Origin: Leptolyngbya sp. CCY15150
GTDB taxonomy: Bacteria; Cyanobacteriota; Cyanobacteriia; RECH01
Direction of reading: 5' to 3'
Length of the DNA: 36,179 nucleotides
NCBI RefSeq assembly: GCF_016888135.1
Contig: NZ_JACSWB010000124.1
Coordinates: 1 to 36,179 of the forward strand
Under the pieces are notes generated by a model. The model saw only the letters and a list, made by a program, of their open reading frames with translations, was not told where the DNA came from and made no database searches. The position numbers and the translations under genes were made by a program. Of this stretch, positions 1 through 36,179 are shown one piece after another. The first letter of the stretch is position 1. Every line of letters begins with the position of its first letter.

Positions 1-17
1 AAGTCGGGCGAGGGACT

Positions 18-72
18 TTGAATCTAGCTCCCCTTCTCCCGTTTTTGGGAGAAGGGGTTGGGGGATGAGGGT
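18..72. repeat. Interspersed hairpin repeat (REP/MITE-like)
   Basis: Positions 30-40 (CCCCTTCTCCC) and 47-57 (GGGAGAAGGGG) form a perfect 11-bp stem around a 6-nt loop, followed by GGTTGGGGGATGAGGG-type sequence. This stem plus G-rich tail resembles a family of short intergenic repeats scattered in many cyanobacterial genomes; that family assignment is from memory. No gene is seen in 1-211. Confidence 0.55.
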
Positions 73-148
73 CAACTTGCGAAACTGGGATGCTCCCAGT
101 GCGATCGCCCTTATCGCCCATGAACATAGTCCACTATGGACTCAACTG

Positions 149-183
149 AAAGTGCCCACGTCCTGACGGACATGGGCACTTTT
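149..183 (-). terminator. Bidirectional-looking intrinsic terminator
   Basis: The arms AAAGTGCCCA and TGGGCACTTT flank an inner GTCC-TGAC-GGAC hairpin, giving a 15-position stem with a single C/A mismatch and a 4-nt loop. It is flanked by A and T runs on both sides. It lies just past the stop of the minus-strand membrane protein gene at 212, so it most likely ends that transcript. A small separate palindrome (AGTCCA-CTA-TGGACT) lies at 128-142. Confidence 0.7.
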
Positions 184-211
184 GAGTGACATTAGTTTAG
201 GGCCAAATACT

Positions 212-535
212 TTAGCCAAAGGCGAGGTAACCAATGAGTGCTAAGTTGAGCAGTGGCACCAAAAATAGCAGGAGTAGCCAAGGTGATTTCCCAAGCTTCT
301 TGCAGATCTCAACCCAAACTAGAATGCCGACAACGACATTCACAAAGGGAATGAAGAACAGTATCACCCACCAGCCAGGCTTGTCTGCAGCTAAGCACAT
401 GACATAGGCATTGGCGATAGGAACCCACGCCAACCAAGAGTTTTCAACTCTTAAGCGATCGCAGATGGTTTGAAGGGAGTAGGAAATGTAAGCATAGAAT
501 GCAACGAAGAGAATAAACGTAATGAAGTCGTTCAT
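212..535 (-). CDS. Small integral membrane protein, DUF5684-like
   Basis: A protein of 107 residues with about three hydrophobic segments: an N-terminal helix after MNDFITFILF, a middle one around WWVILFFIPFVNVVVG and a C-terminal one around PWLLLLFLVPLLN. The pattern AWVPIANAYVMC..A.KPGWW followed by PFVN and VPLLN is that of the DUF5684 family (signal-peptidase-like small membrane proteins of unknown role). The start at 535 is chosen over the upstream ATG at 574 because AAAAGG lies about 8 nt before it and family members begin near this residue. It is 190 nt downstream of the neighbouring minus-strand gene and is followed by the hairpin at 149-182. Function unknown. Confidence 0.75.
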   Translation of the reverse strand: MNDFITFILFVAFYAYISYSLQTICDRLRVENSWLAWVPIANAYVMCLAADKPGWWVILFFIPFVNVVVGILVWVEICKKLGKSPWLLLLFLVPLLNLALIGYLAFG

Positions 536-724
536 CAAAATAGCCTTTTGAGAATTTAAACACCAGGTGAACACCCTTATCCAAACATTCTCATTTTAGA
601 GGGACTCAATCATCCCACGGAAAGTTGTAAGGATTGTTTACTAGACTGTTTAGGAGAGGCTTTCTGGAGGCGCTAGACTATTCCTATCTCTACGATTTCC
701 TAGCCATCTTCAACTATGATTGCT

Positions 725-967
725 CTAGCTCTTCGATCGCTTTTTGGTCGTATTGCGCCACGTCATTAAGAGATAGGCCATAGCACCAATTTGCAGTGGC
801 CCTGTGGCTAGATAGGCTTTGAGAGGAGCATAGAGATCTAGGCTAGAAAATGCCCCAAAGTATACAACTCCCACCACAAAAAGGCTAAAGCCAGCCAGCG
901 ACAGCCGTTGGTATTTTGGCAGTATGCCTGCTAGGCTAGCCTCTTTGTTGATCTTGTTCTTGGGCAT
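725..967 (-). CDS. Hypothetical 80-aa membrane protein
   Basis: The family is not recognised. The 80-residue product has a basic N-terminus (MPKNKINKE), two hydrophobic stretches (about residues 24-41 and 54-69) and a very basic C-terminus (TTKKRSKS). This suggests a two-helix inner-membrane protein with both ends in the cytoplasm by the positive-inside rule. It starts 35 nt after the stop of the CapA-like gene on the same strand, so the two are probably co-transcribed. No enzymatic motif is visible. Confidence 0.6.
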   Translation of the reverse strand: MPKNKINKEASLAGILPKYQRLSLAGFSLFVVGVVYFGAFSSLDLYAPLKAYLATGPLQIGAMAYLLMTWRNTTKKRSKS

Positions 968-1002
968 GGCATATGACCGAAGGGTAGACGGCTGGGGCAG
1001 AT

Positions 1003-2823
1003 TTACGGCTCGTCTTCAACGCTCGGTTCATCTAACCTCAGTTCATCCAATGGGGTATCCCATGGGTCGGCAGTGGGAAAGGTGGTGAAGGAATTATTCA
1101 GCAGTTCCTGATCCTGCTTGTTTTCGCCATCGCTCTCCCTGGCTTCCCCAGACATGTCCTTGGGTTGGGAGTCGTCTTGAAAGCCAGACTCGCCCTGGAT
1201 GTCAGACTCATGTCGGAACCCAGATGCAGGTTTGTCTTGACTATCGCGATCGCTTTGTTCGATGCGACGGTCTAGAACAATAGGTGACTGTAACGGTTCA
1301 TCAAACAGTCCCGACGCTTGGTCTAAATAGGTTTGAATCTGTTCAGCTTTATCCTGATCGGCCAAGCGTGGTTGCCCCGCTTCCACCTGCACGGGCAAGA
1401 CCTCTAGGCGCATCTGCTCGTCGCGTAGAGAGACTTTGAGCACCGCTGTGTCGTAGTTCGCTGTAGCTGGATCGGTGGCATCGCCTTCGGGCATGAAATT
1501 GCCAATGGAGTAAGCGATCGCTCTCCCGCGATAGATTTCTGCACCCTGGAGCACCTGGGGATGGTAGCCAATTACCAAATCGCTGCCCTGATCGACGGCA
1601 TGGTGGGCTAAGTTCACCTGCTGGGCTGAGGGATAGTCCGCCATCGCATCTTGCCAATGGAAATTGACAATCACCCAGTCAACTTGGGGACGAATCGCCT
1701 GTACATCGGTGGTAATTTGATCCGTGAGCGGATCACTGGTGCTGCTGGCAACCGAGCTGGTGTAGCTCAAATAGGCGATGCGTTTACCATCCACGTCCAA
1801 GATTTCAGGACGGCGGGCGGCGGTGGGCGTCGTGCCATGGCCCACGGTGCGCAATCCAGCTTGCTCCAGCACGGATAGAATGCGCTGTACATCAGCCCGG
1901 CGCGATCGCGGTTCATCGACTTGGGATGGGGTACTGACAACATCAATGCCGCTATCGATCCAGGCATCTTCGGTGGGCCAAGCTGCGGTCTGCTCATCGA
2001 CCACGTCGGGTATATCTAAATAGGACAGCGCTACATCGGCATTCTGAATGGGATTCACCATGGTGGTGGCGGTGGATAGCCAAGGCGCACCGCTAAAGCT
2101 GAGGGTGAGGGTTGGGCGGCTGTGGGAAATGGGATGGATGATAACCGGCACTGGCTCTAAGGCTGCCTGCACCATGCCCGAGGTAGGAACGGGCGATCGC
2201 CCTAGAAAATCTGGTAGGGGCAGGGTGCCAACTTGGGATGGATCATCAGCGTTGAGGGTAGTGACGTGGCTGACAGCTTCTACACCACAGCCCAGCAAAA
2301 AGGCGAGGGCTGCCGATCCGCCTAGCCAAACCTTGCGCGGCGACCAGCGCGGTTCGACGGGGCGATAGAGAGCAACAGTGTCCGACGGTTTCGAGCCCAT
2401 GATTGTATCGACTGCGCTAGCACAGGTTTGACCGACGTTACGCAGCCAGACCTGCAGCCCTGAAGGCTGGGCAATTGGTTGGGGAACGGGGACGGGCGCA
2501 GGCGGCACCCCCAGGGTGAGGGTCTCTTCCCAAAGAATGACATCGGTGCTGCTGGCTAGCTTAACGGTGATATGAGCCCAGTAGAGCGTAGGCAGTCCAA
2601 GGCGCAGGAGGCGATCGCTCATAGCGGTGAGCATGATCTGCCGATCGGGCAACTGGCGACACAGCACTACCACATGCATACGGGTGGGTAGCAACTGGGT
2701 GACTTTTGCGCAGCATCCCTGCGGCAGGAGGTAAAGGTTCAACCAATATGCGATCGCCGTTAGATCACCACGACGGGCGCTTTGCACCACTGCCCCCAGG
2801 TTCACCTGCTCCATACTAAGCAT
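1003..2823 (-). CDS. CapA-family (PGA_cap) membrane-anchored protein, degenerate active site
   Basis: This 606-residue protein has three parts. Residues 1 to about 105 form a domain seen at the start of several cyanobacterial proteins (MEQVNLGAVVQSARRGDLTA). A transmembrane segment lies at about 164-186, and a CapA/PGA_cap metallophosphatase-like region at about 235-470. The C-terminal half of that fold is clear: VIVNFHW, LAHHAVDQGSDLVIGYHP, VLQGAEIYRGRAIAYSIGNF. The N-terminal metal-binding elements expected in the family (GDxML and the NNH loop) are replaced by SGAPWL and STPSQ, so catalysis is doubtful. The C-terminus is acidic and low in complexity. The start is supported by GGAG about 10 nt upstream. 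It leads a group with the 80-aa membrane protein. A role in envelope polysaccharide or peptidoglycan is only inferred from the family name. Confidence 0.8.
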   Translation of the reverse strand: MLSMEQVNLGAVVQSARRGDLTAIAYWLNLYLLPQGCCAKVTQLLPTRMHVVVLCRQLPDRQIMLTAMSDRLLRLGLPTLYWAHITVKLASSTDVILWEETLTLGVPPAPVPVPQPIAQPSGLQVWLRNVGQTCASAVDTIMGSKPSDTVALYRPVEPRWSPRKVWLGGSAALAFLLGCGVEAVSHVTTLNADDPSQVGTLPLPDFLGRSPVPTSGMVQAALEPVPVIIHPISHSRPTLTLSFSGAPWLSTATTMVNPIQNADVALSYLDIPDVVDEQTAAWPTEDAWIDSGIDVVSTPSQVDEPRSRRADVQRILSVLEQAGLRTVGHGTTPTAARRPEILDVDGKRIAYLSYTSSVASSTSDPLTDQITTDVQAIRPQVDWVIVNFHWQDAMADYPSAQQVNLAHHAVDQGSDLVIGYHPQVLQGAEIYRGRAIAYSIGNFMPEGDATDPATANYDTAVLKVSLRDEQMRLEVLPVQVEAGQPRLADQDKAEQIQTYLDQASGLFDEPLQSPIVLDRRIEQSDRDSQDKPASGFRHESDIQGESGFQDDSQPKDMSGEARESDGENKQDQELLNNSFTTFPTADPWDTPLDELRLDEPSVEDEP

Positions 2824-3014
2824 GAACTGATTACTCCTCTACCCAATATCTAGGCCAATCAAACGTTTGAGTCCCCCAATCATAGGAGTAGATCGCTCAT
2901 TTCGCCCAATTTTCTGATCGGGGTTGCACAAATCTTGAAATTTAGGGAATCAGCAGCAAGCAATCTAGAGAATGGCGCTAGAGTAAAAGCGGTTGAGTTC
3001 AGAGCTGTAGCCCC

Positions 3015-3884
3015 ATGTTTGCGATCGCCCAAAAATCCCAGCCTTACACCACCTATGTCCTGAGTGACTCCGCTGCCGAATCATCGATTGATGTTGTTCC
3101 AGGACGGGGCGGCATTGTGACCCAATGGCAAATCGGTTCCCACGCCTTGCTCTACCTAGAGGGCGATCGCTTCCTCGATCCAACCCTCAGCATTCGCGGC
3201 GGCATTCCCATCCTGTTTCCCATCTGCGGCAACCTGCCCGACGACACCTATACTCACAAGGGCAAAACCTACAAGCTTCCCCAACACGGCTTTGGGCGCA
3301 CCCTGCCCTGGGAGGTTGTGGATCAATCCACACAAGATGCCGCCAGCCTCACCCTGCGGCTCACCAGCAATGACCACACCCGCGCCGTCTATCCCTTCGA
3401 CTTTGAGATTACCTTCACCTATCGCCTGCTCGGCAACACCCTCAGCATCCACCAGCTCTACACCAATCACTCGGATGAACCCATGCCCTTCTCCACCGGG
3501 CTCCATCCCTATTTCAATACCGCCAATGCTGCCAACCTAGAGCTGGAGATTCCCGCCAACCATTACCAGCCCAAGGATGATCCCAAGATCTATCCCTTCA
3601 CCGGCAGCTTCGACTTCAGCCAAGCCGAAGTAGATGTAGCCTTCACCGATGTTTCCACCACCACCGCCAGTGTCAAGGACAGCGATCGCGATCTACGCAT
3701 CCGTCTCGACTACGACACCCTCTATTCCACTCTGGTTTTTTGGAGCGTCAAGGGCAAACCTTTTTATTGTCTAGAACCCTGGAGTGCCCCGCGCAATGCC
3801 ATGAACAGCGGCGATCGCCTCATCCGCCTCGATGCCGGAGCCACCCTAGACACGGTGGTGCAGATCAGCGCCACCCTGGGATAG
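3015..3884 (+). CDS. Aldose 1-epimerase (galactose mutarotase-like) family protein
   Basis: The 289-residue product has the galactose mutarotase-like beta-sandwich signature: RGGIPILFPICGN, LPQHGFGR, STGLHPYFN and, near the end, CLEPWSAP. In the family the two histidines (in QHGFGR and GLHPYF) and the C-terminal glutamate (CLEPW) form the active site that interconverts alpha and beta anomers of hexoses or hexose phosphates; all three are present. The length fits the family. No convincing Shine-Dalgarno sequence precedes ATG 3015, which is common in cyanobacteria. It stands alone, divergent from the CapA-like gene (191-nt gap), and is followed by tRNA-Lys. The substrate (free sugar or glucose-6-phosphate) cannot be read from the sequence. 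Confidence 0.85.
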   Translation: MFAIAQKSQPYTTYVLSDSAAESSIDVVPGRGGIVTQWQIGSHALLYLEGDRFLDPTLSIRGGIPILFPICGNLPDDTYTHKGKTYKLPQHGFGRTLPWEVVDQSTQDAASLTLRLTSNDHTRAVYPFDFEITFTYRLLGNTLSIHQLYTNHSDEPMPFSTGLHPYFNTANAANLELEIPANHYQPKDDPKIYPFTGSFDFSQAEVDVAFTDVSTTTASVKDSDRDLRIRLDYDTLYSTLVFWSVKGKPFYCLEPWSAPRNAMNSGDRLIRLDAGATLDTVVQISATLG

Positions 3885-3921
3885 CAATCTGGAGGGTGGG
3901 ACAAAAAAGTTTCTTAGCCTG

Positions 3922-3949
3922 TTGTTTTTATCACAACCTATGCTAAGGT
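3922..3949 (+). promoter_or_regulatory. Candidate promoter of tRNA-Lys
   Basis: TTGTTT (3922-3927) and TAAGGT (3944-3949) are separated by 16 nt and sit about 33 nt before the mature tRNA 5' end. The match to the housekeeping sigma70-type consensus is moderate. Confidence 0.35.
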
Positions 3950-3981
3950 AGTAAATGGCGTGTTCGTCAGACACACGTCAT

Positions 3982-4053
3982 GGGTCGCTAACTCAATGGT
4001 AGAGTACTCGGCTTTTAACCGATTTGTTCTGGGTTCGAGTCCCAGGCGACCCA
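3982..4053 (+). tRNA. trnK: tRNA-Lys (anticodon UUU)
   Basis: A complete 72-nt cloverleaf. The acceptor arms are GGGTCGC and GCGACCC with discriminator A, the D arm is ACTC/GAGT, the anticodon loop is CTTTTAA with anticodon TTT, and the T arm is CTGGG-TTCGAGT-CCCAG. Position 27-43 is a C/T mismatch. The terminal CCA is not encoded. The sequence is very close to chloroplast and cyanobacterial trnK-UUU as I recall them. Confidence 0.95.
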
Positions 4054-4197
4054 TAAAATTATCAATCCTTGCTACGAGCCAGATATACCTTAGGTTTCAG
4101 GCTCCAGTGCGATCGCTCAATTGCCTTGTTATTGGACATTGCAATTCACATCCTTAGGAAGATCTACTTAAAATTCTTCACTTCTGATTCGCGCACG

Positions 4198-4238
4198 GTC
4201 AGACAATCCTTTAAGATTGTTGTAAGGATTTATCTGAC
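4198..4238 (+). promoter_or_regulatory. 41-nt inverted repeat in the fba leader
   Basis: GTCAGA (4198-4203) pairs with TCTGAC (4233-4238) and AATCCTT (4205-4211) pairs with AAGGATT (4224-4230). This gives 13 base pairs with a 1/2-nt internal loop and a 12-nt apical loop. There is no T run, and it ends 40 nt before the fba start codon. It could be an operator or a 5'-UTR stem-loop. The rest of 4054-4278 shows no gene. Confidence 0.5.
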
Positions 4239-4278
4239 ATTAGCTGTTACAAAAAACGAAGGACTAGGAGGATCATCT

Positions 4279-5358
4279 ATGGCACTTGTTCCTATGAGGC
4301 TGCTGCTTGACCATGCGGCTGAGAACCAATACGGCATCCCTGCTTACAATGTGAACAACATGGAGCAGATTCTTGCCATTATGCAGGCTGCCGAAGAAGC
4401 TAACAGCCCTGTGATTTTGCAAGCTTCTCGGGGTGCCCGTAAGTATGCAGGTGAAAACTTCCTCCGCCACCTGATCACCGCGGCTGTGGAAACCTACCCC
4501 CACATTCCCATTGCCATGCACCAAGACCATGGCAACAGCCCTGCAACTTGCTACTCCGCTATTCGCAATGGCTTCACCAGCGTCATGATGGACGGCTCCC
4601 TGGAAGCTGATGCTAAAACCCCCGCTAGCTTTGACTACAACGTCGATGTCACGGCTGAAGTGGTGAAAGTTGCTCACTCCGTTGGGGTGAGTGTTGAAGG
4701 TGAACTAGGCTGCCTCGGCTCCCTAGAAACCGGTCAAGGTGACAAGGAAGACGGTCACGGATTTGAAGGAACCCTCAGCAAAGATCAACTGCTGACCGAT
4801 CCTGATGAAGCTGTTGAATTTGTAGAACGTACCCAAGTGGATGCCCTCGCAGTAGCGATCGGTACCAGCCACGGTGCTTACAAGTTCACCCGCAAGCCGA
4901 CCGGCGAAATCTTGGCTATCAGCCGCATTGCTGAAATCCACGCTCGTCTACCTAACACCCACTTGGTGATGCACGGATCCTCTTCTGTGCCCCAAGAATG
5001 GTTGGACATGATCAACCAATACGGCGGCAACATCCCCGAAACCTACGGTGTGCCCATCGAAGAAATCCAAAAGGGTATCAAGAGCGGTGTGCGTAAGGTG
5101 AACATCGACACCGACAACCGCTTGGCGATCACCGCTGCTATCCGGGAAGCTGCTGCGAAGGATCCCTCGAACTTCGACCCTCGCCACTTCATGAAGCCTT
5201 CCATCACCTACATGAAAAAGGTGTGTCTGGAGCGCTATGAAGCATTTGGTACTGCTGGTAATGCATCCAAGATCAAGCAAGTTTCCTTGGATGACTTTGC
5301 TGCTAAGTATGCAAAGGGTGAACTGTCTGCTAGCCCGAAGAAGACGATTGTGGTCTAG
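4279..5358 (+). CDS. fba: Class II fructose-1,6-bisphosphate aldolase (Calvin-cycle subtype)
   Basis: A zinc-dependent aldolase that reversibly joins dihydroxyacetone phosphate and glyceraldehyde-3-phosphate (and the sedoheptulose-bisphosphate equivalent in the Calvin cycle) in the cytosol. The 359-residue length is that of the cyanobacterial enzyme. Visible motifs: [11 protein letters not shown], the AMHQDHG metal-ligand region, [30 protein letters not shown] and KVNIDTDNR. The start at 4279 is fixed by AGGAGG at 4266-4271 with 7-nt spacing; the longer upstream reading would run back almost to the tRNA and is rejected. An inverted repeat precedes the gene and a hairpin terminator follows it, so it is probably monocistronic. 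Confidence 0.97.
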
Positions 5359-5439
5359 TCGAGCAATTCCTATGAGGGCGACGGGTGTGGAACTCTTCCA
5401 TACTTAGCCGTCCTAGGTAGGTTCTTTTCTATCTAAGTC

Positions 5440-5475
5440 AATGCAGGTTAGCTCCTTTGGGGTTGACCTGCATTT
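5440..5475 (+). terminator. Intrinsic terminator after fba
   Basis: AATGCAGGTTA and TGACCTGCATT form a 10-11 bp stem with one G-T wobble, followed by TTTATT. It lies 81 nt after the fba stop codon. Confidence 0.75.
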
Positions 5476-5623
5476 ATTGTTAGAACTGGGAATAGGATGT
5501 GGGTATGGGAGGCGATCGCATCTGTGGTGCCTGAACAGTATCCATGGCTGCACCTGCTGTACAATATTTTTTAGAGTTCAGTCATTCGAATTCAGCAGTA
5601 TTGTTATTTTGCAATCTACCATC

Positions 5624-6184
5624 ATGCTATCTCCTAACCTCTTAGACACGGCTCAGTCCCTCGCACAACGCGAAAACCTAGGCAGTCTGTTGTTACACAC
5701 TAAGCCAGCCCGCAACGATTTAGTACGATGGTTCCTGCTCAGTGTACTCTGTCTTTTACCTGGATTTTTCATGTGGGTTGCAATGGTAACTGCTGATAGT
5801 GATGTTCGTTCTGACGACACCGCTATGGACTGGATACCACTGGTGTTGTCTATATATATAATCATGAGCTTGATTGGGGCGGCAAGCTTTATAGCCTATG
5901 CGTGGAAGAAAAGTAAGCATCAGATTTTACTCTATGAGCAAGGTCTGATTGAGTTTCGAAACAACAAACCCCAAGTGGCACGGTATAAAGATTTGAAGAT
6001 GCTTTCTAAGGGAATGAGAGTAACTGCCTATAAGGTTGCAACGCTGGCAACCGCTGTTGACTATACCCTTGTATTTCCTGATGGACAGCGATCGCGCATT
6101 GATTGGTCTTATGGTCGTCGTCCTGTTGGTGCAATGATTCAGGGTTTAATTGCTCAACATAAATCCATGAATGTGTCGTCATAA
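5624..6184 (+). CDS. Two-TM protein with PH-like domain (DUF6585-like)
   Basis: A 186-residue product. Two transmembrane helices lie at about residues 36-57 and 70-91 and are linked by an acidic loop (ADSDVRSDDTAMD). They are followed by KKSKHQILLYEQGLIEF and a beta-rich C-terminal half ending DGQRSRIDWSYG. The pattern of a glycine after 'LYEQ', a 'YKDL' strand and 'FPDGQ..RIDW' suggests a cytoplasmic PH-like domain as in DUF6585 proteins; this is a recollection-level assignment. ATG 5624 is preferred because the earlier in-frame ATG at 5441 lies inside the fba terminator stem. Function unknown. Confidence 0.6.
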   Translation: MLSPNLLDTAQSLAQRENLGSLLLHTKPARNDLVRWFLLSVLCLLPGFFMWVAMVTADSDVRSDDTAMDWIPLVLSIYIIMSLIGAASFIAYAWKKSKHQILLYEQGLIEFRNNKPQVARYKDLKMLSKGMRVTAYKVATLATAVDYTLVFPDGQRSRIDWSYGRRPVGAMIQGLIAQHKSMNVSS

Positions 6185-6826
6185 TCTTATCTGTATCTAG
6201 GTCAAAGCTAAATCACTCTGGAGGTTCTCAGTCTGTCAGCATTGTGCTTTTAGGTAAGCCGTATAGATAGAGCAGCCATAGACTCAGCCCGTCTGCACCA
6301 AGATGGCGTCGTCTTCAAAGAAACAGAGCGATCGCTCTTCTGCTTGTTGGTGGGGGTGCAATCGCTTGAGCGGCGGCGGATTTAGTCCGCCTAGAACTTA
6401 TGTACTAAATTGCATATATTGATCCTGTGCTGATCGTGAAGATTGTCTGAAGCTAGTCGTGCAACACCCTGAAATGGAAGTATTATGTGACATAAGTATA
6501 CATAATCACCCTATGTTAAGTGTATAGGCTGACCAAGATCTGTATAACACCCTAAGTAGTGTAGATTATGCAGACAACTTTCAGCCTAATCCTCTCTGGG
6601 GGAGATAATACTATAGTCGGAGTCTGGCTAATCATCCTTGTGGGGGTGTTATGCAGATCAAAAGGGAGGTATTCAGTATAAACAATAGTTATACTGTTTA
6701 GCCCTCGATGGAGACATACCTGAAGGTACACTGTTGGGGTCAGTAACAATGCGAACATCCAATCTCACGGCAATATGAAAGTGAGTTTTGATGCCGCCAT
6801 CACGAATAAAAGTCTAAGGAGTTGTC
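6185..6826. other. 642-nt intergenic region before parA-like gene
   Basis: I see no credible gene. It holds a short hairpin GGCGGA-TTTAG-TCCGCC at 6375-6391, a last HIP1 site near 6327, and then AT-rich sequence with recurring GTATA-type words (near 6497, 6521, 6541 and 6677), a repeated TTATGCAGA word near 6567 and 6649, and the inverted repeat at 6674-6696. This is compatible with a partition-type regulatory or centromere-like region, but the repeats are too irregular to call iterons. Confidence 0.4.
6674..6696. promoter_or_regulatory. Inverted repeat upstream of parA-like gene (operator candidate)
   Basis: CAGTATAA (6674-6681) and TTATACTG (6689-6696) are perfect 8-bp arms around ACAATAG. 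They lie 131 nt before the ParA start. ParA-type operons are often autoregulated through such sites; here the role is inferred from position only. Confidence 0.4.
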
Positions 6827-7747
6827 ATGAAAACCATATCTATAATTAATTATAAAGGTGGGGTTGGCAAAACCACGATTACAGCCAATTTAGCAGCTAG
6901 TCTTGCACTTCAGGGTAAGAGAATTTTAATGATTGATCTTGATCCTCAATCTAGTTTAACCTTCTCTTTTTACACCGTTGAACAATGGAAAAGTGAATTT
7001 GAAAAGGGTAAAACCATCAAAAATTGGTACGACGCATTTATTGATAAAGATGGCGACTTAGATTTATCAAGCCTCATAGTCAGTCCAGATAGAGTAAATT
7101 TGAATATTGAGGGAAAGGTAGATATAATTTGTTCTCATTTAGCACTAATAAATGTTGATTTGGATTTAGCATCTCGTCTTGTGGGTGGAACAGAGCGAGA
7201 TTTAAGAAATAACTATTTACGGGTTTATTCACGATTACGGCAGGGCTTGCAAAGTTTGTCTGCTGGTAGCTACGATTTTGTTTTGATTGATTGTCCTCCT
7301 AATTTTAATATTGTGACAAAGAACGCCATAATAGCTAGTGACTGTATCCTAGTTCCTACGAAACCGGATTATCTATCAACTTTGGGCATTGAACAATTGC
7401 GTAAACATATAGATGACCTTGTTGGTACTTATAATAAATATGTGAAAGACTCAGGCAATGAGCAATTTCGTTGCGCTGCACCCCAGATAATAGGTGTTAT
7501 ATTTACAATGGTTTCATTTAAAGATGGCAGTCCTATATCTAAGCAAAGAGAATACATTCAACAAATCATTAATTCAGATGTTCCAACTTGGAAAACATAT
7601 GTTAGGGACAACAAAACTATTTATGCTGATGCCCCAGAGTATGGTATTCCTGTTGTTTTGAAGGAAGTTTCTGGGAAAACTTATGAAAATATCCAGGAAG
7701 AGTTAGCCTTTTTAACTGATGAGTTTTTGGAGAAAACCGATGGCTGA
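6827..7747 (+). CDS. Orphan ParA/Soj-family ATPase
   Basis: A 306-residue deviant-Walker ATPase. The signature KGGVGKTT lies at residues 10-17 with both the lysine typical of ParA/MinD and the catalytic-loop lysine. MIDLDPQSSLT follows at about 35-45 and the Walker B-like FVLIDCPPNFN near 157. Such proteins bind DNA as ATP dimers and position plasmids, chromosomes or protein cargo. AAGGAG lies 7 nt before the start codon. The stop overlaps the next gene by 8 nt, so the two are translationally coupled. The gene is AT-rich with no CGATCG, unlike its surroundings. No canonical ParB follows it and no parS consensus was noticed. It may be a remnant plasmid module or a cargo-positioning ATPase. Confidence 0.85.
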   Translation: MKTISIINYKGGVGKTTITANLAASLALQGKRILMIDLDPQSSLTFSFYTVEQWKSEFEKGKTIKNWYDAFIDKDGDLDLSSLIVSPDRVNLNIEGKVDIICSHLALINVDLDLASRLVGGTERDLRNNYLRVYSRLRQGLQSLSAGSYDFVLIDCPPNFNIVTKNAIIASDCILVPTKPDYLSTLGIEQLRKHIDDLVGTYNKYVKDSGNEQFRCAAPQIIGVIFTMVSFKDGSPISKQREYIQQIINSDVPTWKTYVRDNKTIYADAPEYGIPVVLKEVSGKTYENIQEELAFLTDEFLEKTDG

Positions 7748-8189
7748 TCTTCAGAAAACCAGGAAGGTGTTACAGGCTTTTTTGAAGTTTCTCGATGAGA
7801 TTAGTGAAGAGGAATACGAGCAGTTTTTGAGCGGTGAATTAAAGCTTGGCTTTTTATCCGAAGCTCAACAAAAAGAAAAAGTATTTAAAGGTGCATTAGA
7901 AGAAGATTTACAGGCAATTATTGAGCAGCTTCAGGAAATAACAAGTCGAGAAGAAGCCCATAAATTATTAAAGAGCGATTCACGTATTCGCTTAAAAGAT
8001 GATGTAATTCGAATAGCTAAGTTACTACAAGTTCATGTAGAGAAAAAGGATAATCGGGAGAAGATTGAAGCTAGGATTGTAGAATTCATTGTAGGTGTGA
8101 AACTTCGGAATCAAGCAATCCAAAGCTTAAATCTGAGCAGTAGTGTTGGAAATCCAGAGCAGTATAACAATTCGAGTGCAGCGGATTGA
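7740..8189 (+). CDS. Small partner protein of ParA (unknown family)
   Basis: A 149-residue, highly charged, mostly helical protein that I do not recognise. Residues 1-75 are Glu/Lys/Gln-rich helices (FLDEISEEEYEQFLSGEL, LEEDLQAIIEQLQEI). Residues 85-120 form two helices separated by a short turn (LKDDVIRIAKLL then NREKIEARIVEFIVG), reminiscent of SAP or Rho-N helix-extended-helix motifs. The C-terminus is Asn/Ser-rich and likely disordered. ATG 7740 overlaps the ParA stop, so coupled translation is likely. In this position such proteins often act as the DNA- or cargo-adaptor that stimulates ParA; that role is inferred. Confidence 0.6.
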   Translation: MADLQKTRKVLQAFLKFLDEISEEEYEQFLSGELKLGFLSEAQQKEKVFKGALEEDLQAIIEQLQEITSREEAHKLLKSDSRIRLKDDVIRIAKLLQVHVEKKDNREKIEARIVEFIVGVKLRNQAIQSLNLSSSVGNPEQYNNSSAAD

Positions 8190-8264
8190 CTGAAACCGCT
8201 TTGTGTTGTTGCAAAGTCTCTTGCAACTGCTGACCCAAACCGTTAGAATACACAAGGAGAATCA

Positions 8265-8588
8265 ATGAAAAAGTTACACATAGCAATTGCTACAAACAAA
8301 ATAGAAGAAACCATTAAAGATTACACTATCCGTTTAGGAGTAGAGCCTTGTTCTTTTGTCGCAAATGAATACGCCTTATGGAGAACAGATTCACTTAATT
8401 TTTCTGTCCGACAAGATGCAACATGCAAGCCTGGAGAGTTACGTCATTTAGGCTGGGAAGACTCATCTGCTTCAGAGTTTAGTCAAGACACTGATGTTAA
8501 TGGCATTGTATGGGAGTGTTTTAACGCCCAGCAACAAGCAGATGAAATAAATGAATTGTGGCCAGAAGCTAAATTTAGTCCAGCGTAA
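8265..8588 (+). CDS. VOC-superfamily (glyoxalase/bleomycin-resistance-like) small protein
   Basis: A 107-residue single-domain protein beginning KLHIAIATNKIEETIKDYTIRLG. This is the beta-alpha start typical of vicinal-oxygen-chelate folds, and LRHLGWED and VWECFN appear later. AAGGAG with 5-nt spacing supports ATG 8265. Small cyanobacterial members of this family have no assigned substrate. The usual paired metal ligands cannot be assigned with certainty from one copy of the motif. It lies in the AT-rich block after the ParA pair, in the same direction, with a 75-nt gap. Confidence 0.7.
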   Translation: MKKLHIAIATNKIEETIKDYTIRLGVEPCSFVANEYALWRTDSLNFSVRQDATCKPGELRHLGWEDSSASEFSQDTDVNGIVWECFNAQQQADEINELWPEAKFSPA

Positions 8589-8616
8589 GTGCATTTTAAC
8601 GTCTAGCTCACCTCGG

Positions 8617-8778
8617 TTGATTGCGCTGGCAGGTGCCGAGAAAATTTCAGCATTAACGACTGAAGGATATTTGCAAGAGCGCGCAAGCCGTGGGGATCGA
8701 ACAAGCTATGAAGCCGTGTTGGCTAAAGTCGCCGATGTTAAGCCAGAATTACACGACCAATTGCCGCCAACATCATAA
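8617..8778 (+). pseudogene. Possible remnant of a small conserved gene
   Basis: The frame ending at 8778 reads LIALAGAEKISALTTEGY, then LQERASRGDRTSYEAVLAKV, then ADVKPELHDQL. This looks like the conserved C-terminal part of a small helical protein known to me from other cyanobacteria only by general appearance. No proper start codon or N-terminal part is visible, and the next in-frame ATG upstream lies inside the VOC gene. It is called a fragment with low confidence. The remaining sequence to 8933 contains only the ugd terminator. Confidence 0.3.
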
Positions 8779-8873
8779 CCCGCTTGCACCCGATCGCCGA
8801 GAGGTGATTCCTTTAGATCAAGATGTTATCTGTGGCGGGTCAAGTGGAATGTCGGTTCAAACCAGGAGAACAA

Positions 8874-8900
8874 TAAAAAGGGCGAGCTGATGCCCGCCCC
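8874..8900 (-). terminator. Intrinsic terminator of the ugd transcript
   Basis: Read on the minus strand, GGGCGGGC-ATCA-GCTCGCCC (one mismatch, 4-nt loop) is followed by TTTTTATT. It lies 34 nt beyond the stop codon of the UDP-glucose dehydrogenase gene. Confidence 0.8.
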
Positions 8901-8933
8901 AATCTTTAGGTTTATGAACGCTTAGCTCGTCAA

Positions 8934-10310
8934 CTAACGGCCAATGCCCACATATTGGAAGCCGAGTTGTTCCAATGCCTTGCGATCGAGAAAGTTTCGT
9001 CCATCAATGATGATTGGGTTATTCATTAGCTTGGCCATTCTGGCGAAGTCTAACCCTTGGAACTGTTTCCAATCGGTGACCAGCACCAATGCATCACAGC
9101 CATCGGCGAGGAATTCTGCATCGGCTTCGACGATCACACCGCTTAAGCCAGAACTGAGGCCACTCTGAGAGACAATCGGATCATAGGCTTTCACCTTGGC
9201 CCCTAGGCGGTTGAGAGCCTCAATCATCTTCAGAGACGGTGCATCCCGCATATCGTCGGTGTCGGGTTTGAAGGTCAGCCCTAGTAGGCCAATGGTTTTT
9301 CCTTTTAAGATTTTGAGCACCTGCTGAAGTTTTTCCACCGTCAACAACCGCTGCCGTTCGTTCACATTCACCGCTGCCTTGAGGATTTCTGCCTCGTAGC
9401 CATAGTCATGGGCAGTATGAATCAGAGCCGATACATCTTTGGGAAAGCACGATCCACCCCAGCCTAAGCCCGCCTGCAGGAATTTGCTGCCAATGCGCGA
9501 ATCTAGACCAATGCCTTTGGCAACTTGGGTGACATCAGCACCGACGCGATCGCAAATGTTGGCGACCTCGTTGATGAAGCTGATTTTGGTTGCTAGGAAT
9601 GCGTTAGACGCATATTTCACCATTTCTGCCGAGCTGATGTCGGTGACCAAAACGGGGACAGGCGGTAGGGATTTGTCGTCAGCCAGTTCACGGCGCACGA
9701 TCGGATCGTAGAGCGTTTTCATGATGCCAACGGCGCGATCGCTGCTGCTGCCAAGAACAATGCGATCGGGGTTGAAGGTGTCATAAATGGCAGACCCTTC
9801 CCGGAGAAATTCGGGGTTGCTGACCACATCAAAGTCTACCGCTAGGGGTGCTGCATCGTTATCGCCGCCATTAGCCGCCTTCCGCCGCTCATTGACTCCA
9901 TCTAACACAATCATACGCACCCAGTCGCCCGAACCAATGGGCACGGTGGACTTGTTGACAATCACCTTATAGTCTTGGTCGAGGTGAGCGCCAATGCCCC
10001 GAGCCACGGATTCGATGTAGCGGGTATCGCTTTCCCCGGTGGGCAGGGCCGGCGTTCCCACGGCAATAAAGAGAACTTCCCCATGGGAGACCCCAGCCGC
10101 CAAATCACTCGTGAACTGGATATGTTGGGAGGCGATCGCCGCTTGCATGAGGTCAGACAGCCCTGGCTCATAAATGGGCGACTGGCCAGCCTGCATCAGC
10201 TTGACCTTCTCTTCGTTGTTGTCTACGCAGATGACATGATGCCCGGCGTGGGCTAGGCACACCCCAGTCACCAAACCCACATATCCAGTTCCGATGACAC
10301 AAACACGCAT
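8934..10310 (-). CDS. ugd: UDP-glucose 6-dehydrogenase
   Basis: Oxidises UDP-glucose to UDP-glucuronate with two NAD+ in the cytosol, feeding polysaccharide synthesis. The 458 residues show the N-terminal Rossmann motif VIGTGYVGLVTG (residues 5-16), the STVPIGSG loop, SNPEFLREGSA, the central-domain segment KYASNAFLATKISFINE and the catalytic cysteine C288 in GGSCFPKD. The C-terminal UDP-binding domain (GLTFKPDTDDMRDAPS) is also present. GAGAGG about 7 nt before ATG 10310 supports the start. It lies 83 nt downstream of the UDP-glucuronate decarboxylase gene on the same strand, so the two consecutive enzymes of UDP-xylose synthesis are probably one operon ending at the hairpin 8874-8900. Confidence 0.95.
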   Translation of the reverse strand: MRVCVIGTGYVGLVTGVCLAHAGHHVICVDNNEEKVKLMQAGQSPIYEPGLSDLMQAAIASQHIQFTSDLAAGVSHGEVLFIAVGTPALPTGESDTRYIESVARGIGAHLDQDYKVIVNKSTVPIGSGDWVRMIVLDGVNERRKAANGGDNDAAPLAVDFDVVSNPEFLREGSAIYDTFNPDRIVLGSSSDRAVGIMKTLYDPIVRRELADDKSLPPVPVLVTDISSAEMVKYASNAFLATKISFINEVANICDRVGADVTQVAKGIGLDSRIGSKFLQAGLGWGGSCFPKDVSALIHTAHDYGYEAEILKAAVNVNERQRLLTVEKLQQVLKILKGKTIGLLGLTFKPDTDDMRDAPSLKMIEALNRLGAKVKAYDPIVSQSGLSSGLSGVIVEADAEFLADGCDALVLVTDWKQFQGLDFARMAKLMNNPIIIDGRNFLDRKALEQLGFQYVGIGR

Positions 10311-10393
10311 AGGTAAACCCTCTCAAAAACGTATAGTTTGGGCTATGAATCTCAATCAGTAGCTAGCTCCCAGATGAGCGATCGCTTAACCAG

Positions 10394-11380
10394 CTATGAC
10401 CCAACAGGCGTGGCTAGGGTCTCAGTTCCAGGGGTTGGTAGATCATTGCCTTCAGCCAGCAGCCTGGCTCGGAAGTCTGAAATTGTCATATCTAGCCCCT
10501 GCTTGAGCGGAATGGTGGGTTCCCAGCCCAGCCACGTGCGGGCTCGGGTGATATCTGGCTGACGGCGACGGGGATCATCCTGGGGCAAGGGCTTAAACTG
10601 TACTTCCAGGTGAGGATTCACCATGGATTGAATCGTTTGAGCTAGCTCTAGAATAGTATATTCATCAGGATTGCCTAGATTGACTGGGCCAATGTGGTTA
10701 CCGTTCATCAGGCGAATGAGACCATCGACGAGGTCTGACACATAGCAAAAACTACGGGTTTGGCTACCTTCTCCATACACCGTTAGGGCCTTCCCTTGCA
10801 GCGCCTGCACCACAAAGTTGCTGACTACTCGACCATCATTTTCCAACATGCGCGGGCCGTAGGTGTTGAAAATACGCGCCACTCGAATATCCACATTATT
10901 CTGGCGATGATAGTCAAACGACAGGGTTTCGGCAACCCGCTTACCTTCGTCGTAGCAGCTACGGATGCCGATGGGGTTCACATTGCCCCAGTAGTCTTCC
11001 TGCTGAGGATGCAGTTCTGGATCGCCATAGACTTCTGAGGTAGAAGCCAAGAGGATCCGGGCCTTAATCCGCTTAGCTAGACCCAGCATATGCAGGGTAC
11101 CAATTACATTGGTTTTGATGGTTTTAACCGGATTGTACTGATAGTGGATGGGCGAAGCCGGACAGGCGAGGTGATAGATTTGATCGGCTTCCAGGCGAAT
11201 CGGTTCGGTGATGTCGTGGCGAATCAGCTCAAAGTAGGGATTTCCCATCCATTTCAGGATATTTTGCTTATGCCCGGTATAAAAGTTATCTAGACAGATA
11301 ACCTCATGTCCTTCTCCCATGAGTCGGTCAATGAGATGGGAGCCAATAAAGCCAGCTCCACCTGTAACTAATATGCGCAT
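10394..11380 (-). CDS. UDP-glucuronic acid decarboxylase (UDP-xylose synthase), extended SDR
   Basis: Converts UDP-glucuronate to UDP-xylose with bound NAD+. This 328-residue extended short-chain dehydrogenase has [11 protein letters not shown] at the N-terminus and HLACPASP, characteristic of the UXS branch rather than dTDP-glucose dehydratases. It also has STSEVYGDP, the catalytic Tyr143 and Lys147 in [15 protein letters not shown] and the C-terminal [15 protein letters not shown] 7 nt before ATG 11380 is a strong ribosome binding site. It is first in a probable operon with ugd. The product would supply xylosyl units for exopolysaccharide or lipopolysaccharide. Confidence 0.93.
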
Positions 11381-11857
11381 GAATGTTCTCCTTGCATAGA
11401 TAGGCAGACATTAAATAGGCAGCGATTGCGCTTCCCGAGTAGACAGAGGTCGATTAAAAATAAGCTATCGCTTATCCGACGTGAAGAGACGAGATGGATA
11501 GGATGACTCCCCACTGTTGCCATGGGGGCCATCGAGTGGTGCGGTTGTCTTAGTAGGGGCAGTAGAGGTCTGTCGATGGCGGTCTCACGGTGGTGTCGTT
11601 TCGGCTGTTCCATTCTAAACAGTGGATTTTTATACAGCCACCTATTAAGTAGCTTGCTCGTAAACTCTTTACCATCGCGATCGCTGAAATTACGTAAATT
11701 CGTTCTTTTGGCTTTCCATGGATCGACGACTGTCCTATGAATTCACGGTATCTTTAAACGAGTCAGGAACATGGTCTCAGGCGATCGCCCTAGGAACCAG
11801 ACATAAAAATCCCAGCCGGAGTGATCTCCAACTGGGACTAGAGGATGGGACAGCCCT
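11381..11857. other. Intergenic region between UXS and NIL-ferredoxin
   Basis: These 477 nt separate divergent genes. Apart from the SD of the decarboxylase gene, two HIP1 sites (near 11677 and 11781) and the hairpin at 11810-11837, I see no conserved element. Short open frames here show no protein-like composition. Confidence 0.4.
11804..11837 (-). terminator. Minus-strand intrinsic terminator abutting the NIL-ferredoxin leader
   Basis: TCCCAG-(CC)-GGAG-TGAT-CTCC-(AA)-CTGGGA forms a 10-bp hairpin with one 2x2 internal loop at 11810-11837. On the minus strand it is followed by TTTTTA, the form of an intrinsic terminator. No minus-strand gene ends nearby; the nearest stops at 12263. It may catch transcripts running antisense through the ferredoxin gene, or serve as a structured 5' leader on the plus strand. 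Confidence 0.5.
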
Positions 11858-12262
11858 ATGAAAAAACGAGTCACGCTCACCTTTCCGAAGCGATCGGTGC
11901 ATATGCCGATCACCTATCGTCTCGCCAAAGAATTTAACGTGGCGGCCAATATCATCCGTGCGCAAGTGGCTCCCAATCAGGTGGGAACCTTGGTGGTGGA
12001 GCTATCGGGGGATATTGACCAGCTTGAGGCGGCTCTGGAATGGATGCAGTCCTACGATATTGGGGTTTCGAGTTCCAGTCGCGAAATTGTCATTGATGAT
12101 CAGGTCTGCGTGCATTGCGGATTGTGCACAGGCGTTTGCCCCACGGAAGCCCTCACCCTCGATCCTCAATCCTTTAAGCTCACTTTCACGCGATCGCGCT
12201 GTGTGGTATGCGAGCAATGTATCCCCACCTGCCCAGTGGCTGCCATTACCACCAATTTATGA
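11858..12262 (+). CDS. NIL-domain 2x[4Fe-4S] ferredoxin
   Basis: A 134-residue soluble protein. Residues 1-75 form a NIL domain (FPKRSVHMPITYRLAKEFN, VGTLVVELSG, ALEWMQSYDIGV), an ACT-like substrate-binding fold also found at the end of methionine-transporter ATPases. Residues 85-134 carry two complete 4Fe-4S motifs, CVHCGLCTGVCP and CVVCEQCIPTCP. Such NIL-ferredoxins are conserved in cyanobacteria and linked by family knowledge to sulfur-amino-acid metabolism or electron transfer. A GAGGAT-type SD lies about 12 nt upstream. The TGA stop abuts, with no spacer, the stop of the converging gene. It sits beside the sulfide:quinone oxidoreductase region, which fits a sulfur role. Confidence 0.9.
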   Translation: MKKRVTLTFPKRSVHMPITYRLAKEFNVAANIIRAQVAPNQVGTLVVELSGDIDQLEAALEWMQSYDIGVSSSSREIVIDDQVCVHCGLCTGVCPTEALTLDPQSFKLTFTRSRCVVCEQCIPTCPVAAITTNL

Positions 12263-12595
12263 TCATGCTTCGCTCTCTAGCTGGTGCAGGCGGGTCGTGA
12301 TGGCAGCGATCGCCTCGGGGGTGATGCTGCCCAATCCCATACTGACCAACAGTAGACCAAGCTGTACGGCGTCGTCGGGCTGGAGAATGAAACTCACCTC
12401 TTCCGTATTATCTAGATCGGAGCCGTGGCTAGGATGCTTCACCGCAAAGTCGATATAAACTGAGGCAGATGTTGCCTGATTCGTCCCATCGCCCAATCGA
12501 GACACCTTGGTACCATGAACCGTCAGGCTGGTCACATTGGTCATCATGGTGATGTCGTGGGTGTGGAGGTGTTGAGTCAACACATGGGTACTCAT
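12263..12595 (-). CDS. Hypothetical protein downstream of sqr
   Basis: A 110-residue protein of unknown family. The His/Thr-rich N-terminus (STHVLTQHLHTHDITMM) is followed by a beta-rich middle (SVYIDFAVKHPS, VSFILQPDDAVQLGLLL) and a C-terminal helix (EAIAAITTRLHQLE). No cysteines and no membrane segment are visible. GGAG about 9 nt before ATG 12595 supports the start. It follows the sulfide:quinone oxidoreductase gene by 130 nt on the same strand, and its stop touches that of the NIL-ferredoxin. Co-transcription with sqr is plausible. The histidine-rich start could bind metal, but this is only a composition-based guess. Confidence 0.65.
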   Translation of the reverse strand: MSTHVLTQHLHTHDITMMTNVTSLTVHGTKVSRLGDGTNQATSASVYIDFAVKHPSHGSDLDNTEEVSFILQPDDAVQLGLLLVSMGLGSITPEAIAAITTRLHQLESEA

Positions 12596-12725
12596 ACTAG
12601 GTTTCTCCCTTAAAGAGTGGTGATTGGGGCGCGATCGGTTGTGATCGGGGCGCGATCGCTATCAGCCGTGATGCCATCTGGAACGGTGAACACAGGTGCT
12701 AGGTCTGGCTCACCATGCTTGCCCG

Positions 12726-14027
12726 TTAGGTACTGGCTAGCTTGCTGGGATCGGGCGGCACTGACTTGAGCAACCTCAACCCAAAGAGCGTTCGCAAGCC
12801 TAATTTTTCAAACCAGGGCATGCCTACGCCTTGGCGCATTTTGATCATGAAATATTCCTCGAAGGCTGCCTTGGCCCAGACAATCCACGGCCCGCGCATC
12901 GCATAGGACGATCGCCGCTTGCCGGTTGCTGGATCAGGAATCACCGGCGCGGCGATGTAGGCAATGCCCGTGTCGCCAAACTCCGCAAAGCACAGCGCAT
13001 CTAGAGTAGGAATGATCTGCGGTGCCTTAATCGCGCCTAGGTCAACCGCAATATTGTGGGCAGCGGCGGTGGCCATGGCTTCGGTCATTTGCCCACTTTT
13101 GGGCATTCCAATGGGAACGGGCGTGACATCGGGCTGGGCCAGTTTGATGCTGACGCCAACGGTATAAATATGCGCAAACTCTGGGTGGCGTTGGGTGGGG
13201 AGAATGGGAATAAAGCCTTTTTCGTCAGCTAAGCCTGGCACCTGGCGGATAAACTCCACGCCTCGGAAGGCAGGCAAGATCATCGAGTAGCCAAAGGGGA
13301 TGCGTTGCCCATCGGCGAGCAGCACCGCATCAGGGGTCACTGTTTGAATCACCGCATTGTCGATAACCTTGACCCCGCGCTGCTCCATGAGGTCGGCGGT
13401 ATATTCCCGAGCATTCTTGACCCCCGAGACTCCCAAATGCCCCACATAGGGCTCGGCGGTGATATAAACAATCTCGACTTGGTCTCGTAGACCTCGCTTG
13501 CGCAGTTCATGCTCTGCCATCAGCACAAATTCATAGGCAGGGCCAAAGCAACCTGCGCCTGGCGCTGCCCCAACGACAAGCGGGCCGCTGGGCTGATCTA
13601 GAAATTTAAGCCAGGCCTCACGGGCTGCTAAGGCATGGGACGGCGTACAGACCGATTGGGTATAGCCACCGTGGGGCCCCAGACCGGGGATCAAATCAAA
13701 CGCTAGGGATGCCCCCGTGGCAATCAAGACATAGTCGTAGTCAAGGGTTTGATCCTTGACGGTCACCTGCCGCCGATCGGGATCGAGGGCGGTGACTGCG
13801 CCGAGGATGAGGTTGAGACCATGGCGGTGGGCCAGGGGCACGAGGTCGAGCTGGACATGGTCGATAGGCTTTAGATCCAGGGCAATTTGAATCAACCCCG
13901 GAATAAACGTAAAGTTCGGTTCGTTGGAAATCAACGTGACGGTATCGCTCTTGGGCAGCAAATGCCGCAGTTCGTACGCTGCCGGTAGTCCGCCCAATCC
14001 AGCCCCAATGACCACAACATGTGCCAT
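12726..14027 (-). CDS. sqr: Sulfide:quinone oxidoreductase
   Basis: A membrane-associated flavoprotein that oxidises sulfide to polysulfide or sulfur and reduces the quinone pool. The 433 residues begin with the FAD-binding motif VVVIGAGLGGLPAAYEL. The three cysteines expected of true SQRs are present at C127 (QSVCTPSHA), C160 (GAGCFGPAYEF) and C346 (ALCFAEFG), close to positions 124, 156 and 347 of the Aquifex enzyme as I remember them. This separates it from type II NADH dehydrogenases. The amphipathic C-terminus (WAKAAFEEYFMIKM, FEKLGLRTLFGLRLL) fits membrane attachment. GGAG about 9 nt before ATG 14027 marks the start. It is divergent from the DUF302/transporter genes across an operator-rich region. 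Confidence 0.88.
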   Translation of the reverse strand: MAHVVVIGAGLGGLPAAYELRHLLPKSDTVTLISNEPNFTFIPGLIQIALDLKPIDHVQLDLVPLAHRHGLNLILGAVTALDPDRRQVTVKDQTLDYDYVLIATGASLAFDLIPGLGPHGGYTQSVCTPSHALAAREAWLKFLDQPSGPLVVGAAPGAGCFGPAYEFVLMAEHELRKRGLRDQVEIVYITAEPYVGHLGVSGVKNAREYTADLMEQRGVKVIDNAVIQTVTPDAVLLADGQRIPFGYSMILPAFRGVEFIRQVPGLADEKGFIPILPTQRHPEFAHIYTVGVSIKLAQPDVTPVPIGMPKSGQMTEAMATAAAHNIAVDLGAIKAPQIIPTLDALCFAEFGDTGIAYIAAPVIPDPATGKRRSSYAMRGPWIVWAKAAFEEYFMIKMRQGVGMPWFEKLGLRTLFGLRLLKSVPPDPSKLAST

Positions 14028-14168
14028 TACCTAGTTCTCCGGTGAATAAACATATAGGGCGATCGCCCTGGGAGGTAACCTACAGCCTTACTGGGGATTG
14101 CTGAGCCTACACCGCTAGCTTTTTCCAGAGGGGCACAACCTCTCACAGGGATCACCTTGCATTAGTTG

Positions 14169-14200
14169 TATAACTTTATAGTTATAAAATGAATTTACGG
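14169..14200. promoter_or_regulatory. Palindromic AT-rich box 1 (operator candidate)
   Basis: TATAACT-TTAT-AGTTATA (14169-14186) is a perfect 7-bp inverted repeat. The sequence 14177-14200 is repeated at 14444-14466 with one indel and few mismatches. This type of AT-rich dyad resembles ArsR-family (SmtB, BigR, SqrR) operators in shape. It lies about 140 nt upstream of the sqr start. Confidence 0.5.
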
Positions 14201-14419
14201 AATTATTCCGCTTTTGTCAACCTGTGAGTTGGGTTGTGCAACAAGAGATTGCGAGTCTGTTACAAGGCGTGGCTGAATCGCAAGATGATGGGCGCTAGCG
14301 AACCGTGAGTGTCTCGCTCCCAATCACCCTTCATGCACAAGACGGGGTGGGCAAAGTGCTCACAGTCTGATTTCATGCCTGCATTTAGCAACGCCTGGTA
14401 CAAGACGGCGATCGCTTTC

Positions 14420-14466
14420 TTGCTATTCATCAATAAACTACTATATAGTTATAAATGAAGCTACGG
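14420..14466 (+). promoter_or_regulatory. AT-rich box 2 with promoter-like hexamers
   Basis: TTGCTA (14420-14425) and TATAGT (14444-14449) with 18-nt spacing resemble a sigma70-type promoter for the DUF302 gene, which starts about 90 nt later. The -10 region overlaps the palindrome ACTATATAGT (14440-14449), and 14444-14466 copies box 1 (TATAGTTATAAA, TGAA, TACGG in the same order). A repressor bound here would block transcription. Confidence 0.5.
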
Positions 14467-14553
14467 TGCTATGCATGGCATCGGCGCAGGGTATCTAGCG
14501 GAACTGCTTGGCCATGGGTTCTCTAGAGATTCCACTATCCATTGAGAGGATTT

Positions 14554-14964
14554 ATGTATCACTTTAGTAAGGTCTTGCCCGTCTCCTTTGATGAGGCGAT
14601 CGCCCTGGTCACCGAAGCGCTAAAAGCTGAAGGGATGGGAGTGTTGACCGAAATTGATGTTCAAGGCGCTTTTAAGAAAAAGCTCGATATTGATTTTCGT
14701 CAGTACAGAATCTTAGGTGCCTGTCATCCTCAGGTGGCTTACCAAATGCTGCAAACCGACGATAAGGCAGGCGTTTTGTATCCCTGTAATGTAGTTGTTC
14801 AAGAGCATGATGATGGCCGAGTCGAAGTTTCTGCCATTGATCCCCTGATGATGTTTTTGATGATCCATAGTCCGAGAGCTAAGGAAATTGCCTTGGAAGC
14901 CAGTCAAACTATGCAAGCTGTCATGGGTCGCCTAGAAGCAGCCGTGCTGACGCCGGCTTCCTAA
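14554..14964 (+). CDS. DUF302-domain protein
   Basis: A 136-residue protein matching the DUF302 family: YHFSKVLPVSFDEAIALVTEALK, GVLTEIDVQGAFKKKL, YRILGACHPQVAY, PCNVVVQEHDDGRVEVSAIDP. The fold is TBP-like beta-alpha; its function is unknown, although members often sit with sulfur, arsenic or redox genes. ATG 14554 is preferred over the in-frame TTG at 14542 because homologs begin MYHFS; the GAGAGGA lies very close (3-4 nt) to this ATG. Two cysteines (in GACHP and YPCN) are present. It is followed 101 nt later by the transporter gene on the same strand, and both probably depend on the promoter-like box at 14420-14466. Confidence 0.85.
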   Translation: MYHFSKVLPVSFDEAIALVTEALKAEGMGVLTEIDVQGAFKKKLDIDFRQYRILGACHPQVAYQMLQTDDKAGVLYPCNVVVQEHDDGRVEVSAIDPLMMFLMIHSPRAKEIALEASQTMQAVMGRLEAAVLTPAS

Positions 14965-15065
14965 ATCTTTGCAACCATCGCTGCTCAATCGCCCCTGTAG
15001 CAGCGATCGCTCATTTTTATCGCTCTAGTTTAAGTTACTCGTATTTAATCAGGAGACAGCCGATC

Positions 15066-16049
15066 GTGTGGAACGTTCTTGGATTCCTCCAGAAATATCT
15101 GACTTGGTCTATTCCAGCCTTCATGGTGGCCGGCATTGCTGTGGGGGCGATCGCTGATCCAGCTCCCCTAAAAGCCTTGATCATTCCCCTCACCTTTCTG
15201 ATGGTTTATCCCATGATGATCAACCTGCAAGTCCAGAAGGTGTTTTCCGGGGGAGACTACAAAGTTCAGGCTCTTACCCAGTTCATCAACTTTGGCATTG
15301 TTCCCTTCTTTGCCTTTGGCATGGGTAAGCTATTCTTTAGCGATCGCCCCTTGGTTGCCCTAGGACTTTTGCTGGCATCCTTACTGCCCACCAGCGGCAT
15401 GACTATTTCCTGGACAGGATTTGCTAAGGGAAATGTCACGGCAGCGGTGAAAATGACGGTTGTGGGGTTAATCCTTGGATCTGTTCTAACACCGTTTTAT
15501 GCAAAGTGGCTAATGGGTGCGGCGGTAGAAATTCCCCTCAGCAGCATTTTTACCCAGATTATTATCATTGTATTTCTGCCCATGATTCTCGGAGTCATCA
15601 CCCGTCTCCTGATCGTGCGCCTTGTGGGCATGGATAAGTACAACAAATCCCTGAAGCAAAAGTTTCCCGCCTTCTCAACCCTGGGTGTTCTTGGAATTGT
15701 GTTTGTTGCCATGGCTCTCAAGGCTCAGGATATTTTGTCTAATCCCGTCATGCTGTTGTCCTTCCTGATACCGTTAGGAATTCTCTACGGCGGCAACTTT
15801 ATCCTGAGCACCTTGGTCGGCAAATATTTCTTTGAGCGCGGCGATGCTATAGCCTTGGTCTACGGTACCGTCATGCGTAACCTGTCGATTGCGTTGGCGA
15901 TCGCCATGACGGCTTTTGGGCGAGAGCAGGGTTCAGAAATCGCCTTGATTATTGCCATGGCCTATATTATCCAAGTGCAGGCGGCAGCATGGTACGTGCA
16001 GCTCACCGATCGCATCTTTGGTGCAGCACCGGAAGCTAAAACTGCCTAG
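15066..16049 (+). CDS. BASS-family (bile acid:Na+ symporter/ACR3-like) transporter
   Basis: A 327-residue protein with about ten transmembrane helices, matching the bile acid:sodium symporter/arsenite ACR3 superfamily fold (FLMVYPMMINLQ, LLASLLPTSGMTISWTGFAKGN, GTVMRNLSIALAIAMTAFG). The whole protein has no cysteine, so the conserved cysteine of ACR3 arsenite exporters is missing and arsenite is an unlikely substrate. Proteins of this kind near SQR and DUF302 genes may export or import sulfur anions; that is inferred from context. GTG 15066 is preceded by AGGAG at 10-nt spacing. It probably forms an operon with the DUF302 gene. Confidence 0.8.
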   Translation: MWNVLGFLQKYLTWSIPAFMVAGIAVGAIADPAPLKALIIPLTFLMVYPMMINLQVQKVFSGGDYKVQALTQFINFGIVPFFAFGMGKLFFSDRPLVALGLLLASLLPTSGMTISWTGFAKGNVTAAVKMTVVGLILGSVLTPFYAKWLMGAAVEIPLSSIFTQIIIIVFLPMILGVITRLLIVRLVGMDKYNKSLKQKFPAFSTLGVLGIVFVAMALKAQDILSNPVMLLSFLIPLGILYGGNFILSTLVGKYFFERGDAIALVYGTVMRNLSIALAIAMTAFGREQGSEIALIIAMAYIIQVQAAAWYVQLTDRIFGAAPEAKTA

Positions 16050-16371
16050 TACCGCAAGACAGAAGAACGAAGATAGAAAAACGAAAAGAGCTTCCAGGAT
16101 ACATAAGGATTCCTGCCTTAGCAACTAGGCGGGTTACTTCCGCCTCAGACGTTCTCACAGCATAACGGCATCCGTGTTGGGGGCGGCGTGTTAGCGAAGC
16201 TAACCAGCCCGACCTACTCAGCGTCGGACGTTCACGCTACCCCAACCATGTTCGCCACGCTGTTGCCATAACCCGTTTCACGATGGTCTGTAGAGATTTG
16301 TGGCAGGGATGGGTGAAGGACGAATTCAGCAGGTACTGTGGTGAGGAGCAAACCTGTACGTAGAAAATGGT
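16050..16371. other. Structured 322-nt intergenic region
   Basis: No gene is seen. The perfect hairpins AGGCGG-GTTACTT-CCGCCT (16127-16145) and TTAGC-GAA-GCTAA (about 16191-16203) lie here, along with a GC-rich stretch between 16165 and 16260. The second stem resembles short GTTAGCGAAGCTAAC-type repeats common between cyanobacterial genes. No T run follows either stem, so neither is a convincing terminator. Confidence 0.35.
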
Positions 16372-19047
16372 ATGAATACTGGGGCGCTGACTTCCCAAAG
16401 CATGATGTCTGATTCGGTTCCCTTAGGAACCCATCGTAACTCCACGCCGCCTACCCCATCCATTGAGGCAGAGCGCCGGGACTGGCTGAGTTTTCACCGG
16501 CTTTGGGGTACGCTGCCGGATGCAGCTCTGCAAGCGATCGCTCGTTGCCTAGTCAAATTTACCCTGGCGGTGGATACAGACATCTACCAGGCAGGTCAAA
16601 CCCCGGCGGGGCTCTACTTGGTTAAATGGGGCACCGTGGAACTCTATCGGCGATCGCCCATTGGTCACACCCATATTCTCTATCGCAGTGCCGGCAACTT
16701 GTTTGGCTATATGCCTATGATGCAAGCCGAGGCAGAGGCGTCCTACCAAACCAGTGCTAGCACCCTCTGCCCTAGCGAAATTTGGTTTCTCAGCCAGAGT
16801 GATTTTGCTAGTCTTACCCAAGACTATCCAGATATTCATGGCATCATTAGCCAACTCCTAGCCCAGGATCTAGCTCACTTTGCCGAACGGGTGACCTGGG
16901 AAGAAACTCGCATTCAAGGGCTCCAAGACTACCTCCACCCCATCCCTGCCCAGCCGCAGATTATCGGCACCAGTAAGGCCAGCCAAGCCCTACGCAAACA
17001 AGTGGCCAAGGCGGCGACTGATCTGAAGCCGGTTATTCTGAAAGCACCGGCCGGCAGTGGCAAAACCTTTATCGCTAGCGTCATTCACCATCAATCTCGC
17101 CTCAGCGATCGCCCCTTTGCAGAGCTTGATTGTACCCAACTGCCGACTGATGAATCTGGTGTACCCCAAACCCATGCCATTTTTGGGAAAGAGGGAGAAA
17201 CCCTGGGCATATTGGAATTGTTGGAGCAAGGAACTCTCTTGATCGATCAGGTTCACGTACTCAGCTCCAGCGATCGCGATCGCTTGCTGCACTATTCCCA
17301 AACTGGTCTGTTTATCCGCAATCCCGGCACCTCTCCAGCAACAACCGCACCTAGCGACCCTAACCAACAGTCCTGGGTACGACTGATTCTGTCCAGTCCC
17401 CGCAGTCTATCCTGTGAGGTCTGTGACTACCACGATATTAAATTATTTTCCTTATCACAGCGAAAAGCTGATATTCCCGACTTTGTGCATCACTTTCTCA
17501 GTCAAGCTAGCCAGCATCAAGGGCGCGATCGCATTGATGTTGAACAAGCCGAACTGCGACGGCTGATCAGCTATCCCTACCCCGGCAACTTAGTAGAACT
17601 AGCGGGTATTTTAGACCGGGCTGTGGCCATGACATCGCCTGGTCAAGCCGTTATTCCTGAGCAGGTACTGTGGTCTGTGCAATCGTCTAAGAATGCCTTC
17701 CGAGTTGACTTACTCGAACAATTTCCCTGGCTACGACAATTTCTGTTAAGCAACTGGTGGCCCGAACGATTTTGGCTGATGATGATGGCGGTGTTTGTCC
17801 CGGTCACGATCCTCGGCTACCTTGGCCCCCAAGGCCGTGACGATAGCATCACCCTGAATTTATTCTGGGCTTGGTGGTGGCCGTTCTATCTGTTTTTCTT
17901 TGCCTTCGTGGGACGGCTCTGGTGTGCCGTCTGTCCCTTTATGATTGTCGGGGAATGGACACGTAGCCTATCCCTGTGGATTTGGCCCAGAAAACTGCGC
18001 CCCTGGCCCACTAAATGGATGGAACGCTGGGGAGCATGGATCCTCTTCGCTGGTTTTTTACTAATCTATCTGTGGGAAAAACTGTGGGATCTACCCCATA
18101 CCGCCTACCTATCCTCCTGGCTGCTGGTGGCGATCACTGCCGGAGCGGTCATTTGTAGTCTGATCTACGAGCGCCGGCTTTGGTGTCGCTATCTCTGCCC
18201 CATCGGCGGCATGAACGGCATGTTTGCCAAGCTATCGATGGTGGAACTACGGGCCAGTCAGCAAGTTTGCGGCAGCCAATGCAGCACCTTTGGCTGTTTC
18301 AAGGGCAGCGGCGTTGTACCCGCCACCTTCAGCGATGCCTTGCCCAACGAAGGACAGGCCACCGGCGGTTGTCCCATCTATTCCCACCCTGCCCAGCTTA
18401 AGGACAACCGCAACTGTGTGCTCTGTATGACCTGCCTCAAGGCCTGTCCCCACCGTTCCATTCAGGTCAATTTCCGCTTCCCCGCCACAGACCTACTGGA
18501 AGATCATCAAGGGCTGTGGGCCGAGGCCGCCCTGTTGCTGCTCCTGCTGGGCGGCGTTTTCATGCATCAGTCGCCCAAGATTCTTGGCTGGCTGGGCCAC
18601 CCCATGCCCTTAGATGCTGCCCATCTGCTGCAAAGCCTGCCGGTGGTGTTAGGGCTGTTGAGCATTCCCGCCATCCTGATCCTCGCGACCCACCAAGTCA
18701 CCCGCTGGCTCGATCCCCAACAGCCTGGCTTTCTGCCCGTGGTCTATGCCTACCTACCTCTGACCCTAGCCGCTAACCTAGCCCACTATGTACCCGCAGC
18801 CATTACCGAAGCTGGGCAGGCACTACCCGTCCTAGCCCGCACCCTGGGATATGGGGGCGATCGCTTACCAACCCTCGTGTGGAGCATGGACGTCGCCGTA
18901 TTTCTACAGGAAGTGACCCTGCTTTCCGCCTTTGCCTTCAGCCTCTATCCCCTGCTGCGCATCACCCAACGCCCCTTCCTCAGCAACCTGCCCCACATCA
19001 CCCTGATGGCCAGCTTGACCGGAGGCTTCCTGTGGCTGATGCTGTAG
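16372..19047 (+). CDS. cNMP-binding / AAA+ / NapH-NosR-like polyferredoxin membrane fusion
   Basis: An 891-residue fusion. Residues ~38-165 form a Crp-type cyclic-nucleotide-binding domain (LYLVKWGTVELYRR, GNLFGYMPMM). Residues ~190-435 form an NtrC-like AAA+ domain with Walker A APAGSGKT near 224-231. The Walker B-like segment is LLIDQV, with Gln where NtrC proteins have Glu, and the GAFTGA sigma54-contact loop is absent. From ~466 on there are about ten membrane helices with cluster motifs as in NapH/NosR proteins: CAVCP (~517), CRYLCP (~604), CGSQCSTFGC and the ferredoxin motif CVLCMTCLKACP (~682-693). Cyanobacteria have no sigma54, so classical activator function is unlikely. More likely it couples ligand or nucleotide sensing to electron transfer. 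The gene is 37 nt before cysK and probably co-transcribed. No clear SD is seen. Confidence 0.85.
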   Translation: MNTGALTSQSMMSDSVPLGTHRNSTPPTPSIEAERRDWLSFHRLWGTLPDAALQAIARCLVKFTLAVDTDIYQAGQTPAGLYLVKWGTVELYRRSPIGHTHILYRSAGNLFGYMPMMQAEAEASYQTSASTLCPSEIWFLSQSDFASLTQDYPDIHGIISQLLAQDLAHFAERVTWEETRIQGLQDYLHPIPAQPQIIGTSKASQALRKQVAKAATDLKPVILKAPAGSGKTFIASVIHHQSRLSDRPFAELDCTQLPTDESGVPQTHAIFGKEGETLGILELLEQGTLLIDQVHVLSSSDRDRLLHYSQTGLFIRNPGTSPATTAPSDPNQQSWVRLILSSPRSLSCEVCDYHDIKLFSLSQRKADIPDFVHHFLSQASQHQGRDRIDVEQAELRRLISYPYPGNLVELAGILDRAVAMTSPGQAVIPEQVLWSVQSSKNAFRVDLLEQFPWLRQFLLSNWWPERFWLMMMAVFVPVTILGYLGPQGRDDSITLNLFWAWWWPFYLFFFAFVGRLWCAVCPFMIVGEWTRSLSLWIWPRKLRPWPTKWMERWGAWILFAGFLLIYLWEKLWDLPHTAYLSSWLLVAITAGAVICSLIYERRLWCRYLCPIGGMNGMFAKLSMVELRASQQVCGSQCSTFGCFKGSGVVPATFSDALPNEGQATGGCPIYSHPAQLKDNRNCVLCMTCLKACPHRSIQVNFRFPATDLLEDHQGLWAEAALLLLLLGGVFMHQSPKILGWLGHPMPLDAAHLLQSLPVVLGLLSIPAILILATHQVTRWLDPQQPGFLPVVYAYLPLTLAANLAHYVPAAITEAGQALPVLARTLGYGGDRLPTLVWSMDVAVFLQEVTLLSAFAFSLYPLLRITQRPFLSNLPHITLMASLTGGFLWLML

Positions 19048-19083
19048 TGCGCCCCACCCCATCCGCCCATCCCTAATCCAGCT

Positions 19084-20040
19084 ATGAAAATCTACAGCGA
19101 TATTACTCAAATCATTGGCCATACCCCCTTGGTCAAACTGCAGCGCTTGTCCGCCGCTTGGGACTGTGACGCTACCATCTGGGTCAAGCTAGAGGGCATG
19201 AACCCTGCCAAATCCATCAAGGATCGGATTGCCATCAGTATGATTCGGGAGGCGGAGGACAGCGGTTTAATTACACCGGGGCGCTCCACGATTGTCGAAG
19301 CCACGTCGGGCAATACCGGCATTGGCCTAGCTATGGTCTGTGCAGCCAAAGGCTATCGCCTGGTGTTGACCATGCCCGAGCATATGAGCCGCGAACGACA
19401 GCAGATTGTCCGCGCCTACGGTGCCGAGATTGTTCTCACCCCCGCTGCCTTGGACATGGCTGGAGCGATCGCCCGTGCCAATGAACTCCTGGCCACCATC
19501 CCCCATGCCTTTTCTCCCCAGCAGTTTAGCAATCCTGCCAATCCCAAAATTCATTACGAAACTACCGGCCCTGAGATCTGGGAGGATACGGATGGGCAAC
19601 TCGATATCCTGGTCACCGGGGTGGGCACAGGCGGCACGCTGACGGGAACGGGATGTTACCTCAAACGTCAAAAGCCAGAGATTCAAATGGTTGCCGTAGA
19701 ACCTACAACCAGTGCCGTCCTGAGCGGACAACCCGCCGGTCGTCATGATCTTCAAGGCATCGGAGCTGGGTTCATTCCCGATGTTTTACGGGTTGATTTG
19801 ATCGACGAGATCCTGCAGGTGAGCGATGAACAAGCCTATGAGCTGGGTCGTCAATTAGCAGAGCAAGAGGGGATCATGGCCGGCATTTCCACGGCGGCGG
19901 TGGTCTATGGGGCCCTGCAGCTCGGAAAGCGATCGCCCCAGGCCCACATCGTCGCGATCGCGGCCAGTGCGGGAGAACGCTATCTGAGTACGGCCCTATG
20001 GAACGATGCAGCCAAGGCAGAGCCAGGTATCAAGGCCTGA
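19084..20040 (+). CDS. cysK: Cysteine synthase (O-acetylserine sulfhydrylase)
   Basis: A PLP enzyme that makes cysteine from O-acetylserine and sulfide. The 318 residues show IGHTPLVKL, the PLP-lysine region NPAKSIKDRIA, the substrate loop TSGNTGIGLA, the phosphate-binding GVGTGGTLTG and the C-terminal GIMAGISTAA. In the last motif T-A-A replaces the more common S-G-A, and PAKS replaces the usual PGGS or PAAS in the lysine loop, so this is a slightly divergent branch. No SD is visible before ATG 19084. It lies 36 nt after the polyferredoxin fusion gene, suggesting the two are expressed together. With sqr close by, it would consume sulfide by assimilation. Confidence 0.92.
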   Translation: MKIYSDITQIIGHTPLVKLQRLSAAWDCDATIWVKLEGMNPAKSIKDRIAISMIREAEDSGLITPGRSTIVEATSGNTGIGLAMVCAAKGYRLVLTMPEHMSRERQQIVRAYGAEIVLTPAALDMAGAIARANELLATIPHAFSPQQFSNPANPKIHYETTGPEIWEDTDGQLDILVTGVGTGGTLTGTGCYLKRQKPEIQMVAVEPTTSAVLSGQPAGRHDLQGIGAGFIPDVLRVDLIDEILQVSDEQAYELGRQLAEQEGIMAGISTAAVVYGALQLGKRSPQAHIVAIAASAGERYLSTALWNDAAKAEPGIKA

Positions 20041-20182
20041 TTGTAGTTGCACAAGCGGACTAGACAAGCTGTCATGATGAGACTAGCGGCCATTTGGGAA
20101 GCGATCGCTTTCCACCCAGGTCTTGTGGCAAGATGCAAGATGCTGGCTTGCCCGCATTGTTTTATTCGAGTGACACAATCCC

Positions 20183-21043
20183 ATGAGTTCCCCACCGATT
20201 CAATGGTATCCCGGACATATCGCCAAAGCCGAACGGGCCCTGGCCGAACAATTGAAGCGCGTCGATGTGGTGCTGGAGGTACGTGACGCTCGGATTCCGC
20301 TATCCACCCATCACCCCAACGTTGCCAACTGGATTGGCAGCCGCGAGGCCTTACTGGTGATGAACCGAGAAGATATGATTCCCTCGGAGGTGCGGCAGCA
20401 GTGGGCCACTTGGTTTGAGCAGCAGGGACAGGTGGCGATTTTCACCAATGCCCAGCACGGTAAAGGCATTGCCCAACTGGCCCAGGCGGCCAAGGTGGCT
20501 GGCACAGCCATGAATCAACGCCGACGCGATCGCGGCATGTTGCCTCGGCCGGTGCGGGCGGTGGCCATTGGCTTTCCCAATGTGGGTAAATCGGCCTTGA
20601 TCAACCGTCTGCTGAATAAGCGCGTTGTTACCAGTGCGCGACGGCCAGGGGTGACCCGTCAACTGCGCTGGGTGCGGATTTCGGAAGAACTGGAATTGCT
20701 GGATGCGCCGGGGGTGCTGCCGTCGCTCTTATCGGATCAGAAGGCAGCGTTGAAGCTAGCCATTTGTGACGACATTGGTGACGCCTCCTACGACAATCAG
20801 CGGGTGGCGTCATCGTTGGTGGACTTGCTGTGGGACTTGGCCGACCGGCCAGGTGGGGCCAATCCGGAGGTACTCAAAACCCGCTACGGTGTCGAGGTAC
20901 AGGGTTTGACGGGGGAAAGTTATCTAGAAAATTTGGGGATAGAGCGTTACCAGGGCGATCGCGAACGAGCAGCACGGCAGTTGCTGAATGATTTTCGCAA
21001 AGGCAGTTTGGGAGCCATTGCCCTAGAGCTACCGCCGGTGTAG
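20183..21043 (+). CDS. ylqF: Ribosome biogenesis GTPase YlqF/RbgA-like
   Basis: A circularly permuted GTPase of 286 residues needed, by family knowledge, for late assembly of the 50S subunit. It starts with QWYPGHIAKAERAL and VDVVLEVRDARIP, which is diagnostic for YlqF/RbgA. The G motifs appear in permuted order: G4 as NRED (usually NKxD, with the lysine replaced by arginine), then G1 GFPNVGKSA, then G3 DAPGVL. The C-terminal helical domain includes DIGDASYDNQRVA. The 142-nt upstream gap has no obvious SD or terminator, so the end of the cysK transcript is not marked by a hairpin. The gene is transcribed toward the nuclease-ParA fusion, 113 nt away. Confidence 0.92.
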   Translation: MSSPPIQWYPGHIAKAERALAEQLKRVDVVLEVRDARIPLSTHHPNVANWIGSREALLVMNREDMIPSEVRQQWATWFEQQGQVAIFTNAQHGKGIAQLAQAAKVAGTAMNQRRRDRGMLPRPVRAVAIGFPNVGKSALINRLLNKRVVTSARRPGVTRQLRWVRISEELELLDAPGVLPSLLSDQKAALKLAICDDIGDASYDNQRVASSLVDLLWDLADRPGGANPEVLKTRYGVEVQGLTGESYLENLGIERYQGDRERAARQLLNDFRKGSLGAIALELPPV

Positions 21044-21156
21044 TGGAAGGGAACTCTCGCCTGATCTTCGGCAGAGGACTAGCCTGATCCATCGCTTGAT
21101 CCCCGTTCTGGTCTATGCCAGGATTAAGCATGGGATGTGTGGGGCGATCGCTGGCT

Positions 21157-22620
21157 ATGGGTACTCTGGACGACTTTCAACAACAATGGATGGTCTTGCT
21201 CGATCGGGTAGACGACTGCACATCTGAGAAAGCCCTAGAAGATCAGGTTTTGCTGCCCCTGCTGGAACTGTTGGGCTACAAAAGCCAGGATTTAGTTCAG
21301 CAAGCCCCCTTTGGTAAACGGCGGGTCGATTTTTTGGTCAAAGTTCAGAAAACTGCGCCCTACTGCCACTATTTGATTATCGAAGCCAAGGCACCGTCCA
21401 AATCCATCGCCCATACGAGCTGGCAACTGCGGTATTATTTGCGCGATTCGGGCACCGTCCTGGGTCTATTGACTAACGGTCATCACTTCAAGCTGTTCTA
21501 TAACGATGGAGAGGCGATCCATGCGCTTTGGACCTTTAGCCGCGATCAGCTCTACAAGGACTATCGTCTACTGGGCTCCTTGCTGTGGCGGCGTAACTGC
21601 GATCGCGTCATGGACGTTTTTTGGAACAGCCATCGCCAAGTACATCGCCGTTTAGTGAAAGCGATCGCCCAACTTTCCGATGAACCCGATGTTCTTCATC
21701 TGCTGTCCGCAGGTCAACCCCTGTCTCAACTGCCCAAGCTGCCCACTGATCCTCCCCAAAAATCTATGATTATCACCGTATTCAACAACAAAGGCGGCGT
21801 TGGCAAAACAACGCTCACCATTAACCTAGCTGCTGCCCTCAGCCATCTGGGCAAGCGGGTGCTGCTGATTGACATTGACGCCCAGGCCAACCTGACCACA
21901 GGACTGGGCATCGATCCCCTAGAAGATGTGGAAAAGCTCGGTCGCCAAGATATTACCCACCTGCTCACCGATCCCAGGGTGACGGTCGAATCCGTGACCC
22001 TACAGAAACGCTGGGGTGATGTGGTGCTGGATATTATTCCATCCCATATTCGCCTGAGCCACATGGAAAATCAGTTAGTTCAGCTCATCGACGGCGATCG
22101 CATCCTAGAGAAAAAGCTGAGAAATCACGGCTATGACTTTGTGCTCATCGATCCGCCACCCTCCTTCGGTAAAGTCAACAAAATTTCCCTGATGGCATCC
22201 GCAGGGGTCTTGGTGCCTACCCAGCTTTCGCCCTATCCGATCCGCGCTTTGGAATATGTGCTAACCCAGGTAGAAGAAGTGGATCAGTTTCGGGAAACGC
22301 CATTGCCGATTGTGGGCATTGCTGTCAGCATGTACGATCGCTCATCACGCACCTTCAACCGCACCATGGTGGAAGAATTGCACGATCGCCTCAACCGTAT
22401 ACCAGGAGGCGATCAGGTCTCCATGTTCAGTGAAGAAAGCTGGGTGCCGCGACTGAATGTTATTTCCAAGTCCCAGGACAATGGCTGTCCGCTCTTCGCC
22501 CTAGACTATATGGATAAGTTAAATTCTTCAGACCGCACCTCAGTAGAAAATGCCGTGGCATCTTTTGAGAGTCTTGCCCAAGAACTCTTGCAAAAGGTGG
22601 GCATTTCGGCTACAAGCTAA
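21157..22620 (+). CDS. PD-(D/E)XK (HsdR-N-like) nuclease domain fused to ParA ATPase
   Basis: A 487-residue fusion. Residues ~1-115 match the HsdR N-terminal restriction-nuclease type: LEDQVLLPLLELLGY, the metal ligand D58 in RRVDFLV, E76 and K78 in IIEAKAPS, and a QxxxY motif at Q90-Y94 (WQLRYYL). All catalytic positions are therefore intact. Residues ~205-485 form a ParA ATPase with KGGVGKTT at ~212-219, LLIDIDAQANLT and FVLIDPPPSF. The start at 21157 is chosen because MGTLDDFQQQW begins the folded domain; an in-frame ATG at 21130 with AGGA 6 nt before it is a real alternative. A ParB-like gene follows after 30 nt. Several HIP1 sites show it is at home in this genome. A role in plasmid partition, defence or genome surveillance is open. 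Confidence 0.8.
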   Translation: MGTLDDFQQQWMVLLDRVDDCTSEKALEDQVLLPLLELLGYKSQDLVQQAPFGKRRVDFLVKVQKTAPYCHYLIIEAKAPSKSIAHTSWQLRYYLRDSGTVLGLLTNGHHFKLFYNDGEAIHALWTFSRDQLYKDYRLLGSLLWRRNCDRVMDVFWNSHRQVHRRLVKAIAQLSDEPDVLHLLSAGQPLSQLPKLPTDPPQKSMIITVFNNKGGVGKTTLTINLAAALSHLGKRVLLIDIDAQANLTTGLGIDPLEDVEKLGRQDITHLLTDPRVTVESVTLQKRWGDVVLDIIPSHIRLSHMENQLVQLIDGDRILEKKLRNHGYDFVLIDPPPSFGKVNKISLMASAGVLVPTQLSPYPIRALEYVLTQVEEVDQFRETPLPIVGIAVSMYDRSSRTFNRTMVEELHDRLNRIPGGDQVSMFSEESWVPRLNVISKSQDNGCPLFALDYMDKLNSSDRTSVENAVASFESLAQELLQKVGISATS

Positions 22621-22650
22621 CGTGAGCCATCCACAACCCCGTCATGAACC

Positions 22651-23631
22651 ATGAATGATTATCAAGAGCGCCGTAACCTGATTCGTAAAAGTCTGAAAAT
22701 TCAGCCAATGAGCCATGGGCAGGTTCATATTTTTACCGTAGGGATGCGATCGCGCCCCGATATCACCAGCGATCGCTACGAAGAACTGCGCTTGAGCCTG
22801 AGCAACCACGGCAGCAACCTCATTCCCATTATGGTACGCCGCAGCGATCGCCTCGGCGATGAAAAGGAGTATGAGGTCATCCATGGAGCCGACTGGGTAG
22901 TCGTGGCGGAGGATCTAGGCGTTGAGATGCTCTGGGCTTGGGTGTTTGATCTCACCGATGAGCAGGTTGACGTGGCTTGTCAGGAATGGGACATGCTGAT
23001 GAATGCCCCCGGCTCCATCTCAGATTCTGTAACCGTTTCCTCAACTCCGACGGCAGCTTCAGGACTCTCCCTTGCCGATGTGTCTCGCCTTTTAGAGCAA
23101 ACGTTAGATCAAAAACTAGGTAGCTCATCTACTGGAATCTCTCTGGATGACGTGTCTCGCCTATTCGATCAGAAACTAGACCAGAAGCTGGATCAAAAGC
23201 TAGGTAGCTTATCTGATCAGCCGCAGTCATCATCTCACCTCGACCATCGCATTGACTCCCTCAGTCATCTCGTAGAATCCCTAGCCAACACTGTCCAGGC
23301 CCTGACCCAACAGGTTGGAATACCTGTCTCACCTCACGACTCAACCGACGCAGCCCGAGCTATGGTTGAGTCCATTGAGCGATCGGTGACCCATCTCTGT
23401 GATCAAGTCACGCAAGGCTCCAGCATCACGCTCACGATTCAACCGCCCCCTCGCCCCATCGATCCAAAAGAAGCACTCTTGCGAGACCTCTACAGCGATA
23501 TTGCTGAAAAAACACTGAGGAGTCGCGCCAAGAAATTAGGTTTGCCCATCAAGACTGGAGACAAAAAACCAGAATTGATCAATGCCCTGATTGCTTGGCA
23601 TTCAGCTCAGGGATCGGCCGGTGGAGCGTAA
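22651..23631 (+). CDS. ParB-like protein with coiled coil and C-terminal SAP/Rho-N-like motif
   Basis: A 326-residue protein, partner of the preceding ATPase (30-nt gap). Residues ~30-115 resemble the ParB N-terminal fold: YEELRLSLSNHGSNLIPIMVRR, then YEVIHGADWVVVAEDLG, then WVFDLTDEQ. The GERR CTP-binding motif of true ParB is replaced by HGADW, so canonical CTPase clamping is unlikely. The middle holds DVSRL and DQKLDQKL repeats (about residues 144-190) and heptad-like helices, consistent with a coiled coil. The C-terminus (LRSRAKKLGLPIKTGDKKPE then LINALI) looks like a SAP or Rho-N DNA/RNA-binding motif. It probably bridges DNA and the ParA moiety. Confidence 0.75.
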   Translation: MNDYQERRNLIRKSLKIQPMSHGQVHIFTVGMRSRPDITSDRYEELRLSLSNHGSNLIPIMVRRSDRLGDEKEYEVIHGADWVVVAEDLGVEMLWAWVFDLTDEQVDVACQEWDMLMNAPGSISDSVTVSSTPTAASGLSLADVSRLLEQTLDQKLGSSSTGISLDDVSRLFDQKLDQKLDQKLGSLSDQPQSSSHLDHRIDSLSHLVESLANTVQALTQQVGIPVSPHDSTDAARAMVESIERSVTHLCDQVTQGSSITLTIQPPPRPIDPKEALLRDLYSDIAEKTLRSRAKKLGLPIKTGDKKPELINALIAWHSAQGSAGGA

Positions 23632-23825
23632 GCCAACGCTGGTAAAGTCGTTTGTTGACCTGCTATCCAGGCGATCGCTTGTCCCCAGTCCAGCCGCCAA
23701 GAGGACATCGATCATGGGGATGCCCATCGAGCATCCATAGGGCACACTGGATATATCAGGGAACTATAGTGGTCAGCACCGACCGCAACACGTCCGGTAT
23801 CCAGTGGTTGATAGGAGTCTTCGGA

Positions 23826-26800
23826 ATGGGAGAACCATTGCAGCATGGCGAGGCCGGCACCGCTCGCCTTGGTTCACAGCGCCAGAATCAGTATGTTTAC
23901 CTCATAGGTTTGCTGCTCGTCTTTTTGCTGCCCTTTGTGGTGGTCGTGTATCAACTCATTGCGGAAGTTGATGCCCGCATTGAGTTTGGCCGCCGAGAAC
24001 TCCACGGCAACACCTACCTCCAGCCCCTAGAGCAGATGCTCTATCACCTGCCCCTGCTGGACAGCGATCGCCTCCAAGGATTGTCCGTCCAAGCCTCTCC
24101 CCGCATCGCCCAACTGGATCAAGACTTCGCCGATCTCAAGGACGTCAACCATGACTATGGCGCAGCCTTTCAGGTTTCTGACCGGGTCAAGGCTCTAGAG
24201 CAAGCGTGGCAAACTTATTCCCAGAACTGGAGGACGGAGTCAGAAGCGTCCCCCATAGTAGCCACCCCTAGCCCAGCGATCGCTCCCCTGCTGCGAGATA
24301 TTCGGGGTTTGATGCTGCAGGTGGGCAATTTTTCTAACCTCATCCTCGATTCAGACCTAGAAAGCTACTACCTGATGGATGCGGTGGTGCTCAATATTCC
24401 TGACCTACAGCGGTTATTGGCTGATATCCAGTCCACCGTGGAAGCGATCGCCCACCATCCTCAGGTAACCTCTGCCGATCAGGAACGCTTGGCCATGCTC
24501 TCCGGGGTTCTGAGCGATAATCTAGAGTCCTTGACCGCTGGCCTAGCCATTGCCCTGGCCCATAGCTCGAATCCAGACCGCGACAGCAGCTTGATCCCCG
24601 CCATTCAAGAGGTCACTGCTGCTCTCACCCAAGTCCTATCGATGCTCCAAGGGCAGATTGATGGCGCGGGATCTACGATCGCCTCCCGTGCCGCCATCCT
24701 ACACCAGGGTGTGGAGGCCAGCGATCGCCTTTGGAGCCAGACCAGCCAAGCCCTACAGCAATGTCTAGAGGCAAGAATTCAACCGCTGATCCATAAAACC
24801 TATGGTGTCAAAGGGTTTGCGATCGCTGTCGGCGGGGTCTTAATCTACGCGTTTATCGCCTTCCTGTATAACCTCCAAGATCAACGGCGCGGTTCTCTGC
24901 GTCTAGAAACTCAGTATCGTACCGCCCAGATTTTGGCCGAGTCGCTCACGTTGGAAGCGGCGGGGCCGGCTGTCTTGAAAACCGTTTGCGAAACCCTAGG
25001 TTGGCGCATTGGCGAACTCTTACAGGTAGACGCCTCCCAGACCAAGTTACAGCGCACGGCGGTCTGGGCTCCGACGGATCTGATCCTGTCTATGGTGCAG
25101 GATCCAGCTTGGCAAACCACCTTTGAAGCAGGTCAGGGGCTACCGGGACAGGTATGGCAACAGGAGCAGCCGGTTTGGATGGCGGATGTAATCACCGATC
25201 CTGAGTTTCAGCGGAAGGCGATCGCCCAAACGCTTAATCTGCTATCGGCCTGTGGCCTACCGATTGTGGTTGATGGCTGCATCCTAGGCGTCTTGATTTT
25301 ATTTGGCGATCGCTCTCGACAGCCCAGCCCCGACACCTTGAATGTGCTCCAGGCCGTGGCCAACCAAATGGGGCAGTTTATGAAAACTCGCGAAGCAGAT
25401 ATGGCTTTGCAACATAGCGAAGCCCTTCAGCGCATGGCGTTGAGTGCTGCTGGCATGGGCGTTTGGGATTGGAATATTCTCACCGGGGAAGAAAACTGGT
25501 CACCGGAGGTAGAGAGCATCTTTGGTCTAGAGCCGGGCACCTTCCACGGCAGCTATGAAGATTTTCTAACTTATCTCGTACCTGAAGATCGGGAACGGGT
25601 GCAGGCGGCGGAAAAGCTAGCCTTTGAAAATCATAATGAATACACCTCCGAATATCGCGTTCGCTTGTCCGATGGTACCCTGCGCTGGTTGACCAGTCGG
25701 GGGCGGTTTTTGCGAGACAGTAACGGCAAGCCCGAACGGCTCACCGGCATTGTCATGGATATCACCGATCGCAAACAGGCCGAACTGGCCCTTGCCGAAA
25801 GTGAACAGCGGCTGCGTCAGGCTGAGGAAAAATATCGCAGTATTTTCGAAAATGCTGTGGTGGGCATCTTCCAAACCACCCAGGATGGTCGATATTTAAG
25901 CGCTAACCCCGCCCTTGCCCAAATCTATGGCTATGAGTCGTCCCAGGAGTTGATGACGCAGGTCACCGATGTGAGTCAGCAGCTTTATGTTGATCCCAAC
26001 CGCCGTCAAGACTTTGTGGATCACATAGCAGCTACGGGACGTGTATCTGATTTTGAGTCCCAGGTCTGGCGACGGGATGGCCAACTTATCTGGATTTCAG
26101 AACAGGCGATCGCCGTTGAAAATGACCAAGGCCAGATCTTTTATGAAGGTATGGTGCAAGATATTACCGGACGGAAGGAAGGACAGGCTGCGTTGCGGGA
26201 CAGTGAAAATCGGTTTCGCACCCTGCTGAATAATATCCCCGGTGCCTTTTATCGCTGCGCCTATGACCAAGTCTGGACGATGAAGTTTTTAAGCGACGCC
26301 ATTGAAGACATCTGTGGCTACCCGGCAGAGGACTTTTTACTGAACCGTCGTCGTAACTTTACCGAAATTACCCATCCTGAGGATCGGGACTACATTCATC
26401 AGGAAGTCAACCAAGCTATCCTGGGCGATCGCCCCTATGTTCTGGAATATCGGATCATTCACGCGAATGGCGGACTGCGCTGGGTCTATGAAAAGGGGCA
26501 GGCTATTTTTGATGATCACGAAAATCTCCAATATCTAGACGGCGTCATTTTTGATATCACTGAACGGAAAAAGACCGAGAATTTCCTCGATCGCCAAACC
26601 CAAGTCCTAGAAGCGATCGCCTCGGGTGTCGAGCTGTCCCAGGTTCTCGATCTACTGATTGAGATCATCGAAGCTCGGAGCGATCGCCCCATGTTAGGCT
26701 CGATTCTCCTGCTGGATGAGAGTGGTCAACGCCTGCGTACAGGAGCTGCTCCCCACATGCCTGCCGACTTTCTCGCCGCCGTCGATGGCTTGCCCATTGG

Positions 26801-28706
26801 CCCCAACAGTGGCTCCTGCGGTACTGCTGTCTACCGCCAAGCCCCGGTCATTGTGGCGGATATTGCTGCGGATTGCCTCTGGGCTTCCTTCCAGGATCTA
26901 GCCAATGCCCATGGATTTCGGGCCTGTTGGTCTGTTCCGATTAAGTCGTCCCAGGGCAATATTTTCGGTACCTTTGCCCTCTATCTCCAGCAGCCCGGTA
27001 GCCCTGGCCCTCACGACTGGCACCTGATGGAAACCGCTGCCCACCTAGCTGGCATTGCCCTAGAGCGGCAGCGCACCGAAATGGAGCTGCGGCAGGCGAA
27101 GGATGCAGCGGAAGCCTCCAGCCAAGCCAAGAGCCAGTTCTTGGCCAACATGAGCCATGAACTACGCACTCCCCTAAATGCCATCATTGGCTACAGCGAA
27201 ATGATGCGGGAAGATGCGGAGGATTTTGGCTACAGCGATGTTATCCCCGATCTAGAGAAAATTCGTGGGGCTGGCAAGCATTTGCTGGACTTGATTAACG
27301 ATATTCTCGACATTTCTAAAATCGAAGCGGGACGTATGGAACTGCACTTAGAGCCCTTTGATATTTGGGACTTGGTGCAGGATGTAAAAACAACGATTCA
27401 TCCCCTGGTGGAGAAAAACCATAATCACTTTGTGGTCAACTGCGACGCCGCGATTGGCAGCATGTGTGCTGACATGACCAAGGTGCGACAGATGCTGTTC
27501 AACCTGCTCAGTAATGCCGCTAAGTTTACCGAACAAGGACAGATTACCCTGACCGTGACCCGATCGCCCCGTCCTGCCGATATGGATTCCCCGAGCGATC
27601 GCTCTGATTTGGAGCGACCATCGGTCGATGGGTTGCTCTTGCAGGTCAGCGATACGGGCATTGGCATGACCGAAGCTCAACTGCAGCGGGTCTTCCAAGC
27701 CTTTACCCAAGCAGATGCTTCCACCACCCGTAAGTATGGCGGCACGGGGCTGGGCCTGGCGATTAGCCAACGGTTTTGCCAGATGATGGGCGGTGATATC
27801 CGCGTTACCAGCCAACTGGGGCAAGGATCGGTGTTTAGCATTTGGCTGCCCATCCAGGTGGTGGTTCAGACCCTGCCCGAGCCCGAGCCGTCCGATAATG
27901 CCGCCACTCCCATCCCTATCTCCATTGCCCTAGCATCCGCGGAGCAGCCCACGGTGTTGGTGATTGACGATGACGTGACGGTTCATGATCTGATGCAGCG
28001 ATCGCTGAGCCAGAGCGGCTTCCGGGTCGAAGTTACCACTGATGGCACCGAAGGCATCCGCCTAGCGCGGGCCCTGCATCCCCATGTGATCATCCTCGAT
28101 GTCTTGATGCCCCATATGAACGGCTGGGACGTACTCGCCATCCTCAAAGCCGATCCGATTTTGATGGATGTGCCGGTGATTTTGATGACCATCTTGGATG
28201 AACAAAATCGTGGCTTTACCCTGGGTGCATCGGATTATCTCACCAAGCCCATTGACTACAAACGATTGGATCTGCTGCTGCAAAAGTATCGTCCCGACGA
28301 TGCCCTAGGCGATCGCCCCCATCGTGTCTTGGTGGTCGAAGATGATCAGGCCACGCGGCAAATGTTCCAGCGCATTTTGCAAAAAGAAGGCTGGCAGGTG
28401 ACCACGGCGGAAAATGGTCGTCTGGGGCTAGAGGCGATTCAGGCCCAGCAGCCTGACCTGATCCTGCTGGATTTAATGATGCCAGAAATGGATGGATTTG
28501 AATTTATGGATCAGCTGCGGCAACAAGACCGAGGGCGATCGCTGCCGGTGGTGGTGGTGACGGCCATGGATCTTAGTCTCGATGAACGCGATCGCCTCAC
28601 CGGTCGCGTGGAAAATATCTTACAAAAGGGTGCCTACAGCCGCGATCAGTTGCTCAAAGAAGTCCAGCGCTTAGTCTTCACCTATTTACCATCACCAACA
28701 CCATAG
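23826..28706 (+). CDS. Hybrid sensor histidine kinase (TM-GAF-PAS3-GAF-HisKA-HATPase-REC-REC)
   Basis: A 1626-residue membrane sensor kinase. TM helices at ~22-48 and ~328-349 bracket a ~280-residue helical extracytoplasmic sensor. These are followed by GAF (~365-522), three PAS/PAC units (~533-655, ~668-790, ~795-915), a second GAF (~925-1080), HisKA with phospho-His1111 in MSHELRTP, and HATPase_c ([21 protein letters not shown]). Two receivers follow with phospho-Asp at about 1425 (ILDVLMP) and 1549 (LLDLMMP). ATG 23826 has AGGAG 8 nt upstream; the longer upstream reading lacks hydrophobic or domain character. It heads a run of four same-strand signalling genes. The ligand is unknown. Confidence 0.92.
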
Positions 28707-28807
28707 CAACCCCCTGCGTCTAGGCCACGTTTTTCCCAATCTCCACCCCGATCTATCTCCTATCCATCGGCTGAGAATGGGTGCCCTTTTGTTCAGGATG
28801 CTGCACT

Positions 28808-31126
28808 ATGCCTTTGCGAAATCGAATTTTACTGAGCATTACCTCCCTACTGGTGATTAGCGTGCTGTCCACAGCGGCCGTCATGACCCTCGGTGCCCGC
28901 CGGGTCATTCTCATGCAGGCTGAGGCCGATGGCATCCTCATCGCCCAGTTTCTGGCCCGCATGACCCGCTTTAGCAACCAGGTTCAAGACCAAATTGAAG
29001 TGGATTTGGGGCAGCAGATGGTGGTGCAGGCCACCTTGGCTAGTCATCTGGTGGCGATCGCTGAAGCGGCGGGGTTAACCGAACCTGAGATTAATCAACA
29101 CCTGCGACAGATTGTGGAATCCACCAGCCTCAACGAATTTTGGATCACCGATGAACGCGGCTATGCCTACCTGCGCAACGATGAAACGGTTGACTTTACC
29201 TTCAGCCCCAGCCGCAGCCTGCAACCCCAGGCCAGCGCCTTCTGGCCCCTGCTCACCGGTGAGGAGCAAGTGGTGATTCAATCTGCTCGCAACCGCGAAC
29301 TGGATAATCGCTTGTTTAAATACGTCGGCGTTGCCGGGTTCGATCAACCGCGCATTGTCCAGGTGGGCTATGAAGCCTATGCGCTGCTGGAGTTGCGGCA
29401 GAGGATTGGCCTGTCCCGGCTCACCAGTGAACTGATTCAAAGCGACAGCATTGTTGCCGTACGCATTGTCGATACCGATCTCGAAAACCTAGCGCGGAGC
29501 GTCAAGGCCGGGGTGCCCGGTGTGGCTAGCCTCAATAATCCGAACGATATTGCCAATGTGCGGCGCGTATTGGCCCAGGGCGATCCGATGAGCTACCTGG
29601 AAGGGAGCTTGTTTAAGGTGATTGTGCCGATCACGGATGCCAACCAAACTATTACGGGAGCAACGGTGCTCTACCTGTCTACCGAACATATCCAGGTCGC
29701 TCTGCGCCAAGAGATCAGCCAGTTGGTGATTGTCACGCTGCTGATTTTAATGGTGGGGCTCTTGGCCTCTTTGATCCTCTCGCGGTTAATCACGGCCCCT
29801 CTCGGCCGGCTCACCCTGGCCGCCAGCGCTGTCCAAGACGCCACCTTTGATCCCGACATGCTCACCTCCATCGCCCGCTCTCGCGATGAGCTGGGATTAC
29901 TAGCCCGCACCTTCCAAACCATGATCCAGCAAGTCTCTGAGCGGGAGCAGGGTCTGAAAAATGCGAGGGAAGCCCTGCGACGCAGCGAGGCCTATTTCCG
30001 CTCCATTATTGAAAATGCGTCGGATGTGATCATGATTTTGGATGAAACAGGGCAGATTCATTACAGCAGTCCATCGATTCTCGCCATTTTGGGCTACTCC
30101 GCTGGCGATCTACAGCAGCAACCCATGGTCTCCTACATCCATCCCGACGATCGCGCCTTGATGGATCAGTATTTTCAAGAGGCGATCGCCCAACCGGGCA
30201 CCCTGCCGCCTCGGGATCTACGGGTGCAGCACCGTAACCAAACCTGGCTGATCATGGAAGGGGTATTGAACAATCTCCTCAATGATCCAGCTATTGAAGG
30301 CATGATCTTAACCCTGCGCGATATTACGGAACGCAAGCAGGCCGAGGTGATGCAGCAGGAGAAGGAAACAGCTGAACAGTCTAACCGGGCCAAGAGCCAG
30401 TTTTTGGCCAACATGAGCCACGAACTACGGACGCCCCTGAATGCCATCATTGGCTATAGCGAAATGTTGCAGGAAGATGCCGTTGACCTCGGGCAGGATA
30501 CCTTCATCCCCGACCTGCAAAAGATCCAAACCGCTGGGCAGCATTTACTCACCTTGATTAACGATATTTTGGATTTGTCCAAAATCGAAGCCGGGCGGAT
30601 GACCCTTTACCTAGAACCCTTCGATGTGGCTCTGCTGGTGCAGGACATCGCCAACACCATCCAACCGTTGCTTGATAAAAACAACAATCAACTAACCGTG
30701 ACCTGTGCCGCTGATATCGGCATGATGTCGGCAGATCTCACCAAGGTGCGCCAAAATTTGTTCAACCTGCTCAGCAATGCCGCAAAATTTACCGCCCAGG
30801 GCAAGGTGGAACTCGTGGTCACCGCCTCACCGTCTCCAAAGGAACTGGGAGGCGATCGCCCTGTCGATGGCCTGATGTTTCAAGTACGGGACACCGGTAT
30901 TGGCATGTCGGATGATCAAATCAGCCGCCTCTTCCAGGCCTTCACCCAAGCAGATGCCAGCACCACCCGCAAATATGGCGGCACGGGGCTAGGGCTGGCG
31001 ATCGCCCAACGCTTCAGTCACATGATGGGTGGAAGAATTCATGTAGCTAGCCGATTAGGGCAGGGCAGTACATTTACCATGTGGTTACCCAGGGTGGTTC
31101 AAGATCAAGCAGATGGCGATCGCTAA
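28808..31126 (+). CDS. Sensor histidine kinase (dCache-like/HAMP/PAS/HisKA/HATPase)
   Basis: A 772-residue protein. TM1 lies at ~6-30, a ~270-residue periplasmic dCache-like sensor at ~31-303, TM2 at ~304-324, HAMP at ~325-378 (SRLITAPLGRL) and PAS at ~396-510 (SIIENASDVIMILDETG). HisKA carries His538 in MSHELRTP, and HATPase_c at ~641-767 has NAAKFT, DTGIGM and GGTGLGLA. There is no receiver of its own; the single-domain response regulator 222 nt downstream is the obvious candidate partner. The catalytic core is very close to that of the preceding kinase (for example [17 protein letters not shown] in both). ATG 28808 has AGGA about 9 nt upstream and puts TM1 right at the N-terminus. Confidence 0.92.
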   Translation: MPLRNRILLSITSLLVISVLSTAAVMTLGARRVILMQAEADGILIAQFLARMTRFSNQVQDQIEVDLGQQMVVQATLASHLVAIAEAAGLTEPEINQHLRQIVESTSLNEFWITDERGYAYLRNDETVDFTFSPSRSLQPQASAFWPLLTGEEQVVIQSARNRELDNRLFKYVGVAGFDQPRIVQVGYEAYALLELRQRIGLSRLTSELIQSDSIVAVRIVDTDLENLARSVKAGVPGVASLNNPNDIANVRRVLAQGDPMSYLEGSLFKVIVPITDANQTITGATVLYLSTEHIQVALRQEISQLVIVTLLILMVGLLASLILSRLITAPLGRLTLAASAVQDATFDPDMLTSIARSRDELGLLARTFQTMIQQVSEREQGLKNAREALRRSEAYFRSIIENASDVIMILDETGQIHYSSPSILAILGYSAGDLQQQPMVSYIHPDDRALMDQYFQEAIAQPGTLPPRDLRVQHRNQTWLIMEGVLNNLLNDPAIEGMILTLRDITERKQAEVMQQEKETAEQSNRAKSQFLANMSHELRTPLNAIIGYSEMLQEDAVDLGQDTFIPDLQKIQTAGQHLLTLINDILDLSKIEAGRMTLYLEPFDVALLVQDIANTIQPLLDKNNNQLTVTCAADIGMMSADLTKVRQNLFNLLSNAAKFTAQGKVELVVTASPSPKELGGDRPVDGLMFQVRDTGIGMSDDQISRLFQAFTQADASTTRKYGGTGLGLAIAQRFSHMMGGRIHVASRLGQGSTFTMWLPRVVQDQADGDR

Positions 31127-31348
31127 AGCCTAGGCCTATCCCGACGGTGCTATGGACGCGTGAAAAATGCAGCAGGATGGTTGGGGAAAAAACTCATGCT
31201 GGTAGATATACGGAGGGGCCGCGGCCCGACCTTAACAATCGCAATCGTGAAAGGGCATCTTAACGTTCATGCCTGGCACGCCCTACCTATGATGGAGAAT
31301 ATAGGTGGCGGGAGTTCAGTATTTTCCCCGTAATCTTGGAGAGACGTC
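31127..31348. other. Leader of the response-regulator genes
   Basis: These 222 nt hold a perfect 12-bp palindrome GGGCCGCGGCCC at 31216-31227 but no gene. A separate promoter for the two downstream regulators is possible; no convincing -35/-10 pair was identified. Confidence 0.3.
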
Positions 31349-31723
31349 ATGCCCATCATCCTCTTAGTCGAAGATAATGAAATGAATCGGGACATGCTGT
31401 CTCGTCGTCTCACCCGTCGAGGGCATGAGGTGTTAATGGCCGTCGATGGAAAACAGGGGGTGGCGATCGCCCAAGACCAACAACCACACTTAATTTTGAT
31501 GGATATGAGCCTACCGGTGCTCGATGGATGGGAAGCAACCCGTCAACTCAAAGCCATGCCCAAGACCCAGCACATCCCCATTATTGCCCTCACTGCCCAT
31601 GCCATGGCAGGCGATCGCCAGAAATGCATCGAGGTAGGCTGCGATGACTATGATACAAAACCGATTGACTTTAATCGCCTACTTACTAAAATACAAGCTC
31701 TTTTAACATCACCAACGCCATGA
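31349..31723 (+). CDS. Single-domain response regulator (CheY/DivK-like)
   Basis: A 124-residue receiver-only protein with the acidic pocket EDNE at 8-11, phospho-acceptor Asp52 (LILMDMSLP), the Thr of ALTAHAM and the conserved Lys of DTKPID. GGAGAG lies about 7-8 nt before ATG 31349. It has no output domain, so it would act by protein interaction or phosphotransfer, most likely with the neighbouring kinases. The stop overlaps the next start as ATGA, indicating coupled translation with the receiver-cyclase. Its N-terminal half closely resembles the receiver of that cyclase (NRDxLSRRLxRxGH in both), pointing to a local duplication. Confidence 0.93.
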   Translation: MPIILLVEDNEMNRDMLSRRLTRRGHEVLMAVDGKQGVAIAQDQQPHLILMDMSLPVLDGWEATRQLKAMPKTQHIPIIALTAHAMAGDRQKCIEVGCDDYDTKPIDFNRLLTKIQALLTSPTP

Positions 31724-32772
31724 CCGGGACTCGTGGACTGATCCTCGTCGTAGACGATAACGAAACCAACCGTGATCTACTCTCGCGACGACTTTCGCGC
31801 TTAGGGCACGATACAGTAATGGCAGAGCATGGGCAGCAAGCCCTCGACCAAGTGCAGCACCACGCCTTCGACCTGGTCTTGCTAGACATCATGATGCCCA
31901 ATATGACGGGCTATGAGGTGCTCGAACGCCTCAAGGCAGACCCAGCCCAGGCTCACATCCCGGTGATCATGGTCTCCGCCCTAGACGACATCGAAAGCGT
32001 GGTGCGCTGCATTGAGCTAGGGGCAGAAGACTACTTGTTTAAGCCGTTTAACCCTACTCTGCTGCAGGCCCGGGTGACCGCTAGCCTAGAAAAGAAGCGG
32101 ATGCTTGACCATGAACGGGCCATGATGGAAAAACTCAAGGCGGAGCAGGAAAAATCCGAGGCGCTGTTGCTGAATATTCTGCCAGGGGCGATCGCCACCC
32201 GTCTCAAGCAAGGCGAACAGGTGATTGCCGATAACTTTGCCGATGTGACGGTGATGTTTGCCGATTTGGTCAACTTTACGGAACTCTCCGCCCAGCTCGC
32301 GCCGCCTGAATTAGTGGCATTGCTCAACCGCATTTTTTCCACCTTCGACCAGCTCGCCGATCGCTATAATCTCGAAAAAATCAAGACCATCGGAGATGCC
32401 TATTTGGTGGTAGGCGGCCTACCCACACCCCGCCCCGACCATGTCGAGTCTGTGGCGGAGATGGCCCTAGCCATGCAAAAAGCGATCGCCCAGTTTACGG
32501 TATCCCCCGCTCAACCGACCCTCACTATGCGCATCGGCATCAACACTGGCCCGGTAGGCGCTGGGGTCATTGGCATCAAGAAGTTTGCCTATGACCTCTG
32601 GGGCGATACGGTGAATACCGCTAGCCGCATGGAGTCTCTGGGTCTACCAGGACACATCCAGGTGACGGAGACGGTCTATGAACGCCTTAAGGATAAGTAT
32701 CACCTCGAACCCCGAGGGGCGATCGAGGTGAAGGGTAAAGGCGCGATGATGACCTATTTTCTCAGAGGGTAG
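31720..32772 (+). CDS. Response regulator-adenylate cyclase (class III)
   Basis: A 350-residue protein. The receiver domain (residues 1-125) has Asp56 in LLDIMMP. A coiled-coil linker follows (~125-165, HERAMMEKLKAEQEKSEALL), then a class III nucleotide cyclase domain (~170-350). Both metal-binding aspartates are present (D182 in FADLVNFT, D226 in TIGDAY). The ATP-selecting Lys222 and Asp292 (FAYDLWGD) and the transition-state Asn299 and Arg303 are also present, so it should make cAMP under control of phosphorylation. It overlaps the preceding regulator by 4 nt. Its stop is 17 nt from that of the converging repeat-protein gene, with no terminator between them. Confidence 0.93.
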   Translation: MTGTRGLILVVDDNETNRDLLSRRLSRLGHDTVMAEHGQQALDQVQHHAFDLVLLDIMMPNMTGYEVLERLKADPAQAHIPVIMVSALDDIESVVRCIELGAEDYLFKPFNPTLLQARVTASLEKKRMLDHERAMMEKLKAEQEKSEALLLNILPGAIATRLKQGEQVIADNFADVTVMFADLVNFTELSAQLAPPELVALLNRIFSTFDQLADRYNLEKIKTIGDAYLVVGGLPTPRPDHVESVAEMALAMQKAIAQFTVSPAQPTLTMRIGINTGPVGAGVIGIKKFAYDLWGDTVNTASRMESLGLPGHIQVTETVYERLKDKYHLEPRGAIEVKGKGAMMTYFLRG

Positions 32773-32789
32773 GATCCTCGTTATCGTTG

Positions 32790-35700
32790 TCATCTACATT
32801 GTGAGTGTTCAGACCGCTGATGTGCCCTCAGTCCGCTGCAAAAGGCTTCACGTTCGGCGGCTTCACGGGCTGCAGCTTCACGGGCGGCGGCGGCTTCTCG
32901 TTCAGCGGCTTCTCGAGCTGCGGCTTCACGGGCTGCAGCTTCACGGGCGGCGGCGGCTTCTCGTTCAGCGGCTTCTGCGGCTTCACGGGCTGCAGCTTCA
33001 CGTTCTGACTCTATAGTCGCAGATCCTGAACTTGAACTACTTCCGGAAGAACCAGAAGATCTAGGCGGAATATAATCATTAGGATCTCCTGCCGAAGGAA
33101 AGTCATTATAACGAGAATCAGGCTCTAAAGCCCCCGAAATAGGAAAAACAACGCTGTCCCAGTAGGGTACTTGCCGATTTCGTAAGTCTTGAGCTGCTGA
33201 ACGCACCGCTTCACGATCCCCTCTAGCGTTTGCTTCACGTAGAAGAGTCAAGCTCGTGTTCTCAGCTCGCCACATGTAAACGCTATCCTGAGCCAACTCA
33301 CGAAGGTTGTGTTCTGGCTCAATCAGTTCTGCAAGAGCGATCGCCTGTTCTAAATTGCCTTTGTCCCGCTCTGCCTGAGCATCTTCTAAAATTTGCGGAT
33401 ACCACTCACGTTTTAAGTTTTCAACAGCAGCGTAGGCATTAGATTCTTTGGGAATTTCCTCTAGTTTATTGATAGCCTCTACCCACTTCTTTTCTTCTGC
33501 TAGCTTTTCAGCGTCGTCAATAATTTGCCTATCCTCTTCTCCAATTCTTTCTAGGAGAAAAGCGTGGTAGACGGTATTACCAAGATTTATACTTACCTCG
33601 CCCATACCCTCTGTCATCGTCCCCAAGGTTACCTCTGTTGTTATCCTCCCTAAGGTTCCTTCTATTAAGTGGGGCAATTTATTAGCACCAAAGAGCGCAA
33701 TCCCAAGAGCACCGATGGCTCCAGTAGCCAATGCAACCCAGAGCATCGTCTTGGGCGATCGCTTCGGGCGTATCGGAGCGACAATCGCTACAGGCGTGAA
33801 AACCTCAACCGGCTCTGACTCGGTTTGCTGGTCAGGTAGCGACAGATCATTAGTAACATCAAGCGTTTGCTCCTGATTGAGGGTTGGTGATGCTTCCTGG
33901 CTTACGTCATCCTCTGAGATCACCGGAGAAACAACAGGGAGTTCAACCTGAAGGCCCATATCGTTCAAGACCCTCGACTTAATGCAGTCAGCGACATTCG
34001 GCTGAATATACAATTCTTGCTGAAGCTGCGTTAAGGTAGCCGTATCACTATCCACAAGTTCAGCATTGTCATGCAAGAGCGATCGCACCTCTTCTTCGTA
34101 GTCATCCAGCGCTCGGCGATAGTCTTGTTCCGCATCCCGCTCAATAATCTGAATATCTTCAGCTTCAAGATCCAGTGATGTCTGCAATTCGCTGAGAGAG
34201 GAGCGATCGCTGGCATCAATACTGAGAGGCTGGCTGTTGCTGCAATCATATCGCCGCAATACACTGTCAAACGTATCTTGATACTGTTGTTGAGCGTGAT
34301 GATAGGCCTGCTTAATGCCATGACCTACCTCATCACTCAGTCCTAACTCATCCCGAAGTTGTGCTAACCTGACCGTTGCATCTCCACCGAGGGTTGATCC
34401 AGTGATCTCGCGCGTTGCTTGACTGTAAACCAAGCGATACGTTCGCCGATGGCTATGATAACTGTTCTGTTGCTCAGCTACGATATGCTCCACAACGCGA
34501 TCGCTGAGCTGAAACTCTGCCTGCAGTTGGGTGAGTTGATCAGACTGCCATGTATCGTGTTGATGCAACTGTTCTGCTATAACTTCAGCCAAAATCGCTA
34601 TCTCAGATTGAAAGCGATCACCCTCTTCTTGAACAATGCCATCTCTAACTGCTTTTCCTAGACCTAACTGAAGCTCCAGCAACTGATGATCTTGCACCTC
34701 ACCCCACTGGTGTAGATGCTCGAAAACCGCTGCTTTAAAGGTTTCACAATCTTCATTAAAGGCAGTGTTTGCTTTATCTTCAAGATCTTGGCAAACCGTT
34801 TCGCCTAGTCCTAAATCTCGCTGAAGCGATGATAGATCTTCTTCATTGAAGATGCCTGAGCTATGCAGTTGATCGGCAGCTTGTTGAGCATAGCGTTGGC
34901 GATCGCTATCAAAGTCTTCAGCGACCGTCTGGGCGATCGCTTTGATCACCTCATAACCTAAATGGAGCTTGAGTTGGCGATCGCGCAAGGACTCCTCATT
35001 GCAATGCCCATCCTCATAGAGATCCATCTGATAGGCATTCTTATAGTCAGACCAGTGTTCGTGGAATTGGTGATCAACATTGACTTGTACCGACTGGATG
35101 ACGACATCCCCAAGCCCTAATTGGCGTTGGAGCACCTTTAGATTCTCCGCATCTCGCTGCCCATCATCATGCAAGTCAGCAAAGTCAGCATCATAGTAGG
35201 TTTGGCGATCGCGCTGAAATTCATCCTGGATGTCCTGATGAACCTGAATAACAACCTCATCGCCTAACTGAAACTCGCGCTGATGATCTCGTAAATGTGC
35301 GCGTTCAACAGCCTCATCATCGTATAAATCAGCCTTGTAGAGATCAGCATAGGCATGACGGATATCTTGAAACGCGTGGCTAACCTCATCTTCGATCGAT
35401 TGAACAACGCGATCGCCAAGCTTTAATTCAGCCTGTTGTTTGGTTAGCAGAGCTTGGTTGAATTTCCCATACCCAAAAAGCTGCTCTTTTGCCTGAGCGC
35501 TATAGCTTTGCCGATTGCCCTCAAAATACTCTTGCTCTTGCTCCAAGATAGCATTGACAACAGCACGCCCAAAGTGAAAACTCTTTGCTTGGGGCTGAAG
35601 ATATTGGTTTACCTCATCTACACTCGCTGCTGTTTGATGAAAATAATCTGCACAGGCCTGCTGATAAAGATGTTGATCATGCTCAAAGGCTTGATCTTCT

Positions 35701-35975
35701 TCAGCGGTAATGGTCTGAATAATGGCATCTCCCAGCCCCTTTTCTGCCTGAAGTGCCAAAAGCTTCGTGCGATCGCGTTGATTCAGACTCCCATTTTTGC
35801 GCAATGCTCCAGCATATCGTGTTCGATACTCCTGCTTATCTTTAAGCAGTTCCTCGACAACCCCACGCTCAATCATCTCTAGAAACGATTCATTGAGGCT
35901 AAGACTGTCAATCCCCGTATCTTGACGAAGATTTGCAACATCGGGCTCGCGAAGGTTACTATCCTTTGTATACAT
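32790..35975 (-). CDS. Large 12-repeat helical membrane-anchored protein with Ala-rich tail
   Basis: A 1061-residue protein with no named family. Residues ~45-671 are about 12 tandem units of ~52 residues of the form DRQxYxxAxxxxL...N-E-x-x-L-x-x-LQ-x-x-LGLGDxVVxxIxxExxxxF, each probably a helical hairpin. A proline-rich acidic linker, one TM helix at ~744-766 (TMLWVALATGAIGALGIAL) and TPR-like helices at ~805-915 (EEKKWVEAINKLEEIPKE, RDKGNLEQAIALAELI) follow. The end is a Ser-rich spacer and an AREAAERE tail at ~987-1048. ATG 35975 is preferred over 36005 because AGGA lies 10 nt before it and overlap with the upstream gene is smaller (17 nt). The last 18 residues after the tail look out of character, so a slippage frameshift is possible. 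Confidence 0.75.
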   Translation of the reverse strand: MYTKDSNLREPDVANLRQDTGIDSLSLNESFLEMIERGVVEELLKDKQEYRTRYAGALRKNGSLNQRDRTKLLALQAEKGLGDAIIQTITAEEDQAFEHDQHLYQQACADYFHQTAASVDEVNQYLQPQAKSFHFGRAVVNAILEQEQEYFEGNRQSYSAQAKEQLFGYGKFNQALLTKQQAELKLGDRVVQSIEDEVSHAFQDIRHAYADLYKADLYDDEAVERAHLRDHQREFQLGDEVVIQVHQDIQDEFQRDRQTYYDADFADLHDDGQRDAENLKVLQRQLGLGDVVIQSVQVNVDHQFHEHWSDYKNAYQMDLYEDGHCNEESLRDRQLKLHLGYEVIKAIAQTVAEDFDSDRQRYAQQAADQLHSSGIFNEEDLSSLQRDLGLGETVCQDLEDKANTAFNEDCETFKAAVFEHLHQWGEVQDHQLLELQLGLGKAVRDGIVQEEGDRFQSEIAILAEVIAEQLHQHDTWQSDQLTQLQAEFQLSDRVVEHIVAEQQNSYHSHRRTYRLVYSQATREITGSTLGGDATVRLAQLRDELGLSDEVGHGIKQAYHHAQQQYQDTFDSVLRRYDCSNSQPLSIDASDRSSLSELQTSLDLEAEDIQIIERDAEQDYRRALDDYEEEVRSLLHDNAELVDSDTATLTQLQQELYIQPNVADCIKSRVLNDMGLQVELPVVSPVISEDDVSQEASPTLNQEQTLDVTNDLSLPDQQTESEPVEVFTPVAIVAPIRPKRSPKTMLWVALATGAIGALGIALFGANKLPHLIEGTLGRITTEVTLGTMTEGMGEVSINLGNTVYHAFLLERIGEEDRQIIDDAEKLAEEKKWVEAINKLEEIPKESNAYAAVENLKREWYPQILEDAQAERDKGNLEQAIALAELIEPEHNLRELAQDSVYMWRAENTSLTLLREANARGDREAVRSAAQDLRNRQVPYWDSVVFPISGALEPDSRYNDFPSAGDPNDYIPPRSSGSSGSSSSSGSATIESEREAAAREAAEAAEREAAAAREAAAREAAAREAAEREAAAAREAAAREAAEREAFCSGLRAHQRSEHSQCR
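32859..33005. repeat. In-gene tandem repeat (about 55-63 bp, 2.5 copies)
   Basis: Copies start at 32859, 32922 and 32979. The first two share about 55 identical bases and differ by a 6-bp (two-codon) insertion; the third is partial (about 25 bp). They encode the Ala/Arg/Glu tail of the large repeat protein on the minus strand. Such perfect GC-rich repeats are prone to length change by slippage. Confidence 0.8.
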
Positions 35976-36179
35976 GGCGCTTGAGTCCTGCTTCGTATTT
36001 TTCAATGAGGGGCTGAACCGTTTGAATAAAGTCGTTCTCGATGGATTGAACTTTGGGCGACTTCAAGAGCCAGTCTTGAGCAAGTTGGTCAAGACGTTGG
36101 CGATCGCCTTCAGAAATTCGAGGTGGATATTGCCGTTGATAACAATAACTAAAGGCATTGAGATAGCGGCTACGTTGTT
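35959..36179 (-). CDS. C-terminal part of a second repeat-domain protein (cut by window edge)
   Basis: The last 72 residues of a minus-strand gene are visible, ending at the TAG at 35959-35961. They read RYLNAFSYCYQRQYPPRIS, then DRQRLDQLAQDWLLKSPKVQ, then SIENDFIQTVQPLIEKYEAG. The pattern Y-x-x-A-F-x-x-x-Y-x-x-x-YPP...R-x-x-L-x-x-L...V-x-x-IE is the same helical repeat as in the downstream 1061-residue protein, in a form close to repeats seen fused to other domains in cyanobacterial proteins. Its stop codon lies 17 nt inside the next gene, so the two are translationally coupled. The N-terminal domains lie outside the window. Confidence 0.75.
   Translation of the reverse strand, partial: QRSRYLNAFSYCYQRQYPPRISEGDRQRLDQLAQDWLLKSPKVQSIENDFIQTVQPLIEKYEAGLKRHVYKG

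Follow-up and report, generated by a model that had tools for sequence, protein, structure and literature searches.

The nuclease-ParA fusion and its ParB-like partner

The window analyzed here, a 36,179-nucleotide stretch of a Leptolyngbya sp. CCY15150 contig, carries two co-directional open reading frames (ORFs) on the forward (+) strand, at the positions given for them in the original prediction. The first encodes a 487-residue protein (21157..22620) in which a putative N-terminal HsdR-like nuclease domain is fused to a ParA-type ATPase, while the second encodes a 326-residue ParB-like adaptor (22651..23631). An alternative upstream start for the fusion ORF lies at 21115; the start at 21157 was preferred because its ATG coincides, in the alignment, with the position at which close homologues begin. 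The domains and motifs of the two proteins given below are on the + strand. Profile searches on both proteins, as had been proposed from the letters alone, recovered HSDR_N_2, AAA_31, and ParB_N.

The fusion had been predicted to contain an HsdR-type domain with all catalytic positions present (D58, E76, K78, and Q90-x3-Y94). When the window protein was scanned alone, Pfam HSDR_N_2 matched residues 53-115 with an E value of 5.8e-4, under the curated cutoff; across subfamilies 1 and 2, the same family matched 57 of 58 members at E < 0.01 (best, 4.7e-9). Conservation was assessed in an alignment of 58 fusions from these two subfamilies, which are ~27% identical to each other. Within the domain core (residues 24-116; 21226..21504), D58 (21328), E76 (21382), K78 (21388), and Y94 (21436) were invariant in all 58 homologues, as were E24 and N107. 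The remaining active-site position, Q90 (21424; active-site residues together, 21328..21438), is glutamine throughout subfamily 1 (41/41) and arginine or lysine in subfamily 2. The predicted catalytic set was thus upheld, with the QxxxY element holding in full, of these two subfamilies, only for subfamily 1. The nuclease-partition idea had also been staked on homologues not consistently lacking D58, E76, and K78, and none of the three is lost in any of the 58.

In the predicted structure of the fusion (pLDDT of 88.7), the nuclease part runs helix 24-38, strands 46-52, 55-62 (D58), and 71-77 (E76), K78, helix 89-98 (Q90 and Y94), and strand 102-106. This predicted order is as expected for PD-(D/E)XK enzymes, and the fusion possesses the defining features of that superfamily, a catalytic D and ExK in a predicted alpha-beta-beta-beta-alpha-beta core. 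Assignment of the putative nuclease part to PD-(D/E)XK rests on the Pfam match, the motifs, and this predicted order. Comparing the nuclease domain by sequence with the PDB yielded nothing beyond a chance-level match to BpuSI, and matches from a structure search with the whole fusion were taken up by the ParA part.

The ATPase domain (residues 203-481; 21763..22599) matched AAA_31 over residues 205-378 (E = 3.5e-43). Its Walker A (21790-21810), which had been described as deviant and complete, is retained as KGGVGK in 58/58 fusions. A structure search with the model matched the ParA part to Soj (Z of 34.5; rmsd of 1.7 over 251 residues) and, below it, to McdA (Z of 30). Over the whole protein, dN/dS was about 0.06 to 0.2 in most close pairs (0.46 in one pair), i.e., selection is purifying, and this applies to both halves.

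The partner had been predicted to combine a ParB-like fold without GERR, a DQKL-rich coiled coil, and a C-terminal SAP/Rho-N-like motif, and each element was recovered. ParB_N matched residues 34-106 of the window partner (E = 8e-4) as well as 30/41 and 15/17 partner relatives (best, 1.3e-10). The AlphaFold model (pLDDT of 79) combines a ParB_N fold with long helices and ends in three helices resembling SAP; a Foldseek search of the PDB matched it to the N-domains of Noc/ParB (E = 7e-6), along with PadC. In the ParB_N-fold domain (residues 19-117; 22705..23001), GADW stands in place of GERR. The GERR/GxxR arginines are absent from 58/58 partners of subfamilies 1 and 2, with a GNS-type motif found in subfamily 3; ParB-fold proteins that lose the P-motif arginine no longer bind nucleotide (PMC12704722). 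No helix-turn-helix (HTH) family was among the Pfam matches listed for the partners, and the corresponding region is predicted as long helices. The DQKL repeats lie in a predicted helical/coiled-coil segment (residues 165-253; 23143..23409; model helices 165-187, 194-221, and 228-253).

The C-terminal module (residues 272-322; 23464..23616) is SAP/Rho_N-like according to the model helices, its profile class (SAP), and its relatives, in which Pfam detected Rho_N in 14/41 and SAP in 6/41 tails. Classification of 82 partner tails yielded 22 of SAP/Rho_N type, 32 of HhH type, 18 of an unnamed module weakly similar to HhH ("LTW"), and 10 unclassified. Both SAP tails (L134 and L135) and LTW tails (L094 and L131) are found joined to subfamily 2 heads, and tail type changes at least eight times on the fusion tree. 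The putatively DNA-binding tail is thus exchangeable between lineages.

Some of these features would suit a positioning or partition system resembling ParABS or McdAB, in which ParA gradients form on the nucleoid, the partner acts as a cargo adaptor, and the nuclease domain adds only DNA binding or a regulated nick. The ParA part is closest to a chromosomal Soj and resembles a cyanobacterial McdA, and the partner adds a conserved N-terminal basic/hydrophobic segment to its ParB_N fold. However, the partner has no detected ParB HTH and no GxxR (0/58), the regions upstream of the genes hold no conserved parS-like inverted repeats or iterons, canonical ParB genes are present elsewhere in the window genome, and plasmids bearing the pair have ParM. 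Invariance of the catalytic residues would also be needless in such a system, which we consider unlikely.

Gene pairing, subfamilies, and distribution

The original prediction had treated the two genes as a unit and named rare co-occurrence as grounds for abandoning the idea. In our neighborhood survey, the partner adjoins the fusion in 68 of 72 loci from subfamilies 1 and 2, a frequency that argues against chance pairing. Among 50 distinct subfamily 1 loci, 46 have the partner adjacent and downstream, and three of the four exceptions stop at a contig edge; a subfamily-specific version of the partner was present at all subfamily 2 loci examined. Partner sequence was also present at 18/20 further loci, with the remaining two cut at contig ends. 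The fusion at L097 genuinely departs from this pattern, having no partner next to it. Apart from the partner, no conserved third gene was found. The commonest other neighbors are generic (response regulators and a glycosyltransferase), with a divergent ParA-like gene at part of the loci.

Fusion and partner frames often overlap, by 4 bases or a few more. This overlap and the tight gene order could indicate a toxin-antitoxin or addiction-like pair, in which the ParB-like protein restrains a toxic nuclease-ParA fusion; as precedent, a toxin-antitoxin function has been proposed for a HEPN RNase and the ParA/Soj ATPase adjoining it (PMC3710099). We regard this explanation as very unlikely, given that the partner is large and multidomain and that the L097 fusion lacks a partner, as assessed by adjacency only.

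Several loci depart from the standard layout. In a Cyanosarcina locus (L070, about 5900-7611), the ParA part and partner are kept with no nuclease domain detectable upstream, an apparent natural loss of that domain. In L131 (7065-7943), a complete pair is flanked by a ParA of this family that lacks the nuclease (292 residues), subfamily 1 and 2 systems occur in tandem in L149, and in L084 and L086 a subfamily 2 pair is followed by a lone subfamily 1-type partner. The ParA-like gene, which is divergently transcribed (about 294 to 333 residues; MGYVIATANMKGGVGKTTLTVNLATCLAK...) and lies 0.2 to 1.8 kb upstream of the fusion, occurs in members of both subfamilies (L041, where it is called at 405 residues, L055, L057, L058, L059, L061, L085, L091, L111, L113, and L133-L135); in L095, the same gene is upstream of the fusion and co-directional. 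Elsewhere in the window, a second ParA-like gene (306 residues) at 6827-8189 overlaps a 156-residue helical-looking protein (7719-8189), representing an orphan ParA that may have a small partner. Downstream of the pair (23652-32772), a large hybrid histidine kinase (1,684-residue ORF) is encoded together with another kinase, a response regulator, and a response regulator-guanylate cyclase.

While the original prediction drew on a single locus, the survey revealed three subfamilies in about half of the sampled Cyanobacteriia. The third, more remote subfamily comprises shorter fusions (about 445 to 470 residues) that carry the D, ExK, and QxxxY motifs; all 14 members aligned have D, E, K, and Q, 13 of the 14 have Y, and HSDR_N_2 scored above the curated cutoff in three of four members scanned. 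Its layout is the same, with a partner that has ParB_N similarity, most often a Rho_N tail, and usually a 1- to 4-base overlap with the fusion. Profile comparison joined the subfamilies at 99.2% for the nuclease and 97.8 to 97.9% for the partners, and by these profiles we take all three to be homologous. Among 291 sampled Cyanobacteriia genomes, subfamilies 1 and 2 occur in 95 and subfamily 3 in 83 (union of 144), usually as one copy per genome and almost always on the chromosome. The one match outside Cyanobacteriia, within the same phylum, likewise comprises nuclease, ParA, and partner; its fusion has broken reading frames. Full-length relatives were found only in cyanobacteria by a pattern scan of 84,980 species, a scan that reaches only close relatives.

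Loss, exchange, and proposed function

In a congener (G042), both flanks lie on one contig and the segment corresponding to 21093..23461 of the window is absent. The last ~170 bp of the partner gene remain as a SAP remnant in frame and mark a single deletion that removed nearly all of the pair. Decayed copies of the pair are not rare. The closest relatives of the window fusion belong to three other families, and bacterial families are split over the gene tree (28 changes versus a minimum of 17), i.e., the tree conflicts with taxonomy.

A search of 72,556 plasmids returned no subfamily 1 match covering the fusion and no partner match. Subfamily 3 was present on two Nostoc plasmids, each of which also has its own ParM. 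These related mobilizable plasmids of one strain (Nostoc sp. UHCC 0870; L173 and L174) carry different subfamily 3 pairs, each near a short site-specific integrase and annotated only as an AAA family ATPase or ParA plus a Rho-N protein. A role in plasmid partition was rejected on the basis of these plasmid results. Phage origin was likewise rejected, as no full-length match was found in phage records or IMG/VR.

Taken together, the presence in 144/291 genomes, the loss in G042, the decayed copies, the tree that splits families, the tail exchanges, and the plasmid copies near integrases on plasmids with ParM indicate accessory behavior. The conserved chemistry, intact ATPase, obligate-looking partner, exchangeable tail, patchy distribution, and joint loss of the pair are together best explained by a nuclease that is switched by ATP and acts on DNA in an accessory role, with invading DNA as the most likely target. 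From these sequence features, we propose, with a probability of roughly 0.4, that the pair is an accessory two-gene DNA-targeting nuclease system, switched by ATP, tethered by its partner, and likely directed against invading or aberrant DNA. In this proposal, ATP would cause the ParA part to form a sandwich dimer on DNA, bringing two nuclease domains together. The partner, dimerized through its coiled coil and tethered to DNA through its tail, would engage the ParA part and stimulate ATP hydrolysis, thereby setting where and for how long the nuclease stays armed. The likely substrate would be invading or aberrant DNA, such as that of a phage or plasmid. Among the functions suggested originally, survey of foreign DNA is favored and action on plasmids is possible; conversion of the nuclease fold into a DNA-binding domain is disfavored because the metal-binding and catalytic residues are invariant.

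Several observations count against the proposed nuclease system. No recognizable defense islands were seen by eye around the loci, and no mobile-element or restriction genes recur among the neighbors of the 72 loci. PADLOC 2.0 likewise matched no system model over the two proteins; the fusion gave a partial ATPase match (PDC-M28B) and weak mad2/mad8 matches, and coiled-coil-type matches came from only one partner. Long-term purifying selection fits housekeeping equally well, and L070, without a detectable nuclease, and L097, without an adjacent partner, also count against the proposal.

Repair proteins commonly contain HhH and SAP modules, and the presence of such modules in the partner tails would be in keeping with DNA repair or chromosome-copy maintenance in polyploid cyanobacteria, where an ATPase-gated nuclease would process aberrant host DNA (stalled forks or unlinked copies). 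The pair is also chromosomal, mostly single copy, and long-lived, with low dN/dS. Nevertheless, its distribution is patchy and horizontally mixed, it has been lost inside one genus, and some copies lie on plasmids; a repair or maintenance role seems improbable to us. Returning to the ATP-switched, partner-tethered nuclease, a tentative extension would be a new class of machine for immunity or genome surveillance. Its ParA-type ATPase would patrol DNA and arm the restriction-type nuclease fused to it, under the guidance of a non-CTP ParB-like adaptor with a DNA-binding tail that is exchanged between lineages.

The patterning of DNA and organelles is carried out by ParA ATPases, and DNA cleavage is the activity of PD-(D/E)XK enzymes; to our knowledge, ParA-type ATPases have long been known only for positioning cargo. 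If the proposed reading is true, this conserved pairing would offer a new means of nuclease control and, probably, a new route to defense or genome maintenance in a phylum of central ecological importance. The gene pair is directly testable in tractable thermophilic and filamentous hosts.

Comparison with known systems

With ParABS, the pair shares a ParA ATPase with a deviant Walker A (KGGVGK and the Soj match) beside a ParB_N-fold protein. In contrast, the ParA here bears an N-terminal nuclease domain, the partner has SAP/HhH tails and neither an HTH match nor the GxxR arginine, and no parS was found near the pair's genes. The pair falls outside ParABS because the CTP-binding arginine motif of ParB (GERR/GxxR) is missing.

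The HsdR subunit of type I restriction systems shares the N-terminal nuclease domain (HSDR_N_2), a PD-(D/E)XK domain with D, ExK, and, in subfamilies 1 and 3, QxxxY. Unlike HsdR, the fusion carries a ParA ATPase rather than an SF2 helicase, and no HsdM or HsdS genes recur among its neighbors; lacking the helicase domains and modification genes, the pair does not belong to type I restriction-modification. McdAB likewise consists of a cyanobacterial ParA-type ATPase and a partner gene, and McdA is among the structural matches. However, the pair has a nuclease domain and a partner with a ParB_N fold and a putative DNA-binding tail in place of McdB, and we saw no conserved carboxysome-gene neighbor.

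ParB folds joined to other activities are known from a survey of ParB-fold domain fusions (Kaljevic et al. 2025; PMC12704722) and from GmrSD-type ParB-HNH enzymes. In that survey, ParB-DUF3850 is the only fusion type consistently beside parA; thus, the present pair, which carries the public annotation "AAA family ATPase" and for which our searches returned no description, appears to be undescribed in the literature searched. The window partner scores below the ParB_N cutoff applied in the same survey. Whereas the ParB-fold fusions and GmrSD-type ParB-HNH proteins join the additional activity to the ParB fold, the nuclease domain here sits on the ParA protein.
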